Source: Bacteroidales bacterium (GTDB taxonomy: Bacteria > Bacteroidota > Bacteroidia > Bacteroidales > UBA932). From it: 64,000 nucleotides of DNA. The notes under the pieces were generated by a model. It did no database searches and had not been told where the DNA came from. It saw only the letters and a program-made list of their open reading frames with translations. The position numbers and the translations under genes are program-made. This document shows, piece by piece, positions 1-64,000 of this stretch (position 1 is its first letter; every line of letters begins with the position of its first letter). The stretch covers positions 1-64,000 of the forward strand of contig JAFQAT010000010.1 in assembly GCA_017399865.1 (NCBI GenBank), written 5' to 3'.

Positions 1-69
1 CGCGCGAGATTTGCTCTTCTCGACGATAACCTCGCGTCCTTTGCGAACTAATTGTTGAATTGTAGGCAT
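1..69 (-). CDS. rpsL: 30S ribosomal protein S12, N-terminal fragment
   Basis: The first 23 codons on the minus strand read MPTIQQLVRKGREVIVEKSK and then SRA, which is the conserved start of bacterial S12, a decoding-centre protein of the small ribosomal subunit. The ATG is at 69-67 and the gene runs off the left edge, so only the N-terminus is visible. In bacteria rpsL normally opens the str operon (rpsG, fusA), which would lie to the left of the window. A TATATTTG box lies upstream at 122-129. The identification is from the N-terminal sequence only but this motif is highly specific. Confidence 0.95.
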   Translation of the reverse strand, partial: MPTIQQLVRKGREVIVEKSKSRA

Positions 70-121
70 AAATGTTTGTAAATAAATAATTTATGTTCAT
101 TTCCCCATATTTTGGGGGCTG

Positions 122-151
122 CAAATATACGAATAATTTTTGATTTATCAA
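122..151 (-). promoter_or_regulatory. Predicted rpsL promoter
   Basis: On the minus strand TATATTTG (122-129) matches the Bacteroidota -7 consensus TAnnTTTG. A TTG lies 19 bases further upstream, about where the -33 box should be. The spacing to the rpsL start is about 50 bases. This is a pattern match only. Confidence 0.5.
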
Positions 152-204
152 CAATAATATTGAATTTCAGCGCCTTGGATTGTTGATAACCTGCTTTTCT
201 TTTG

Positions 205-212
205 TAACTTTG
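205..212 (+). promoter_or_regulatory. Predicted -7 box for the MGMT-like gene
   Basis: TAACTTTG matches TAnnTTTG, 37 bases before the ATG of the alkyltransferase-like gene. A TTG at 182-184 lies 20 bases upstream as a possible -33 element. Pattern match only. Confidence 0.45.
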
Positions 213-248
213 GAGTTGTGTGTTCAAACCTCCAAATGAGACGCTGCT

Positions 249-869
249 ATGGAAACTGACCCGAAAGACAAGAAATGGATAGTCGTCCGCATAGACGGAA
301 AGATTGCTGCCGTATCGACTGACTACAGGATGCTTGCATCCATCACTGAGCGCCTGGCAAGGAAAAATGCCTGCCATGATGAAATAACCGCTGTTGCCGT
401 AGGTTTTAACGAAGTCTGGAAGCTCAGGAATGAGGTCGGATGGGATGACCTCATGCTGTTCGGGACCGACTTCCAGAAGAGCGTGTGGAGGAAGCTCTGG
501 GAGCTGACTCATACGGCCGAACCTACTGGAAATGACGGTCATGCAGGGCCGGGACCGGAAGCCCGTCTTATCAGCTACAGCGACTTCGCAGACCTGTGCA
601 GGAACCGTGCAGGAGTGCGTGCGGTGGCGCATGCAATCGGGCTGAATCCGGTTTCCGTGATCATACCATGCCATCTTGTCATCCCGAAGGAGTCGGTAGA
701 CAAGATGAGTGCGATCCGGAGAAAGGCGGAATCAACGATATTCAAGGGAGAAGACCTATGCCTTGGCAGCATACTGAAAGACGAATCGATAGATTTCGGA
801 GAATACTCCCTCGGCCGCAGTCTGAAACGGGAACTGATAAATCTGGAGTTGATCGGACACGTTTCATAG
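249..869 (+). CDS. MGMT/Ogt-like O6-alkylguanine-DNA alkyltransferase
   Basis: A 206-residue protein. Residues about 70-170 match the alkyltransferase fold of MGMT/Ogt, which repairs O6-alkylguanine by moving the alkyl group to a protein cysteine. Visible motifs are VRAV with the base-flipping arginine (R124), the N-P-V segment before the active site, and PCH with the acceptor cysteine C141. The usual PCHRV is PCHLV here (L143). The C-terminal part that normally carries a G-x-W-x-K segment is replaced by unrelated sequence. The N-terminal 65 residues form a poorly conserved domain. It is transcribed divergently from rpsL and has a long hairpin terminator just downstream. The family is fairly sure. 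Full repair activity is uncertain because of the altered active-site arginine, so an alkyltransferase-like DNA-binding role is an alternative. Confidence 0.75.
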   Translation: METDPKDKKWIVVRIDGKIAAVSTDYRMLASITERLARKNACHDEITAVAVGFNEVWKLRNEVGWDDLMLFGTDFQKSVWRKLWELTHTAEPTGNDGHAGPGPEARLISYSDFADLCRNRAGVRAVAHAIGLNPVSVIIPCHLVIPKESVDKMSAIRRKAESTIFKGEDLCLGSILKDESIDFGEYSLGRSLKRELINLELIGHVS

Positions 870-890
870 AATCCATTAAACATCAACAAC

Positions 891-936
891 TTACAGAAAA
901 TCGCCTGCGGCATATGCCACAGGCGATTTTCTGTAA
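891..936. terminator. Bidirectional terminator, long perfect hairpin
   Basis: A 17-bp perfect inverted repeat (891-907 with 920-936) contains the core CGCCTG...CAGGCG, and a second palindrome GGCATATGCC fills the loop. A-rich and T-rich ends on both arms fit termination in both directions. It sits between the convergent MGMT-like gene and the GH5 gene. The same CGCCTG core recurs in hairpins at 5139-5164 and 30732-30765. Confidence 0.85.
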
Positions 937-966
937 AAGACTGATTACTATTATTATAACAAGGAG

Positions 967-2613
967 TCAAATAGCGACCAGCTCGACGCTGCAGCCCCAG
1001 AAGACTGAAGGGACGCATTCTTCCTCGGTGCCGTCGTTCCTTATCAAGGCAACGCGATTCAAGGTATAGGACAGTTCCCCTTCCACCAGCTTCTGAAGAG
1101 TAACCCTCTGCGCCTTGGAGCCAAGGGCTGACCGGTCAAAATAAATCGAAGCAGATGCTCCTTCAAAGCCGGAATACTGCTCCTTTCCATCCTCTTCTCC
1201 ATAGACCTTTACATGAAGGGTACCTTCAGAAGGAGCCTTGTCCAGTTCGAAGACAATCCCCTTGTATTCAGACAGGTCTATAGCCGATGAACAGAGGTTC
1301 ACTTCCGACCAGAGGTTCTTCCATGTAAACCTGTACAACAGCGTGAGATCATCTGCATCAGGAATGACGGGAACGAAGCCATCCCCGTGATAGCCTTTGA
1401 CGATGGCTTCCGCCAGTTCAGGATGGCTGAAGCATGGGATGGACCTGTATATTCCGTCCGACAGGCTCATCCAATGGAAGGTGCCGATCCCGCGTCTCTT
1501 GCATTCGCTTACGAACCATCCGGCATAATAGCAGTAATTCTCCAGTGAAGGATTCTCGCTGAAAGTGCCCCACTCGCCTACGATTACCGGTCCGCCGAGC
1601 GATACAAGATATTTCTCAAGGTCATCAAGCATCCTGCCGACCTCCCTTTCCATCGCTCCAAGATCATCGATATGCGGATATGAATGCACCTGGAAAAGGA
1701 TATGATCTTCTACCTTGTCGGAAGGCATCTTCATTTCCTTAAGAGGGTCCTGCAGGTGCGGATTCCAGTCACCTGCGCCGCTGCATGCCCCATAGGTGTT
1801 CACAACCAGATTCCTGACAGCATTGTTGCCTCCGGTAGAGCGGACGACATCAACAAAGCTCTGCGCATAGTCATTTATAGCCTCATAAGCACCTGCAGAC
1901 AGTTCGGCATCGTAGCCTACATTATATGAAGCGAAGCACCATGAACGGTTCCTGTCGAGCATCTCATTGTAGGACTCGAACAGAAGGCGCTGGTCATAGT
2001 CCCTGAAGCGTAAGGCTATCTGCCTCCAAAGACCTTCAAAACGGGCCTTTTCAGCAGCATAGCCTTCCGGAGAAGATACAAGCCACGCCAGTTCCTCATC
2101 CGCTCCGGTATCGTGATGGACATTGATTATACAATAAAGGCCGGCATCGAGGACGTAATCCACGACCTCATTGACACGGTTCATCCATTCGTCATAGACT
2201 TTGCCGTCGGCATCCATATGCACACCCCAGGAAACGGGAACGCGTATGGCACCGAAGCCGGCATCCCTCATCATGGTCATGAGTCCGGGAGTCGTCACAG
2301 CCTGACCCCAGCCGGTCTCCCATTTCTTCCAATCCCTGCCGTCATCGTCTCCTCCCCATAGGGACTCCAGGGTGTTGCCGAGATTCCAGCCCACACCCAT
2401 ATTGGCCACAGCTTCGAAAGAAGACTCGAACGGCAAAGCAGGCCCGTCAGGATCCGGTTCAGGTTCAGGCTCCGGGTCAGGCGTGACCGGAGTTTCCACA
2501 TCTGTCTTCCCGTCTTCATCTTCGAATCTTATGATGCCGTCGGGCATGCATGAGACAAATGTTGAAGCTGCGAAAAGGCAGACAAGCAAAGCCAATAACC
2601 TGAATCTTGTCAT
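967..2613 (-). CDS. GH5 endo-glucanase/mannanase lipoprotein
   Basis: A 548-residue lipoprotein with a signal peptide ending in FVSC (lipid-anchored C22). A Pro/Glu/Asp linker (about 42-58) is followed by a GH5 TIM barrel (about 65-415). The general acid lies in FESYNEM (E217), the nucleophile in VIVGEWG (E347), and NVHHD is present. The WNLGN and SYNEM motifs resemble GH5 subfamily 4, whose members cut beta-1,4-glucan, glucomannan or xyloglucan. Residues 425-548 form a beta-rich C-terminal domain that may bind glycan. It is the last gene of the mannan operon, 11 bases after GH94. It probably cuts glucose-containing stretches of glucomannan at the cell surface; exact specificity cannot be read from sequence. 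Confidence 0.85.
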   Translation of the reverse strand: MTRFRLLALLVCLFAASTFVSCMPDGIIRFEDEDGKTDVETPVTPDPEPEPEPDPDGPALPFESSFEAVANMGVGWNLGNTLESLWGGDDDGRDWKKWETGWGQAVTTPGLMTMMRDAGFGAIRVPVSWGVHMDADGKVYDEWMNRVNEVVDYVLDAGLYCIINVHHDTGADEELAWLVSSPEGYAAEKARFEGLWRQIALRFRDYDQRLLFESYNEMLDRNRSWCFASYNVGYDAELSAGAYEAINDYAQSFVDVVRSTGGNNAVRNLVVNTYGACSGAGDWNPHLQDPLKEMKMPSDKVEDHILFQVHSYPHIDDLGAMEREVGRMLDDLEKYLVSLGGPVIVGEWGTFSENPSLENYCYYAGWFVSECKRRGIGTFHWMSLSDGIYRSIPCFSHPELAEAIVKGYHGDGFVPVIPDADDLTLLYRFTWKNLWSEVNLCSSAIDLSEYKGIVFELDKAPSEGTLHVKVYGEEDGKEQYSGFEGASASIYFDRSALGSKAQRVTLQKLVEGELSYTLNRVALIRNDGTEEECVPSVFWGCSVELVAI

Positions 2614-2624
2614 GATGGCCTATA

Positions 2625-5090
2625 TTATCCTAAAACGACTTCAACGGTATGTGCCCCCGGAGCAAAAGGAATCATATTTCCGTCGACAGGAACTCCGTCG
2701 ACAGTCATCGAAGCGACGCCCTTGCATACGCCCGAAGGGTTCATGACCTTGATCTCATATGATGCTCCACGGAACTTCCTGCGCACGGTGTACTCCTTCC
2801 ATTCAGAGCAGATGCATGGGTCGATCTCCAGACCGTTGTATCCAGGCTTGATTCCGAGGATGAACTGGGTTATGGCGTACCAGTTCCATGCTGCAGTACC
2901 GGTAAGCCAGCTGTTCTTGGCTTCGCCCGGCTTCGCCGCATCCTTGCCTGCGATCATCTGTGAGTATACGTAAGGCTCTACCTTATGAAGGGCACTGTTT
3001 TCCTCTGTATATGAAGGACATATCTTGCGGAAATAATCCCATGCATAGTCACCGCGTCCGAGGACTGTCTCGCCGATGATCACCCAAGGATTATTGTGGC
3101 AGAATATGCCGGCATTCTCCTTATAACCTGCTGGATATGACGATATCTCGCCATACTCTACGACGTATTTCGTGAATGCAGGGTTATTCAGCACGATGCC
3201 GTGTTCGCAGTCCAGGCGCTCCTTGACGGAGTCGAGCGCCCTGCGGACCATGCCATCCTCCAGGCCGATTCCGGCCATGGTGCACCATCCCTGCGATTCG
3301 ATGAATATCTGTCCTTCCTCATTCTCATGCGAACCCACCTTGCGTCCGAAATAGTCATATGCACGAAGATACCAGTCGCCGTCCCAGCCGTGCTTCTTCA
3401 CGGCCTCTACCATGTTCTCGACCAGGCCTTCCGCACGATCGGCCTCCTGCGAGTGTCCGAGATGGCGGCAAAGCTCAACATAATCTCGTCCGCATACCAC
3501 GAAAAGTCCCGCAATCATAAGGGACTCGGCCTTCGAGCCTTCCGTCTTGTTCTCAGTCGTCTGGAAAGACTCGTTAGGATCCCATGAGAAGCAGTTCAGG
3601 TTAAGGCAGTCATTCCAGTCCGCGCGTCCGATCAGCGGAAGCATATGCGGTCCGAGGTTGTTCACTACATGGTCGAACGAAATGCGGAGATGCTCCATGA
3701 GCGACACTTCAGAACCCGGCTGGTTGTCGAACGGCACCGGTTCGTCGAGGATGGTGAAGTCGCCTGTTTCCTTTATATACGCTACAGTACCGAAGATCAG
3801 CCACATAGGGTCATCGTTGAAGCCGCCTCCGATATCGTTGTTTCCTCTCTTGGTGAGCGGCTGGTACTGGTGGTAGCAGCCTCCGTCAGGGAACTGGGTG
3901 GAAGCGATGTCGATGATCCTCTCGCGGGCACGCTCAGGAATCTGGTGCACGAAGCCGACAAGGTCCTGGTTCGAATCGCGGAATCCCATTCCACGGCCGA
4001 TTCCGCTCTCGAAGAACGATGCGGAGCGGGACATGTTGAAGGTCACCATGCACTGGTACTGGTTCCAGATGTTGACCATCCTGTCAAGCTTCTCTTCAGG
4101 GCTCTTCACAGAATAGACGTCAAGAAGGGCATCCCAGTAAGCCTTGAGTTCGGAGAACGCAGCGTCTACCTTTGCCGAAGTATCGAAGGATCCGATCATC
4201 GCCTTGGCCTTGGCCTTGTTGATTATCGGCGAGCTGCCGCTGTGGAGAAGGCCCGGTTCTGCCTCTGCAACGAATTTCTCATCCTGCTCATTCTCGACAT
4301 ATCCGAGAAGGAATATATAGTCCCTGCTTTCACCTGGAGCAAGCTCGACCTCGATATAATGAGATGCAACAGGACTCCAGCCATGGGCGATGCTGTCTGA
4401 AGCAACGCCTGCAAGGACGTTCTGAGGGTCACGGAACTCGTTGTAAAGGCCTATGAATGTCTCCCTGTCGGTATCGAAGCCGTCAACAGGAGCATTCACG
4501 CTGTAGAATGCGTAATGGTTGCGGCGCTCCTTGTATTCGGTCTTATGATAGATTACAGAGCCGTCCACCTCGACTTCGCCGGTAGAGAAGTTCCTCTGGA
4601 AATTCTCCATATCGGTAGCGGCATTCCACAGACACCATTCGGCGAATGACCATAGCTTGAACTTCCTGGTCTGGGAAGTGGTGTTGCGCAAGGTCATCTT
4701 CTGTACCTCTCCCCATGTGTGGAGAGGAACGAAGAAAAGCACACTGGCCTCGATTCCGTCCTTTGCACCGGTAATGCGTGTATAGCTCATTCCATGGCGG
4801 CACTCGTAGAAGTCGAGCGGAGTCTTGCAAGGCTTCCAGCCCGGCGACCACACTGTTCCGTTATCATTGATATAGAAATATCTTCCGCCGTTGTCCATAG
4901 GGACGCCGTTGTAGCGGTAGCGGGTGATCCTGCGGAACTTTGCGTCCTTATAGAATGAATATCCTCCTGCCGTATTTGAAATAAGCGAGAAGAAATCCTC
5001 GTTACCGAGATAGTTTATCCATGGCCACGGAGTCTTTGGGTCCGTGATTACATACTCGCGGTTCGCGTCGTCAAAATGTCCGAATTTCAT
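2625..5090 (-). CDS. GH94 cellobiose phosphorylase
   Basis: An 821-residue enzyme without a signal peptide, so cytoplasmic. Its sequence is that of cellobiose phosphorylase along the whole length: the N-terminal segment with [20 protein letters not shown], then the catalytic alpha/alpha barrel with ADWNDCLN carrying the general-acid aspartate (about residues 491-494). The reaction is cellobiose + phosphate to glucose 1-phosphate + glucose. I chose the ATG at 5090 because family members begin MKFG. The upstream GTG at 5105 would add five residues of poor support. In this operon it would handle the cellobiose left from glucomannan cleavage, parallel to GH130 for mannose-containing disaccharides. 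Confidence 0.93.
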
Positions 5091-5138
5091 TTTACAATAT
5101 GTCACTTATATTATTGAATTCCAACTGTTTACCACTTT

Positions 5139-5164
5139 ACGCCTGCGACAATTGCCGCAGGCGT
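5139..5164. terminator. Intra-operon hairpin with CGCCTG core
   Basis: Arms ACGCCTGCG (5139-5147) and CGCAGGCGT (5156-5164) form a 9-bp perfect stem. A T-run follows only on the plus strand, so on the operon (minus) strand it looks more like an mRNA-stability or processing hairpin than a full terminator. It separates GH36 from GH94. Confidence 0.6.
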
Positions 5165-5192
5165 TTTTACTTAAGTACTTGATTTACAGCTA

Positions 5193-7385
5193 TTACTCTG
5201 CCGTCAGGCGAAGGACGCGGCTGCTCCAGTCGTCCTGCTTGTGGTAGTCAACGATGTGCTTTACAGGGATTTCAAGACCGTTCTCCATTAGGAAACGTCC
5301 GCTGAACGACATTCCTTCATACTTGAGAGGGACATTGTCTATCCTGTTGAGTTCGGTAACCTTATACATCTTGTCAGGATCAAGACCGGCCATCCTCACG
5401 CGTGGGAGATGGTCATCATAGAGGGTCTCGGTCTTCCACCAGTAGAATACGGCCTCATCCTTTTCAGGAGCGACGTACATCAGGGACGCCATGTTATGAC
5501 CGTCATATGGAGACACAAGGCGGTAAAGGTCGCCCAGCTGCACCACAGGACGGATCTCCTTGTATTCGGCGATGGCCTTGCGGCAGAGGTCGCGCTCCTC
5601 CTGGGTCATGTTGCGAGGCTGGATCTCCATTCCGAGACGTCCGCTCATCGCCACGTCGATGCGGTATTTGAGCGAAGTGGTGCGGAACACGGTGTGGTTC
5701 GGAGTCGCGCTGATATGCGAAGCCATCGCAATCGCAGGGAAGAAGTAAGATGTTCCCCACTGCATGTAGATGCGCTGGAGGGCATCGGTGTTGTCGCTCA
5801 CCCAGAATTCGTCGAACCAAGGGAGGACACCCCAGTTGGCACGTCCGCCGCCTGATGCGCAGGCCTGGATGGTCACATCCGGATATTTCGCACGGATGCG
5901 GTCGCATACCTTTGCGAAACCGCGATGATATTCGATGTACATATGGCTCTGCCTGTCCTTCGGAAGATACTGCGATCCATGGTTCGATATAGGCATGTTC
6001 GCATCCCACTTGATGTAATCGATCTTCGGATTCTCGGTCATAAGGTCATCCACGATGCTGAACACGAAGTCCTGCACCTCAGGATTTCCGAGGTCGAGCA
6101 CGAGCTGTGTGCCTCCGCGGCCAAGCACAGGCTCGCGTTCAGGCGACTTGATGATCCATTCAGGATGCTTCTCGTACAGTTCGCTTACAGAATTGGTCAT
6201 CTCAGGCTCGATCCAGATGCCGAATCTGATACCATGCTTGTCAGCCTGCTCCACAAGCCAGCCGATGCCGTTAGGGAGCTTGTTCCTGTCGACCTTCCAG
6301 TCGCCGAGGGCGCAGTTGTCGGTAAGACGGGGATACTTCTCGCCGAACCATCCGTCGTCCATCACGAAGAGCTCGCCGCCCATGTAGGCGATGTCAGCCA
6401 TCATCTGGTCCATTCCAGGCTCGTTGATATTGAAGTATACACCTTCCCAGCTGTTGAGGAGGATCTTGCGGAGGGTGTTTCCATGGGCAAGCTTGTAGCT
6501 GCGTCCCCACTTGTGGAAATTGCGGCTGGCACCGCTGAGTCCCTCATTCGAATATGTGAAGGCAAGTTCAGGAGTCTTGAACACTTCCTTTGCCTCAAGT
6601 ACATATTCTGAATTGTCAGGGTTGATGCCGGCAAAGAACTGATGGTAGTCCATGTCGCGTGTATCGATGCGGAGCTCGTAGTTTCCGCTGTAGCAGAGGG
6701 CTGCTCCGATGACGCGGCCTGAATTCTCCTGCGGCTTTCCGTCCAGAGAGAACATCACTTCCGAATGGTCTGTATGCGAGTTGCGTGCACCATCCTTGTT
6801 CTTGATTACCATCATACCGCGGTCCAGAGGCTCCTGCGAGAGACGTCCCTCGGCAGCCCATGTGCCATGGAGATGGCTTACCCATACGTTGCCGACACGG
6901 ATAGGAAGGAAACCTGAATCGAAGCGTGTCAAAGTCACAGACTTCTTGCCAAGATTCTCGATCTCAGTCCATGTCTCTATCATGTCCACATCCTGATATG
7001 CCTTGTAGCATACGGTCACATAGAAAGGATATACGGTATCCTTGAGCTTCACGCGTGTAATCCGGGCACCGTTCTCCTGAGTCTGGGAAACAGATTCCAC
7101 CTTCAGTACGGTGGACATGTTTCCGTCAGCATGTGTGACACCTACACATGCCTCGGAAGCACAGTTGAATCCGTATGCCGGATATGCGTCCATTCCTGCG
7201 ACGCCTGAAGCCTCGAGTCCTGCAACATCCGCATCAGACAGACGTGCACCATAATACAATACCTTCAGGTCGCTGCCGTTGTCGGCCTTCAGGACCATCT
7301 CCGTATTCGGAGTGGTGATGCGCACCTGGGCCATTGCCGAAAGCGCCACGCAAAGCAGCGCGCTTATCAATGATATTCTTTTCAT
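5193..7385 (-). CDS. GH36 alpha-galactosidase, secreted
   Basis: A 730-residue protein with a signal peptide cleaved after about residue 20 (SAMAQ). The GH36 layout is complete: an N-terminal beta-supersandwich (about 20-300), the (beta/alpha)8 barrel, and a C-terminal sheet. The nucleophile is D461 in KWDAN, and the acid/base is in WVSDNTD (D531). DDGWFG and CASGGGR are also conserved. It would remove alpha-1,6-galactose branches from galactomannan or galactoglucomannan, opening the backbone to mannanases; the absence of a lipobox suggests a periplasmic location. It lies 12 bases after the GH26-GH5 gene, in the same operon. Confidence 0.93.
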   Translation of the reverse strand: MKRISLISALLCVALSAMAQVRITTPNTEMVLKADNGSDLKVLYYGARLSDADVAGLEASGVAGMDAYPAYGFNCASEACVGVTHADGNMSTVLKVESVSQTQENGARITRVKLKDTVYPFYVTVCYKAYQDVDMIETWTEIENLGKKSVTLTRFDSGFLPIRVGNVWVSHLHGTWAAEGRLSQEPLDRGMMVIKNKDGARNSHTDHSEVMFSLDGKPQENSGRVIGAALCYSGNYELRIDTRDMDYHQFFAGINPDNSEYVLEAKEVFKTPELAFTYSNEGLSGASRNFHKWGRSYKLAHGNTLRKILLNSWEGVYFNINEPGMDQMMADIAYMGGELFVMDDGWFGEKYPRLTDNCALGDWKVDRNKLPNGIGWLVEQADKHGIRFGIWIEPEMTNSVSELYEKHPEWIIKSPEREPVLGRGGTQLVLDLGNPEVQDFVFSIVDDLMTENPKIDYIKWDANMPISNHGSQYLPKDRQSHMYIEYHRGFAKVCDRIRAKYPDVTIQACASGGGRANWGVLPWFDEFWVSDNTDALQRIYMQWGTSYFFPAIAMASHISATPNHTVFRTTSLKYRIDVAMSGRLGMEIQPRNMTQEERDLCRKAIAEYKEIRPVVQLGDLYRLVSPYDGHNMASLMYVAPEKDEAVFYWWKTETLYDDHLPRVRMAGLDPDKMYKVTELNRIDNVPLKYEGMSFSGRFLMENGLEIPVKHIVDYHKQDDWSSRVLRLTAE

Positions 7386-7397
7386 ATGCTTTCTTCC

Positions 7398-9404
7398 TTA
7401 AAGCTGTTCCTTTACATATTTTCCCCAAGGGCTGAGGTCTGTTTCCGCCCACGGTCCTTCAGACGGAGCCGAAGGATAGAGCATAGAGCATGTCTCCTTC
7501 TTGTCAGAGATCGACCAGAAGAGGTAGCTGATGTCGTTTGCATCCATCCAATCTACCCACTCCTCGACAGATTCCTTGTCGACAGGGCCCTGGCCGTCTG
7601 CATTCATGCCTCCGCACTCTGTCACGAAGAGGGCAAGTCCCTTGCTCATCGCATAGTCACCCTTCTCGCGGAGCCACTCCTTATGGGTTCCGGCATAGAA
7701 ATGGAGGGTATACATGAGGTTGTCATAACCTGTGATAGGGTCATTGGCAGCGTCATCGACGTTCTGTGACCATCTAGGAGTGCCGACAACAATGACAGCA
7801 TCCTTCTCGATGGCGCGGATAGCCTTGATGACCGTTTCAGAGTATTCCTTGATCTCCGCCCATGTATAGTCGATCTGCTTCTCGTGATCCTTGTATGAAG
7901 GCTCATTCCAGATTTCGTAGATCACGTTAGGAACACCCTTGTATTTTGTAGCCATATATGTGAAGAACTCCACTGCCGCATCGGTGTGAAGACCATGTGC
8001 ATGCCAGTCCACAAGCACATATACGCCGTTGGCGATCGCTGCGTCCACGATTGTGCATGCGCATTTCTTTCCGAATTCAGGATCCTTCAGATAGCACTGC
8101 GCCTGGCACTCGTCGTTGTCGATCTCGACTCCGATGGCGGCACGCACGATCTCCGCATCCCACTCGTCCACAACATGCTTCACAGCACCTGCGTTATAGA
8201 AACGAGGCCAGAGCACGTTCCATCCGAAGCTCGCGCCCTTGAGTTCCACAGTCTCACCTGACTCGTTCTTGAGAGCCGTGCCCTCTACATGGAGGGCCTG
8301 GACCCTGGGAGAAAGCATCACGATGTCCTCAAGAGCTGCGAATTCATTGAAGTCGTCAGCGGACTGCTGGCCAGGGAACGGAGCATAATAATGGTTCGGC
8401 TGGTCGCATGCGTTCCTCCATACAAGCACATACGATACAGGATAGTCCTTCATTACAGGATAAAGCACCTCTGTCCACCACTTCGGATCCTTGAGGGTCT
8501 CATGTCCGGTCTCCGTGATGGCCAGAATCTTTCCATGCTCCTTTGCAAATGCAGAAGAAATGTCGAGGGCGTTCTTCATTGAAGCCATGTAACGTTCCTT
8601 CGGACCTGAATGATAGCAGTCGAAGCCCACCATGTCGATGATTTCATCGCCCGGATATCTTTCGCCGAACACTTCAGGAGCAGAAAGCTCGCCTGCGCCC
8701 GGAGAATATGACCATACGAGGTTAGTCATGCCGCGCTCGTTCACCAGATAGTCGTATGTCATCTGCCAGAGGGCCTTGTACTGCTCTGTGGTACAGAGCT
8801 TCTGGCCCCACCAGAACCAGCTTCCGGTGTGCTCATGCCATGGTCTGAAGATAAGAGGAATCTGCTCTCCGTCTGCAGTCCTGATAGACTGCATGAAGTC
8901 GGCAGCCTTTGAAAGCCATGTCATGAAATAGTCATGCTTCTCGCCGCCAGGGAGGATGGATGCCACCACCTGGTCTGAAGATACATCCCATGCATCACCG
9001 CCGGTAAGAGGGTTGCGCGGGTGCCATGAGAACGTTACGATACCGCCGCGCTCGTGGTGTGCGACAGCAGAGGCACGCATATGATCGAACAGGTTCTTGT
9101 CAAGATTTGCAGGCCAGTCCATCTCTATGCCGCCGAGGTCCATTCCGTATACTGCAGGATATTTTCCTGATACAGCGTAGACGTCCGACTGCACGTACTC
9201 TGATGCATCGTCAGCAAGTTTCCACGAATGACCGTACATGTAGTCATCCTGATGGCCGAACATTATCTTTCCGTCCTCTACAAGGCTTGTGAGTCGGTCC
9301 TGCAGAGCGTCGGCAGGAGTGTTTGCGGCTTCCTTAGGACCGCCGCATGAAATGATGGCGACAGAAATAAACGCCAAGGTCAAAGTTTTCAGTGTATTTT
9401 TCAT
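7398..9404 (-). CDS. Bifunctional GH26-GH5 mannanase/glucanase lipoprotein
   Basis: A 668-residue lipoprotein (SVAIISC, C20) with two complete catalytic domains. Residues about 33-365 are a GH26 beta-mannanase: acid/base E191 in RPWHEH, nucleophile E298 in AITETG. Residues about 368-668 are a GH5 barrel resembling subfamily 2: acid/base E501 in EIWNEP, nucleophile E596 in FVTECGG. The two domains abut with almost no linker. A surface enzyme that cuts Man-Man and probably Glc-rich bonds would suit glucomannan, in line with GH94 and GH130 in the same operon. The GH26 half is closely related to the stand-alone GH26 at 47934-49025. Domain assignment is confident; the substrate of the GH5 half is inferred. 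Confidence 0.92.
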   Translation of the reverse strand: MKNTLKTLTLAFISVAIISCGGPKEAANTPADALQDRLTSLVEDGKIMFGHQDDYMYGHSWKLADDASEYVQSDVYAVSGKYPAVYGMDLGGIEMDWPANLDKNLFDHMRASAVAHHERGGIVTFSWHPRNPLTGGDAWDVSSDQVVASILPGGEKHDYFMTWLSKAADFMQSIRTADGEQIPLIFRPWHEHTGSWFWWGQKLCTTEQYKALWQMTYDYLVNERGMTNLVWSYSPGAGELSAPEVFGERYPGDEIIDMVGFDCYHSGPKERYMASMKNALDISSAFAKEHGKILAITETGHETLKDPKWWTEVLYPVMKDYPVSYVLVWRNACDQPNHYYAPFPGQQSADDFNEFAALEDIVMLSPRVQALHVEGTALKNESGETVELKGASFGWNVLWPRFYNAGAVKHVVDEWDAEIVRAAIGVEIDNDECQAQCYLKDPEFGKKCACTIVDAAIANGVYVLVDWHAHGLHTDAAVEFFTYMATKYKGVPNVIYEIWNEPSYKDHEKQIDYTWAEIKEYSETVIKAIRAIEKDAVIVVGTPRWSQNVDDAANDPITGYDNLMYTLHFYAGTHKEWLREKGDYAMSKGLALFVTECGGMNADGQGPVDKESVEEWVDWMDANDISYLFWSISDKKETCSMLYPSAPSEGPWAETDLSPWGKYVKEQL

Positions 9405-9409
9405 GGTTA

Positions 9410-10927
9410 TCAGAATTTCGGAGCGTTATTATAAACTTCTTCCAATGTCAGATCATCGTTGTATGAGCCTACCAGGGCCTTGATGGCGGCCTCTGCTTCC
9501 GGAGAACAGTATTCGCCTGTTCCGTGGTCCAGGAAGGCATGTCTTTCGTTGCCGGCCCCCTTTGCGCCGTTGTCCCAGAGGACAGAAGGAACGCCGTAGG
9601 TCTTGGCAAGCTTCGCATAGTACTTGAAATAGTACTGCTGAAACGCCTGCTCGCGGGCGGTCGCACGGTTCACGCAGCCGAACTCGCCCATATAGACAGG
9701 GATACCCTTCGATATGAAATTCCTGTTCAGCTTTTCAAAGACTTTCTTGAGATCGGCCTCGTTGTCGCCGTTGACCTTCTTTGAAGCGTCTGCGGTGTGG
9801 CCCCACTCGGACTTGGTTGCCGGAAGGGTATAGTCATATGGATCATAGCAATGAACAGCCATCATGAGGCGGTCCTTTGCTGTGTCCTTAGGGAACACGA
9901 ATGTGCTGATGGCAAGATCCACGTTGGTGCAATATGCCGGGATGCCGAGGATTCTGTCAGCATTCCTGCCGCCCGAAGCACGAACCGCGTCAACGAAAGC
10001 CTGGTTCCATTCGTTAAGGCATCTGTACTGCTTGCCGCCGTCGTTGCGGTTCTCGCCCCAGCCCCAGCCGCCGTCATGGATCTCGTTGAAGGCCTCGAAG
10101 ATGAGGAAGTCGCCCTTGTCCTTGAACCTATCGGCGATCTGGCCCCACATGGCGCTTACCTGCGCGAGGATCTGCTTGTGGACGTCAGCATCTTTAGCCG
10201 CTGTCTTGATGTCAAGCCAGTTCTTGCTGTCCGCTCCGTCGTGATGGATGTTCACGATGGCATTCAGACCTGCCGCCTCGGCATATCCGACAACTTCGGC
10301 GATTCTGCCGAGCCACTTCTCGTCTATCTTATAGTCAGGAGCCGGTCCGATATGGCCAAGCCAGGTCACAGGGATTCTAACGGTCTTGAATCCCGCTGCC
10401 TTGATCTTGCTGAAGGCTTCCTGCGTGGCTTTCGGATTGCCCCATGCAGTCTCCCCTGCTACGCCGTTATTATAGGCATCGAAATGGTTTCCGAGGTTCC
10501 AGCCCATTCCGAGCCATTCGGAAGCATTCGATGCAAGCTCTCCAACATACTGATTGTTTCCGGAAGAGGAACTTGCGTCAGCCTCCTGCTTCACGTCCAC
10601 AGAAATCCTTTCTGTACCGGCAACTACAGAAATGCTTGTCTGACGCACATCTGCAGCATGATTCTTTTCCACAGAAACCGTAACAACAGTCTTCTGGTCC
10701 TTGTTCTTGATGCCCTTGGTGACCTTCATCCAGCTCTCGTCAGAAGAGACGCGGACGAGTTCCGATGAAGTCACAGTGAAAGTCTGTTCGCCACCTGCTG
10801 CAGCAAACTGCAATGATGTCTTGTCAACAGACAGCTTGACTGACTCAGACTGTCTGTTGTCGTCCTGACCGCATCCTACAGCCAGGAACAGTAACGTGAT
10901 TATGTATGCTATTCTTCTCATAGTCAT
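9410..10927 (-). CDS. BACON-GH5 endo-glycanase lipoprotein
   Basis: A 505-residue lipoprotein (FLAVGC, C19). Residues about 28-115 look like a BACON domain (repeating sandwich, SWMKV and VDVKQ motifs), followed by a Ser-rich linker and a GH5 barrel (about 130-500). Catalytic residues are E282 in FEAFNE and E415 in VYMGEFG; NIHHD is present. The architecture is like the BACON-GH5_4 endoxyloglucanases/glucanases of Bacteroides, where BACON holds the enzyme away from the membrane. The start lies directly before the stop of the upstream GH26 gene. It probably attacks glucomannan or a co-occurring beta-glucan at the cell surface. Confidence 0.88.
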   Translation of the reverse strand: MTMRRIAYIITLLFLAVGCGQDDNRQSESVKLSVDKTSLQFAAAGGEQTFTVTSSELVRVSSDESWMKVTKGIKNKDQKTVVTVSVEKNHAADVRQTSISVVAGTERISVDVKQEADASSSSGNNQYVGELASNASEWLGMGWNLGNHFDAYNNGVAGETAWGNPKATQEAFSKIKAAGFKTVRIPVTWLGHIGPAPDYKIDEKWLGRIAEVVGYAEAAGLNAIVNIHHDGADSKNWLDIKTAAKDADVHKQILAQVSAMWGQIADRFKDKGDFLIFEAFNEIHDGGWGWGENRNDGGKQYRCLNEWNQAFVDAVRASGGRNADRILGIPAYCTNVDLAISTFVFPKDTAKDRLMMAVHCYDPYDYTLPATKSEWGHTADASKKVNGDNEADLKKVFEKLNRNFISKGIPVYMGEFGCVNRATAREQAFQQYYFKYYAKLAKTYGVPSVLWDNGAKGAGNERHAFLDHGTGEYCSPEAEAAIKALVGSYNDDLTLEEVYNNAPKF

Positions 10928-12403
10928 TTATTTGAATGATGGCATGTCTTCGCGGTTAAGCACGTATGAACTGCCCATGACCTTCTTCCAATGGTCAAGG
11001 GTATTATGGGACCAGTCCGGCGTGTTGAGGGCGAGGTTTCCGTTCGGATCTGTGGTGCACCATACCATGAACCACGACCATCTGTTGCCTGCCTTCATGC
11101 ATTTGTCAGGGTCAGGAATGTTGCCGCATTCGCTGATGGCAACAAGTTTCTGACCGCCAGTCATATCCACAAGAGCCTGATACTGACGGTTTTTAGCTTC
11201 GGTATCATTTGCATAGATGTCGACTCCTAGGATATCCACATATTCATCTCCAGGATACCAGTCCATATACTGGTCTTCGGCACCCTTGGTCACATCCACA
11301 GTCCATACCCATATGAGGTTGTCAAGGCCGTAGACATTCACAAGCTGGTCATAAAGAAGTCTCCATAGCTGCTTGCAAGGTTCGGCGCCATGCCTTCCCC
11401 ACCAGAACCATGCTCCGTTCGATCCATAGAGGTCGTAGTTTCCTGCCGCCTCGTGGAGAGGGCGCCAGATTACAGGGATATTCCTGTCTTCCAGAAGCTG
11501 GAGATAGCCGGCGACTTCCTCTATGTCCTTCATGATGAAGTCGTTCTGCCATGTACCCGGCTTCAAGGCTTCCCTTATGTCAAAAGAGGTCTGGTCGCAA
11601 TAGAATGCATAATCGTCGAAATTGTAGTTCTTCAGACCGTTGTCCCATGCTTCCTTGCTGTCGGGAACATTCCAATGCCACATATAGCTTACAAGACCGT
11701 TGGCAGCCCATTGTTCCTTAGGTGCGGAGATGTCGTTATAGTTCTGGATCCAGCTCCAGCCCGATGGGGTCGGAGAGAAATGCAGGAACAGGAAGTCATA
11801 GCCGGCAAGGGCAGGATGCTTCCCTAGATTCTGATATATGAAATCGACGAAATCATTCTTGTGGGAATGGCTGGACTGAACTCCGGATAGGGTCTTCTTT
11901 CCGCTCTGCTCGAAGAGGAAATTATAGACATGCAGCGCCTCTTCCGATGAATTCGGATTTACCAGGGGCTTGAGATTGTCCGGATCCGCAGGCACATATG
12001 ATTCCACGCCCTTCATAGAGAAGGTAAGGCGGATCTGAGCCATCTTTTCCTGATTGGTGCGGTTGCCTTCAACAGTGCCGGCAGGGATGACAAGCGCATA
12101 TGTTTCGCCTGCCTGAAGTCCCGCAAGTTCAATCGTAAGTTCGGCCATATATGCGCTCACGCTTTCCACTGAAGCAGAACCGCTTATCGAAATCAGACCC
12201 TTCTTGTCGGAAGTGCACTTGACGTTCTGATCGAAAGTCATCTTCACCGTCAATGCATCACCGTACAATCCCTGGGTTCCGTCAGACGGATTGCACGAAA
12301 GAAGTCTGGGAGCCGGATTCATCTTCACCGGTCCCTGATCCTTATCCTGACATCCCGCCAAAAGAAGGACGAAAGCAAGAAATCCTAAAAAATATCGTTT
12401 CAT
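10928..12403 (-). CDS. GH26 endo-beta-mannanase lipoprotein with Ig-like domain
   Basis: I place the start at the ATG 12403 (491 residues), giving a standard signal peptide with lipobox LLLAGC (C18). A TTG 12 bases upstream is possible but lies in a hairpin. Residues about 30-130 form an Ig-like domain (bacterial Ig/SbsA type). GH26 spans about 145-490: acid/base E318 in RPLHEA, nucleophile E425 in AISECG, plus WFWWG and MWHWN. It has no close sequence match to the two other GH26 modules in the window, so probably a different cleavage pattern, for example endo versus mannobiose-releasing. The upstream gap contains a strong hairpin. Confidence 0.9.
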   Translation of the reverse strand: MKRYFLGFLAFVLLLAGCQDKDQGPVKMNPAPRLLSCNPSDGTQGLYGDALTVKMTFDQNVKCTSDKKGLISISGSASVESVSAYMAELTIELAGLQAGETYALVIPAGTVEGNRTNQEKMAQIRLTFSMKGVESYVPADPDNLKPLVNPNSSEEALHVYNFLFEQSGKKTLSGVQSSHSHKNDFVDFIYQNLGKHPALAGYDFLFLHFSPTPSGWSWIQNYNDISAPKEQWAANGLVSYMWHWNVPDSKEAWDNGLKNYNFDDYAFYCDQTSFDIREALKPGTWQNDFIMKDIEEVAGYLQLLEDRNIPVIWRPLHEAAGNYDLYGSNGAWFWWGRHGAEPCKQLWRLLYDQLVNVYGLDNLIWVWTVDVTKGAEDQYMDWYPGDEYVDILGVDIYANDTEAKNRQYQALVDMTGGQKLVAISECGNIPDPDKCMKAGNRWSWFMVWCTTDPNGNLALNTPDWSHNTLDHWKKVMGSSYVLNREDMPSFK

Positions 12404-12410
12404 ATCGGCT

Positions 12411-12438
12411 CCCAAGGAGGCGGTCAGGCCTCCTTGGG
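12411..12438 (-). promoter_or_regulatory. Hairpin directly upstream of GH26 start
   Basis: CCCAAGGAGGC (12411-12421) pairs perfectly with GCCTCCTTGGG (12428-12438) around a 6-base loop, ending eight bases before the GH26 ATG on the minus strand. The stem buries an AAGGAGG sequence. There is no T-run on the transcript side, so a simple terminator is unlikely. mRNA processing, stability or translation control are possible. Confidence 0.6.
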
Positions 12439-12451
12439 AAAATGTATCGGA

Positions 12452-14368
12452 TTACAGAAGTGTCACCTTTGTACACTTGATGTTATCACCATTGAGAAGG
12501 AATGCACCGCCCCACCACTGCTGTGTGAGAGCTGCATCAAGAATCTCCTGAGTAAGTTCGAGGCCATACCTGCCACCGTTACCGGCAAGGTCATATGGTG
12601 TGAACTCACCGCCATTGTCATTGCCATCCGAACAGATAGCTGCATATGTAGGTCCCCAGTGACCTTCTACGATCTTGACCTGCCAAGCGTCCTCGAGAGG
12701 TTCGAAGTAGAAGTATAATGTCTGACCAGCTGCTGCACCTGCCTCAGCAAGCTCAAGACCTGCATCTGAAAGAATTGTAGGCTGATCTTTCCAGTCGTCA
12801 GCGATTGCCTCGCCTTCCCAGAGGACAACCTCGACAGGAGTTCCGCCACCTGGAACGAGAACTTCCTCTTCCCAGTACATCTCGAGAATCTGGAAGGCGT
12901 CACCTGCAAAGAGGAGATGCTTTTCGTCAAGAACAGCTACAAGATCAGGATTAGCGGAAAGATCGACCTCGATAGTGAAGGTTCCGTCTCCGTTGTCTAC
13001 AAGACCCTCATAGTTAGGAGTGATGTCGTTGGCATCGTTGTTGCCTACTGACCACCATCCGTCAAGGATACGGATCTGGAACCAGTCTGCTGTTGTTGCA
13101 AAATCAACCTTGAATGCTGTGGTCTTCATCTTCTCCCAAATATCAGGAGCGATGGTTGCAACACACTCGTTATTGCCATCCCTGCCATCCATAGCGAAAC
13201 GATATGGACTGCCTGACCAGGAAGCAGCTGCAACAGAACCGTCATTCTTCCAGATAGAAGTCCTTACGATCTCTACAGAACCGCCAGGCACCCATACTTC
13301 CTCAGTCACAACGAGCTTGAGAGGAGTATAGCCGCTACCTGTGAAGAGGAGGTGCTGATCGTCGATGAGATCATAGATACCGCTCTTGAGAGGTTCCTCA
13401 GAAATAGTGTATGCAAGAGAGAATGTACCGTCGCCATTGTCAATGATGCGCTCGTCACCACCATGGATGTCATGGGCACCGTCACCGTCGAATGACCACC
13501 ATCCTGTAGTCGCACGGATCTGATATGCATCAGCTGCAGGAGCGAACTTGAGGATGAATGTACCGTTCTTGATGATGTCCCAAGTCTCGGCTGGGAATGT
13601 AGCGATACACTCGTTGTTGCCATCCTTGCCTTCGAGACCGAAGCGATACTGGCCGCTCCAGGATACAGAACCTACACCCTCAGGATCAGCATTCTCCCAG
13701 AGGACAGTCTCGACTGTCTCCCAGTATCCGCCGTCTGAAGCTGGCTTGTATGAAAGTTCAGGCATATTGAAGACCTTGCCGTCAACAGCATGAAGCTTGC
13801 CTACATATGTACCTTCATAGACCTTTCTAGGGAGAGTGAAGATGATGGTGCTGGTACCTTTGCGGTTGAACACCTTGTCCTCAACGAAAAGAGGATTACC
13901 TTCCTCGTCCATCACTTCTACCTTCTTGATGAACTCAAGGTCAGTACCATAGACAGTGATCTGGCTTCCGCCCTCGACTTCGTCACCGGCATTTACCGAA
14001 TAGCCGGAAACAACGGTATTTCCAAGAGTGAGCGGCAGCGGAGACTCTGCCTCACCTTCCGCTGTACGTACAACGATATGTCCGCCTTCGGCAGGAATGC
14101 CCGAAGGTGCATCGACCCTGATCATGTCATTGCTGACAATCTGGAAATCAGTAACCTTTATGTCACCAGGGAACACGATCTCTGTAGCATCAGAGAAGCC
14201 GCTACCATTGATGGTCATTGGCTGTCCTGCAACCACCTTGGTCGGGAAGAACACCTTGATGTGCAGTCCGACATCGGCAGTTTCTAACTTTTCTTCAACA
14301 CAGCCGGTCAAAGCGACAGTGAGGAGTGCTGCCAGAAAAGCACTGAAAAATTTAAATATATTCTTCAT
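12452..14368 (-). CDS. Surface glycan-binding lipoprotein, IPT plus three repeated modules
   Basis: From the ATG at 14368 it has 638 residues with lipobox VALTGC (C23). Two IPT/TIG-like Ig folds cover about 35-208. Three related modules of about 120-145 residues follow: about 217-362, 365-505 and 510-638. Modules 1 and 2 share the pattern VLWEN/SIWKN..SWSG..YRF..DGNNEC..A..W..FQIR..GWWS; module 3 is more diverged. The position after SusC/SusD and the lipid anchor fit a SusE/SusF-type surface glycan-binding protein that holds mannan near the transporter. No catalytic motif is visible. An upstream in-frame start at 14395 would overlap the SusD stop and is less likely. Confidence 0.85.
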   Translation of the reverse strand: MKNIFKFFSAFLAALLTVALTGCVEEKLETADVGLHIKVFFPTKVVAGQPMTINGSGFSDATEIVFPGDIKVTDFQIVSNDMIRVDAPSGIPAEGGHIVVRTAEGEAESPLPLTLGNTVVSGYSVNAGDEVEGGSQITVYGTDLEFIKKVEVMDEEGNPLFVEDKVFNRKGTSTIIFTLPRKVYEGTYVGKLHAVDGKVFNMPELSYKPASDGGYWETVETVLWENADPEGVGSVSWSGQYRFGLEGKDGNNECIATFPAETWDIIKNGTFILKFAPAADAYQIRATTGWWSFDGDGAHDIHGGDERIIDNGDGTFSLAYTISEEPLKSGIYDLIDDQHLLFTGSGYTPLKLVVTEEVWVPGGSVEIVRTSIWKNDGSVAAASWSGSPYRFAMDGRDGNNECVATIAPDIWEKMKTTAFKVDFATTADWFQIRILDGWWSVGNNDANDITPNYEGLVDNGDGTFTIEVDLSANPDLVAVLDEKHLLFAGDAFQILEMYWEEEVLVPGGGTPVEVVLWEGEAIADDWKDQPTILSDAGLELAEAGAAAGQTLYFYFEPLEDAWQVKIVEGHWGPTYAAICSDGNDNGGEFTPYDLAGNGGRYGLELTQEILDAALTQQWWGGAFLLNGDNIKCTKVTLL

Positions 14369-14385
14369 AATTGTACTCCTTATAA

Positions 14386-16065
14386 TTACTCCCATCCAGG
14401 ATTCTGTCCAAGATTAGGATTCTTCTTTACTTCACTCTGAGGGATCGGATACAGGTAGTACTTGTCATCCCACTCACGAGTCACAGCAGTTCTTGTAAGC
14501 TGCTTGTCAGCGCTGATGTTCGCAACCTGGATAGTCTTGAAATACTGTGCACCCTTCTTCCAGCGACGTACATCCCAGAATCGGTGGTTCTCGAATGCAA
14601 GCTCTACAAGACGCTCGCGTTCATAACGCTCAACCCATGCTGCACCGTCTTCAGTGAATTCAGGCATCATGATGTCTGCACGGTTACGGAGCACGTTGAT
14701 CGCTTCGTTTGCCGAAAGACCATAAGTCTTGTCATTTGCGCTTCCTGTAGCGTAATATACAGCCTCCGCATAGTTGAGATATACCTCTGCGAGACGGTAT
14801 ACGATCCATGTATGACGGCGTGCAACCTGATTGTCGGCTGTAGTCACACAAGATCCGTCCACATACTTCTTCAGGTAATATCCTGTAGGGGTGGCACCAT
14901 ATTTTGGAGATGCGTTGAATCCGCCGACATAAGTCTCGATCACCTTCTTCTGCGAACCGTTTGAAGGCCACTCGTCGCCGTTCTTCACTACTGTGAGTGC
15001 AAAACGTGGGTCGAGACCTTCGTAAGGATCACTGGCGGTAAGGTCAATGCTGCCTGAGTAACGTTCGCCGAAAGTGACACCATCTGCCTGGAACTCGTAC
15101 TGGTCTACAAGGCTCTGGGTAGGACAGTTTCCTGAAGAACCGTTCTCGACTCCTACAGGATAATGTGCCATCTCGAATGCGTTGCTTGCATTACGTCCTA
15201 TACCCCAGATGAGTTCCTGGTTGAAGAATGCGTTTTCTCCCCAGAGGTCAGCATACTTGCTGAGCTTCAGACCCCATGCTTCTGCATTGTCAAGGATGAA
15301 CTTGCAAGCCTCGGCAGCTGCTTCCCATTTGGTCTTGTCGTTGTTCTCATTGAACAGAGGAGAAGCCGCATAGAGGAGAGTACGTGCCTTGAGAGCATAT
15401 GCTGCCACACGTGTTGCACGTCCTATTTCCGCACTCACTTCTGTCGCATAAGAAACAGGAAGATGAGGAGCGATCTCATCGATTTCGTCCACGATGAACT
15501 TCACGACATCGGCAGCCGGTGTACGTTCAACACTGTTAGCCTGCGCGTTTGTAAGCGTGGTCGTTACAAGAGGAACGTCTCCATATGCCTTGAAAAGTTC
15601 AAAATAGAAGTATGCCCTGAGGAAACGCAGCTCATAAGGGAAGAGTTCCAGCTGTGCCACCCAATTGGCATAACTGTCATTATGCTCCCATTCAGAGATG
15701 TCCGCCTTATGTATCTTTTCCAGATACATGCACACTTCAGCAATCGCTGTGTAAGATTTGTCCCAGATGGTGGAATTAGGATTTGCCGGGTTCCATCCGC
15801 CGTTGACATAATTATTTATAGCTCCGGTCTCGAGCGCATACATTGCCTCGTCGGTAGCACCGGCAAGGAAATATGAGCTGTTTGACTCGAATTCCTGGGT
15901 ATATACCTGTGCGTAGACATCGAACACCATGTTCTTAATACCTTCTCCAAAGTATTCGTATGTCCAGTCCTCGTCACGTGTGTTTTCCTCAGTATAGTTG
16001 AGGTCCGCACACGCTGCCGGAATCAGACAGGCAAGAATAAACAAACAGATTTTATCAAGTTTCAT
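14386..16065 (-). CDS. SusD-like nutrient-binding lipoprotein (second pair)
   Basis: A 559-residue lipoprotein (LIPAAC lipobox, C19). It shows the SusD features: an N-terminal TPR-like helical region, ALKARTLLYAASPLFN, the C-terminal RRWKKG and the ending with NPNLGQNPGW. SusD proteins cap the SusC pore and bind oligosaccharide. It lies 13 bases after its SusC partner and 17 bases before the glycan-binding lipoprotein, so it is co-transcribed. This pair is the second of two SusCD pairs in the same operon. Confidence 0.93.
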   Translation of the reverse strand: MKLDKICLFILACLIPAACADLNYTEENTRDEDWTYEYFGEGIKNMVFDVYAQVYTQEFESNSSYFLAGATDEAMYALETGAINNYVNGGWNPANPNSTIWDKSYTAIAEVCMYLEKIHKADISEWEHNDSYANWVAQLELFPYELRFLRAYFYFELFKAYGDVPLVTTTLTNAQANSVERTPAADVVKFIVDEIDEIAPHLPVSYATEVSAEIGRATRVAAYALKARTLLYAASPLFNENNDKTKWEAAAEACKFILDNAEAWGLKLSKYADLWGENAFFNQELIWGIGRNASNAFEMAHYPVGVENGSSGNCPTQSLVDQYEFQADGVTFGERYSGSIDLTASDPYEGLDPRFALTVVKNGDEWPSNGSQKKVIETYVGGFNASPKYGATPTGYYLKKYVDGSCVTTADNQVARRHTWIVYRLAEVYLNYAEAVYYATGSANDKTYGLSANEAINVLRNRADIMMPEFTEDGAAWVERYERERLVELAFENHRFWDVRRWKKGAQYFKTIQVANISADKQLTRTAVTREWDDKYYLYPIPQSEVKKNPNLGQNPGWE

Positions 16066-16078
16066 AATTCAGTCTTTA

Positions 16079-18856
16079 TTAGAATACTACAGAAAGTCCA
16101 AAGGTAACAGCCTTCATCACAGGATAGCCTGTATTGAGGTTTTCAGCATCCATAGCAGGGATATTGTCAAATGACAGAAGATTCTGTCCCTTTGCAAACA
16201 CCTTCACATCTGAAAGCTTTATATTATTGAGGAGTGATGCAGGAAGTCTGTAATAAAGTTCGCAGTCACGCATCTTGAGCCAAGACACGTTTCGATACCA
16301 AATTGTCGACTCCTGTGCATTGTTGGCAACATTTGTTGTAGAAAGACGAGGATAAAGTGCGTTTGCACCAGCTACGTCGAAACAGTTGTCATAATACTCC
16401 TGGGACATGTTCCTGTTGTCAGAAAGGGCACCCCATACACCGTCAACATAACGGATGTTCTTGATCTGGTTGCCTGCTCCCTGGAAGGTTGCATTGATTC
16501 CGAATCCCTTGTACTCAAGTCCGAGAGAGAATGAATAGTTCAGAGAAGGGAATGCTGTGCCATAGTCAAGAGCAACAGCATCGTTCTGATTGACAACACC
16601 ATCCTCATTGACATCCTTGTACTTGATGTCTCCGACCTTCACCTGTCCGAACTGCTGGAGAGGACTGTTGTCGATATCCTCCTGACTCTCAAAGAATCCG
16701 AGAGCGACAAGGCCACGGGCAGCATCTGCTGATGTACCGATTACCGAGAGGTTCGGATATGCAGGATTCTCGATCCACTCAAGAATTTCGCTCTTTGCAT
16801 AAGTTGCGAAACCGCTTGCGTTGAGATTGAGTCCGTTGTCAAAAGTCTTGGCGAAACGAAGACCGAGTTCAGCACCATAGCTTGCCACAACTCCCTTGTC
16901 ATCGTATGAAGACTGAAGTCCCACAACTGAAGAATTCAATGAGCTTGCGCTTACAAGGATGTTGCGTCTCTGCTGATAGAACACATCTGCAACGATATCG
17001 ATGCAGTTTGCAATCCTTATGTCAGTTCCGAGGTTGGCTTTGTAAGCTGCCTCCTGTCTGAAGTCAGATGTAGGGAACTGGGTCATGAATGCTCCCCATG
17101 ACTGAGCGAAGTTGTTTCCATAATAGAAGTCTCCGTGTGAGTTGTTCCAGTTCTCGAGCCACAGACCTGCCTGAGGAACATAATCGGTATGCTGGATACC
17201 GGCAGAAGCGCGAAGCTTACCGTAGAGTCCCTTGCCAGGATTGTTCGCATAGATCCAGCCGAGTCCCAATGTAGGAGAGAACGCCCATTTTGCAGGATAT
17301 GAACGGTTCGATCCGTTTGCTGCAAGGACGAGATCAGCCATGAATCTGTCAGCATGGTCGTAGTGCGCAGCAAGACTCACGTTCTGGCGATGCCATGTGT
17401 TGCTGCGACCGTCACGATACTCGCTCTTCATGTTGTATCCGAGGTTTGCGGCAAAATTGTCACCGTTCTTGAACTGTGTGGCATACTTGAAACCTGCATT
17501 GGCAGATCCTATACGCCACTGGCTGTCCACCCAGTAATTGAACACAAGCTTATCTTCGATGGTACCCATCACAGCCTCGTTCATCACGCCGTCAGAGTAG
17601 TAGTTCCAACCATACTGATAGCCCTTTGAACGTCTCTCGATAGTATTGGATGAGTTGTCATATGAACCACCGACATAGAACTGAAGTCCTTCGATGAACA
17701 TATCGAGATCCTGCTCCAGAGTGATGTCAGCCCAGATCTGGCGCTGATGTGTCTTCTGGAAACCTGTGCCTGTTGCCTTTGCAAGGAGGTTGAAGTCTCC
17801 GTAAGTCTGGCTTCCACCCCATACATCGCCCTGTGTCTTGATAGGGAATGCAAGTGCAGGAACCTTGTAGAGATGCCACCAGGCATCATTGGAGTTCATG
17901 TTAGGAACGCCGTTTGTCTCCATGAAGAGAGCAAGGATGTTTGTCTTGACTCTTGTAGATTCTGTAACCTGGAAGTCTACATTGGTACGGATATTCGCTT
18001 TCGAATACTTGAGCTGGGAGTTCCAGTCACCCTGATCAGGGTTGGCATAAAGTCCGCGTGCATCAGTATAATCAAGCTGAGAATAGTACTGAACCTTGTC
18101 AGATCCGCCATACATCGAAATGAACGCGTTGGTCTCGTTGGCAGTATTTCTGAAGACTTCGTCCTTCCAGTTCACATTCGGATAAACGAAAGGATCGCTG
18201 CCATCGAGGAACTTCTGAAGTTCAGCCTCGCTGTACATAGGAGTGTTTCCATCATTCACTCTTGCAGTGTTAAGAGCATTGGCATAATCATATGCACTTA
18301 CCATAGGAGCAAAATCCGGATCGAACTGGAGCTTGTGTGAAGCGCCAACCTTGAAATTGAAGCCGCTGCCTGCCTGTCCGCGCTTTGTCTTCACGAGAAG
18401 GACTCCATTTACAGCCTCATGACCATAAAGTGCAACAGCTGCCGCATCCTTGAGAACAGTAACGCTCTCGACCTCTTCAACAGAAAGTCTGTCAATCGGA
18501 CGCTCTACTCCATCCACGAGTATCAGGATATCTGTTTCACCTGTTGTCTGGACTCCACGGATGTTGAAGGAAGCGCCTCTTCCCTCTTCACCTTTGAAGC
18601 CGGTATTCTGAACTGCTGTAAGACCCAGCAGCTTGCCATACAACGCATCAGAAAGACTGATTGCGGAAGTACGGCCAAGTTCTTCTGCAGTGATGGTATA
18701 AGTCGCCGCAGTAGTCAGGAATTCCGTGCTCTCTACGCCATAGCCCAGATCTACAGTCTGCGACTTCTTGTCGCCGAGCTCAGACTGAGCATTAGCTGCC
18801 ATAGGAGCGATGCAGAACCCTAACAGACTATATATAAATATATTACGTAATTTCAT
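16079..18856 (-). CDS. SusC-like TonB-dependent transporter lacking the N-terminal carboxypeptidase-like domain
   Basis: A 925-residue outer-membrane transporter with a signal peptide (AANAQ). After the signal the sequence reaches the plug within about 50 residues: LSDALYGKLLGL, the INIRG-like FNIRGVQ and ILVDGVERP, VLKDAAAVALYG. The barrel ends in the aromatic VVF. The CarbopepD_reg domain found in the neighbouring 1053-residue SusC is missing, and the protein is correspondingly shorter. It sits between the two SusD genes with spacings of 18 and 13 bases. Probably imports a second class of mannan oligosaccharide; the missing domain may alter its TonB or partner interactions. Confidence 0.92.
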   Translation of the reverse strand: MKLRNIFIYSLLGFCIAPMAANAQSELGDKKSQTVDLGYGVESTEFLTTAATYTITAEELGRTSAISLSDALYGKLLGLTAVQNTGFKGEEGRGASFNIRGVQTTGETDILILVDGVERPIDRLSVEEVESVTVLKDAAAVALYGHEAVNGVLLVKTKRGQAGSGFNFKVGASHKLQFDPDFAPMVSAYDYANALNTARVNDGNTPMYSEAELQKFLDGSDPFVYPNVNWKDEVFRNTANETNAFISMYGGSDKVQYYSQLDYTDARGLYANPDQGDWNSQLKYSKANIRTNVDFQVTESTRVKTNILALFMETNGVPNMNSNDAWWHLYKVPALAFPIKTQGDVWGGSQTYGDFNLLAKATGTGFQKTHQRQIWADITLEQDLDMFIEGLQFYVGGSYDNSSNTIERRSKGYQYGWNYYSDGVMNEAVMGTIEDKLVFNYWVDSQWRIGSANAGFKYATQFKNGDNFAANLGYNMKSEYRDGRSNTWHRQNVSLAAHYDHADRFMADLVLAANGSNRSYPAKWAFSPTLGLGWIYANNPGKGLYGKLRASAGIQHTDYVPQAGLWLENWNNSHGDFYYGNNFAQSWGAFMTQFPTSDFRQEAAYKANLGTDIRIANCIDIVADVFYQQRRNILVSASSLNSSVVGLQSSYDDKGVVASYGAELGLRFAKTFDNGLNLNASGFATYAKSEILEWIENPAYPNLSVIGTSADAARGLVALGFFESQEDIDNSPLQQFGQVKVGDIKYKDVNEDGVVNQNDAVALDYGTAFPSLNYSFSLGLEYKGFGINATFQGAGNQIKNIRYVDGVWGALSDNRNMSQEYYDNCFDVAGANALYPRLSTTNVANNAQESTIWYRNVSWLKMRDCELYYRLPASLLNNIKLSDVKVFAKGQNLLSFDNIPAMDAENLNTGYPVMKAVTFGLSVVF

Positions 18857-18874
18857 AATAATAAGTTCTAATTG

Positions 18875-20911
18875 TTACCAACCTGGGTTCTGAGTAAGAC
18901 CGTAGCCTTTCTGGATCTCAACACGTGAAACAGGGTCAAGATACCACTTGTTTGTCCAGTAGCCCTCATCCCACCAGCGGCGTGCGCCGACTGAGATCTG
19001 CGGCTTCTCGTATTCGAACTTAGGCCAAGGAGTAGATGGATCCCAACGAAGATCGTCACCTTCCATACGCTTGCCGTTCTCGTCAAGACGGTAAACTCTG
19101 ATTTCGTGAAGCGGCTTGGTGAAGAGGTCCTCACGCATACGACGGATCATGTCATAGACGCGGTCACCGCACTCAGCTCCGATCTCACAGTTTCTCTCAC
19201 GAAGAATCTCGTTGATGAGGTTCTCCTTGTTTGTGGTAAGGTTGAGTTCAGGATTCATGGTCTCAAGACGACCCAGACCTACGCGGCTGCGGACAACATG
19301 GAGCTGGTCAAGAGCACCCTTAAGGTCACCTGTTTCAGCAAGAGCCTCAGCATAGATGAGATACATTTCAGCAAGACGGATATAAGAGACGCCGATAAAC
19401 TCGTCATCCATCTTTCCGCCAGAGTAATCAAGCAGCCACTTGAACTTCCTGTAATTCGACGCTGCATCTGCAGAAAGGTCACCGAAGTTGCCGGCATCCT
19501 TATACATTGCACCATTTACCCATGTATCAATGTAAATGAAGCCATTATAGTCACCTACCACGCCTGAAGGGAATTCCTTTCTTGGAACGACGATTGTCTC
19601 ATAAAGACGAGGGTCACGGTTCTCGAACATGTCGATTCCTTCCGGATTGTTTCCAGGACCATAGATGTCGGCATATGGGAAGTTGGTTCCGTCGGCCATA
19701 CCGAAGCATTCCATCAGCTCATTGGTAGGAACGGCTCCTCCCTGACGAAGACAGTCGATTGCAAAGCCTCTCCAGCCCCAGCCCCAGCCATTCTCGGTGA
19801 TGACACCGTCAGAACCGGTACTTGACATCCACTGTGTAGGATGGGCATCAAAAAGCTTCTCGTGGTTGTTAGCATCGTTACGATACCTGTATGCACGGCG
19901 GTAAGCCATACGATAGCCGCCTTCGTCCTGAGTTGCAGGCTGGATCAGCTGGTAGTAGTTTCCGTTAGCAGCGTTATCTTCAAAGAAGTCTTCGCAGTAC
20001 TCAAGGCAACGGTTCCAAAGGGTAGGATCCTTCTTTCCGAACCATACATGATTGATGTCGGTGAATTCAGTCGTCTTGAGAGGATTGTACTCCATATAAG
20101 GCTTGTCATTGTTAAAGAGAGGCGATGCAGCATGCATCCAAACCTTTGCGCGAAGCGCACGTGCAGAAGCGCGTGTCAGACGACCTGACCACTGACCCTG
20201 GTCTGCATTGTCAAGATTCCAGATGAAACCTGGCTCCTCGATTGCGCATACGATGAGAGAGTCGATGAACTCCACAGTCTCCATTGCAGTAGCACGGCCA
20301 CCTGTAAAGTTTTCACCTACCTCATATGCCTTCCTTGCGAGACAGAGTCCGCCGAAGTTACGGAATGCATCGAAATAGCGGCTTGCCATGATAGTGTAAG
20401 CCTCACCGCGGAGACGGCTCTTCTCATCATCTGACATGTCAGGAACCCTGTCGATGTTCTCGATGATCTGCCAGCATTTACGTACTGTCTCATAGATTGA
20501 GACACGTCCGCCGGAATCCGCATTAAGACCTCCTGTCTTGGTAGAGTATGAGAACTTGCCCTGATAGTTACCGTCCTCGGTATCCTGGGCATCCTCGGTA
20601 AGCGCTCCCGGATAGTAGCTCTGGATAGGGCCACCCCAAGTGCAGTAGCAGTGATATGAGTCAGAAAGGGCGTCGATCGGCGCTCCGTTCATCATGTTTC
20701 CGGAAGTATATGTGCAGTAGATCTGTCCGTAGGCGCTCCACAGGAAGTTACGGGTATACTCGGCATTCGAGAAAACCGTATCTATGTTTACATCTACGCC
20801 AGGGGCCTTCTCAAGGAAGTCGTCTCCGACAGCGAACTTCTCAACACAGGATGTGCTGAAGAATGCCGCACAGATTCCCAGAACAAGTATATTGTTTAAT
20901 ATCTTTTTCAT
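18875..20911 (-). CDS. SusD-like nutrient-binding lipoprotein (first pair)
   Basis: A 678-residue lipoprotein (FFSTSC, C21). It is longer than its 559-residue paralogue, with extra loops between residues about 330 and 470, but has the SusD signature: helical N-terminus, ALRAKVWMHAASPLFN, IRLAEMYLIYAEALAE with TPR helices, and the ending LTQNPGW. It partners the 1053-residue SusC located 12 bases upstream. Glycan-contact residues cannot be named from sequence. Confidence 0.93.
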   Translation of the reverse strand: MKKILNNILVLGICAAFFSTSCVEKFAVGDDFLEKAPGVDVNIDTVFSNAEYTRNFLWSAYGQIYCTYTSGNMMNGAPIDALSDSYHCYCTWGGPIQSYYPGALTEDAQDTEDGNYQGKFSYSTKTGGLNADSGGRVSIYETVRKCWQIIENIDRVPDMSDDEKSRLRGEAYTIMASRYFDAFRNFGGLCLARKAYEVGENFTGGRATAMETVEFIDSLIVCAIEEPGFIWNLDNADQGQWSGRLTRASARALRAKVWMHAASPLFNNDKPYMEYNPLKTTEFTDINHVWFGKKDPTLWNRCLEYCEDFFEDNAANGNYYQLIQPATQDEGGYRMAYRRAYRYRNDANNHEKLFDAHPTQWMSSTGSDGVITENGWGWGWRGFAIDCLRQGGAVPTNELMECFGMADGTNFPYADIYGPGNNPEGIDMFENRDPRLYETIVVPRKEFPSGVVGDYNGFIYIDTWVNGAMYKDAGNFGDLSADAASNYRKFKWLLDYSGGKMDDEFIGVSYIRLAEMYLIYAEALAETGDLKGALDQLHVVRSRVGLGRLETMNPELNLTTNKENLINEILRERNCEIGAECGDRVYDMIRRMREDLFTKPLHEIRVYRLDENGKRMEGDDLRWDPSTPWPKFEYEKPQISVGARRWWDEGYWTNKWYLDPVSRVEIQKGYGLTQNPGW

Positions 20912-20923
20912 TTAGTATGGCAA

Positions 20924-23900
20924 TTAGAAGTTAAACTGTGCTCCGATGTTGAAAAGTCGTGTCATCGGGTAGCGCATTCCATAGTCAAGTCCTGAACCAG
21001 GAGCTTCAGGGTCGTTACCCTTGAAGTCTGCGAAAGTAAGGAGGTTGTTTCCAGAAGCGTACACTCTTATATAATTGAAGAATGCATCGCTCTTCTTTGG
21101 AGAGAAAGTATAACCTATCTCGACGTTCTTCAGACGTACATACTTCGAATCAACCACCCATGCGCGTGAGTCACGGTTATTGTGAACTCGGTTGGTGAAA
21201 GAAATACGAGGCAGGATAGCGTCCGTATTGTCTTCTGTCCAAGAGTTGTCTGCAACCCACTGAGTAAGGGCAGATGTGTTGGTAGAACCGAACTGGTCAC
21301 GGAAATATCCGTTCAGCTGACGGCTTACGTGGTCTGCGCCGATCCACAGCATAGAAAAATCGAGGCCTTTCCACTGGAAGTTGAAATTGACTGAATAAGT
21401 GATTTCAGGATTGTCAGTGTAGCCGAGAGGCTTCTGGTCGTTCTGGTCGATGATGCCGTCATCGTTAAGGTCTACATAAACAGCGTCACCATTCTTAAGG
21501 GCGATGTTCTGATCCGGCATTTCCACACCATACTTCGCAAGGTAACGTTCTTCAGTAGCACCTGCTTCATAGAATTCGAAGAGGTCGTATCCGAAACGCT
21601 GACCTACAGGAAGTCCTGTACGGCTGAGGTAAGAGTACATAGGCGGAACCTCGAGCATCTCGATAACCTGGTTTCTTACGAATGCGAAATTAGGTGATAT
21701 CGAATAACGGAAGTCTCCTATCTTCTGTTCCCAGTTCAATGTCACTTCGTATCCATGGTTCTTCACGCGGCCTTCGTTCACATAGCTTGAAGGAAGAGAT
21801 GTGACTGCAGGCAGAGTATTGGCATTTGATACGAGGATATCTCTGCGGTCCTCCCAGAAAACGTCCACATATGCGTGGAGCTTGTCATTGAAGAATCCGG
21901 CATCAATACCGATATTGGTCTTGGTAGCAGTCTCCCATGTCACATTAGGGTTACCTGCGGTAAGCTCCTTGACAGCCTGCAGCCAGTTGCCGTTGGTACC
22001 GAAGTTCGTACCGCGGTTCTGAGGGTTGACTGTCATCGATCCGGTATAGAACTGCCATGTACCTGGAAGATAGAGGAAACGTGCACCGTTTGTGCTGTCA
22101 TTACCTACGATACCGTAAGATGCACGGAGTTTCAAATAGCTGACAACAGGCTTGATAGGTTCCCACCATTTCTCCTGAGACGGAATCCAACCTGCAGAAA
22201 CCGAAGGGAAGAGACCATAACGATGACCAGGAGCAAAGTTCTCAGAACCGTTATAACCGATATTAAGGTCGAGCAGATACTTTGTGTCATAGTCATATGT
22301 TACACGACCTACAAGACCTACATAGCCCTTAGGGATGGACTGATAGATGCTTCCGTCCGAATCCCATGGATAGTAAGATTTGCTCTGGTTGTAGAGGAGA
22401 AGGGCTCCGACATTGTGCTTGCCGAATCTGCGGGCATAGTCAAGGCTTGCCTCAGCATACCAGTTGCGGCTTCCCCATTTTCCTTCGTTGTAAGGAAGAG
22501 GCCAGGTCACGTTTTCCTTCTTGAGGACTTCCTTGCCGTCTACAAGCGTAGCTACATATGTCACACCTGTACCGTAACCGTTCTGACGGTTCTTCTGAGA
22601 TGTATATTCAGAGTTGTAAGATGCCTTTGCCTTGAATCCCAGACCTTTGGTAAGGAAACTCATGTCCAGCTTGTACTGAAGGTCGAAGTTAAGGGCATTG
22701 GTACTCTCGTTTACATAACCGAGGTTATAGTAGTTTGAAAGAGCAGAACGGTCAAAAGGTCCTACGATGCTAGGATCCGAAACGATATGACGGCCGTCCT
22801 CATCGATTCCGCAGCCTGCATAAGGGGTGGCACCCTGGAGATAACGGAAGAGGAAGCCCTCACCGCCTCCCATCGTGTTACGGTCCTGCATGCGGCCACC
22901 GATAGTAAGGTTAAGCTGGCTGTACTTTGAAACGTCGATATCGAGGTTGGCACGATAGTTCAGACGCTGATAATCAAATGTCTCACCCTTGTTGCTTGAG
23001 AATGTCTTGAAGAGCGAGTTCTGGTTCAGGTAACCTGCCGATACGAAATAACGTACTCTTTCAGTACCACCCGAAACATTTACATTGGCCTGCTCCTGCC
23101 AAGCAGCATCCTTCATGATGTAGTCGATCCAGTCAGTGTCAGGGAAAGTGGTAGGCATGTCACCAAGACGGAAATGCTCCATCACGTCCTGACTGAAACG
23201 GATACCGTTGTCAGCATAAGGAGTATAATCAGGAATGTTCACCGTACCCGGCCACTGGCTCATTGGAAGAGCGTCTGTAATGGCAGTATAGTTCCACATC
23301 TGACCATAAGTATAAGAATCGGCAAAATCGATGAACTTCGAAATGGTCTGTACCGCAGCACTTGCAGAAGCGGTTACGGAAGCCTTTCCTACCTCACCAC
23401 GCTTTGTGGTAACGAGGATGACACCGTTTGCACCACGTACACCGAATACAGCTGTCGCAGATGCATCCTTGAGGACAGAGATACTCTCGATTTCGTTAGG
23501 GTCGAGCTGTGAGAACGGACGCTCTACACCGTCGACAAGGATAAGGGGGTCTGCACTGTTCAATGATCCGACACCGCGGATTCTGATGACCGGTTCATCA
23601 GCACCAGGCATACCGGAAGGCTGGACTGCAGAAACGCCAGGGAGGTTACCCTGAAGTGCATTAGCAACGTTCGCTACCGGTGATTTCATGAGGGTCTCGC
23701 CACCTACAGCAGTCACGGCACCTGTGATGGTCACCTTGTTCTGCTGGCCATAGGCGATGACTACAGACTCGTCAATCAGTCTTGAGTCAGGCTCCAGAGT
23801 CACGTCAAGACGGGCTTTGTTTACCACGACCTGCTGAGTCTTGTAGCCCACGCAAGAAAATTCGAGCGTAGCACCCTGGGGAACGGAAAGTTCGTAATAT

Positions 23901-24085
23901 CCGTCAATGTCTGTGACTGTACCCTGGGTGGTTCCTTGGATGACCACACCAGCTCCAATCAAGCCCTCCCCAAGTTCGTCCAGAACCCGGCCCTGCACCT
24001 GCATGTTCTGAGCGAAAGATTGTCCGGACGCCATAAGCAGAATCGCCACGACTCCGAACAGATGAATTAGCTTTCTTTTCATCAT
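20924..24085 (-). CDS. SusC-like TonB-dependent transporter (first pair)
   Basis: A 1053-residue outer-membrane transporter. After the signal peptide (GQSFAQ) comes a carboxypeptidase-regulatory-like domain (about 28-105; VQGRVLDE, G-TTQGTVTDIDGYY), then the plug (about 115-235; ANALQGNLPGVS, IRIRGVGS, ILVDGVERP, VLKDASATAVFG) and a 22-strand-type barrel ending FNIGAQFNF. It imports oligosaccharides with SusD. The ATG could be either of two adjacent Met codons. A promoter-like box at 24155-24162 suggests transcription can also start here, separating transporter-plus-enzyme genes from the upstream GH5-CE7 gene. Confidence 0.95.
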   Translation of the reverse strand: MMKRKLIHLFGVVAILLMASGQSFAQNMQVQGRVLDELGEGLIGAGVVIQGTTQGTVTDIDGYYELSVPQGATLEFSCVGYKTQQVVVNKARLDVTLEPDSRLIDESVVIAYGQQNKVTITGAVTAVGGETLMKSPVANVANALQGNLPGVSAVQPSGMPGADEPVIRIRGVGSLNSADPLILVDGVERPFSQLDPNEIESISVLKDASATAVFGVRGANGVILVTTKRGEVGKASVTASASAAVQTISKFIDFADSYTYGQMWNYTAITDALPMSQWPGTVNIPDYTPYADNGIRFSQDVMEHFRLGDMPTTFPDTDWIDYIMKDAAWQEQANVNVSGGTERVRYFVSAGYLNQNSLFKTFSSNKGETFDYQRLNYRANLDIDVSKYSQLNLTIGGRMQDRNTMGGGEGFLFRYLQGATPYAGCGIDEDGRHIVSDPSIVGPFDRSALSNYYNLGYVNESTNALNFDLQYKLDMSFLTKGLGFKAKASYNSEYTSQKNRQNGYGTGVTYVATLVDGKEVLKKENVTWPLPYNEGKWGSRNWYAEASLDYARRFGKHNVGALLLYNQSKSYYPWDSDGSIYQSIPKGYVGLVGRVTYDYDTKYLLDLNIGYNGSENFAPGHRYGLFPSVSAGWIPSQEKWWEPIKPVVSYLKLRASYGIVGNDSTNGARFLYLPGTWQFYTGSMTVNPQNRGTNFGTNGNWLQAVKELTAGNPNVTWETATKTNIGIDAGFFNDKLHAYVDVFWEDRRDILVSNANTLPAVTSLPSSYVNEGRVKNHGYEVTLNWEQKIGDFRYSISPNFAFVRNQVIEMLEVPPMYSYLSRTGLPVGQRFGYDLFEFYEAGATEERYLAKYGVEMPDQNIALKNGDAVYVDLNDDGIIDQNDQKPLGYTDNPEITYSVNFNFQWKGLDFSMLWIGADHVSRQLNGYFRDQFGSTNTSALTQWVADNSWTEDNTDAILPRISFTNRVHNNRDSRAWVVDSKYVRLKNVEIGYTFSPKKSDAFFNYIRVYASGNNLLTFADFKGNDPEAPGSGLDYGMRYPMTRLFNIGAQFNF

Positions 24086-24154
24086 GATAGGGTTAATTTG
24101 AAGTTTTTCCCGTAAGGGATGGTTATTAATTAAGATTTACGCAAATGCTTGCAT

Positions 24155-24162
24155 CAAAGTTA
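24155..24162 (-). promoter_or_regulatory. Predicted -7 box before the first SusC
   Basis: TAACTTTG on the minus strand fits TAnnTTTG, about 70 bases ahead of the SusC ATG. A GGTTTTC/GAAAACC hairpin (24164-24185) lies immediately upstream of it. This would allow SusC onward to be transcribed independently. The -33 element is not clear. Confidence 0.5.
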
Positions 24163-24229
24163 AGGTTTTCTTTCAGTCGAAAACCCGCATGTCTTTCAAG
24201 ATACGTCTTCGAATGTTTCCTTATAGGGT

Positions 24230-26713
24230 TCAAAATGAATCCTTGATGAATTTTTCGAAAAACGCATTCTTGACTTTCGGCCACTCCGGCTGCTGCCATA
24301 CGTTATGTCCGGCTTCAGGGTAGCACACCCATGATTTCTCGGTCTTGATATGATTGTATCCGGCAAAATTCGTATGCGGAGGACATGTGACATCCTGGAG
24401 ACCTATGGCCATGATGACAGGGCACTGGATTCTGTCCGTGAAATTCTTCACGTCAAAATAGCTGAGCACCTTGTAGAGTTCTTCTTCCGGCATGCCCTTT
24501 TCGGCTGCCGCCTTAAGGATAGGCTCCGCAGGCCAATGTGCCAGGGCGAAATAGTCCTTATAGTCGTTAAGGAAAGGTGCAGAAGGAGCGATAGCCTTGA
24601 TCCTGTGGTCAAGAGAAGCCGCCACGAGCGTCAGGGCGCCTCCCTGGCTTTCTCCGTTCGCATACACATGCGAGAGGTCCGTCTCAGGAAGGGAGCATAT
24701 GAAGTCGACAGCCCTCACGGCATCCGCAAAGGCTCCTCTATAATAATATGTATCCTTGTTCTCGAGGCCGCGTACGCACCAGTCACCTTCCTCCCCGGGC
24801 TTTCGGTTGAAGGCCTGATTGCGGATGCAGAGCTGGAACTCGATCATTTCCGGATTGTGGGAAGGATTAGGATAATATACGTCGCTGCCGTATCCCATGT
24901 AGGAAATCATGGCAGGGTATTTTCCCTCTGCCACAGGCACATAGAGAAGCCCGCTGATAGTCTCGTTTCCGAAAGACTTCATATCGACACGATATGCCTT
25001 GCGGACATCATTCGAATGCTCCTTAAGAAGCGTATACTCCGGCTTCATGTCCACAGCGGCAAGCTGGGCAAGGGTATTTTCCCAGAAAGCGTCGAAATCT
25101 GGCTGCTTGTCCTGGTCAGACACGATCTGTTCAGGATTGAAACCGAGGTTCGTGCGGTCAACCTCAACCTTCGTTCCGTCATTGAGAACCACGCTGAGAA
25201 CAGCCTGATAGAAGCCCGGCTCAAGGTCAAGACTGAACTTCGAAGCCCTCTTCAGGGAGATGACCGGCTCACCGAAATCGGTACATACATCGAGGACGAG
25301 GTCGTCGGTATCATATCCGTCCGCTTTCATTCCCACCTCAACAGCATGAGGACCCTTTCCTGTGAATATGCCTGATGTCTTGTCAAGAACGAACCACGCC
25401 TTCGGAAGAAGAGCCTTCCCGACAGCCTGAGCTGCCTCCTTGATGATGCCTGTAGTCGTTACATCACAGGCATAAACTGAATTGAGACCCTGCTGTTCCT
25501 GTGCCGGATCACCGCAGTAATCGTCGCCCGGCTGCCAGTAGATATTGGTCTCGGACTGACCTGCAAGGCCGCCCCAGCCCCAGAAATTGAGACCTGCGAA
25601 CAGGCCGCCTTCCTTTGCTGACTCCACTATGCGGTTGAAGACATGCTTGTAATAAGCGTCACGTGCAGTGGTAGGAGAACCCTGCGCAAACTGGAAGTCG
25701 TCGCGAGGGAAGCCGAACTCCTCCATAACCACAGGCTTGCCGTACTTTGCAGCAACAGCAAGATGCTCGTCGATGTATTCGTCGGTATTCTTTATCGCTA
25801 TAGGAAGATTTGTCTTGAGGGTCTTTTCACGCACCCAGCTCCAGTTGTACGGCCAGATATGGATGTTCATGTAGTCGATGTCAGGACATGAATGGATCTT
25901 TTCGAAAAGCTCCATGTCGCCTTCGCATCCCCACTTGCCTTCGCTTCCCGAAGACACCATATGGTTAGGGTCGAGAGACTTTATGAGGGCAGCTGTAGTC
26001 CACATGTAGTCTACGAATGCTGCCTGACCGAGAGAATCGGCCCTGAAACAGCGCGGCTCGTTGCCGATCTGCCATGAGAAGATGGCAGGATCGTCCTTGT
26101 AAGGCTTGCCGGTAACCGTGTTCGTACGGCTTACGACGTGTCTTACATGGTCGTAGAACATCTCCTTGGCCTTTTCATTGGTAACAAATTCAGAGACATA
26201 GTTGCAGTATGCACTGTATCCCACTTCTGCCGGGATCAGAGCCTTTCCGGCACCTGCCCACTCGAGGTACATGCCGTAACCGCCTGACCACTCCCATGAA
26301 TTGTTGATATAGAGGACCGCCTTCATGTTACGCTCGGCCATCTCGGCAAGGAGATAGTCCAGACCGCGGAAGATGGTGTCATTATAGACTCCCGGCTCCT
26401 TCTGGAGGGTCGGAGAGACACGGGTAGGTATTCCGTCAGGGCCGTCGCCGCCGACAAGGACACGCAGGTTGGTCATTCCCAAGGCCTTGAGCGTGTCGAG
26501 CTCGGCCTCAAGGCGCGCGCGGTCACCGCCGGCGCCCTCGCTGCCGAGGATGGCGCCATACCAGAAGTTTGTTCCGATATAGTGTGACGGGTAATCCTCG
26601 CAAACGAACAGACCGTCTTCCACGCGGGCGAAAGAGGGCTTCTGATCCTGACATGAAGACAATGTCAAGGCAACGGCGAGGATCAGTAAAGAAATATTCC
26701 TTATAGATTTCAT
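24230..26713 (-). CDS. GH5_7 beta-mannanase fused to CE7 acetylesterase
   Basis: An 827-residue lipoprotein (LTLSSC, C21). Residues about 30-440 are a GH5 subfamily 7-like mannanase: acid/base E219 in IGNEP, nucleophile E332 in MEEFG, and many aromatic substrate contacts (NFWGWGG). Residues about 525-827 form an alpha/beta hydrolase of the CE7 acetyl-xylan-esterase/cephalosporin-deacetylase family: GESQGG (S689), GLQDVTCPP (D774), EAGH (H803). One chain could therefore both strip acetyl groups and cut acetylated glucomannan. It lies 26 bases after the sugar symporter gene. The fusion reading frame is uninterrupted. Confidence 0.9.
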   Translation of the reverse strand: MKSIRNISLLILAVALTLSSCQDQKPSFARVEDGLFVCEDYPSHYIGTNFWYGAILGSEGAGGDRARLEAELDTLKALGMTNLRVLVGGDGPDGIPTRVSPTLQKEPGVYNDTIFRGLDYLLAEMAERNMKAVLYINNSWEWSGGYGMYLEWAGAGKALIPAEVGYSAYCNYVSEFVTNEKAKEMFYDHVRHVVSRTNTVTGKPYKDDPAIFSWQIGNEPRCFRADSLGQAAFVDYMWTTAALIKSLDPNHMVSSGSEGKWGCEGDMELFEKIHSCPDIDYMNIHIWPYNWSWVREKTLKTNLPIAIKNTDEYIDEHLAVAAKYGKPVVMEEFGFPRDDFQFAQGSPTTARDAYYKHVFNRIVESAKEGGLFAGLNFWGWGGLAGQSETNIYWQPGDDYCGDPAQEQQGLNSVYACDVTTTGIIKEAAQAVGKALLPKAWFVLDKTSGIFTGKGPHAVEVGMKADGYDTDDLVLDVCTDFGEPVISLKRASKFSLDLEPGFYQAVLSVVLNDGTKVEVDRTNLGFNPEQIVSDQDKQPDFDAFWENTLAQLAAVDMKPEYTLLKEHSNDVRKAYRVDMKSFGNETISGLLYVPVAEGKYPAMISYMGYGSDVYYPNPSHNPEMIEFQLCIRNQAFNRKPGEEGDWCVRGLENKDTYYYRGAFADAVRAVDFICSLPETDLSHVYANGESQGGALTLVAASLDHRIKAIAPSAPFLNDYKDYFALAHWPAEPILKAAAEKGMPEEELYKVLSYFDVKNFTDRIQCPVIMAIGLQDVTCPPHTNFAGYNHIKTEKSWVCYPEAGHNVWQQPEWPKVKNAFFEKFIKDSF

Positions 26714-26739
26714 CTGGTCAAAGTTTCAATGATCATGTG

Positions 26740-28140
26740 TTAACTGTTTCTTTTCGCAGCAAGCTCCACCTGCACGCCTTCCATCTTCTTCTTGGTCAGA
26801 GGATAGAACCATACGACCAGTATGGCAAGGGCTGCAATGATTGCAGGAACGAAGCTCATGAGCATGCGGAGGCCGAGGATCGCTGTCTCTGTCTGCACTG
26901 CACCTGCAACGGTATTGTATCCGAATGCAGCAAGCATCCACATCACAGCAGAACCTCCGAACGCGCCGCCGAACTTCTGGGCCATTGAGGCAGAAGAGAA
27001 GATGAGTCCTGTCGATGCTGTGCCGTCCTTAAGCTCTGCAAAGTCCGCCACGTCGGCATACATGCTCCAGATAAGAGGGGAGATGACACCGGTGAAGACA
27101 GAGATCACGATCTGAAGGCCGAACATCGCCCAGTATCCGCCTGCAGTCGGAGGCAGGAAGAAGAAAAGGACGCTGAGGCCTACAAGAGCTGCCATAGAAA
27201 GCATGTATGTAGACTTCTTTCCGAGGTTCTTTGAAAGAGGAACCGCCAGAACCACACCGACCATGTTTGCGATCTCTCCCGCAGAAAGGAAGATACCTGC
27301 AGACACGAGGAAAGCCCACTGAGGAGCAAGTTCTACAGACTTCTGGAGATAGTCAGCGAAGAAATATGCCGCAGTCGTTCCACGCACGGTGTTGAAGAGG
27401 TTGGATGCGAGGGCAGCGCCGATAAGCAGCCACCAAGGCTTGTTCTTCAGAAGAAGCTTGAGGTCCTTTCCTACAGATACCGTAGACTCGCTCTTCACAT
27501 GCTCCCTGGTCATAAGGAAGCTGAGGATGAAGAGAACGAAGCAGATAGAAGCGATGAGGATCATAGCGCTCTGCCATGCCGCAGGGTTTGTCGAGATGGA
27601 TGCAAGACCGCCTTCTGCGCCTTCGACAGCGACACGTGTCTTGTCGAACATGTTGCAGAGAGGTTCCCACAGACCCAGGGCGATGAAACTTCCTGCATAT
27701 GCGAAGAACATTCTGAATGAAGAAAGTACTGACTTCTCATCCGAATCCGCAGTCATCACGTTAAGGAGGGAACCGTAAGGCACGTTGATGCCGGTGTATA
27801 CGGTCATCATCATGATGTATGTCACATAAGCCCAGACGGTCTTTCCGTTTTCAGGAGTAGTGAAAAGCAGGATACCGCAGACTGCGAACGGAAGGGCGAA
27901 GAACAGGAGATAAGGACGGTATTTGCCCCATCTTGTCTTGGTCCTGTCCGCAATGATACCCATCATAGGGTCTGAAACCGCGTCCCAAAGACGTGTGATG
28001 AGCATGAGCATACCTGCATCAGCCAGGCTGAGTCCGAACACGTTCGAATAGAAGAACGGAAGGAAGTACGAGAAAAGCTTCCAGAACATCGATGATGACA
28101 TGTCACCGAATCCGTAGCCGATCTTTTCTGATAATTTCAT
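26740..28140 (-). CDS. GPH-family sugar/cation symporter
   Basis: A 466-residue inner-membrane protein with about 12 hydrophobic segments. The MelB-type signature LWDAVSDPMMGIIADRT followed by RWGKYRPYLL places it in the glycoside-pentoside-hexuronide family. In known mannan clusters such as that of B. fragilis the corresponding transporter moves beta-1,4-mannobiose into the cytoplasm, where epimerase and GH130 act. The neighbours here match that arrangement: GH130 lies 23 bases upstream and the epimerase is divergent. The mannobiose substrate is inferred from context. Confidence 0.9.
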   Translation of the reverse strand: MKLSEKIGYGFGDMSSSMFWKLFSYFLPFFYSNVFGLSLADAGMLMLITRLWDAVSDPMMGIIADRTKTRWGKYRPYLLFFALPFAVCGILLFTTPENGKTVWAYVTYIMMMTVYTGINVPYGSLLNVMTADSDEKSVLSSFRMFFAYAGSFIALGLWEPLCNMFDKTRVAVEGAEGGLASISTNPAAWQSAMILIASICFVLFILSFLMTREHVKSESTVSVGKDLKLLLKNKPWWLLIGAALASNLFNTVRGTTAAYFFADYLQKSVELAPQWAFLVSAGIFLSAGEIANMVGVVLAVPLSKNLGKKSTYMLSMAALVGLSVLFFFLPPTAGGYWAMFGLQIVISVFTGVISPLIWSMYADVADFAELKDGTASTGLIFSSASMAQKFGGAFGGSAVMWMLAAFGYNTVAGAVQTETAILGLRMLMSFVPAIIAALAILVVWFYPLTKKKMEGVQVELAAKRNS

Positions 28141-28163
28141 TGGTTATTAGTTTTTTGTGTTTG

Positions 28164-29321
28164 TTATTTCAGATTCTTGTCAATCAGACGGTTGAGACGC
28201 TTCACAGACTCTCCGGTAGTCAATGCGTCCGGCTCTGTATTCATGCAGTAGTCGACGAGACGGTCTACCGTTGATGTCGCCACGTGCATGCGGGTGTCGC
28301 TCGATGCGTAATAGATGAACACTTTTCCGTCTTCGTCAGCGATCCATCCGTTCGAGAAGAGGACGTTCATCACGTCGCCGATGTACTCCTCACCCTCAGG
28401 CACCATGAAGAATCCTGCAGGATCTGCAATCACCTTTGTCGGATCCTCGAGGGATGTCATGTACATGTAGAGTACATAGCGGAGACCTGAAGCACAGCCG
28501 CGTACGCCGTGGGCAAGATGGAGCCAGCCCTTGTCGGTCTTTATCGGATGAGGACCTTCGCCATTCTTCACTTCCTTGATGGTGTGGTAGAACCTCTGGT
28601 TGATGATCTTCTCCTCGGTAACGACGGCATGCTCCATGCTGTCTACAAGGGCCCAGCCGATTCCGCCGCCGCTGCCCGCATCGATGAATCCGTCCTGCGG
28701 ACGTGTATAAAGGGCATACTTGCCGTCCACGAACTCAGGGTGGAGAACGACGTTGCGCTGCTGCGACTTCGACTCGAGGTCAGGAAGGCGCTCCCAGTTC
28801 ACGAGGTCCTTGGTACGTGCGATGCCGGCTGCAGCAACAGCAGAAGAAAGATCTCCAGCTGGAGCATCAGGATCCTTGCGCTCTACGCAGAATATGCCGT
28901 AGATCCATCCGTCCTCATGTGCAGTCAGACGCATGTCGTAAACGTTTGTCGCAGGCTCGCCATATTCCGGCATAGTGATCGGACGGTCCCAGAAACGGAA
29001 GTTGTCCACACCGTTCGGACTTTCAGCGACAGCAAAGAAAGACTTGCGGTCAGCACCCTCGACACGCACCACGAGAACATACTTTCCGTTCCACTTGATT
29101 GCACCGGAATTGAATGCGGCATGGATGCCGAAACGCTCCATGAGATACGGATTCGTCTCCTTGTTCATGTCATACCTCCAGAACAGAGGAGCATGGTCTC
29201 CGGTAAGGATAGGGAATCTGTAGCGCTCATAGACGCCGTTTCCCTCGATAGCTTCATTCTTTCTGGTAATGAGGGCCTCGTGCTCTGCCTTAAGCCACTC
29301 AAGTCTTTTTTCAAAAGTCAT
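28164..29321 (-). CDS. GH130 4-O-beta-D-mannosyl-D-glucose phosphorylase (copy 1)
   Basis: A 385-residue cytoplasmic enzyme. Starting at ATG 29321 gives the family-typical beginning; the frame extends 32 codons further upstream but those lie within the promoter. It matches GH130 subfamily 1: [25 protein letters not shown] with the catalytic aspartate (D129), and a C-terminal five-bladed propeller with [12 protein letters not shown]. The reaction is Man-beta-1,4-Glc + phosphate to mannose 1-phosphate + glucose. With the epimerase (divergent) this forms the mannobiose phosphorolysis route. By eye it differs from the copy at 49047-50204 at about 25 of 385 residues, yet synonymous sites differ widely. 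Confidence 0.93.
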
Positions 29322-29366
29322 GATTATAAAATTAATTAATAAAGTTAAAGCTTTTTTTGGAGTGTA

Positions 29367-29398
29367 CAAAATTAAATCATCGACTTGGGTCTGACAAA
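29367..29398 (-). promoter_or_regulatory. Predicted promoter of the mannan operon
   Basis: On the minus strand TTTG (29395-29398) and TAATTTTG (29367-29374) are separated by 20 bases, a close fit to the Bacteroidota TTTG/TAnnTTTG pattern. It is 45 bases ahead of the GH130 ATG at 29321 and supports that start rather than the longer frame. Confidence 0.65.
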
Positions 29399-29460
29399 TA
29401 CATATTTGACAATTCATTATACTTTTTTAACAATTTATACACTTCTATCGCCTGAATTGC

Positions 29461-29468
29461 TATATTTG
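29461..29468 (+). promoter_or_regulatory. Predicted -7 box of the epimerase gene
   Basis: TATATTTG matches TAnnTTTG and lies 20 bases before the epimerase ATG, implying a short leader. No good -33 TTTG is seen at the right distance, so a regulator may be needed. Confidence 0.55.
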
Positions 29469-29488
29469 TAAAAACCCCGAAAACAGAA

Positions 29489-30706
29489 ATGTCAACAACA
29501 GAAATAACATCAGCAGAGCTGCTGGCGGCACAGGCGCTGGCCTCTCAGGTAAAGAAGGAAATAACAGGCAACATCCTCCCGTACTGGATGGAACGGATGT
29601 GCTCTCCGGACGGAGGATTCTACGGACAGATCACCGGACAGGAAGAGCTGCACGCAGAAGCGCCGGTAGGAAACATAATGACAGCCAGAGTGTTATGGAC
29701 ATTCGCATCCGCATACAGAATCTTCGGAAATCCGGAATATCTGGCAATGGCCGAAAAGGCGAAGAAGTTCATCATAGACAGGTTCGTCGATCCTGAATAC
29801 GGAGGAACGTATTGGTCTCTGAATCCGGACAGCACCCCGCTCGACACGAAGAAGCAGATCTATGCGATAGCATTCACGATATACGGACTCGCCGAACTGA
29901 ATCGTGCGACCGGAGACGCACAGGCTCTGGAGTATGCAATCATGCTCTTCCGCTCGATCGAAGACCATAGCTTCGACACAGAGAAGGACGGATATTTCGA
30001 GGCCTTCACCCGCACATGGGAGAAGATAGAAGACATGCGCCTGAGCGACAAGGATGCCAATGAAAGCAAGACGATGAACACGCACCTCCATGTGCTGGAG
30101 GCATACACATGCCTCTTCCGTGTATGGAAGAACCCTCTTCTGGAAAAGCGTCTGCGCGGGCTGATCTCCATCTTCGAAGAGAAGATCCTCGGAGCCGACG
30201 GCCACCTGAAGCTCTTCTTCAACGACGACTGGCACTGCGGATACGACATATTCTCATACGGTCATGACATCGAAGCATCATGGCTCATGCATGAGGCCGC
30301 CCTCGTACTCGGCGACCCTGCCGTACTCGAGCGAATGGACGAAGTCGTGCCGCGAATCTACAAAGCCGCTATGGAAGGATTCAAGGAGAACGGAGGCATG
30401 ATCTACGAAAGGTCCGGAAGCCATGTCGACGCTGACTTCCACTGGTGGGTGCAGGCAGAGACGGTCGTAGGATGCTTCAACCTCTGGGAGCATTTCGGCT
30501 CGACCGAAGGCCTTGAAAACGCCCTGATGTGCTGGGATTTCATCAAAGCGCACATAATCGACAAGAAAAACGGCGAATGGCACTGGAGTCTGCGCGCAGA
30601 GGGCACCGTGAACCGGGACGACGACAAGGCCGGCTTCTGGAAATGCCCTTACCACAACGGCCGCATGTGCATGGAGGTCATCGAACGGATGGCACAGATC
30701 GCATAA
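29489..30706 (+). CDS. Cellobiose/mannobiose 2-epimerase (copy 1)
   Basis: A 405-residue cytoplasmic enzyme of the N-acylglucosamine-2-epimerase/cellobiose 2-epimerase superfamily, an alpha6/alpha6 barrel. Conserved catalytic histidines lie in FSYGHDIEASW and WKCPYHNGRMC, and aromatic residues in HWWVQAE. In mannan-degrading Bacteroides the enzyme turns beta-1,4-mannobiose into Man-beta-1,4-Glc, the substrate of GH130. It is divergent from GH130 and shares a 167-base promoter region with it. It strongly resembles the copy at 46555-47766. Confidence 0.92.
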   Translation: MSTTEITSAELLAAQALASQVKKEITGNILPYWMERMCSPDGGFYGQITGQEELHAEAPVGNIMTARVLWTFASAYRIFGNPEYLAMAEKAKKFIIDRFVDPEYGGTYWSLNPDSTPLDTKKQIYAIAFTIYGLAELNRATGDAQALEYAIMLFRSIEDHSFDTEKDGYFEAFTRTWEKIEDMRLSDKDANESKTMNTHLHVLEAYTCLFRVWKNPLLEKRLRGLISIFEEKILGADGHLKLFFNDDWHCGYDIFSYGHDIEASWLMHEAALVLGDPAVLERMDEVVPRIYKAAMEGFKENGGMIYERSGSHVDADFHWWVQAETVVGCFNLWEHFGSTEGLENALMCWDFIKAHIIDKKNGEWHWSLRAEGTVNRDDDKAGFWKCPYHNGRMCMEVIERMAQIA

Positions 30707-30731
30707 TTCGCTATCTACCAATCCCTTACGC

Positions 30732-30765
30732 TAAATCGCCTGCTCCATACGCCGCAGGCGATTTA
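30732..30765. terminator. Hairpin after the epimerase gene, CGCCTG core
   Basis: TAAATCGCCTGC (30732-30743) pairs perfectly with GCAGGCGATTTA (30754-30765) around a 10-base loop. It lies between the epimerase and GH43 genes. The T-tract is short, so partial termination or mRNA stabilisation are both possible. The core equals that of 891-936 and 5139-5164. Confidence 0.65.
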
Positions 30766-30805
30766 ATGCAAATCACTAATAATCAACATTTTATACAACC
30801 ACACT

Positions 30806-32350
30806 ATGAAAAGATTCATCACATCGCTGGCGCTGTCATTCATGATGGTCTGCGCTTTTGCCCAGGGATACACAAACCCTGTCGTAACCGGATTCTGCCC
30901 CGATCCGAGCATCTGTCGGGCAGGCGATGATTACTATCTGGTGGCCAGCAGCTTCCAGTATTTTCCGGGTGTTCCGCTCTACCACAGCAAGGACCTCGTG
31001 AACTGGAAGCAGGTGGGACATGTGCTGACCCGCGACTCGCAGCTCCAGCTCGAGAATGCGAATTCGAGCCAGGGCATCTTCGCCCCTACCCTCCGCTACC
31101 ATGACGGCAAGTTCTATATGATCACGACCAACATCTCAAGCCTCGGCAATTTCATCGTCACGGCGGAAGACCCGCTCGGAGAGTGGTCGGACCCGATTCC
31201 GGTGAAGATGGGCGGCATAGACCCTTCCCTCTTCTGGGACGAGGACGGCAGCTGCTGGTACACCGGCTCGACCGGCACAAGCGTGATGATAAGCAGGATA
31301 AATCCGGACACAGGAGAGATTCTTTCGAAGCCGAAAGTGGTCTGGAACGGCATGGGAGGCCGATATCCTGAAGCACCGCATATCTACAAGAAGGACGGAT
31401 GGTACTATCTGATGATAGCCGAAGGCGGCACGGAATTCGCCCACAGCGAGACCATCGCCCGCAGCCGCAACATCGAAGGTCCGTACGATCCGGCACCACA
31501 CAACCCGATCATGACCCACTTCACTGCCGCTGCGCAGACCAGCCCTATCCAGGGCGTGGGACATGCCGACCTCGTACAGGCCCACGACGGCTCATGGTGG
31601 CTCGTGTGCCTGGCCTTCCGCGTCAACCACGGACTCATCCACCTTCTCGGCCGCGAGACCTTCCTCGCTCCTGTCCGCTGGGACAAGAACGCATGGCCGG
31701 TGGTCAACGGAAACGGCGAGATCGCGCTCAAGATGGACGTCCCTACCCTCCCTCTCAAGCCATTCGAACCAGCGCCTGCGCGCAATGAGTTCGACGAGCC
31801 TCTCGGACCTGAATGGTCATGGCTGCGCAATCCTGTAAAGGAACGCTACAGCATCGAGGGCGGCAGGCTGCGCATGTGGGGATCGGCTGAGGGCCTCAAC
31901 GAGAGAAGGGTGTCTCCGTCGTTCGTCGGTTTCCGCCAGAAGGAGTTCGATTTCCTGGCAGAGACATGCGTGCAGCTCGTCAACGCACGCTCGGGAGACA
32001 AGGCCGGAATGACCGTCTATATGGACTACAACGGACATTATGACGTATATGTCGAGAAGAAGGGAGGAAAGCTGGTGGTCGGAACGAACTATACCTTCGG
32101 TCCTGTTAACCATGTCGAGGAAATCCCTGTGAATGCTTCGAAGGTATGGCTCCGTCTGACAGGAAACCGCATGCAGTATCATCTCTGGTACTCTACCGAC
32201 GGCAAGAACTTCAAGGAAACCGGCGTAGCTGACGCGAGGTTCATCAGTACAGAAACTCTCGGCAACTTCACCGGCATCATGCTGGGCCTCTGGGCCCAGT
32301 CCCCTTCGCAGAAGGGATATGCCGATTTCGATTATTTCGAATACCGCTAA
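30806..32350 (+). CDS. GH43 glycosidase with C-terminal beta-sandwich
   Basis: A 514-residue secreted protein with a signal peptide (MMVCAFAQ). The five-bladed propeller of GH43 occupies about 22-310: base D33 in CPDPS, pKa-modulating D139 in GGIDPS, general acid E189 in PEAPH. A beta-sandwich of the kind found in XynB/GH43 xylosidases covers about 330-514. Such enzymes are beta-xylosidases or alpha-arabinofuranosidases. Its place behind the epimerase suggests it removes side residues from hemicellulose met together with mannan. The substrate is not determined by the sequence; it has no lipobox, so it is probably periplasmic. Confidence 0.85.
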   Translation: MKRFITSLALSFMMVCAFAQGYTNPVVTGFCPDPSICRAGDDYYLVASSFQYFPGVPLYHSKDLVNWKQVGHVLTRDSQLQLENANSSQGIFAPTLRYHDGKFYMITTNISSLGNFIVTAEDPLGEWSDPIPVKMGGIDPSLFWDEDGSCWYTGSTGTSVMISRINPDTGEILSKPKVVWNGMGGRYPEAPHIYKKDGWYYLMIAEGGTEFAHSETIARSRNIEGPYDPAPHNPIMTHFTAAAQTSPIQGVGHADLVQAHDGSWWLVCLAFRVNHGLIHLLGRETFLAPVRWDKNAWPVVNGNGEIALKMDVPTLPLKPFEPAPARNEFDEPLGPEWSWLRNPVKERYSIEGGRLRMWGSAEGLNERRVSPSFVGFRQKEFDFLAETCVQLVNARSGDKAGMTVYMDYNGHYDVYVEKKGGKLVVGTNYTFGPVNHVEEIPVNASKVWLRLTGNRMQYHLWYSTDGKNFKETGVADARFISTETLGNFTGIMLGLWAQSPSQKGYADFDYFEYR

Positions 32351-32449
32351 AAATCAGCGGCTCGTGATGGAGAGCGACATGCCACCCCCGGCTAGGGGGA
32401 TATCCTCGAAGAGGAAGGGGGTCGCCGTAATCACGAGCCGCTGATTTTT
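32349..32449. terminator. Convergent terminator with a structured repeat at its tip
   Basis: The outer stem is a perfect 20-bp inverted repeat (32349-32368 with 32430-32449) ending in a T-run, between the convergent GH43 and DUF4252 genes. Its 61-base loop is not random: it holds the repeat element described at 32374-32425. Confidence 0.85.
32374..32425. repeat. Structured palindromic repeat, copy A
   Basis: GCGAC/GTCGC closes the element (32374-32378 with 32421-32425). Inside, CCCCC-GGCTA-GGGGG (32384-32398) and TCCTC-GAA-GAGGA (32403-32415) form two small hairpins. Bases 32381-32400 (gccacccccggctaggggga) are identical to 38181-38200. The second hairpin differs between copies by paired changes while keeping the GAA loop. 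Confidence 0.8.
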
Positions 32450-32458
32450 TTGTGTGTT

Positions 32459-32959
32459 CTACATAGAAGAGGCGGCAGCTTTGGCGATCAGGGTTTCGAC
32501 CTCCTTACGGTCCATGGTACAGTCTATGCAGATGAACTGGACATCATTGCCGGAACGGCACAGGAAGACAAAATTTTCAATGGTCTTGTCATTTCCGACA
32601 GTGTATATGTTCACATTATCCCCGTCATCCTTTACCTCCATCAGCAGTTCATAGCGTCCTTTGCTGATCATTACCTTGACATCCTCGGCAAGGCTGCTTC
32701 CCTGCTGGGATCCGCTCATGTCCAGCATATAGAACCCGCTGAACGAACGGATCAGCGGCGCCAGATCCATGTTCTCCCCTTCCGCCACCTCGACGTTCAG
32801 CTCGGGAATCTTTCCTATGAGCTTGAACATTGCCGGTGAGATGTAGACTGCAGACACACCCTGCGAGTCAGAATACTTGTTGTAGATGTTTCTTCCTTCC
32901 TGTGCGTACGCTCCGACTGCCGCCAGGAGGGCAAATGCTATTAAAATTATCTTTTTCAT
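32459..32959 (-). CDS. DUF4252 secreted protein
   Basis: From ATG 32959 it has 166 residues with a cleavable signal peptide (GAYAQ). The rest is a compact alpha/beta domain of the DUF4252 family (YNKYSDSQGVSAVYIS, a central hydrophobic strand region, and C-terminal helix), for which I know no defined function. It closes the sigma-factor operon, 7 bases after the anti-sigma-like gene, and is paralogous to the protein at 33846-34364. The longer frame up to 32998 overlaps the preceding gene and is not chosen. Confidence 0.75.
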   Translation of the reverse strand: MKKIILIAFALLAAVGAYAQEGRNIYNKYSDSQGVSAVYISPAMFKLIGKIPELNVEVAEGENMDLAPLIRSFSGFYMLDMSGSQQGSSLAEDVKVMISKGRYELLMEVKDDGDNVNIYTVGNDKTIENFVFLCRSGNDVQFICIDCTMDRKEVETLIAKAAASSM

Positions 32960-32966
32960 ATTCCTG

Positions 32967-33365
32967 TTATTCTGAAAAGACCGAAGAGGTCCTGTCAATT
33001 ATTTCTTCTGTTTTTTCCGCCATGGCGAGGCCTTTATGAATTTCGCCCGACATTATTGCAAAGGCTTTTTCAAGTTCTGCATATGCAAGATACGGGTCTG
33101 TGAAGGTGTCTTCAGGCTCATCCTGTCGGCCTGACAGGCCCAGTCCGGCTCCGACAAGAAGAGCAGCTGCCGCCGCGGCAGAGAGAACTCTCACCATCCT
33201 GACACGGCCACCCTTACGGGACTCATCCTCCGTCAGCCGTTCCAGGACTTCCAGACCGTCCTCCAGACGGGATGCGAAAGCGTCCGGCACAGAGATGTTT
33301 TCGTCCATGGATGCAGCTTCCAGCTGCTCCAGAGACATCTTTTCTATATCCTTTGATGATTTCAT
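32967..33365 (-). CDS. Probable membrane anti-sigma factor
   Basis: A 132-residue protein with one transmembrane helix (about 60-78, Ala/Leu/Val-rich) flanked by charged segments. Its ATG overlaps the stop of the ECF sigma gene by four bases (ATGA), implying coupled translation. Small single-helix proteins placed this way usually bind and hold the sigma factor at the inner membrane. No zinc-binding or FecR-type motif is visible, so the role rests on position and topology. Confidence 0.65.
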   Translation of the reverse strand: MKSSKDIEKMSLEQLEAASMDENISVPDAFASRLEDGLEVLERLTEDESRKGGRVRMVRVLSAAAAAALLVGAGLGLSGRQDEPEDTFTDPYLAYAELEKAFAIMSGEIHKGLAMAEKTEEIIDRTSSVFSE

Positions 33366-33844
33366 ATCCTTAACTTTTGCCTGAGGGTTTTTCTTGCCGT
33401 GCTTACCAGGACCCTTACATGTACCTGTGAAAGGCCGGTCCGTCTTGATATTTCCTTGTATTCCAGTCCGTCCAGGACCATCAGTTTCATCACTTCCGCC
33501 TGCCTGTCGGGCAGCTTGTCCATCTCCTCCAGCACCTTGGTCAGAAGGTCCTTTGCTGCAAGGCTGCTTTCCGGAGGAGGATCATCGGCAGGAATCCCAA
33601 CATCCGGGAACTCATGCCTCCTTATCTCGCGACGCCGTATCCTGTCCAGACAGATGTTCTTCAGAAGGGCCATCCCATATGCCGCCGGATTCCTTACCTC
33701 ATCGAGTCCGCTGCGGCCGGTCCAGAGCTTGAGATACAGCTCCTGCACGGCATCCTCCGCATCCTGCTGCGACTCCAGCATATAGAAAGCGGCGCGGTAG
33801 AACCTCTCAGCATACGGCATCCATATGTCCCTGAACCCTGTCAT
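33362..33844 (-). CDS. ECF-type RNA polymerase sigma factor
   Basis: A 160-residue sigma-70 family protein. Region 2 includes DAEDAVQELYLKLW and region 4 includes LPDRQAEVMKLMVLDGLEYKEISRRTGLSQVHVRVLVSTARKTL in outline (helix-turn-helix). It lies one base from the upstream DUF4252 gene and overlaps the anti-sigma-like gene by four bases. The partner is not a FecR-like protein, so this is not the TonB-linked SigW type that governs many PULs; a link with the DUF4252 proteins is more likely. Confidence 0.9.
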   Translation of the reverse strand: MTGFRDIWMPYAERFYRAAFYMLESQQDAEDAVQELYLKLWTGRSGLDEVRNPAAYGMALLKNICLDRIRRREIRRHEFPDVGIPADDPPPESSLAAKDLLTKVLEEMDKLPDRQAEVMKLMVLDGLEYKEISRRTGLSQVHVRVLVSTARKTLRQKLRI

Positions 33845-33845
33845 C

Positions 33846-34364
33846 CTACATTTCCATTTCCACGATATCCGCTATCTTGTCTGCGCTGATGCTGCCGAAA
33901 AGGCATATCAGGGTACATTCTTCAGGGATGAACACTATCAGATCATCGATCCTTTCGCCATCCGACGCAGCTGTGCCGTAGACATTGACGGTCTCGCCGT
34001 CCTCCTTGACTTCAATGATCTTCTCCGCATGCTTCAGAATCCCGGCAGCCTTCCTGCTGAAAGAGTCCTTCCGGTCCTGCTCTGCCGCCATGTAATCCAC
34101 AACGATGATCTTCCTGAGTCCGTCAATAACCTCCAGAGCCATCCTGTCCTCCTCGTTTTCGGCGCTGGCCTTGGCTATCATCTTTACAAGTCCGAGACCA
34201 AGTCCGCCGACGGAGACCACATCAAAACCCTGGTAAAGATTATACTCCCTCACCAGGCTGGCCATATCGCCGGAATTGACCTTCCTGCCTGCGGCTTTTG
34301 ACTCCGGGGATCCTATCCCGGCCGCAAAAGCCGCAAGCAGCACTATTGCAATAAATCTTTTCAT
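33846..34364 (-). CDS. DUF4252 secreted protein
   Basis: From ATG 34364 the protein has about 172 residues with an N-terminal hydrophobic export segment. The domain has the same layout as the smaller paralogue at 32459-32959 (LIVF central strand, KVIVV-like segment, acidic C-terminus), both of the DUF4252 family of unknown function. It is the first gene of a four-gene operon DUF4252 - sigma - anti-sigma - DUF4252. A TAAATTTG box lies 80 bases upstream. Confidence 0.75.
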   Translation of the reverse strand: MKRFIAIVLLAAFAAGIGSPESKAAGRKVNSGDMASLVREYNLYQGFDVVSVGGLGLGLVKMIAKASAENEEDRMALEVIDGLRKIIVVDYMAAEQDRKDSFSRKAAGILKHAEKIIEVKEDGETVNVYGTAASDGERIDDLIVFIPEECTLICLFGSISADKIADIVEMEM

Positions 34365-34479
34365 GTCAGTTTTCATTAAATCCGTTTAACATTCTTTCGA
34401 GCGCTCACCATTAAAGACGCACCAGCTTGGATTTTGTTAACGACAAATTTAAAAAACTTTGACTGTTTTCTCTCTTCAA

Positions 34480-34503
34480 TGTCATGCTGAACGAAGTGAA
34501 GCA
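34480..34503. repeat. Short intergenic motif resembling a widespread Bacteroidota repeat
   Basis: The motif tgtcatgctgaacgaagtga plus agca resembles, from memory, an intergenic sequence common in Bacteroidota genomes. Only one copy is in this window, so its repeat nature here is not shown. Confidence 0.35.
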
Positions 34504-34539
34504 GTTTTTTTACACAGTTCTTAATATCCTTTCAGCAAA

Positions 34540-34653
34540 AACACCTGTGACAGTTCTGAGGTAATTACTGCTACAGGTGTTGCTATAATAATGGTATTTG
34601 TAGGTCTTTGAAGACACCTGTGACAGTTTCTAACGGTTTTCTGACACAGATGT
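34540..34653. repeat. Two tandem hairpin units beginning acacctgtgacagtt
   Basis: Copies start at 34541 and 34614 (73 bases apart). Each has a near 9-bp stem; the first is perfect, the second has one mismatch. They follow the 234-residue lipoprotein gene on the minus strand and may end its transcript. Confidence 0.6.
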
Positions 34654-34720
34654 TGAGCGAGCATCTAACTCTCCTTGCTCCGGTTCCTGATTCTTGGTAA
34701 GACATTCTTTGCCGAAGTCA

Positions 34721-35425
34721 TCAATCGAAGCCGGAATACATATTCCAGTAAATCGGCTCAGCATGAAATCCTGCAACTTCACAGAACCAGTTCGCTATTT
34801 CTACAGGATTATAAGGAGAATCAGGCATACACATGAAGCGTACAGTCTTTGGATATTCAGTCACATAGTTCAGCACAGCATTGAAATCTTCAGCATACTG
34901 AATAACTTTATTCAACATATCCTCCTGATGTTCATCATCCAGAACAACCGAAAATCCACCATCAGGAAAGAACTTACCCTCGAACTTACTTTCAGGATCA
35001 TAGAATTTAGATGCCGGTTCTTTGTGACGATCATAGATCTTACATGAATAGAAAACCTCCGGCAGATCAAGTATCTCTTTTGGTCCCTTGATCCATGCAA
35101 CCATATAATTACGCCACAACTCCGGAAGTTCGGTCACTGTATTCGAGATGCTTCCTGTATGTTCCTGAAGGTGGACATACCCGTTCGCATCGATATAATT
35201 CAAGACAGACTCAGCATCATCCGCCTTGAATGCTATCATGTACTCATCTTCGCATGGAGTAAGATACACCTTCCCATTGGAATCACTGGCATGGAAATAA
35301 TAAAAATCATCATGGAAAACATATTCCACCTCCGGATCCGGTTCTCCTGCAGGCTTGTCAGGATCCGCCTGTCCGCAGCCGACTGTCATCATTATCAGCA
35401 GAACGGGAAAAACTAACTTCTTCAT
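34721..35425 (-). CDS. Unknown lipoprotein
   Basis: A 234-residue lipoprotein (MMTVGC, C17) with an acidic linker and an alpha/beta domain rich in Tyr, Asp and Glu. I do not recognise the family with confidence. Segments such as YYFHASDSNGKVYL and the later ANWF region weakly resemble the N-terminal propeptide-like part of large secreted Bacteroidota proteins such as S8 peptidases, so this may be a shortened descendant. It stands alone, with hairpin repeats downstream and no close operon partner. Its codon use looks more AT-rich than that of neighbouring genes. Confidence 0.5.
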   Translation of the reverse strand: MKKLVFPVLLIMMTVGCGQADPDKPAGEPDPEVEYVFHDDFYYFHASDSNGKVYLTPCEDEYMIAFKADDAESVLNYIDANGYVHLQEHTGSISNTVTELPELWRNYMVAWIKGPKEILDLPEVFYSCKIYDRHKEPASKFYDPESKFEGKFFPDGGFSVVLDDEHQEDMLNKVIQYAEDFNAVLNYVTEYPKTVRFMCMPDSPYNPVEIANWFCEVAGFHAEPIYWNMYSGFD

Positions 35426-35573
35426 AGCATATTACATTTAAACCAACGGTTTTGCAATATAGTCATTTTTTTGATTATCAATGCTTTTGCCATTAATTCA
35501 GGGAAGCGGCCTATTAATAAGTTTAAAAGTTCACCGAAATCTAGGTTTCACTAGCAGGTCACTTCCCTTTCAA

Positions 35574-35617
35574 TATGACACCCCTCACGGACCCGCGGAT
35601 CTGTGAGGGTTGTCACA
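35574..35617. terminator. Terminator after the 233-residue secreted protein
   Basis: CCCTCACGGA (35582-35591) pairs with TCTGTGAGGG (35600-35609) with one wobble, extended by TGACA/TGTCA-like flanks. It lies 18 bases past the stop of the gene at 35635-36336 on the minus strand. Confidence 0.6.
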
Positions 35618-35634
35618 TATGTTGTTGAGTTACT

Positions 35635-36336
35635 TTACAGCAATGTAGTCGAGGTGATGTAGTCGAGGACCTTTACAAGGTCGTCAACGTCTGACCATTT
35701 GATCTTTTCTGCTTTCAGGAACTTTGAGAAGGCCTTCTTGTCGACGCCTTCGAGATCTGACACGCTCTTCTTGTTCGCCGGGATCAGATTGTTTCCGATC
35801 ACGATATACAGATCCGTCAGAACCGGAAGCCTCTCGCCGCCGCTCCTCATTCCAAGAAGATCCTTGTAGACATCAGTCATAAGGTAGCCGTTGTACTGGT
35901 TGAGGGCATTCTCGTTGTAGAGGTAAGACTTTGTAGTGGTGCTGGTCAGCGTCGAACTTCCGTATGCGCCGTCATCCTTGATGACAGACGAGAAGTTTGC
36001 CTTGGTCTCCTGCACGATGCAGCCGCCTTCCGCCTGTGCCATGATCTTCAGCATCTTGCCGGCCACAAAGCGGAACGAATCCTCACCGATGTTGACGCCG
36101 GTCACACCCCATGTGTCGACCTCCCTGATCTTGCCGCCCTTGGCGACATAATGCAAGGCGCTCAAGCTGAGATGGACATTGTACAGAGCCTTTTCAGGCT
36201 TCCTGTTGGTACGGATCAGTTCACCTTCCTTGAACTCAGGATAGAGATAAGGCCAGGTGGTCGTCGGTTCTTCATTCTGCGCAAATGCAGACATGGCCAG
36301 CAGCATGCCGACACAAAGGAAAAGCAGCTTCTTCAT
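35635..36336 (-). CDS. Unknown secreted protein downstream of aspS
   Basis: A 233-residue protein with a cleavable signal peptide (AMSAFAQ). The mature part shows mixed alpha/beta prediction, a Ser/Thr-rich segment (about 127-135) and a basic C-terminal helix region with AFSKFLKAEKIKW. I do not recognise the family. The gene starts 5 bases after the aspS stop on the same strand, so the two are probably co-transcribed, although no functional link is obvious. Confidence 0.6.
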   Translation of the reverse strand: MKKLLFLCVGMLLAMSAFAQNEEPTTTWPYLYPEFKEGELIRTNRKPEKALYNVHLSLSALHYVAKGGKIREVDTWGVTGVNIGEDSFRFVAGKMLKIMAQAEGGCIVQETKANFSSVIKDDGAYGSSTLTSTTTKSYLYNENALNQYNGYLMTDVYKDLLGMRSGGERLPVLTDLYIVIGNNLIPANKKSVSDLEGVDKKAFSKFLKAEKIKWSDVDDLVKVLDYITSTTLL

Positions 36337-36341
36337 GATAT

Positions 36342-38114
36342 TTACTCTTTACGTTCAGCCTTTGACTCGAGGAAAAGCTCATCCATCTGCTCCTGGTCGA
36401 TGTATGATGGAGAGTCGATCATCACGTCGCGGCCCTGGTTGTTCTTAGGGAATGCGATGTAGTCACGGATGGTCTCCTGACCTCCGAAGAGAGAGCACAC
36501 GCGGTCGAATCCGAATGCGAGTCCACCATGTGGCGGAGCACCGAACTTGAAGGCGTTGATGATGAATCCGAACTTGTATTCAGCGTCCTCCTTGCTGATG
36601 CCGAGGACTTCGAACATACGCTCCTGCATTGCCGCTTCATGGATACGGATCGATCCGCCGCCAAGCTCAGTGCCGTTGAGGACGAAGTCGTATGCATTTG
36701 CACATACCTTCTCGAGGTCTTCCTTCCTGTCGCTGTAGAAGAGTTCGAGATGCTCCGGCTTAGGTGCGGTGAACGGATGGTGCATAGCGTAGAAACGCTG
36801 GGTCTCGTCGTCCCACTCCACGAGAGGGAAATCAACGACCCAGAGAGGTGCGAAGTTGAACGGATCGCGGAGTCCGAGACGGTTACCCATCTCGATACGG
36901 AGCACTCCGAGCATGGTCTGGGTCTTTCTCTTTGCGCCGCAGAGGACGAGCATCATGTCGCCCTTCTTCGCGCCGAGGCGGTCTGCAACGGCCTGAAGCT
37001 GCTCTGGAGTATAGAACTTGTCGATCGAAGACTTGATCGTCCCGTCTTCATTGAGCTTGATGTATACAAGGCCTTTGGCGCCTACCTGAGGCCTCTTCAC
37101 CCACTCTGTGAGCTCGTCGATCTGCTTGCGGGTATATCCTGCAGTGCCTTCCACATTGATCGCACCGATATAGTCTACTCCGTCGAATACAGAGAATCCG
37201 TAGCCCTTCACGAGGTCTGTGATCTCATGGATCTTCATGTCGAAACGGATGTCCGGCTTGTCGCTTCCGTAGAAGTCCATGGCGTCGTACCAGCTCATGC
37301 GAGGGATACGCTCGGCGATCTCTACATTGAGGACGTTCTTGAAGAGGGTCCTCATCATGCCTTCGAATGTGTTCAGAACATCTTCCTGCTCCACGAACGA
37401 CATTTCGCAGTCGATCTGGGTGAATTCAGGCTGGCGGTCTGCGCGGAGGTCCTCGTCACGGAAGCAGCGCACGATCTGGAAGTAACGGTCGTAGCCGGCC
37501 ACCATCAGAAGCTGCTTGAAGGTCTGAGGAGACTGCGGGAGGGCGTAGAACTGGCCCGGGTTCATGCGTGAAGGAACCACGAAGTCACGCGCTCCTTCCG
37601 GAGTCGACTTGATCAGATATGGGGTCTCGATCTCAAGGAATCCCTGTGCATCGAGGTAGTTGCGGACTTCATGAGCCACCTGGTGGCGGAGCTTGAGGGC
37701 CCTCTGGAGAGGGTTTCTGCGGAGGTCGAGGTAACGGTATTTCGCACGGAGTTCCTCTCCGCCGTCGCTCTCGTCTTCGATTGTGAACGGAGGTGTATTA
37801 GCCTTGTTGAGGACCTTTATCTCGCTGAGGCTGATCTCGATGTCTCCTGTAGGCATCTTAGGGTTCTTGCTCTGGCGCTCGATGACCTGTCCTGTAACCT
37901 GGAGCACCCACTCGCGTCCGAGGCTTGATGCCGTGTCCTGGAGTTCCTGTGCAGCATGGGCGTCAACTACAAGCTGGGTGATGCCGTAGCGGTCGCGAAG
38001 GTCCACGAAGGTCATTCCTCCGAGCTTTCTGCTCTTCTGTACCCATCCGGCCAGGGTCACTGTCTGGCCTGCATTTTCGATGCGGAGTTCTCCGCAGGTG
38101 TGTGTTCTGTACAT
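36342..38114 (-). CDS. aspS: Aspartate-tRNA ligase
   Basis: A 590-residue bacterial-type aspartyl-tRNA synthetase. It charges tRNA-Asp in the cytoplasm. Order of domains: OB-fold anticodon-binding domain (about 1-110; [10 protein letters not shown]), class II catalytic core with [25 protein letters not shown] (motif 2) and GFDR (motif 3), and the bacterial GAD insertion between. I chose ATG 38114 because family members begin MYRTH; the longer frame to 38237 would translate through a terminator and repeat element. It is followed closely by an unknown secreted protein. Confidence 0.96.
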
Positions 38115-38145
38115 ATGTGTCTGGTATTTATTATTCCTGTCTGTC

Positions 38146-38251
38146 CTGTCGGACTGGCTGATGGATGGAATTGACATTTTGCCACCCCCGGCTAGGGGGA
38201 GGGGCCCACGAAGTGGGAGGGGGTCAATGGAATCCACAGCCAGTCCGACAG
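38146..38251. terminator. Inverted repeat with structured repeat at its tip, upstream of aspS
   Basis: CTGTCGGACTGGCT (38146-38159) pairs perfectly with AGCCAGTCCGACAG (38238-38251); ATTGAC/GTCAAT extends the stem inward. The tip carries repeat copy B. It lies in the divergent aspS/rsmA gap, so it does not follow a stop codon; a structural role is as likely as termination. Confidence 0.7.
38170..38227. repeat. Structured palindromic repeat, copy B
   Basis: Same layout as copy A: a closing stem (ATTGAC/GTCAAT), the identical 20-base block at 38181-38200 with CCCCC-GGCTA-GGGGG, then CCCAC-GAA-GTGGG (38205-38217), then GGGGGTC. Compared with copy A the second stem changes on both sides and keeps its pairing and its GAA loop. 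Confidence 0.8.
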
Positions 38252-38300
38252 ATTCCTGTTAAAAACTGACAAAAATAATATTTTTTAACGGTTAAAAGCA

Positions 38301-38450
38301 CAAAAACATACCCCTTTTGTTCTTTTATCCTGATATTTAGGCTTCTAAAGGACAAAACAAGGCCTTTTTGTACTTTTGACTGGATATTTTGAGGTCTAAA
38401 GAACAAATCGGGCCATTTTTGTGCTTTTGAAAGGGAATTCAGCGGAAAGC
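38301..38450. repeat. Three-copy tandem repeat of 51-52 bp upstream of rsmA
   Basis: Units start near 38301, 38353 and 38404. Each contains a CAAAA-type start, a CC-TTTTGT-CTTTT core and, in the first two, GATATTT and TCTAAAG. The minus-strand reading keeps a 17-residue period with KxQK, which may be chance or a degenerate peptide. The third unit runs into the rsmA promoter. Confidence 0.7.
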
Positions 38451-38453
38451 AAT

Positions 38454-38461
38454 TATATTTG
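38454..38461 (+). promoter_or_regulatory. Predicted -7 box of rsmA
   Basis: TATATTTG fits TAnnTTTG, 20 bases before the rsmA ATG. A TTTG at 38426-38429 lies 24 bases upstream, slightly far for a -33 box. Confidence 0.55.
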
Positions 38462-38481
38462 CGTAAATTTTTAAAGCTGAT

Positions 38482-39315
38482 ATGGAAGTTAGAGCGAAGA
38501 AGGCCCTTGGCCAGCATTTCTTGACAGACCTGTCGATTGCGCAGCGTATCGCCGATGCGCTCATAGTACCTTGTCCGGGATCGGAAAAGCAGCACGATGC
38601 GTCAAAACCTATGCCTGCGCTTGAAGTCGGACCGGGAATGGGCGTGCTGACACAGTATGTGCTCCAGAGACCGGAGGTGGATCTGCGCATGGTAGAGATT
38701 GATACTGAATCTGTTGACTACCTTCTCGTGCATTTCCCGCAGGTAAACGGAAAGCTTATCGAGGCGGACTTCCTGAAGCTGAAGCTTGAGAGGTTCTTCC
38801 CGGGAGAATTCTGCGTAATCGGAAACTTCCCGTACAACATCTCTTCGCAGATATTCTTCAAGATCCTTGACTACAAGGAGCAGGTTCCGCAGGTTGTCTG
38901 CATGATCCAGAAGGAAGTGGCAGAACGTATTGCAGAAAAGCCCGGAACCAAGACATATGGAATACTTTCCGTCCTGCTCCAGGCATGGTATGACATAGAA
39001 TATCTCTTTACCGTAGGCGAAGGCGCATTCAACCCTCCTCCGAAGGTCAAGTCGGCTGTGATCAGACTTGTGCGCAACCAGCGTACCGAACTTGGCTGCG
39101 ACGAGGCCCTTTTCAAGACCGTGGTGAAGACCGGATTCAACCAGCGCCGCAAGACCCTGCGCAACTCGCTGAAACCCCTTGTCCGGGCAAAGGCGGACCG
39201 CGAAGGATGGTCAGAGGAGCAGCTAGCCGAATTCACATCCGACCCCGTCTTCGACCTTCGTCCCGAGCGCCTCAGCGTCGAGGACTTCATCTCGCTTACA
39301 CTGAAACTGGCTTAG
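38482..39315 (+). CDS. rsmA: 16S rRNA dimethyladenosine transferase
   Basis: A 277-residue KsgA/RsmA enzyme that dimethylates two adjacent adenines near the 3' end of 16S rRNA during small-subunit maturation. Seen: KKALGQHFL at the N-terminus, SAM-binding [10 protein letters not shown], catalytic NFPYNIS, and the C-terminal helical domain with [11 protein letters not shown] small insert (about residues 33-44) carries KQHDASKP. Divergent from aspS. Its stop overlaps the stop of the convergent GH18 gene by a few bases. Confidence 0.96.
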
Positions 39316-40328
39316 AGTTCGTATCGGCCCAGAATCTCACGTGCAACGGTCTTTCTTAAGGTACCGTCTGAATCATCTCCGTCATAGTCCCAGTACATAG
39401 CTCCCCTGAGGCCGTTTGCCTTGATATACCCGCACTTTATCTTCAGAGAGCGAGGATTGTCATATCCGACAATAAGGGTTCCGTCCGTGTCTTCAATATA
39501 CGGCACCTGAGCTTTTTCATCCCAGATTTCGTACGCTTCAATATCCTTCTTTATATCCTTGAAGTCATTGAAATCCGCATAGCGGCCACTTCCGCGGCCG
39601 TAGAACGGCATGCCCAGCACAAGTTTGTGCGCCGGCACGCCTGCGGCCATATGTGCCCTGGCCGCCTTGTCGGATGTCATTCCTCCGCTGATTTCCGACT
39701 CATACAGAGCGCTGTGGTGCTTCGGTGCAGTGGCCATGTCGTAAGCCATTATGTTCACGAAATCAACATACGGCTCAACAGCCGTGAAGTCAACATATTC
39801 GGCAGAAGCGGCGCTGGCAAAGGTAAGGAGCAGTCCGTCCCCCAGAACCTGACGAAGATCCTTCATCAGCATTGTGAAATTACCCGTATCTTCCGGAGAA
39901 TATGAGATCCCGGCAGCGGAACTGGTAGGGTATTCCCAGTCGATGTCGATTCCGTCAAGCCCGAATTCCTTGACCACCCTCAGGCAGTCGTCGGCAAAGG
40001 ATCTGCGCAGCTTCCTGTCCATGGCCATCTCGCTGAACCTGCCGCTGCCCCATCCTCCGACGGAGAGCATGACCTTCAGGTCTGGATTCACCTTTTTCAA
40101 GGCCACCATGTCCTTGAGCCTCTGCGGGTTATCTACCCTTACGCCGTCAAATGTGGCATTGACATGCCCGAAGGCATAATTGATATGCGTCGTGCAGAAA
40201 GGATCTGGAATCACATCGCTCCATGAAGTCACATAAGCTACGACAACGCTGTCTTTTTCCGCGACCTCAGACGGTGAAGCGCAGGCGCAGAAAGCCAGCA
40301 TCATAAGACAAAAAACAACTCTTCTCAT
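39312..40328 (-). CDS. GH18 chitinase-like lipoprotein (copy 1)
   Basis: A 338-residue lipoprotein (AFCAC lipobox). A single GH18 TIM barrel follows: [19 protein letters not shown], and the catalytic [10 protein letters not shown] with acid E132. GH18 enzymes hydrolyse chitin, chito-oligosaccharides or the N-glycan chitobiose core by substrate-assisted catalysis. It is strongly similar to the first half of the GH18-ThuA protein at 50279-52036. It sits alone on the minus strand between rsmA and the FMN reductase, with a near-consensus TAACTTTA box upstream (40350-40357). Confidence 0.88.
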
Positions 40329-40370
40329 AGTATCGTCAATCAGTTCCGATAAAGTTAATCATTTATTGCT

Positions 40371-40378
40371 TATCTTTG
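40371..40378 (+). promoter_or_regulatory. Predicted -7 box of the FMN reductase gene
   Basis: TATCTTTG matches TAnnTTTG, 26 bases before the ATG of the reductase. No convincing -33 box. Confidence 0.45.
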
Positions 40379-40403
40379 ACGTTCAACAAAGAAAAATCGT
40401 ATC

Positions 40404-41048
40404 ATGAAGGTAATGCTTGTAAACGGAAGCCCCCACAAGGAGGGATGCACATACACCGCTCTGACAGAGGTGGAGAAGGAACTTAATGCCGCAGGAATCG
40501 AAACGGAAATCTTCTGGCTTGGAACCAAGCCGATTTCCGGCTGCCTGGGATGCGGCGCATGCTGCAGAAGAGGTCCGGAGGGTGAAAAGCCAAGCGGACT
40601 CTGCGTGATCGACGACATAGTCAACGAATTCATCGCTAAGGCAAAGGAAGCCGACGGATTCATCTTCGGCAGCCCGGTACATTACGCAGCCCTTTCAGGA
40701 GCATTGACATCGTTCATGGACCGTGCATTCTATGGCAAGGGAGCCATCTACCGTTACAAGCCGGCTGCGGGCATCGTAAGCGCCCGCAGAGGCGGCACGA
40801 CGGCCGCTTTCGACCAGATCAACAAGTATTTCACGATCTCGTCAATGCCTGTCGTATCTTCAAAATACTGGAACATGGTGCACGGCAGCACCCCTGACCA
40901 GGTGCGTCAGGACGAGGAAGGCATGCAGGTCATGCGCGAACTCGGCCGCAACATGGCCTGGCTTCTCAAATGCATCGAAGCAGGCCGCGCCGCCGGCATC
41001 CCAGACCCTGTCAAGGAAAAGCCCGTCATGACCAATTTCATAAGATAG
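40404..41048 (+). CDS. NADPH-dependent FMN reductase / flavodoxin-like protein
   Basis: A 214-residue cytoplasmic flavodoxin-fold protein. The phosphate-binding loop is NGSPHKEGCTYTAL, followed by CLGCGACC with four cysteines and a second flavin-contact segment GSPVHYAALSGALTSFMDR. Proteins with this cysteine cluster belong to the iron-sulfur-type or multimeric flavodoxin reductases that pass electrons to small acceptors. Substrate unknown. Its stop codon directly abuts the stop of the convergent GH2 gene. Confidence 0.82.
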   Translation: MKVMLVNGSPHKEGCTYTALTEVEKELNAAGIETEIFWLGTKPISGCLGCGACCRRGPEGEKPSGLCVIDDIVNEFIAKAKEADGFIFGSPVHYAALSGALTSFMDRAFYGKGAIYRYKPAAGIVSARRGGTTAAFDQINKYFTISSMPVVSSKYWNMVHGSTPDQVRQDEEGMQVMRELGRNMAWLLKCIEAGRAAGIPDPVKEKPVMTNFIR

Positions 41049-44000
41049 CTATCTGATAAGTCTGACGGTTATGGTTCTTTCGTAGGCCTGGGGGTAGACT
41101 CTGTATGAGTTGAAGATACCTCGTGCGGTACAGCCTACGCCGGAAGTCGCATAGTCGAGGTTGAAGGTTATGTCTTCAGTCCTGCGGAGCTGGTAGGTGT
41201 AGACTGCCTTCGTCAGATTCTCTGTGGTATAGTTGTAGGCATTGAAGTTGAAAGGCTGGTCGACGGAGAATTCCACTCCCCTGCCTTCGGCATCTGTCAT
41301 CCTGACCCATCTGTTGTCCGTCCTCAGGCCGTAGTCCTGCGGTATGAGATATGGCTCGTACATGTCATCGACAGTGGTCTTCCATATGCCGAGACGGTAT
41401 CCGCTCTTGCGGTCCGGATAGTTCGCCTGCGGGCCTCTTCCGTGCCATTCGACATTGCTTAGACCGCCGGCCAGACCGAATGTGACTCCCATGCGCGGAA
41501 GCCATGCCGGCATGGCGCCCTGCGGCTTTATGATATGGCGGATGGTCAGCGTGCCGTCGCCGTATACGATGTACCTCCATGTGCTTTCGAATCCGTCGAA
41601 GGCCATTCCGCTGATATACTGGTCGAGCTGTCGGGTTTCTCCATGCCCTCCGTCGAGAAGCACGAGCTCACGCACGTCTACAGCTGCTCCGCCTTCGAAT
41701 TCCCGGACATTCACAGAGGCCACGGCATGACCCAGATTGTCAAGTCCTGCGGAATAATAATGCGCGGCGAGGACATTCGAATGTCCGATGCCGCCGTATC
41801 CTGATGCATTTATGGAACCTCCGCTGTAGGCGTTCCAGCCGTCGACCTCATTGGCAAGCGGTGCTCTCCACACATTCAGCGTCACAGGGCTGGTGAGGAT
41901 CTCGCGGCCTTCCGATATGATGGAGACAAGCTCTCCAGTAGCCTTGTCAAAAGAATATGAGAATCCGTTTCCTGCCAGAACAACCTTTCCATCAGTTTCC
42001 TTGACAGCCACTTCCCCTCCTGCACGGCGAGCCTTTTCCGCCGGCACGTTCCAGTCCTTGAGTTCGAACTGTTCCCATGAAACCTCATGTCCGGCCTTCG
42101 CCCAGACCTCGTCTTTCTTGAGGACAGAGCTCACTTCCAGCCTGTATTCCTTGCCTGGAACTACGTCTGGCTTCGAATAAGGAATCCTTACCACAGTGCG
42201 TGACAAAGGAGCGACGTCAAGAGTCATTTCTCCTGATGCAACTATCTCATTATCAGCTGTCAGCTTCCATTCAGTCTTATAGAAGTCGGCGTTTATGAAA
42301 TGATTCCTGTTCCATACTTCGACCATCCCGTTCTCCGGATCGAGAAGGCTGAATGAAAGAGGCTGCACGCTCTTCTTCATCTGCCACATCTCCGGCTGCG
42401 GGGTCCTGTCCGGCCATATGCTGCCGTAAGTTCTCGCACCCACTCCATAAGACCAGAACGTACCTTCACCGCCCTCTTCCTCGAAATCCAGCCAAAGGGC
42501 TGCGTCTTCGGCATTGAATCCGTCTGCAGGCGTAACTGCCGCATCAAATATGCCGACATTATCTATTATCGCATCGCAGGTATAGATGGTCTCCTGTCCG
42601 CATCTTTCCTCATCCCTGCCGATGCAGAGCGAAAGCGGAAGATTGCGTATACGGCCTCTTGCCGACCTGCTGCCTGCCTCCTCGCCGTCGATGTAGACAG
42701 TCATCTTTGCGCCGTCATAGACAGCTGTTACATTGTGCCACCTGTCCTGCCAGTCTGAAGGAAGGGCAACGCTCAGAAGTTCTCTGCGGCCTGTATCGAT
42801 ATAGAATTCAAGCTTGTCATTGCCGTTCTGCCTGAGGCCGTACTGATTGCTGCCTTTATTGATCATGTATCCCCCGCTTGCATTGTAGCTGCGCGGGAAT
42901 ATGTCAAGCGTCAGGGTAAGCCTGTCGCCCGATATCTCGACATTGTCCGCATTATAGACCTGCACCCACTGGTCCTGCTTATTGAAATCTATCGCCTTTC
43001 CAGAAGGTCCTGACACGAGTTTTGCACGTCCCATGATGTTTGCCGGAGTATCGTATGGTGACTTGTCTTTCAATGTACGGACCGGCTGGTATATTCCGAC
43101 GCTCACGAAATCCCAGAGCGCACCGCCCATAAGACTAGGATGGTCATATATCTCGTTCCAGAAGTCATCCATTCCTCCGCCACCGTTTCCTGCCACAGAA
43201 AGATATTCATCCATGAATGAAGGACGCTTGTCCTGAGGATTGAACCCATAACGGAATTCATGCTCTATAGGAGACGGATAGCGAGGTCCGATGATGTCCT
43301 CAGCCGGATGGACGGCAGCATTGCCGCCATACATCCAGAATCGTGTAGGATCATGCTTCTTACCTTCCTTCACGACTTCATTGATAAGAAAGCCTTCTCC
43401 GCTCTCGTTTCCCGCACTCCAGAAAAGCACGCAGGCATGGTTCCTGTCGCGCAGCACCATCCTTCTGACCCTTTCCCTGTACATTTCCCTAAATCCAGGC
43501 AAAGAACTCACATATTCTGTAGAATGTGCCTCGTCTCCTGTCTCGTCGATGACATAAAGACCGTACTCGTCAGCCAGTTCCAGATAGCGGTTTACAGGAG
43601 GATAATGAGAAGTCCTTACTCCATTGAATCCGAACTGCTTGAGGATCTCCATGTCGCGTCTGATGACCTCTTCCGTGATTACATGTCCTGTCGACGGATG
43701 CTGCATGTGAGAACACTGGGCGTTTACCTTCAGCGCCACTCCATTGAGATGGAAGACTCCGTCGATGATCTCGGTCTTCTTGAAGCCGATGCGTATGGTG
43801 ACCCGGTCCACGACATTGCCCGTAGCATCGGAAAGAACCAAGGTCATGTCATACAGATCCGGAGTCTCTGACGTCCATTTGTCCGGAGACTTCACAAGAG
43901 AATGAAGCTTTACCGTATGCCTTCCGCCCTGCCTCAAGGTGAACGGACCGCCGGTCATGGCCGCGGCCTTACGGCCGTTACGGCTGACCTCGGCGCTCAA

Positions 44001-44909
44001 TTTATAGCTTTCAGAAGCAGGATTATAGCCGCGTACATCCACGGTTATGTCAAGTTCCGAGTCCGTATAGCTCTTGTCGAAGTCTGTGATGACCTGCCAA
44101 TCGAAGATGCGCGCCTGCGGAGTTGCGAATACCCAGACATCATCAAAAATACCGGCGAGCCTCCAATAGTCCTGAGTCTCAAGATAATAGCCGTCACTGT
44201 ATTTCAAGACAAGGACAGAGAGGGAATTCTTTCCTGTCTTGACAAAATCAGTGATATCATACTCTGCCGGTTCCTGAGCGCCTTCGTTATAACCAACCTG
44301 CTGTCCGTTGACCCAGATGAATGACGCTGAAGCCACCTTTTCCAGGCGCAGGAAGATCCTGTCCCCCTTCCATGATGAAGGTATCGTAAAGCTGGTCCTG
44401 TAGGCACCTGTAGGATTGAATTCCGGAGTATACGGCACCTCGACAGCGAAAGGATCCCTGCTGACTCCCGACAGCTGATATCTGGCCCATCTTTTCTCCA
44501 TTTCACTTGCCGGCAAACGTCCGTCAACGACCTTCTCCAGAGAGTCACGCATCGTAGAAGGCAGCGTGTTCGGGAAAGGAGTCGTCATGTTTCGGAAAAG
44601 AGGCTCTCCGAAACCCTGCATCTCCCAGTTTGAAGGCACGGGAATATTGTCCCATTTCCTGTCATTGAAACCCGGTCTGAAGAAGTCAGAAGGAATCTCG
44701 TCAGGCGACTCGGCATATCTGAATTTCCAGTTACCGTTCAATGAGATGCTCTTTTCAGGGATGTGATAAGACCTGCTGTCTTCCTGATTGAGTTCGAAAA
44801 CCGAAAGGTTCTCAATATAATAAGGAATGTCCTCAAGGAAAGGCTTGTCCTGAGCTGACAAAGCGACTGCCGACAGCAACAGAACCAGGATAATCACGCG
44901 ATTTTTCAT
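41049..44909 (-). CDS. GH2 beta-galactosidase-like enzyme with internal LamG domain
   Basis: From ATG 44909 the protein has 1286 residues and a signal peptide (VALSAQ). The longer frame starting at 44933 is rejected because a TATATTTG promoter box covers that site. Domains in order: GH2 sugar-binding and Ig domains (about 30-375), TIM barrel (about 380-625) with acid/base E502 in WSAGNESGEG and nucleophile E568 in MDEYL, a LamG/concanavalin-type insert (about 628-795), then the remaining GH2 domains up to the beta-supersandwich. The layout resembles long LacZ-type beta-galactosidases. The LamG insert may bind a polysaccharide. Substrate unknown; periplasmic location likely. Confidence 0.88.
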   Translation of the reverse strand: MKNRVIILVLLLSAVALSAQDKPFLEDIPYYIENLSVFELNQEDSRSYHIPEKSISLNGNWKFRYAESPDEIPSDFFRPGFNDRKWDNIPVPSNWEMQGFGEPLFRNMTTPFPNTLPSTMRDSLEKVVDGRLPASEMEKRWARYQLSGVSRDPFAVEVPYTPEFNPTGAYRTSFTIPSSWKGDRIFLRLEKVASASFIWVNGQQVGYNEGAQEPAEYDITDFVKTGKNSLSVLVLKYSDGYYLETQDYWRLAGIFDDVWVFATPQARIFDWQVITDFDKSYTDSELDITVDVRGYNPASESYKLSAEVSRNGRKAAAMTGGPFTLRQGGRHTVKLHSLVKSPDKWTSETPDLYDMTLVLSDATGNVVDRVTIRIGFKKTEIIDGVFHLNGVALKVNAQCSHMQHPSTGHVITEEVIRRDMEILKQFGFNGVRTSHYPPVNRYLELADEYGLYVIDETGDEAHSTEYVSSLPGFREMYRERVRRMVLRDRNHACVLFWSAGNESGEGFLINEVVKEGKKHDPTRFWMYGGNAAVHPAEDIIGPRYPSPIEHEFRYGFNPQDKRPSFMDEYLSVAGNGGGGMDDFWNEIYDHPSLMGGALWDFVSVGIYQPVRTLKDKSPYDTPANIMGRAKLVSGPSGKAIDFNKQDQWVQVYNADNVEISGDRLTLTLDIFPRSYNASGGYMINKGSNQYGLRQNGNDKLEFYIDTGRRELLSVALPSDWQDRWHNVTAVYDGAKMTVYIDGEEAGSRSARGRIRNLPLSLCIGRDEERCGQETIYTCDAIIDNVGIFDAAVTPADGFNAEDAALWLDFEEEGGEGTFWSYGVGARTYGSIWPDRTPQPEMWQMKKSVQPLSFSLLDPENGMVEVWNRNHFINADFYKTEWKLTADNEIVASGEMTLDVAPLSRTVVRIPYSKPDVVPGKEYRLEVSSVLKKDEVWAKAGHEVSWEQFELKDWNVPAEKARRAGGEVAVKETDGKVVLAGNGFSYSFDKATGELVSIISEGREILTSPVTLNVWRAPLANEVDGWNAYSGGSINASGYGGIGHSNVLAAHYYSAGLDNLGHAVASVNVREFEGGAAVDVRELVLLDGGHGETRQLDQYISGMAFDGFESTWRYIVYGDGTLTIRHIIKPQGAMPAWLPRMGVTFGLAGGLSNVEWHGRGPQANYPDRKSGYRLGIWKTTVDDMYEPYLIPQDYGLRTDNRWVRMTDAEGRGVEFSVDQPFNFNAYNYTTENLTKAVYTYQLRRTEDITFNLDYATSGVGCTARGIFNSYRVYPQAYERTITVRLIR

Positions 44910-44930
44910 ATCTTCCGTTTTAGTGTCATG

Positions 44931-44938
44931 CAAATATA
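44931..44938 (-). promoter_or_regulatory. Predicted -7 box of the LamG-GH2 gene
   Basis: TATATTTG on the minus strand, 22 bases upstream of the chosen ATG (44909). It overlaps the alternative start region and so argues for the shorter protein. Confidence 0.6.
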
Positions 44939-45027
44939 AGCATTAGCGGTGTCATTTCATGGCACAGGGTGCAATTTAATCACCTGAAAGTCGGGATTTG
45001 TTCACATAAAGATCCGATGCCGCAATA

Positions 45028-45047
45028 TGGAGAGTGACATGCCACCC
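45028..45047. repeat. Partial copy of the structured palindromic repeat
   Basis: tggagagtgacatgccaccc matches 32368-32387 of copy A with one mismatch, then diverges. The hairpin part is missing, so this looks like a truncated copy. It lies between the esterase and GH2 genes. Confidence 0.6.
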
Positions 45048-45069
45048 GACGAATTTCATCAGATAAATC

Positions 45070-46548
45070 TTATCTTGAAACAGGAGCGCAGAAGGTCGAT
45101 GCCGGAAGATCGTCACCGTTTACAAGATTTGCACGTGTAAAAGGTTGCCAAGCGTATCTCACATACCTTGGTGACCTTATTTCTGATGTAAGTACAACCT
45201 TTCCGTCTCTGATGACTGCCTCTGCTGGGACGAATTTCTCATCTTCGGATGCCATTTCAAAACATCTGATGTCCTGCGCGTCAGATGTCTTCAATCCGTC
45301 CGCAAAATCAAAAGAAAGAACCGTTTCCTCACCGTTCCATACTGCCTCTTTCAGAACCGGACCGCAAGGGACGATGTCTGTTCCATAGTCATGATGCAGG
45401 GCAAGACGGGCAAGCCTCTCACCGACAGGTCTCTTCTGACGAGGATGGATATCCAGAGAGTCTCCCAGGTCGCTTGAAACGGCCATTTCACAGTGCGGGA
45501 TCATTTCCGCCAGTTTTCTCTGACTGTCTCTGAACGCTGGCCAGGACGGTCTGTCCAGACTTGAAAGTTGCACGAAATGGAACGGCATGTCCGGATTGTT
45601 CCAATTATCTCTCCAACTGTCCACAAGCAGGCCGAAGAGCCTCTCATGCATAGGTATGTCGTAGTCATTGGACTCTCCCTGATACCAGATTACACCTTTG
45701 ACAGGGAAATCTCCCATAGGAGCGATTACCGACTCGAAGAGATAGCATGGTTCGAAAGGATGTCTAGTGGCTCCGGTCTCCGGATATCCCAGATTCACCA
45801 TACCCATTTCCCTGCACCACTGGTTGAGAAGCCCGTTGTCAAACCAGTCGTCAAGTATTTCAGGATACCCTGCTTCCAGTGCAGTCCTCTCTATCCAAGC
45901 CTCCGCAGGAGACCCTCCTATCGCATTACAGATCAAACCGACAGGAACATCCAGACTGTCACGGAGCATCTTTCCAAAATGGTAGCCCACAGCCGAGAAA
46001 TCCCTCATATTTTCCCCGTCACAAGCCTGCCATGAAGTCGGGTGATAGAAATCCAGAGCCTGGGTCGCAGCAATTCCTTCATCCGGCCATCTCTCATTGT
46101 TTACATAGAGCCTTGGCTTCATGTTGTAAAGGCGGAGATCCGGATCTGCCGGAGTCTCCCCTATGTCAACACCCTCAAAAACCCGGAAAAACATATTCGA
46201 CTGACCTGAGCATACCCACACATCACCTGCCGCCACATCTTCATAAACCAACGTCTCATCCTTGCACTTGATGGTAAGAGTAAGTCCGGTTGCAGCCTTC
46301 AACGGAGAGATCTTCACTTCCCATATTCCGTCTTGTGACGCTTTCGCCTTTCTCCTTATGGTACGGAAAGGACCTTCCAGTTCAAGAGTCACTTTCTTGC
46401 CGGCAGAAGCCTTTCCATTGATGACCAACGGCACATCCCTTTGAAGAACCATACCGTCGGAATACATGTGTGACATCACCAGATGACAATCCTCTTTACA
46501 TGCCCCCGCCATAAGCAGAAACATTGCCATGACTATAAAACGATTCAT
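45070..46548 (-). CDS. SGNH sialate-O-acetylesterase-like lipoprotein
   Basis: A 492-residue lipoprotein (LLMAGAC, C17). An N-terminal Ig-like portion (about 25-105) leads to a SGNH hydrolase domain: VWVCSGQSNM with the likely nucleophile S117, GLICNAIGGSPAEAW, WYQGESN, and DIHPRQK with the catalytic His. The family is annotated as sialate O-acetylesterase, but members also remove acetyl groups from plant glycans. Next to a mannobiose epimerase (6 bases upstream, same strand) and mannanase, acetylated mannan is a plausible substrate. This is an inference from context. Confidence 0.82.
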   Translation of the reverse strand: MNRFIVMAMFLLMAGACKEDCHLVMSHMYSDGMVLQRDVPLVINGKASAGKKVTLELEGPFRTIRRKAKASQDGIWEVKISPLKAATGLTLTIKCKDETLVYEDVAAGDVWVCSGQSNMFFRVFEGVDIGETPADPDLRLYNMKPRLYVNNERWPDEGIAATQALDFYHPTSWQACDGENMRDFSAVGYHFGKMLRDSLDVPVGLICNAIGGSPAEAWIERTALEAGYPEILDDWFDNGLLNQWCREMGMVNLGYPETGATRHPFEPCYLFESVIAPMGDFPVKGVIWYQGESNDYDIPMHERLFGLLVDSWRDNWNNPDMPFHFVQLSSLDRPSWPAFRDSQRKLAEMIPHCEMAVSSDLGDSLDIHPRQKRPVGERLARLALHHDYGTDIVPCGPVLKEAVWNGEETVLSFDFADGLKTSDAQDIRCFEMASEDEKFVPAEAVIRDGKVVLTSEIRSPRYVRYAWQPFTRANLVNGDDLPASTFCAPVSR

Positions 46549-46554
46549 TATCCG

Positions 46555-47766
46555 CTATTTTGTACGCTCGATTATTTCCAGACACATGCGGCTGTTATGA
46601 TAAGGACATTTCCAGAAGCCGGCCTTGTCTTCATCACGGTTTATAGTGCCGTCCGCACGGACACTCCATACCCATTCTCCGTTCTCACGGTCTACGATGT
46701 TGTTCTTGATGTATTCCCAGCAATGAAGTGCATTCTCCAAGCCTTCCTGCACACCGAAATGCTCCCAAAGATTGAAATATCCTACCGCAGCCTCTGCCTG
46801 TACCCACCAATGACGGTCACCGTCAATTTCATCACCGAGTTTCTCATAGATCATTCCTCCTTCCGTCGTAAAGCCTTCTGAAGCGGCCTCAACGACAGAA
46901 GGGACTCTTGCTTCCACTCTCGCAATCATTTCCTTGTCACCAAGAACGACGGCCGCTTCATGAAGAAGCCACGAAGCCTCGATATCATGACCGTATGAGA
47001 AGATGTCGTAACTGCAGTTCCAGTCATTGTCAAAGAAAAGTTTCAGATGACCGTTGCTGTCAAGTATATATTTGTCGAATATATTGATCAGTCCGCGAAG
47101 ACGTGTCTCAAGCAATGGGTCTTTCCATACACGATACAGACATGTATATGCTTCGATCACATGCAGATGAGTGTTCATGGTCTTGCTTTCATTCGCGTCC
47201 TTGTCACTCAGACGCATGTCTTCGATCTGTTCCCAGGAACGGGTGAAGGCCTCGAAATATCCGTCCTTTTCCTTGTCGAAACTATGGTCTTCAATCGAAT
47301 GGAACAGTCTGACTGCATATTCCAGAGCCTCGGCATCTCCTGTCGCCCTGTTCAGTTCCGACAGTCCATAGATGGCAAAGGCGATGGCATAAATCTGTTT
47401 CTTTGTATCAAGAGGCCTGTACTCCGCATCAAGTGCCCAATATGTACCTCCGAACTCCGCATCATAGAATTTATTGATTATAAGATTCTTCGCCCTGAGG
47501 GCAACCTTCAGGTATTCGGGATTTCCGAGGACTCTGTACGCAGAAGCGAAAGTCCATAGGATGCGGGCAGTCATGATTCCTCCGACAGGGGCTGAGGGGT
47601 CGAGTATGTCATGCCCGTCAATACGTCCATAAAAACCTTCACCTGACGCATGAGACATATTATTGATCCAATAAGGGAGAATATTTTCTACCAGTTCCTT
47701 TTTCATTCCGGAAGCAAGAGCCTTGGATGCAAGCAACTCGGCGGAAGTCTTGTTTATAGCAGTCAT
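46555..47766 (-). CDS. Cellobiose/mannobiose 2-epimerase (copy 2)
   Basis: A 403-residue cytoplasmic enzyme of the same family as the gene at 29489-30706, with long blocks of identical sequence (MRLSDKDANESKTMNTHLHV, IFSYGHDIEASWL, FWKCPYHN). The conserved histidines of FSYGHDIE and KCPYHN are present. Predicted reaction: mannobiose to Man-Glc. It diverges from GH26 copy 3 and shares a promoter region of 167 bases with it; the acetylesterase follows 6 bases downstream. Confidence 0.92.
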   Translation of the reverse strand: MTAINKTSAELLASKALASGMKKELVENILPYWINNMSHASGEGFYGRIDGHDILDPSAPVGGIMTARILWTFASAYRVLGNPEYLKVALRAKNLIINKFYDAEFGGTYWALDAEYRPLDTKKQIYAIAFAIYGLSELNRATGDAEALEYAVRLFHSIEDHSFDKEKDGYFEAFTRSWEQIEDMRLSDKDANESKTMNTHLHVIEAYTCLYRVWKDPLLETRLRGLINIFDKYILDSNGHLKLFFDNDWNCSYDIFSYGHDIEASWLLHEAAVVLGDKEMIARVEARVPSVVEAASEGFTTEGGMIYEKLGDEIDGDRHWWVQAEAAVGYFNLWEHFGVQEGLENALHCWEYIKNNIVDRENGEWVWSVRADGTINRDEDKAGFWKCPYHNSRMCLEIIERTK

Positions 47767-47783
47767 CGTTAAATCATTTTCTA

Positions 47784-47791
47784 CAAATATA
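47784..47791 (-). promoter_or_regulatory. Predicted -7 box of epimerase copy 2
   Basis: TATATTTG on the minus strand, 18 bases before the ATG. The same box and a similarly short leader precede epimerase copy 1. Confidence 0.55.
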
Positions 47792-47873
47792 AAGAAAAAT
47801 GAGAATAAAATGATGAGCAGAAGAACTTTAAAATCAGTATGTCAAAAAAGTATTATGAAAGAACAAATATATA

Positions 47874-47905
47874 CTTGCAGAACATTCCTCCAACAATTAA
47901 ATTTG
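47874..47905 (+). promoter_or_regulatory. Predicted promoter of GH26-GH130 operon (copy 2)
   Basis: CTTG (47874-47877) and TAAATTTG (47898-47905) are 20 bases apart, fitting the Bacteroidota promoter pattern, with the ATG 29 bases downstream. Confidence 0.6.
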
Positions 47906-47933
47906 CATAGAAAACCACTACTTTTCACAACCG

Positions 47934-49025
47934 ATGATAAAATTAAAGACAATGGCTATGATTGCTGCAGCAATTGCTGTTTCGGCATGCGGAAACAGAT
48001 CGGAAGTCCTTACACCTGCTGAATCTTTGACAAAGCGTCTGGGAGAACAGATCGGACAGGGAAAGATCATGTTCGGGCATCAGGACAGTTACCTTTACGG
48101 ACACTCATGGAAGGTGGAGGAAAACGGAACGGAATTCAACAGGTCCGACATTCACGACGTCTGCGGAAAATATCCGGCATTATATGGAATGGACCTGGGA
48201 GGTATCGAACTTGATTCGCCGCTCAACATAGACAAGAACGATTTTAACCATATGAGGGCAGCCGCTGTGGCTCATCATGAAAGAGGTGGCGTCATCACAT
48301 TCTCATGGCATCCGCGCAACCCTCTCACTGGCGGAGACACCTGGGACACACAGTCTGCCGAAGTCGTTGCATCCATCCTTCCAGGCGGTGAGAAGCATGA
48401 GATGTTCATGGGATGGCTTTCCAAGGCTGCCGATTATCTCGGATCGGTCAAGGACGCTGACGGAAACCTTATTCCTGTAATATTCCGTCCTTGGCATGAA
48501 CACACAAGAGATTTCTTCTGGTGGGGTCAGAATCTCTGCACGACAGAGCAATATGTGGCTCTATGGAGGATGACACATGATTATATGACAAAGGAAAGGG
48601 GGCTTGACCATCTTGTATGGTCATATTCTCCTGATGCCGGCGGACTTACCGACGATAATTTCGGAGAAAAATATCCTGGCGACGACTTTGTGGACATGGT
48701 GGGAATAGACTTCTACCAGTTCACTTCAAACGAAGAATATGTCGAAAGGACCAGACATTGCCTTGCACTGACAGAGGCTTTTGCAAAGGAACACGGCAAA
48801 CTTATGGCTGTAACAGAGGCAGGATGCGAGGGAGTGAAATATGAGAAATGGTGGACAGAAGTACTCTATCCTGCAATCAAGGACTTTCCGGTATCATATG
48901 TCCTTCTTTGGAGAAATGCATGCGACGAGAATATGCAGCACCATTTTTACGCTCCGTTCCCTGAGCATGAGTCTGCGGCAGACTTCAAGGAATTTGCCGC
49001 ATTGGATCAGATGATTTTTTTATAA
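47934..49025 (+). CDS. GH26 beta-mannanase lipoprotein (stand-alone)
   Basis: A 363-residue lipoprotein (AVSAC lipobox) consisting of one GH26 domain. It matches the N-terminal half of the 668-residue fusion closely: FGHQD, GMDLGGIE, FSWHPRNPLTGGD, RPWHEH acid/base, AVTEAG nucleophile, VLLWRNA. It lacks the GH5 half. In Bacteroides fragilis-type clusters a comparable GH26 releases mannobiose, which fits the genes next to it: GH130 copy 2, 21 bases downstream, and the epimerase, divergent. Surface- or periplasm-anchored. Confidence 0.92.
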   Translation: MIKLKTMAMIAAAIAVSACGNRSEVLTPAESLTKRLGEQIGQGKIMFGHQDSYLYGHSWKVEENGTEFNRSDIHDVCGKYPALYGMDLGGIELDSPLNIDKNDFNHMRAAAVAHHERGGVITFSWHPRNPLTGGDTWDTQSAEVVASILPGGEKHEMFMGWLSKAADYLGSVKDADGNLIPVIFRPWHEHTRDFFWWGQNLCTTEQYVALWRMTHDYMTKERGLDHLVWSYSPDAGGLTDDNFGEKYPGDDFVDMVGIDFYQFTSNEEYVERTRHCLALTEAFAKEHGKLMAVTEAGCEGVKYEKWWTEVLYPAIKDFPVSYVLLWRNACDENMQHHFYAPFPEHESAADFKEFAALDQMIFL

Positions 49026-49046
49026 AATACTTTAAATTATATCTTT

Positions 49047-50204
49047 ATGAATTTCGAGCAGAGACTTGCCTGGCTAAAAGCAGAGCATGAGGCTCTTATC
49101 ACTAAGAAGAATGAGCCTATAGAAGGTAATGGCGTTTATGAGCGCTATACCAATCCTATCCTTACAGGAGATCACTCTCCACTCCACTGGAGATATGACC
49201 TCAACCAGGAGACCAATCCATATCTGATGGAGCGTTTCGGCATTCATGCTGCCTTCAATTCAGGTGCGATCAAATGGAATGGCAAATACATTCTTGTCGT
49301 ACGCGTAGAGGGTGCCGACCGCAAGTCGTTCTTTGCTGTTGCAGAAAGTCCGAACGGTGTTGACAATTTCCGTTTCTGGGACCGCCCTATAACAATGCCT
49401 GAATACGGAGAACCTGCCACTAATGTATATGACATGCGTCTTACCGCCCATGAGGACGGCTGGATCTATGGTATCTTCTGCGTTGAGCGCAAAGATCCTG
49501 ATGCTGCCCCTGGCGATCTTTCTTCTGCTGTTGCCGCTGCCGGCATAGCACGTACCAAGGATCTCGTGAACTGGGAGCGTCTTCCTGACCTCGAGTCAAA
49601 GTCACAGCAGCGTAATGTTGTCCTTCATCCGGAGTTCGTCAACGGCAAATATGCCCTCTATACACGTCCACAGGACGGATTCATTGACGCAGGAAGCGGT
49701 GGTGGAATCGGCTGGGCTCTTGTAGACAGCATGGAGAAGGCTGTGGTTACGGAAGAGACCATCATCAACCAGAGGTTCTATCACACAATCAAGGAAGTGA
49801 AGAACGGAGAGGGTCCGCACCCTATCAAGACCGACAGAGGCTGGCTCCACATGGCACACGGAGTACGTGGATGTGCGTCAGGACTCCGCTATGTCCTCTA
49901 CATGTATATGACATCGCTCGAGGATCCTACCAAGGTAATCGCAGAACCAGCCGGATTCTTCATGGTGCCTGAGGGTTGGGAGTATATCGGTGACGTAATG
50001 AACGTTCTCTTCACTAACGGATGGATTGCAGACGAAGACGGCAAGGTGTTCATCTACTATGCATCAAGCGATACAAGAATGCACGTTGCCACATCGACTG
50101 TAGACCGCCTTGTGGACTACTGCATGAACACAGAGCCTGACGCTCTCACGACCGGCGAGACTGTAAAGAGACTTAACAGACTCATTGACAGGAATCTGAA
50201 ATAA
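49047..50204 (+). CDS. GH130 4-O-beta-D-mannosyl-D-glucose phosphorylase (copy 2)
   Basis: A 385-residue enzyme collinear with the gene at 28164-29321 and very similar in protein sequence, including NVYDMRLT with the catalytic Asp (D129) and [14 protein letters not shown]. It starts with [10 protein letters not shown], confirming the chosen start of copy 1. Role: phosphorolysis of Man-beta-1,4-Glc after epimerisation of mannobiose. Nucleotide-level differences are mostly synonymous and numerous, so it is not a recent duplicate. Confidence 0.94.
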
Positions 50205-50217
50205 TCTGGAATTAGAG

Positions 50218-50256
50218 TCAAGGCCACCTGCTCAGCAACTGAACAGGTGGCCTTGA
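50218..50256. terminator. Bidirectional terminator between GH130 copy 2 and GH18-ThuA
   Basis: TCAAGGCCACCTG (50218-50230) and CAGGTGGCCTTGA (50244-50256) form a perfect 13-bp stem with a 13-base loop, between the ends of two convergent genes. Confidence 0.85.
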
Positions 50257-50278
50257 ACTTTAATATATTCATTATTCA

Positions 50279-52036
50279 TCAGTCGAACGGATCCCCATCA
50301 TGGTCCTGACTTACGACCCAGCGGAAAGCATTGACAAACAACAGATTCTGGACTGCATCCGAGTATTCCTCGTCTCCATGTCCCATGTTCAGATATATCA
50401 TCCTGTAATCCGTATTGGTCCATACGACAGGCCAGTCTCCCGAATAGACCACATCCTTCAACCCAAGAGGATAGTTCTTTGCAGAAAGAGACAACAACAC
50501 CTGAACCGATTCATTCTCTCGCGGAGAAGGGGTCCACTGATACCATTCGCTTGCCGGAACCACGAATTCATCCGGAAGATTCCTGGTCACGGGATGGTCC
50601 TGAGCATCCTTTTCCAATAAGACCGGCTGTGGAGGCCAGTTGTTGCACAAGAAGGTTCCGCCACCAAGAAATTTCAACAGCCAGGGCCAGTTGGTATTTC
50701 TGTCATTATATGCAGCAGCATGAAATCCTAACCAACCGCCGCCATTTTCCATATATTTTTCGAAAGCGGCTCTTTCTTCCTCTGCACCCGGCATCACATC
50801 AGGCATTATGATGATGTCGTATCCTGCCAGTCTTTCATACGGATATCCGGAAAGAGTGGTCGTCACATCCAATGAAAAGCCGTTTCCATGAGATAGTTTT
50901 CTGAAAAAGTCCACAGTCTGTTCCGCAAATTGACGATGAGCATCCTCGACATATTCCGAATAATACAGCAGAGCCTTGAAACGTACCCTGTTTCCTGCAT
51001 AATCCGCATTTCTGGTTTGAGCATATCGGTCACCGAGTATCGCCTTGGCGACAGTCTTGGCAAGGACACCATCTGACGTATCACCATCATAGTCCCAATA
51101 CATTGCACCCAGAAGGCCTTTTTCCTTTACATAATCGCATTTTATCTTCAAAGAACGAGGATTATCATAGCCCAGCACAAGATTGCCGTTCAAATCGCTG
51201 ATGTACGGAACTTTTCCCGCATCATCCCATTTTTCGACGGTCTGTGCGTCAGTCTTTATATCCTTATAATCACAGAAACTCGAAAAATAACTTCCGCCTC
51301 TGCCATAAAACGGCATTCCCAATACAAGTTTTGAAGGAGGTATTCCTGCATCAAGATGTGCTATCACTGCTTTATCCGATGTCATCCTTCCACTGAATGC
51401 GGACTCATACAACGAACTGTGATGTCTAGGAGCCGTCGCCATATCATAAGCCATGATATTGACAAAATCCACATACGGATCTATTGACCTGAAATCAATA
51501 TAGTCAGCAGATGCGGCAGATGCCAGGGTAAGAAGCATATCCGGTCCCAGTTCTGTCCTCAGATCCTTCATCAGTCTTGTAAAATTCTTGGTATCATTCT
51601 CTGATGAGGAGATATTTGCTGCAGAACTTGTAGGATACTCCCAGTCGATATCTATACCATCAAGGCCGAACTGCTCCACCGTCCTGCGGCAATCTGCAGC
51701 AAAACTTCTACGCAGCTTCTTATCTGCCGCCATTTCACTGAACCTGCCGCTTCCCCAGCCTCCGATGGAGAGCACGACCTTGAGTTCCGGATTGACCTTC
51801 TTAAGATCGACAAGCATTTTCAATCTTTCCGGATTATCGATCCGTACTCCATCGAAAGAATCACTGACATGACCGAACGCATAATTTACATGCGTCATGA
51901 CGAACGGATCGGGAATCACTGAACTCCAAGAGGTTACATATGCTACTACCACACGATCCCGCGGATTGGCTGGTTCTCCTTTGAGAGCAAGAGCGACCGA
52001 CAGGATTACGAGTAAAGACAAAAAGATTCTTTTCAT
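50279..52036 (-). CDS. GH18 fused to ThuA-like domain
   Basis: From ATG 52036 the protein has 585 residues with an N-terminal signal segment (ALALKG). GH18 covers about 25-345: IGGWGSGRF and [10 protein letters not shown] with acid E133. Residues about 355-585 match the ThuA-like (trehalose-utilization) fold, related to glutamine-amidotransferase-like alpha/beta proteins: LLYYSEYVEDAH, YDIIIMPDVMPG, GGWLGFHAAAY, HPVTRNLP. The role of ThuA is not known in this setting; it may bind or modify sugar. The GH18 half is closely related to the stand-alone GH18 at 39312-40328. A terminator directly upstream separates it from the SusCD operon. Confidence 0.85.
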   Translation of the reverse strand: MKRIFLSLLVILSVALALKGEPANPRDRVVVAYVTSWSSVIPDPFVMTHVNYAFGHVSDSFDGVRIDNPERLKMLVDLKKVNPELKVVLSIGGWGSGRFSEMAADKKLRRSFAADCRRTVEQFGLDGIDIDWEYPTSSAANISSSENDTKNFTRLMKDLRTELGPDMLLTLASAASADYIDFRSIDPYVDFVNIMAYDMATAPRHHSSLYESAFSGRMTSDKAVIAHLDAGIPPSKLVLGMPFYGRGGSYFSSFCDYKDIKTDAQTVEKWDDAGKVPYISDLNGNLVLGYDNPRSLKIKCDYVKEKGLLGAMYWDYDGDTSDGVLAKTVAKAILGDRYAQTRNADYAGNRVRFKALLYYSEYVEDAHRQFAEQTVDFFRKLSHGNGFSLDVTTTLSGYPYERLAGYDIIIMPDVMPGAEEERAAFEKYMENGGGWLGFHAAAYNDRNTNWPWLLKFLGGGTFLCNNWPPQPVLLEKDAQDHPVTRNLPDEFVVPASEWYQWTPSPRENESVQVLLSLSAKNYPLGLKDVVYSGDWPVVWTNTDYRMIYLNMGHGDEEYSDAVQNLLFVNAFRWVVSQDHDGDPFD

Positions 52037-52057
52037 AAAGGAAGGTAATTTTAAAAA

Positions 52058-52085
52058 GAGCAGCAGCGTCAATACGCTGCCGCTC
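52058..52085 (-). terminator. Rho-independent terminator of the second SusCD operon
   Basis: GAGCAGCAGCGT/ACGCTGCCGCTC form a 12-bp stem with one mismatch and a CAAT loop. On the minus strand the stem is followed by CTTTTTAAAATT, a proper T-tract. It follows the 723-residue lipoprotein gene and ends 22 bases before the GH18-ThuA ATG. Confidence 0.8.
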
Positions 52086-52112
52086 TCAAATCATCAATAT
52101 CCTGATTCAGGC

Positions 52113-54284
52113 TTACTGCTTCTGAAGATGAAGCACATAGTTGTGAGGCGCCACATAGAATCTCTCGAAGTCTGACCAGTCCTGAGCATAACCCGGTACG
52201 TTAGGGCCTGTATAGTTGAGGTCAAAGTCAAGAGCGAATGATGCTGTCACAGTGTGAGCCTTTCCGGATATGGTATGTTCACCCGGCATCAGATAATTGG
52301 CAGTCGCTGTATGGTCGCCCTGAGTGATGGTCACGGTCAGCTTGTCCTTGTTATATACATATGTTGACTTGCCGTGAGGAATCTTTCCATAGAATGAAGA
52401 CATGTCAAGATCACCAAGACCTTCCTTCTTATGCTTGGCTGCAGGATAGATCATATCCCAATATTCGCCGTCAGCACCTGGCTGGAAGTCAACTTCACCT
52501 GTCTCATAACCATTGCTGTCCGTTCCTGTCGCAGTGAATACATAGATATCATCCTTCATCTTATATACATTGCCGGCACCATTCTCATTGAATGCCCAAG
52601 GCTTATCTACGAAGGCAACAAATGCTGGATCTATACCACCATTACAGTAAGCATAAGAGTGGATATATGTTCCTGCGATGGTTGCAGGCACTACGCTTGG
52701 ATCCGGTGGAAGTGTAGGAACGAACACTGGCTCGCTTGTTTTTGCCTCGGCAGGAACTTCATCAACCTTGACAACCTCAACGAAATAGTTGCGAGGCTTG
52801 TAGTAGATACGGCCGAGATCATCATATGCGTGTGTCCAATTATCCTTGAGGCCGAGGTTCTTGAATGATACATGGAATGCCTCATTCTCAAGAGTAAGAC
52901 TGCGTGTACTTCCGTCATTTGGAGTAATAGTCTGAGGCGCGAGCAGTTCAAGAACTGTTGTCTTACCGTCAGAGTCGGTGAATGTCACAGTATTAGGCTC
53001 GACAGTATAGTCACGTACCCATGTGCTCTCGCCGACAGGAATCTGACGATACAAATAAGTGAGGTCAGCCTTGTTCCAAGGAACCTTGGTCTGGTTGTAC
53101 CAGCAACTCCAGTTCTTGCCATCCTTACCTGCCCAGTTGACACACTTACCTGTTGTCTTGTTACCGCCTTCGATGAGGTCGATGAGGGTAAATTCAAGAT
53201 AGTTGTCCATCTCGGCAGTGATACCGTGGCCAGCCTCTTCATCGAAGCACCATGTCTTTTCCTGCATCTTGAGATATGCTGTAGAATTGTACTCTGGACC
53301 TGTACCTCCATAAACCCAGAGATTCTTGATCTGATAAGCACCTACAAGTGACTCCTTGAAATCAATATTGTAGTATGTAAAGTCAATTGAAGTTGTTGAG
53401 CCCGGTGTAAAGTTCAAAGTTTCAGAAAGTACGAGTTCCTTCTCTACACCATTGACGCTGACCTTGAGCCCATCCACAGGTGTTGCAGAGAATGGCTTTA
53501 CAACGAGATAGAACTTTGCAGACTGATTCTTCTCTATTCCAGTCGCACCGGTTACTGCCAGAGTTGCAGTATTGCTTGAAGCACCTTCTACAGGTACTAT
53601 GTTACCTTTCTCAAAGTCTATAGTAAATGAGCCGACAATAGCTTCCTTTGCAGTAACCTTAACCTCTGAGACTTCAAGAAGCGGTGAAACTCCATTGATT
53701 ACATTGATCTCTATGATAGATGAAAGATGCTGAAGTTCGGTCTTTGGAGTCTTGCTTTCATCAACACCCATTGCAGTGCCATAAAGAGGCATAGCCTCTC
53801 CCGACACATGAGACTTATCATCATTTCCTTTCTGAGCCTGTGCGCCTGTAGCTACGTTACCGATAGTTACCTGTGCCTTGTTGCCGAGAATGCTGAGGCC
53901 TTCAGTATATGGGTAGAACACATACCAGTCATAAGTGTATCCCTTCTTGAGTCCCTTTGCAAGCATACCTTTGAATGTGTTATCCTTGTCAAAAGTAGCT
54001 GCATTGTCTGCAGTGTAGGTATTTTCTCCCGACACTGCATGGAATACATTAATCTGGTCACCTTCGCTCCAAGCAAGAACACCCTCTGCTGTCGCTTCAG
54101 ATTTTGTCTGTGCAATAGAAGCTACTACAGAAAAAGCTGTGCTTGAAGGACCTTCCGGATTAGTAGTACCGTCTCCATCGGTATTTCCAGTCGATGGCTC
54201 CGGTTCCCAATCGGGATAAGCACAATTGTTGAATGTGAACGCGGACATAGTCAGCGTCAATCCAAGAATAAAAATTCTTCTCAT
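52113..54284 (-). CDS. Fimbrillin-like lipoprotein with duplicated C-terminal modules
   Basis: A 723-residue lipoprotein (FNNC, C21). After a Pro/Gly/Thr-rich linker (22-48), residues about 50-305 look like a Mfa1/fimbrillin-type beta domain (KSEATAEGVLAWSEGDQINVF, LQHLSSIIEINV). Two related modules follow, about 312-507 and 535-723. Both begin VGAY/AGTY, contain YRQIPVGESTWV or YGKIPHGKSTYV, and end R-Y-PRNYFVEV or R-Y-APHNYVLHL. A role as surface glycan-binding or adhesin protein in the SusCD locus is likely. Its ATG overlaps the stop of the beta-mannosidase gene (ATGA), so they are translationally coupled. No catalytic motif seen. Confidence 0.8.
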   Translation of the reverse strand: MRRIFILGLTLTMSAFTFNNCAYPDWEPEPSTGNTDGDGTTNPEGPSSTAFSVVASIAQTKSEATAEGVLAWSEGDQINVFHAVSGENTYTADNAATFDKDNTFKGMLAKGLKKGYTYDWYVFYPYTEGLSILGNKAQVTIGNVATGAQAQKGNDDKSHVSGEAMPLYGTAMGVDESKTPKTELQHLSSIIEINVINGVSPLLEVSEVKVTAKEAIVGSFTIDFEKGNIVPVEGASSNTATLAVTGATGIEKNQSAKFYLVVKPFSATPVDGLKVSVNGVEKELVLSETLNFTPGSTTSIDFTYYNIDFKESLVGAYQIKNLWVYGGTGPEYNSTAYLKMQEKTWCFDEEAGHGITAEMDNYLEFTLIDLIEGGNKTTGKCVNWAGKDGKNWSCWYNQTKVPWNKADLTYLYRQIPVGESTWVRDYTVEPNTVTFTDSDGKTTVLELLAPQTITPNDGSTRSLTLENEAFHVSFKNLGLKDNWTHAYDDLGRIYYKPRNYFVEVVKVDEVPAEAKTSEPVFVPTLPPDPSVVPATIAGTYIHSYAYCNGGIDPAFVAFVDKPWAFNENGAGNVYKMKDDIYVFTATGTDSNGYETGEVDFQPGADGEYWDMIYPAAKHKKEGLGDLDMSSFYGKIPHGKSTYVYNKDKLTVTITQGDHTATANYLMPGEHTISGKAHTVTASFALDFDLNYTGPNVPGYAQDWSDFERFYVAPHNYVLHLQKQ

Positions 54285-56839
54285 AGTGTTTGATAATTTA
54301 TTATGGTATTAAATTTTTCAATATCCTTATCTGTCTTCACAAAGATTCTGCGTGAGAATCCTGGAATCAGATCTATATAATTATCTTCAAAAATATCGTT
54401 TTCATTATCTGTGTATAGATATAGACAGCGTGCCAACTTATCGGTCGATAATATCATTTCAATTCCATCATCCGTCTTTACAGCCTCGATGCTTATGTTC
54501 GGCTTTAATCGTGTATACTCATCAGGATACCTGTTGAAGAAGATATTTTCTGAAACTATGGTATTGCCCTCGACAAGCCTTACATATAGGAATGTATCTC
54601 CATCAAGTTCATGACTTTCAATTCGAAAAACATCCTTTGTTCCTTCAGCATTGACATAACATCTGACGTCAGTCTGTTTAATGATGTTCCCATCAAATCC
54701 CATGACATACGTCTCAAGAGTTCCATTGAATTCCTCAATTCTGTCTGAAACCACCTTTACCGAAACTGTACCATCTTCTGCCAGATATGGTGATACAAGC
54801 ACTGGAGCATACGCCCTTCTTGAATAATATTGCAGAGCTTTCCATCTGCCATAGTAATCGATGCTTGACCACGAAACCACTGGCCAGCAGTCATTAAGTT
54901 GCCAGAACAAGGTTCCCATACAATATGGTTTAGCTCTTCTATGGGCTTCCATCGCAACTTTGACGGCTTCCGCCTGGAACCATTGGGTCATATAGACATA
55001 ATCTTCGAATTTTTCCGGGACCCATGCATAGCGGTTCATATACCTGCATATGGTATTGTCCGAATAGTTTGGATCGCGGGTCGTATCGTCATAAGCCCTA
55101 TGGTGAGCAAGCATACTAGGTGAACCGGTATACATATCCCATTCAGGTATGAATTTCTTCATAGAGAACATATCGGGATATGATATGAAACCGTATTCGC
55201 TCATGAACCTTGCTATATTATGGGGTTTCAGATACTCTTCCACCCATCCACCTTTCCAGACACTCCACATATGAGCATCTCCCATTGAATATGGAACACC
55301 GCTATGTCCTGTAACTGGAGATGTCGGGTGGTAATAACGTGTTCCGTCTTCAGCATCTACCGTTGAAGGAATCACGTCATAGAACAGTTTCTTCAGACCT
55401 TTCTCATAATCTATCCTTTGATCATGGGTAAGGGTCCTGTTCCAGCCCCATTCGAAATACGATATTTCATTTTCATTGTTGCCACACCAAAGTACAAGTG
55501 ACGGATGGTTTCTCAACCTGCGTACGTTGTCTTTGATCTCTTCCTTTACATTGGAAAGATAAGTTGAATCAGACGGGAACATACCACATGCAAACGCCAT
55601 GTCCTGCCATACCATGATTCCGAGACTGTCGCATAGTTCATAGAAGTCTTCCGACTCATAAAGTCCGCCTCCCCACACTCGTATCATGTTCATATTCGAT
55701 AACGCTGCACTTTCCAAGAGGTAGGCATAGTCCCTACGCTCTCTCATATGCGGAAAATTATCGATAGGTATCCAGTTTGCTCCTTTACAGAATACATCAT
55801 ACCCGTTCAGCCTGACTGTCATCTTCCTGCCTTGGTCATCGTCTTCACGAATTACCTCAGCAGTCCTGATGCCAATATCATCAGTTAAAGATGCAGTATT
55901 ACCACATGCATCTACTCTGACTGTAAACTCTTCCATATGAGCCTTTCCCAATCCGTTACTCCACCATAAATGAGGGTTACGAATAGTAAAAGGCAACTCA
56001 TACGAGTTTAGACCTTTCTTAAGTACGACTTTCTCACCACAGACCTTTTGACTTCCTCTGGATATAGTAATGAATGCGTCACATTCCATATCTGAGAGAA
56101 CCTCTATGTCCGCCTGCATATCAGCTGTTCTGGCTTTTCCTGTTTTTGCAGAAGGCTTGTCAAGGGATAATGTCTTGAAAAATACAGATTGTATTTTCCA
56201 ATCATTCCAGCTTTCTACATATACGGAGCCATGAAGCCCAGCAGTTATAAGTCGCGGTCCCCAGTCCCAACCGTAATGATATCCCGCCTTTCTAGCATAT
56301 ACACTAAGCCAGATATCACTCTGGTCATTGTTCGGCCATGCCATCAGACGGTACGGGGCATCAAGATATCTAGGCATATCATGCCTGAATACGGATTCGA
56401 AGCGTATGGTCAGTTGGTTGTCCCCTGCTTTCAGTTTATCGGAGACGTCAAATCTCCAAGTTCGGAACATATTGTCGGTAGTTCCTACCGGAAGGCCGTT
56501 GACACTTATATCTGCATAAGTGTCAACCCCTTCCAGTACCACCCACATATTACTAACCAACAAATCAGCTTCAGAAATGGTAAAGGTTTTTCTATATTCC
56601 CAATCTTTTTCTCCTATCCACTGGATTGACTTCTCGTTTCTTCCATAGAAAGGATCATCGATAAGTCCTGCTGACATGAGATCGGTATGCACACATCCCG
56701 GTACAGAAGCCCTTATCCAGTGTTCGCTTCCGGATTGTCTGAAATCCCATTCTCCACACAGATCTATCCTCCTCGACTCTTGAGCCGAGGAAATCTGCCA
56801 GAGCATGATACTCAGGAATATGCACAGAACTTTCTTCAT
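54281..56839 (-). CDS. GH2 beta-mannosidase
   Basis: An 852-residue protein with a signal peptide (QISSAQ), so probably periplasmic. The GH2 layout is complete: jelly roll (about 22-215), Ig-like domain, TIM barrel (about 340-640) and C-terminal Ig domains. Catalytic residues are E456 in WCGNNE and E548 in FMSEYG, both in the form typical of beta-mannosidases; W-DWGPR and WGGG are also characteristic. It removes terminal beta-mannose from mannan oligosaccharides or N-glycan cores. Overlaps its neighbours at both ends (TAATG upstream, ATGA downstream). Confidence 0.92.
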   Translation of the reverse strand: MKKVLCIFLSIMLWQISSAQESRRIDLCGEWDFRQSGSEHWIRASVPGCVHTDLMSAGLIDDPFYGRNEKSIQWIGEKDWEYRKTFTISEADLLVSNMWVVLEGVDTYADISVNGLPVGTTDNMFRTWRFDVSDKLKAGDNQLTIRFESVFRHDMPRYLDAPYRLMAWPNNDQSDIWLSVYARKAGYHYGWDWGPRLITAGLHGSVYVESWNDWKIQSVFFKTLSLDKPSAKTGKARTADMQADIEVLSDMECDAFITISRGSQKVCGEKVVLKKGLNSYELPFTIRNPHLWWSNGLGKAHMEEFTVRVDACGNTASLTDDIGIRTAEVIREDDDQGRKMTVRLNGYDVFCKGANWIPIDNFPHMRERRDYAYLLESAALSNMNMIRVWGGGLYESEDFYELCDSLGIMVWQDMAFACGMFPSDSTYLSNVKEEIKDNVRRLRNHPSLVLWCGNNENEISYFEWGWNRTLTHDQRIDYEKGLKKLFYDVIPSTVDAEDGTRYYHPTSPVTGHSGVPYSMGDAHMWSVWKGGWVEEYLKPHNIARFMSEYGFISYPDMFSMKKFIPEWDMYTGSPSMLAHHRAYDDTTRDPNYSDNTICRYMNRYAWVPEKFEDYVYMTQWFQAEAVKVAMEAHRRAKPYCMGTLFWQLNDCWPVVSWSSIDYYGRWKALQYYSRRAYAPVLVSPYLAEDGTVSVKVVSDRIEEFNGTLETYVMGFDGNIIKQTDVRCYVNAEGTKDVFRIESHELDGDTFLYVRLVEGNTIVSENIFFNRYPDEYTRLKPNISIEAVKTDDGIEMILSTDKLARCLYLYTDNENDIFEDNYIDLIPGFSRRIFVKTDKDIEKFNTIINYQTL

Positions 56840-59649
56840 TATCTGCTGATTATCGTGCTGTCTACATTATATCCTTCAACCATGATTGCTCCGGTCGAAG
56901 GTGAGTGTACCTCGAGAGTTCTCTTCTCGCCTGGAAGAAGGTGGAAATATCCGTCGCTGAAGTAAGCAGGAAGGATGATTTCGCCAGTCTTCTCATCGCA
57001 AAGATTGAACTTGAGGTTGAATGCTATATTTCCTGTTGTATTTGTAATCTCGTAACGCAACACTCCGTCTTGTGACGAAACCTTACGCGCCTTTATCTGA
57101 GCTTTGCCGACACTATTCAATGCCTTGAAGTCTTCAGTACCCTCTCCGCGCATCATATAGTCGTTGACTGTAACAACCTTACCTTTCCTGTCGGAAAGAA
57201 CAAGGCGCACAATGAAGTTTCCGTTGATGCCCTCGAGTTCAGCCTTGAAGAGATCCTTCCTCGAGTTGGCCGGTACACTGATTTCCTTGACAGTCTTCGC
57301 AGAAATCTTCTTTCCTGCAAGGTCGTAGCATGTAAGGCTGACTTTCATGCCGTCAAGAGCTGACGTCGTGGTATTGAGCACGACAACATCATGATCATCG
57401 AGATTCATCTGCACATGCACAGGCTCGCATGCTTTGCGCGAGCCGAAATATGAACCGAAGGTCTCATAGTCCCATGAATATGTCTGCCACTCGACGCTCG
57501 GCCAAGCCGGATGGCTCATCCAGAGAAGAACTCCGGAAGCGTCACCCCAGAGGCGGCTGTTCCATGACTCGAACATCGCCCTGTAGCTGTCGTAGTTTAT
57601 AAGCTGTACCTTTCTGCAGAAATCATCGAGGCTTTCAGCCTTTCCGTAAAGTCTGTCAACAGCATTTACATATTCATCAAGACCATTGAGAAGGTCATGG
57701 TAGTGCCATGTATCTGAAATCGGCCACTGGTCTGCCTCAGGCATCATCTTCCTCATCGATGCGGCTGTAGGTACAGATGGCGATCCAAGCTCGGTATTGA
57801 ATCCGTGTGCATCGTAGCTGTAGTACACTCCCGCATCCTTGTAATAATGCCAAGGACCGCTCCAACGGAGGTTGCATCGGCGTGAGTTAGGATGATAACG
57901 ACGTGTGATATCCTCTTCCTGGATCATCGCAGAGAGTCTTCTCTCAAGAGTCTCTGTCGCATATCCCTCGTTTCTCGGGCACCATATCGCGATGGACGGA
58001 TGGTGGCGGAACCTGCGTACCACATCGATAGCGTTACGCATGAACAGGTCCTCGTCCAGCGGGTTGAGGTTGAATCCTTCCGTAGAAAGCCAGAAGTCAT
58101 TCCATACCATCATTCCATACTCGTCGCAAAGCTCATACAGAGTCTCTGATGTGCTGGCTCCTGTCCAGTTACGGATCATATTGAAACCAGCCTCCTTGTG
58201 GAGGATGAGGTACGGCTCAAGATGTTCTCTTGAAACGTTCTTCATCATGTCGTCCATTCCCCAGTTTCCGCCGCGGCAGAAGATTCTTACTCCATTTACC
58301 TTTATTACAAGATACGGACTCATTCCGTCGTTAGGAATCCTGTTCAGGTCTTCGACCTTGATTCCTTCTGCAAGAGAAGGAATGTGGAGACCGCCAAGGG
58401 TATCACGGAGCATCCTGTGGTCGAGGATCTCACCAAGATGATTATCTGCAAGAGGGTTATGCTCTATTCTGAGTCCCTTTGCCGAAGGTGCATCTACGGT
58501 AAGTTCGTATGAGAGTTCCCTTACACCGAAACGTGTCTTCTGAACGTCTGAAACTTCAGACTCTTCAATACATCTGAGTTCCAGTTCATAAAGGTTAGGA
58601 TCACCATATCCGTTAGGCATCCAGAGCTTCGGATTCTTCATCCTGAGCTGAGGCATGTCTGCTGATGAAATGCATACTTCCACTTCTGTCTCTGCAGGAA
58701 CATCCACTTCCTTAGTGAAGGCGATATCACCGACCTTTCCTTCAAGAATCACAGACTTCTCTGAAGAAGTCGAATTCTTGAGGGATGTCAGGACAGACAG
58801 GTCTGCATATGAAACATCAGGAAGCGGAAGATCTGTGATGACCTGTGTGTCTCCCAATGAGATGCCGCCGGTAGCTATCAGCTGCACATCCTGCCATATG
58901 CCTATGTTCCTGTCCCTTACTCCAGGCATCCAGTCCCATCCTTCAGAGCAGAAGAATGTAGGACCGTCAAGACAGAGGGCTCCTCCGTTCTTTCCGCCCC
59001 CTGAGCGAGGAGACTGCTCATGAGGAATTCCCGGGTTTGCAGGAGGGAAGATATGGACAGCAAGAGTGTTCTCAGCCTTTGCTAGGTCGGTAATATCGAA
59101 CCTTCCACGGATGAATGCACCTGCGATGTTTCCTATCTTCTGCCCGTTGAACCAGATGTCAGCCTTGTAGTTGATACCGTTGAAAAGTAGTTCAAGCGTC
59201 TCTTTCGAGAGCATGTCTTCAGACAGTTCGAATGAGCATCTGTACCACCAGTCCTTTCTGCAGAGGTCCTCAGGGATAGCCAGATTGTTCAGACCGTAAT
59301 AAGGGTCCGGATACACACCCTGGTCCACCAGAGTCCTGAGCACTGTTCCAGGTACCGTCGCGTTGTACCAGTCATCAGTCATTACCTTGTCTCCCTCGCA
59401 GAGTTCCCAGCCGGAAGTTATCTCCCAAGCGTTGCCGCTGACAGGACGCAGAACTGTCTGCACCGGAGTCTTGGCCACGCGCTCAGGGAACTGTACCGGT
59501 ACCGATGATACCGGCAGAGTCTCCTTCGGCTGTGGAGAAGGAAGTCCGAAATTAGTGGACAGCATCTGCTTATGAGGAGCCTGTGCGCACAGCGAAGCCG
59601 AGCACACAACTGTCATTATAAGAGAGACAAAGTGATTTCTGAATGTCAT
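56839..59649 (-). CDS. GH2 glycosidase, mannosidase/exo-glucosaminidase-like
   Basis: A 936-residue secreted protein (SASLCAQ signal). Residues about 75-260 are the sugar-binding domain, then an Ig domain, a TIM barrel (about 440-700) with acid/base E561 in WCPRNEG and nucleophile E620 in NTELGSPSVP, then two beta-rich C-terminal domains. WCPRNEG and the unusual nucleophile context separate it from standard beta-mannosidases and resemble the exo-beta-glucosaminidase side of GH2. It may take GlcNAc/GlcN- or mannose-linked ends. Gene ends overlap the start of the beta-mannosidase gene. Substrate is uncertain. Confidence 0.82.
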   Translation of the reverse strand: MTFRNHFVSLIMTVVCSASLCAQAPHKQMLSTNFGLPSPQPKETLPVSSVPVQFPERVAKTPVQTVLRPVSGNAWEITSGWELCEGDKVMTDDWYNATVPGTVLRTLVDQGVYPDPYYGLNNLAIPEDLCRKDWWYRCSFELSEDMLSKETLELLFNGINYKADIWFNGQKIGNIAGAFIRGRFDITDLAKAENTLAVHIFPPANPGIPHEQSPRSGGGKNGGALCLDGPTFFCSEGWDWMPGVRDRNIGIWQDVQLIATGGISLGDTQVITDLPLPDVSYADLSVLTSLKNSTSSEKSVILEGKVGDIAFTKEVDVPAETEVEVCISSADMPQLRMKNPKLWMPNGYGDPNLYELELRCIEESEVSDVQKTRFGVRELSYELTVDAPSAKGLRIEHNPLADNHLGEILDHRMLRDTLGGLHIPSLAEGIKVEDLNRIPNDGMSPYLVIKVNGVRIFCRGGNWGMDDMMKNVSREHLEPYLILHKEAGFNMIRNWTGASTSETLYELCDEYGMMVWNDFWLSTEGFNLNPLDEDLFMRNAIDVVRRFRHHPSIAIWCPRNEGYATETLERRLSAMIQEEDITRRYHPNSRRCNLRWSGPWHYYKDAGVYYSYDAHGFNTELGSPSVPTAASMRKMMPEADQWPISDTWHYHDLLNGLDEYVNAVDRLYGKAESLDDFCRKVQLINYDSYRAMFESWNSRLWGDASGVLLWMSHPAWPSVEWQTYSWDYETFGSYFGSRKACEPVHVQMNLDDHDVVVLNTTTSALDGMKVSLTCYDLAGKKISAKTVKEISVPANSRKDLFKAELEGINGNFIVRLVLSDRKGKVVTVNDYMMRGEGTEDFKALNSVGKAQIKARKVSSQDGVLRYEITNTTGNIAFNLKFNLCDEKTGEIILPAYFSDGYFHLLPGEKRTLEVHSPSTGAIMVEGYNVDSTIISR

Positions 59650-59652
59650 GAT

Positions 59653-61293
59653 TTACTTTATTACAAATACTTTTTCTTCCCATTTGTTCAGACCGAGGCC
59701 CTCGAACTTGAGAGTTCCGTCTGATTTCATAGTCACAGCCTTGCCGAACTTGACATTCTCCGTATCAAGAGCAGAAACCTTTACCTTTCCTGTCTTGCCG
59801 ATTTCAATGCTGATTTCGTCAAGCACATCTTCGCCGCCGTTATAGACATATACGAATGTCTTCTTTCCGCAACGTACCGCATAAGCTTCAGCCTTTCCGT
59901 TCTTAACTGTCTGGAACTGCTTGAATTCACCCTTGCCTGCCTTAAGCATCTGGTCGCTTACCAGACGTGCGTTCCTCATGTAAGGAATCATACCGTGCTC
60001 GTCGAACCACTCCCACCACCATGTCATCGGTGTAACGGAAGTCTGGTTGAAGAGACCATACCAGAATGCTCTGCGGAAGTCCATGATCATACCGTCTGCA
60101 AAATCGTCGAAGTTCTTTGACCAATCCCACTCAAAGCCGACTTCACCGATGATGTATGGCTTGTTGTGTCGTGCTGAGTATGAATCGATTGTCTCAGGAA
60201 CTACATGGGTAGCATTGTAGATATGCTTCTGGTTTATATCGATATTTTCAACATCATTGAGACCATTCAGGTCGCGATGTGAAATCGATGTTGTCCTGAT
60301 GTGCTGGAACGGATCGAGACCTGCGAGATATGTACTCATCTCATCATGCCAAGCAACGATTTCTTCTGCCGGTATAACACCTGCAGGATCACGATGCTGA
60401 ACATTGTCAATCTCGTTGAAGAACTCCCACATACCGATTGCTGGGCTATAGCCCCATCTTGCTACGATATAGCGTAGATAATTGCGATAACGGGTCTTTG
60501 CATCAGGGCAGTTGAAGAATTCGCGATGTGCACGTACGTCTCCCTGACCCATGCAGAGCATAATCTTGATATCAAGATCCTCACACAGATTGACTACATG
60601 ATCAAGGCGCTCAACTGCGCTCTGGTTCATGTACTCGGTTGTTGCAGTATAGCGAGGATTATTAAAATGATCCTGTCTGTCAATAGGGAAATTCCATGAA
60701 CACATCCACATACGTGTGAAGTTACCTCCGTTCTTAGCGAAGTCAGGGAGCATCACATCATAGTTGAATCTATCGTGCTGCTCATGAAGGTCACTGAAGA
60801 ACTTTGAGTCATCATTTGAACGTGACTCCCAGCAAAGGTTGATACCCACTCCTCTGTATGGCTTTCCATTGTCATAAACGAGAGTCCAGTTGTCGCGCAC
60901 ATGGAGAATACCCTGAAGTCTGCTCCTGCGTGACTTGAATGTTGCAGGTGCTGACTCTGATGCTACCTTACCGTCCTCGCTGTAACGGAAGAAATAAGAA
61001 TATTTTCCTTTTTCCTGTGGAGTGAATCTTGCTTCCCACACACTGGCTGCGCAGTCTCCTGACTTAAAGAAGCATGGGAGAACAAGCTCTTTGCCTGAAG
61101 GTGCTGTAAGCACCATGTCGAGGGCAGCCTCCTCCTGGAGATATGGGTTCTCCCATTCTCCAGCGAGGGCTACCTCGAAGAATATTGCATCATACTGCTT
61201 CACCTTTGACGCTGACGGAGTCACAGAAGTGATCTGTGCATTCATACCTGCTGCGATAAGAAGCGCAAATGCTGCTGAAATAATTTTCTTCAT
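59653..61293 (-). CDS. DUF5060-GH5-like glycosidase
   Basis: A 546-residue secreted protein (GMNAQ signal). Residues about 22-110 form a DUF5060-type beta domain; residues about 130-455 are a clan GH-A TIM barrel with acid/base E294 in FFNEID and nucleophile E384 in IIGEVGF; a small beta domain finishes the protein. This arrangement is known from GH5-like enzymes of unclear specificity in Bacteroidota. In this operon it would probably be the endo- or exo-acting partner of the two GH2 enzymes. It lies 3 bases before GH2 and 3 bases after the DUF1735-like gene. Confidence 0.82.
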   Translation of the reverse strand: MKKIISAAFALLIAAGMNAQITSVTPSASKVKQYDAIFFEVALAGEWENPYLQEEAALDMVLTAPSGKELVLPCFFKSGDCAASVWEARFTPQEKGKYSYFFRYSEDGKVASESAPATFKSRRSRLQGILHVRDNWTLVYDNGKPYRGVGINLCWESRSNDDSKFFSDLHEQHDRFNYDVMLPDFAKNGGNFTRMWMCSWNFPIDRQDHFNNPRYTATTEYMNQSAVERLDHVVNLCEDLDIKIMLCMGQGDVRAHREFFNCPDAKTRYRNYLRYIVARWGYSPAIGMWEFFNEIDNVQHRDPAGVIPAEEIVAWHDEMSTYLAGLDPFQHIRTTSISHRDLNGLNDVENIDINQKHIYNATHVVPETIDSYSARHNKPYIIGEVGFEWDWSKNFDDFADGMIMDFRRAFWYGLFNQTSVTPMTWWWEWFDEHGMIPYMRNARLVSDQMLKAGKGEFKQFQTVKNGKAEAYAVRCGKKTFVYVYNGGEDVLDEISIEIGKTGKVKVSALDTENVKFGKAVTMKSDGTLKFEGLGLNKWEEKVFVIK

Positions 61294-61296
61294 TGA

Positions 61297-61839
61297 TTAA
61301 AGTTTTAATGCATCTACATCTACAAGGACTGTAACCTCTGCCGCTTTCTCCGAAAGTTCATACTTTGAAGGGTTAGCAAGTGCAATGCAAAGGACGAGTT
61401 TCTTACCGGCCTGGGCCTTGAGAGCTGTCTTATTCATGCTAAGATGGAAAGTGGTTCCATTTGTACCTGCTTCAACCTGAACTTTTGATGGAAGTGTGTA
61501 GATATCTGAAGACATTTCTGTTGCACCAAGTGCAGTTGCCTGAGCCTTAGTAGTCTCATTATTGACAACTACATCTACAGTGAAAGCCTCACCTGACTGC
61601 TTTCCAGAACGAAGAACACCAAGGTAAACCTCAACAGTCTCATCTTCAATAGAGAAGTTATAAGTATATTCTCCACCACCAGACGGTACGTTGTATACAT
61701 TTGTAATACCACCATCTGACATTGACTGAGGAATATAGACCTTCTCTACACCGTAAATCTTGTCGCCATCACCCTTCGCGCATGAAGCAAGCGCGAAGAG
61801 GCAGATGACAGACATTATTGTATATAAAATCTTTCTCAT
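61297..61839 (-). CDS. DUF1735-like lipoprotein, putative surface glycan-binding protein
   Basis: A 180-residue lipoprotein (FALASC, C20) with a single beta-sandwich. The segment YIPQSMSDGGITNVYNVPSGGGEYTY and the later strand with GKKLVLCIALANPSKYEL fit DUF1735/BT_3987-type domains usually found in glycan-binding lipoproteins just after SusD. It lies 9 bases after SusD in the same operon. It is short, so it probably carries one domain only and lacks the lectin module that longer relatives have. Confidence 0.75.
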   Translation of the reverse strand: MRKILYTIMSVICLFALASCAKGDGDKIYGVEKVYIPQSMSDGGITNVYNVPSGGGEYTYNFSIEDETVEVYLGVLRSGKQSGEAFTVDVVVNNETTKAQATALGATEMSSDIYTLPSKVQVEAGTNGTTFHLSMNKTALKAQAGKKLVLCIALANPSKYELSEKAAEVTVLVDVDALKL

Positions 61840-61848
61840 ATCAATCTA

Positions 61849-63507
61849 TTAATAATTCGGGTTCTGTTCCAATGTGTTGTTTGAATTCTCAATCTCTGAG
61901 CGGAGGAATGGAAGGTAGTAGTTTCTTTCGTAGAATGTACGTGTAGCTACTTCTGTCACCTCATAATTCCAGCCCTCACCGTTCTTGGTAATCTTAACAC
62001 CAAGAACAGGTTTGTTAAGAACATCCATTGCATCTTTCCAACGGAGAAGGTCCCAATAACGGTGGTCCTCAAATGCGAGCTCAATTCGTCTCTCGTGCTT
62101 TACAACGTCACGGAAAGACTCCTTGTCACTGGCTGTTACCTTAGGAAGGTTTACGCTTGCACGGTCTCTCACCTTCTGAAGTGCCTGGCGTGCAGACATC
62201 AGATAACCTGCAGGTACAGCATCAGGGCCATAAGCCTCATTCATAGCCTCAGCATAGTTGAGGAGGACCTCTGCCCAACGATAAGCCACCCAGTTATGCT
62301 GTGCATTCTGTCCCTGAGTAAGGTTCAGGTTGTCAGTGAGGAACTTCTTGAGATAATATCCTGTACGGCTTGCGTTAGCTCTTGCCATATCATCGCTACC
62401 ACCTGCAGCCTGATCGATCGTACGTCCGTTCCAAGTACTTCCATTAGTTACGATAGAAGCAGTAAGACGTGGGTCACGGTTTGCATAAGGGTTTGTAGGA
62501 TCTGGAGTTCCGATATACTCATATGCTGCCACAAGATTATGAGTAGGTGTTGCACCACTCTTTCCACCCTGAGTTGCGATAGGATAATTGTTTACCTCCA
62601 TTGAATTAGACTGAGCACGGCGTACTGCGTAGATAGTTTCTGAGCTGGCTACAGAGTTACCACCCACAAAGTATGAACCATAGTCAGAAGCGAGTGAGTA
62701 TGAAAGATCTGTATTTGTAATGAGCTCATTTGCCGCTGCGGCTGCTGCCTCCCACTTCTTTACGTCATTTGTAGGATTGTGGAGAGGAGATGCTGCATAA
62801 AGGAGAGTACGGGCTTTGATTGCAAGAGCGACACCGAGAGTGAAACGTCCCTGACGCTCACTGAAATCATTCCAGTTCAAAGCAAGCTCTGACTTGTAAG
62901 AATCGATCTCTGTCACAATATAGTCTACGACTTCCTCGTAAGTAGAACGCTTCACCATCTCACCATTATCAACAAAAGACTCGATGATAGGAACGCCGCC
63001 ATACATTTTTGCAAGTTCAGAATAGTAGTATGCCTTTGCAATGTGAGCTTCAGCCTTATACCAAGCAAGTGACTGGAGATCACGCTCATAGTTCACTTTA
63101 TCAGTAACAAGGTTACGATTCTGAGCAAGGAGTTCCTCACCCTTACCATCCTTAACATAATCAAGGAAGAAGTTAGCGGCGCGGATTCCTTCATAATAGT
63201 TTTTATAGTATGTGAAGAGAGGGTTGGTATTCTCATTCAGCATACCCTTATTGAAATAGATTACAGTAGACTGAGCAGAAGTCTGCTGAGCCTCATCTGA
63301 TGCTGTAGCGAAGATATTGCTGTCGATTGTACCGAAGCCGTATCCGATAGGAGAATAGAAGGCATTTGCAAAGCCCCAGATAGATCCCCTGTTGGTAGCA
63401 ATCGTTTCTCCAGTCTGACTCTTGTCAAGGCTGGTATCAAGGAAGTCGCTGCAGGCAGATGATACCAATGCAATCACAAAAGCGGATAATATTGTTCTTA
63501 TTTTCAT
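61849..63507 (-). CDS. SusD-like nutrient-binding lipoprotein (third pair)
   Basis: From ATG 63507 a 552-residue lipoprotein (VSSAC lipobox). SusD signature sequences: SDFLDTSLDKSQ, helical TPR region with ALAIKARTLLYAASPLHN, RWAEVLLNYAEAMNEA, and the ending NSNNTLEQNPNY. It partners the partial SusC 12 bases upstream. This pair is separate from the two pairs of the mannan operon. Confidence 0.93.
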   Translation of the reverse strand: MKIRTILSAFVIALVSSACSDFLDTSLDKSQTGETIATNRGSIWGFANAFYSPIGYGFGTIDSNIFATASDEAQQTSAQSTVIYFNKGMLNENTNPLFTYYKNYYEGIRAANFFLDYVKDGKGEELLAQNRNLVTDKVNYERDLQSLAWYKAEAHIAKAYYYSELAKMYGGVPIIESFVDNGEMVKRSTYEEVVDYIVTEIDSYKSELALNWNDFSERQGRFTLGVALAIKARTLLYAASPLHNPTNDVKKWEAAAAAANELITNTDLSYSLASDYGSYFVGGNSVASSETIYAVRRAQSNSMEVNNYPIATQGGKSGATPTHNLVAAYEYIGTPDPTNPYANRDPRLTASIVTNGSTWNGRTIDQAAGGSDDMARANASRTGYYLKKFLTDNLNLTQGQNAQHNWVAYRWAEVLLNYAEAMNEAYGPDAVPAGYLMSARQALQKVRDRASVNLPKVTASDKESFRDVVKHERRIELAFEDHRYWDLLRWKDAMDVLNKPVLGVKITKNGEGWNYEVTEVATRTFYERNYYLPFLRSEIENSNNTLEQNPNY

Positions 63508-63519
63508 AATATGCATTCT

Positions 63520-64000
63520 TTAGAAGGTAATCGATACGCCTACGTTGTAGGATTTGATTGTAGGATAACCGCTGATCTTCTCAGGATCCATGTTGTAGTT
63601 CTTGAGGAGACCGCTGAATGTGAGGAGGTTCTGAGCGCTCAGATATACTCTGAGATTGTCAACACCAGCCTGCTGGAGCTTGCGTGCATCGAAGTTATAT
63701 CCGAGTTCGAGGTTGCGAAGCTTGAGGTAATCAGCATTCTTGATCCAAAGGGAGCTTGTCTGATAGTTGTTCTCGTTGTTCTGGGTAGTAAGGCGTGGAT
63801 ACCTTGCTGTTGCACGTGTATCAATTCCCTGAACTGGGTAATAAGCCCATGCGCCCTTGGCAATATCGTATGCATTACCATTGTTTACGAAAGCGACTAC
63901 CTGGTTTCTGTTATCAAGAAGATTTACTGAAGCACCTGCAGCACCCTGGAAGAGAACTTCAAGGTCAAATCCCTTATAAGCGATCTTGCCACCGAAGCTG
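63520..64000 (-). CDS. SusC-like TonB-dependent transporter, C-terminal part
   Basis: The last 159 residues of a SusC-like outer-membrane barrel, cut by the right edge. Visible: YKGFDLEVLFQGAAGAS, SLWIKNADYLKLRNLELGYN, LRVYLSAQNLLTFSG, and the C-terminal strand ending in GVSITF with the terminal aromatic residue needed for outer-membrane insertion. The stop TAA is at 63522-63520. Partner of the SusD that follows 12 bases later. Confidence 0.93.
   Translation of the reverse strand, partial: SFGGKIAYKGFDLEVLFQGAAGASVNLLDNRNQVVAFVNNGNAYDIAKGAWAYYPVQGIDTRATARYPRLTTQNNENNYQTSSLWIKNADYLKLRNLELGYNFDARKLQQAGVDNLRVYLSAQNLLTFSGLLKNYNMDPEKISGYPTIKSYNVGVSITF

What the first reader, a model, noticed from the sequence alone, without database searches (positions are those of the whole stretch)
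32349..38251. Structured palindromic repeat carried at the tip of terminator hairpins, with covarying stem
Copies at 32374-32425 and 38170-38227 share a 20-base identical block and then a second hairpin whose stem differs on both sides (TCCTC/GAGGA versus CCCAC/GTGGG) but keeps a GAA loop. Both sit exactly inside long unrelated inverted repeats. A third partial copy is at 45028-45047. Paired changes point to selection on structure. The location suggests insertion into terminator loops, as with REP/MITE-like elements, or a functional RNA tip. The element has no gene of its own here.
Basis: seen in the sequence. Interest (0 to 1): 0.75.

Follow-up and report, generated by a model that had tools for sequence, protein, structure and literature searches.

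The report
Mobile DNA hairpin tip in terminators
A short folded DNA sequence is scattered through genomes of gut bacteria that appear to belong to or near Cryptobacteroides, sitting at the tip of long hairpins, often at gene ends and sometimes inside genes; it looks like a small mobile element whose shape is kept more strictly than the sequence of its arms.

Summary
Observation confirmed: two full copies (32349-32449, 38146-38251) and a truncated third (45024-45047). The genome holds 31 copies by pattern, 36 by covariance model; relatives of one genus carry more, and 160 copies were parsed. Each has a conserved ~55-nt tip (closing stem, core, second hairpin) inside arms of roughly 15-30 bp that mostly differ from copy to copy yet stay complementary, with paired changes between orthologs. 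At 7 of 31 orthologous sites the tip lies in opposite orientations. Arm homogenisation plus spacer inversion is the published signature of replication template switching. The constrained strand is tip(+): G.T mismatches exceed A.C 119:35, in every gene orientation, and second-hairpin loops are mostly kinds very stable in DNA. The terminator idea holds at copy 1, where a close relative has nearly the same stem without the tip. It fails at copy 2, and some copies lie inside open frames of conserved genes. Best reading: a non-autonomous REP/RPE-like mobile palindrome acting as single-stranded DNA. No mobilising enzyme was found: 49 Y1-transposase loci (19 distinct ones in tip-bearing genomes) lack the tip. 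New variant of a known kind.

The parts
32349..32368 (+). copy 1, left arm (20 bp); its first bases overlap the stop codon of the GH43 gene
   Evidence: inverted repeat; folding
32369..32429 (+). copy 1, tip: GGAGA / CGTA internal loop, closing stem GCGAC 32374-32378 with GTCGC 32421-32425, core GCCACCCCCGGCTAGGGGG 32381-32399, second hairpin 32403-32415
   Evidence: model R1 hit (this copy was in the model, so it matches by construction)
32430..32449 (+). copy 1, right arm; ends in a T run
   Evidence: orthologous stem without tip in L285
38146..38166 (+). copy 2, left arm with one bulged base (38146-38160 and 38162-38166)
38167..38231 (+). copy 2, tip: GGA/GGA internal loop, closing stem ATTGAC 38170-38175 with GTCAAT 38223-38228, core 38181-38199, second hairpin CCCAC-GAA-GTGGG 38205-38217
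   Evidence: R1 hit (also in the model)
38232..38251 (+). copy 2, right arm (38232-38236 and 38237-38251)
45024..45047 (+). truncated third copy: inner left arm, GGA, closing-stem half and first part of the core; the right half is missing
   Evidence: exact 24-base match to the left half of copy L002; no R1 hit
30806..32350 (+). GH43 glycosyl hydrolase gene, converging on copy 1
   Evidence: PF04616, PF17851
32459..32998 (-). DUF4252 gene, converging on copy 1
   Evidence: PF14060
36342..38114 (-). aspartyl-tRNA synthetase type gene, starts beside copy 2
   Evidence: PF00152, PF01336, PF02938; the exact amino acid specificity is recalled from the domain set
38482..39315 (+). rRNA adenine dimethylase (KsgA type), diverging from copy 2
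   Evidence: PF00398

Best explanation
A non-autonomous mobile palindromic element whose active form is a folded single strand of DNA, the tip(+) strand. Shown: many dispersed copies; presence or absence at orthologous sites; paired changes in arms, closing stem and second hairpin; strand-specific tolerance of G.T; DNA-type loops; opposite orientations of the tip at some orthologous sites; residence in terminator hairpins at some gene ends and in open frames of genes. Inferred: (1) the tip enters loops of hairpins, long-stemmed intrinsic terminators being a frequent home, or moves together with its arms; (2) afterwards the arms drift in sequence but are kept complementary, and are flipped, by template switching during replication; (3) an unidentified enzyme acting on single-stranded DNA, possibly one of the many RAYT-like Y1 (HUH) transposases of this genus, moves it. 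At gene ends the composite hairpin probably still terminates transcription.
For: Copy number: 31 by pattern, 36 by model. Among 101 genomes, hits only in the same genus (19 genomes, a floor because only 43 candidates per genome were scored). Copy 1: L285 has the stem AAAATCATCGGCTCG/CGAGCCGATGATTTT without tip, one paired T-A to G-C difference. Copy 2: L198 is empty with near-identical flanks. Similar arms at different sites of one genome: nine copies on nine contigs of MAG RUG14513, two of them incomplete, and L002, L008, L020 here. Arms: 154 of 160 copies pair well against 37 of 480 with right arms swapped. Over 47 usable of 52 ortholog pairs: 140 double Watson-Crick against 62 single changes; pairs overlap within sites. 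Closing stem 98.5% paired, 5 of 6 pairs changed on both sides. Core triplets GCC/GGC 157, CGC/GCG 2, CCC/GGG 1 by an open pattern. Opposite orientation: 10 of 62 ortholog pairs, 7 of 31 sites; by eye the arms are related at four of the seven (aspS, metH, L123/L141, L058/L079). G.T 119 against A.C 35 on tip(+), p 7e-12; one copy per site 83:26, same direction in codirectional-same 12:3, codirectional-opposite 56:15, convergent 22:8 and in-gene 12:4. Loops: 49 of 86 triloops cGNAg, 0 with the reverse-complement form; 30 of 45 tetraloops cGNNAg or cGNABg; control 0 of 18 and 4 of 50 strand readings. Template switching makes arm homogenisation plus spacer inversion (PMC8604942, passages).
Against: No transposition was seen and no enzyme is linked: none of 49 Y1 loci holds the tip (two hits at E 0.26). 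The one Y1 gene of G000 examined (of 7 matches) is flanked by a different repeat. No target duplication was identified. CCCCC/GGGGG shows no both-side change, and two hits outside the open pattern are not complementary at the triplets: ACC/GGC (L030) and TCC/GGC (G021:C34). A knot of GCC/GGC and CCCCC/GGGGG would be easier to build in RNA (inference). At three of seven sites opposite orientation could be separate insertions. Orientation bias relative to genes (41:11 per site) is unexplained. Loci were collected by a near-exact core, so core conservation is no evidence. At copy 1 loss in G021 cannot be told from gain in G000.
Confidence: 0.6

Rival explanations
1. The tip is a functional RNA: a protein- or ligand-binding cap on mRNA 3' hairpins that stabilises messages or tunes termination.
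For: Paired changes and core-triplet changes that stay complementary, compatible with a small pseudoknot; convergent against divergent sites 42:1; REPs were proposed to act as RNA (PMC3733652, abstract and passages).
Against: The strand that tolerates G.T and carries the favoured loops is mostly antisense to the flanking gene (41:11 per site) and behaves the same in every orientation. GNRA tetraloops (11) are hardly preferred over GNYA (9). Copies lie in coding sequence. No Rfam match in the window at gathering threshold. Folding energy does not separate RNA from DNA (152 and 151 of 160 favour tip(+)).
Confidence: 0.2
2. A classical REP mobilised by a cognate RAYT, the G(G/T)A-A/G beside the closing stem being its tag. 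This is a special case of the best explanation, so the odds overlap.
For: G[GT]A lies directly outside the closing stem on both sides in 76 and on at least one side in 113 of 160 copies. Y1 matches occur in 76 of 101 genomes. The three closest relatives of the examined G000 Y1 protein (49-57% identity) are in G039, G056 and G024, all tip-bearing.
Against: The tag is internal and mirrored, not a terminal unpaired tetranucleotide. No tip at 49 Y1 loci, of which 19 distinct ones lie in 12 tip-bearing genomes; the rest of the Y1 genes were not read. The association may only reflect kinship (p 0.001 and 0.02, uncorrected).
Confidence: 0.25
3. The tip only ever inserts into pre-existing terminator loops; all arms are terminator stems.
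For: Copy 1 and L285. At the L022 and L007 sites, syntenic on both sides, G021 has plain hairpins with about 20 and 12 bp stems. Plain hairpins of this genus can be very long (18 and 21 bp in the window; about 30 bp in L361).
Against: Copy 2 and several other empty sites show no hairpin. In-gene copies. Similar arms at different sites of one genome. At L022 and L007 the stems of the two genomes are not clearly homologous; at L026 only the left gene is shared; at L005 two relatives show no comparable hairpin.
Confidence: 0.1
4. Fixed host signal: a DNA structure kept by the host, for example a gyrase, nucleoid-protein or replication site, spread once long ago.
For: 31 sites are occupied in two or more loci with pairing kept; preference for gene ends.
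Against: Patchy occupancy between relatives, positions inside conserved genes, and no hit in most of the genus genomes examined (12 of 61 by pattern, 19 of 61 by model).
Confidence: 0.07

Closest known systems
REP elements, GTAG and CGTC superfamilies (PMC3733652; abstract, section 7 and passages seen)
   Same: Short dispersed palindromes, mostly between codirectional or convergent genes, downstream of ORFs; some inside genes, tRNA pseudouridine synthase genes among them; G.T pairs and alternative stems noted; a few families lie inside longer palindromes.
   Different: Here the conserved part is the tip of a hairpin whose long arms mostly differ between copies; that paper's enclosing palindromes fit a family consensus. 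No terminal GTAG or CGTC tag and no linked RAYT was found.
Rickettsia palindromic elements (RPE)
   Same: Palindromes that insert in-frame into protein genes and also lie between genes.
   Different: Tip plus mostly unrelated arms, opposite tip orientations, Bacteroidales host. RPE details are recalled, apart from the CGTC tag stated in PMC3733652.
Template-switch inverted repeats (PMC8604942, PMC8794818; passages seen)
   Same: Arm homogenisation and spacer inversion at short inverted repeats, also in coding DNA.
   Different: Those are mutations at single loci of yeast genes and of RNA genes; here the process would act on a dispersed element with a conserved spacer of roughly 60-90 nt.
Intrinsic transcription terminators
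   Same: Stem plus T run at some gene ends; same stem without tip in a relative at copy 1.
   Different: Carries a conserved insert of about 60-70 nt in the loop; most copies have no T run.
Integron attC sites and IS200/IS605 ends (recalled)
   Same: Recognised as a folded single DNA strand.
   Different: No integrase or transposase link shown; the conserved part is at the tip, not the base.

Membership tests
REP (GTAG/CGTC superfamilies) | terminal unpaired GTAG or CGTC tetranucleotide | tested here: not met
   G(G/T)A lies inside the hairpin beside the closing stem, on both sides in 76 of 160 copies; no CGTC at the ends in the 56 aligned copies by eye
REP (GTAG/CGTC superfamilies) | RAYT gene flanked by the repeat | tested here: not met
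   49 Y1 loci without a convincing model hit (two at E 0.26); 19 distinct ones in 12 tip-bearing genomes; not every Y1 gene was read
REP (GTAG/CGTC superfamilies) | dispersed, mostly between convergent or codirectional genes | tested here: met
   per site: 42 convergent, 44 codirectional, 1 divergent, 8 in genes, 20 at locus edges (crude gene finder)
REP (GTAG/CGTC superfamilies) | 20-40 bp length | tested here: not met
   tip lengths mostly 53-65 nt, whole hairpin about 90-110 nt
Rickettsia palindromic elements | in-frame insertion in protein genes | tested here: met
   length differences to empty genes 99, 117, 102, 102 and 84, 114, 69 nt, all multiples of 3 (from coordinates); open frames through the element; Pfam domains in nine hosts
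Rickettsia palindromic elements | sequence homology to an RPE family | not tested
   no RPE sequence was fetched
MITE | terminal inverted repeats shared between copies and target-site duplication | tested here: not met
   arms differ between most copies; no duplication seen at copy 2 against L198 by eye
Intrinsic terminator | stem followed by a T run at a gene end | tested here: inconclusive
   met at copy 1 and with A and T runs in 18 of 47 convergent copies; not met at copy 2; termination not measured
Template-switch inverted repeat | arm homogenisation and spacer inversion between relatives | tested here: met
   140 double against 62 single changes; opposite orientation at 7 of 31 sites, arms related by eye at four
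Known structured RNA | match to an Rfam family | tested here: not met
   0 matches at gathering threshold in the window

The most novel reading that the evidence does not exclude
A class of hairpin-loop parasites: a conserved nucleic-acid cap that is selected strand-specifically as folded single-stranded DNA, borrows host terminator stems as its arms, spreads through the loops of hairpins genome-wide, and relies on replication template switching to keep those arms perfect and to flip itself; several sister caps with other sequences do the same in this genus, moved by an undescribed single-strand recombinase.
Probability: 0.25. Interest if true: 0.82.

Novelty: new variant of a known kind. Interest (0 to 1): 0.57.

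Why it matters
Whether a conserved hairpin in a genome is kept as RNA or as DNA is usually assumed, not tested. Here a strand-specific mismatch bias, independent of transcription direction, and DNA-type loops make that question answerable from sequence. The system also gives many natural replicates in which template switching may keep and invert a long palindrome in bacteria, and shows palindromes that sit in open frames of conserved enzymes. If the mover is found it would link REP-like repeats of Bacteroidales to an enzyme.

Tried and rejected
Rfam scan of the window: no match at gathering threshold. Viral contigs: 0 exact matches. Idea that arms are always pre-existing terminators: rejected as a rule, kept for copy 1. 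Idea that arms are made from target DNA by the insertion: not supported where it could be read (L024 against L063 and L109), but empty sites are mostly 70-90% identical, so weak. RAYT next to the tip: not found. Correlation of Y1 genes with the tip: weak and confounded by kinship. GC skew as a proxy for replication direction: convergent copies show none (mean 0.013, 18 of 32 positive), the other classes are confounded by gene direction, so no conclusion. The thought that the sense mRNA strand is the selected one (from gene orientation) was dropped after the G.T test. A UNCG-type RNA loop was considered and dropped: 0 UNCG and 0 cTNCg loops. At site L005 two relatives showed no comparable hairpin beside the shared gene end; at site L001 G021 has the tip with a longer inner part.

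Limits. Gene contexts come from a crude ORF finder of my own; 27 of 166 copies were at locus edges. Of 166 hits, 160 were parsed: 5 could not be parsed and 1 lay too near a contig end; two of the unparsed (L145, L156, genome G028) are probably chance hits, and L156 is one of the 19 in-gene opposite hits. Ortholog statistics used 47 of 52 pairs, pairs overlap within sites, and only positions in the pairing path of both copies were counted. Loci were found by a near-exact core, so nothing is claimed from core conservation. Some pairs listed as non-orthologous are missed orthologs (L092/L159 are both in the MurB-type gene), so only copies within one genome are used as evidence that arms go with the tip; the RUG14513 copies also share pieces beyond the arms and may be parts of larger repeats. 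In-gene host names rest on Pfam for nine proteins; ArgC, MetH, NadD and HemN as gene names are recalled. The cGNABg class of stable DNA loops and the GGA/GGA motif are recalled (PMC8373063 seen in a search listing only); GNA and GNNA are from passages of PMC4686876. Literature searches; only asked for Cryptobacteroides, and none of its 15 listed papers (of 1,408) held that word; most subscription papers are not in the library, so absence from print is not claimed.


Full report
What is there. The two copies in the window are as described: an identical 20-base block at 32381-32400 and 38181-38200, a second hairpin with a paired sequence change and a GAA loop, each inside a long unrelated inverted repeat. 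In a scan for arm score 15 or more and spacer 25-170 these are the only two in 64 kb; five block shuffles gave 0,1,0,0,0. The third partial copy (45024-45047) is the left half of such a unit: 24 bases identical to the left half of another copy in the same genome, none expected by chance. A covariance model built from 56 copies, the two window copies among them, finds those two and nothing else in the window.

How common. The window's genome, a 2.19 Mb MAG of 78% completeness, has 31 pattern hits at up to 3 mismatches and none for the reversed pattern, and 36 model hits. Of 101 genomes (own, 60 of the genus, 40 of the order), 12 had pattern hits at up to 2 mismatches and 19 had model hits at E 0.001, all in the genus; the model search scored at most 43 candidates a genome, so it is a floor, and several of the 19 are single weak hits. 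Viral contigs: no exact match.

Anatomy. In 160 parsed copies (of 166 hits) the consensus order is: variable arm, G(G/T)A, closing stem of about 6 bp, AT(TTT), GCC-A-CCCCC-GGC-TA-GGGGG, second hairpin, GGGGG, closing stem, G(G/T)A, variable arm. G(G/T)A directly outside the stem is on both sides in 76 copies, on one side in 37, on neither in 47. In a 56-copy alignment the closing stem is 98.5% paired with both-side changes in 5 of 6 pairs; the 13 inner arm pairs all change on both sides but only 68.3% of their cells are standard pairs in that fixed register; CCCCC/GGGGG is 98.6% paired with no both-side change and GCC/GGC does not vary there. With an open pattern over all loci the triplets are GCC/GGC 157, CGC/GCG 2, CCC/GGG 1, all complementary; outside that pattern ACC/GGC (L030) and TCC/GGC (G021:C34) are not. 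GCC/GGC and CCCCC/GGGGG together would make a small knot; whether both form is not known. Arms pair in 154 of 160 copies, against 37 of 480 when right arms are swapped between copies.

Where it sits. By a crude gene finder, per orthologous site: 42 between convergent genes, 34 between codirectional genes antisense to tip(+), 10 codirectional in the other sense, 1 divergent, 8 inside genes (7 antisense), 20 at locus edges. Against species without the insert the length differences are 99, 117, 102 and 102 nt in one gene and 84, 114 and 69 nt in another, all multiples of three, and the frames through the element are open. Pfam places nine in-gene hosts as semialdehyde dehydrogenase (ArgC type), homocysteine methyltransferase (two), SufBD, MurB, TruB, PrmC, cytidylyltransferase and radical SAM proteins.

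Empty sites. At copy 1 the close relative G021 carries after the same DUF4252 gene the stem AAAATCATCGGCTCG/CGAGCCGATGATTTT with a minimal loop, followed by what looks by eye like the same GH43 gene end; the window has AAAATCAGCGGCTCG/CGAGCCGCTGATTTT with the tip inside: the same terminator apart from one paired change. Of 30 loci read there, 3 including the window's have the tip. At two more convergent sites, syntenic on both sides (L022, L007), G021 has plain hairpins with stems of about 20 and 12 bp, not clearly related to the window genome's; at L026 only the left gene is shared and a 10 bp hairpin follows it; at L005 two relatives show no comparable hairpin; at L001 G021 has the tip. Plain hairpins with 21 and 18 bp stems lie between probably convergent genes in the window too. 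At copy 2, L198 is empty and has no hairpin: TTATTATTCTTGTTCAAAAGATTCCTATTAAAAACTG. Of 30 loci at that site 5 have a recognisable core, in both orientations, two of them with the CGC/GCG form; a sixth, L202, looks like a variant by eye. So tip and arms are separable at copy 1, and come or go together at copy 2.

Do arms travel? Arms of non-orthologous copies are mostly unrelated, but some share them far beyond a reversed-sequence control (up to 19 of 20 bases on the poorer side against at most 11). Some of these pairs are missed orthologs, so the evidence is within genomes: nine copies on nine contigs of MAG RUG14513 have closely similar arms and tip, one cut by the contig end and one without its right arm, and L002, L008 and L020 of the window's genome share the CCGGTGTC-type arm.

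What keeps the arms paired. Over 47 usable of 52 ortholog pairs the aligned arm positions show 419 unchanged, 140 double Watson-Crick changes, 62 single changes and 30 others; in pairs with 84% or more mean flank identity 138, 21, 7 and 4. Pairs overlap within sites and are not independent. Ten of 62 ortholog pairs, at 7 of 31 sites, have the tip in opposite orientation relative to the flanks. By eye the arms are related at four of the seven (aspS, metH, L123/L141, L058/L079); in L123/L141 tip and inner arms are identical and one flank is 98%, the other 81% identical. At the other three, separate insertions are not excluded. Arm homogenisation together with spacer inversion is described as the effect of polymerase template switching between inverted repeats (PMC8604942, abstract and passages; PMC8794818, passages). 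That would explain perfect but ever-changing arms without selection at every site.

Which strand, DNA or RNA. Template switching alone should leave equal numbers of G.T and A.C mismatches (inference). With scoring that treats them alike there are 119 G.T and 35 A.C on tip(+); with one copy per site 83 and 26; and the direction is the same for copies antisense to genes (56:15), in sense (12:3), between convergent genes (22:8), at edges (15:5) and in genes antisense (12:4, p 0.08). So tip(+) seems to be the constrained strand whatever the transcription. Of 145 distinct tips the second hairpin has cGNAg loops in 49 of 86 triloops and none of the complementary kind, cGNNAg or cGNABg in 30 of 45 tetraloops (GNRA 11, GNYA 9), and longer loops in 14; ordinary hairpins of these loci with 11 or more pairs, read on both strands, have 0 of 18 and 4 of 50. 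GNA and GNNA loops closed by G-C pairs make extraordinarily stable DNA mini-hairpins (PMC4686876, passages). The mirrored GGA/GGA loop resembles a DNA motif recalled from centromeric TGGAA repeats. Tip(+) folds more stably than tip(-) in 151 of 160 copies with DNA and 152 of 160 with RNA parameters, so energy does not separate DNA from RNA. I take DNA as the more likely form (0.55); a knot would speak for RNA.

What moves it. The genus is rich in diverse Y1 (IS200-like) proteins of about 300 aa: 46 of the 61 genus genomes have a Pfam Y1 match (76 of all 101), and up to 12 matches per genome to one of them. None of 49 loci around such genes (47 places, 19 of them in 12 tip-bearing genomes) carries the tip; two hits at E 0.26 are at chance level. 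The one Y1 gene examined in this genome, of 7 matches, is followed by a different palindromic repeat that also lies about 1.3 kb upstream of it. The closest relatives of that protein are in three tip-bearing genomes, which may be kinship. The mover is unknown.

Against known kinds. REPs share the placement and occasional presence in genes, and a few REP families lie in longer palindromes that fit a consensus (PMC3733652, section 7 and passages); but the tag, size and RAYT link that define them were not met here. RPEs share the in-frame habit. I therefore file it as a new variant among small mobile palindromes, not as a member of either family.

Noticed in passing
L063 4079-4196; L113 3941-4048; L121 5251-5358; L003 1260-1371; also L001 2056-2198 and L137 5426-5580: Other long-armed hairpins with different but related-looking tips (CGTGCTACCCCCCTGGCCGCAGGGGGAGGGGCCC... 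and two more kinds), suggesting a superfamily of such caps.
   Followed up: partly
L052 minus-strand copy at offset 6580, against L113 3941-4048: In L052 a copy of the studied element starts inside what is, in L113, the tip of a sister element.
   Followed up: no
genomes of the window's genus: Y1 (IS200-like) proteins of about 300 aa give up to 12 matches per genome to one query, mostly at 25-35% identity.
   Followed up: partly
L174 516-612 and directly after the stop of the Y1 gene in L254: A palindromic repeat with ACGGGTATTTTTG arms lies on both sides of one Y1 transposase gene of this genome, like a TIR-associated transposase.
   Followed up: no
L106 1403-1462 and L087 2727-2769: At sites where relatives carry the studied element, these genomes have other REP-like hairpins (GAGCGAAGTCGAG and CCTGAGGAGCCCGAAGGG types).
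   Followed up: no
window 38290-38435; similar in L159 826-964: AT-rich imperfect repeats (AAAAGCACAAAA...TTTTTGT) upstream of the KsgA-type gene.
   Followed up: no
window 891-936 and 50218-50256: Two plain hairpins with 21 and 18 bp stems between probably convergent genes, likely very long-stemmed terminators; L361 has one of about 30 bp.
   Followed up: partly
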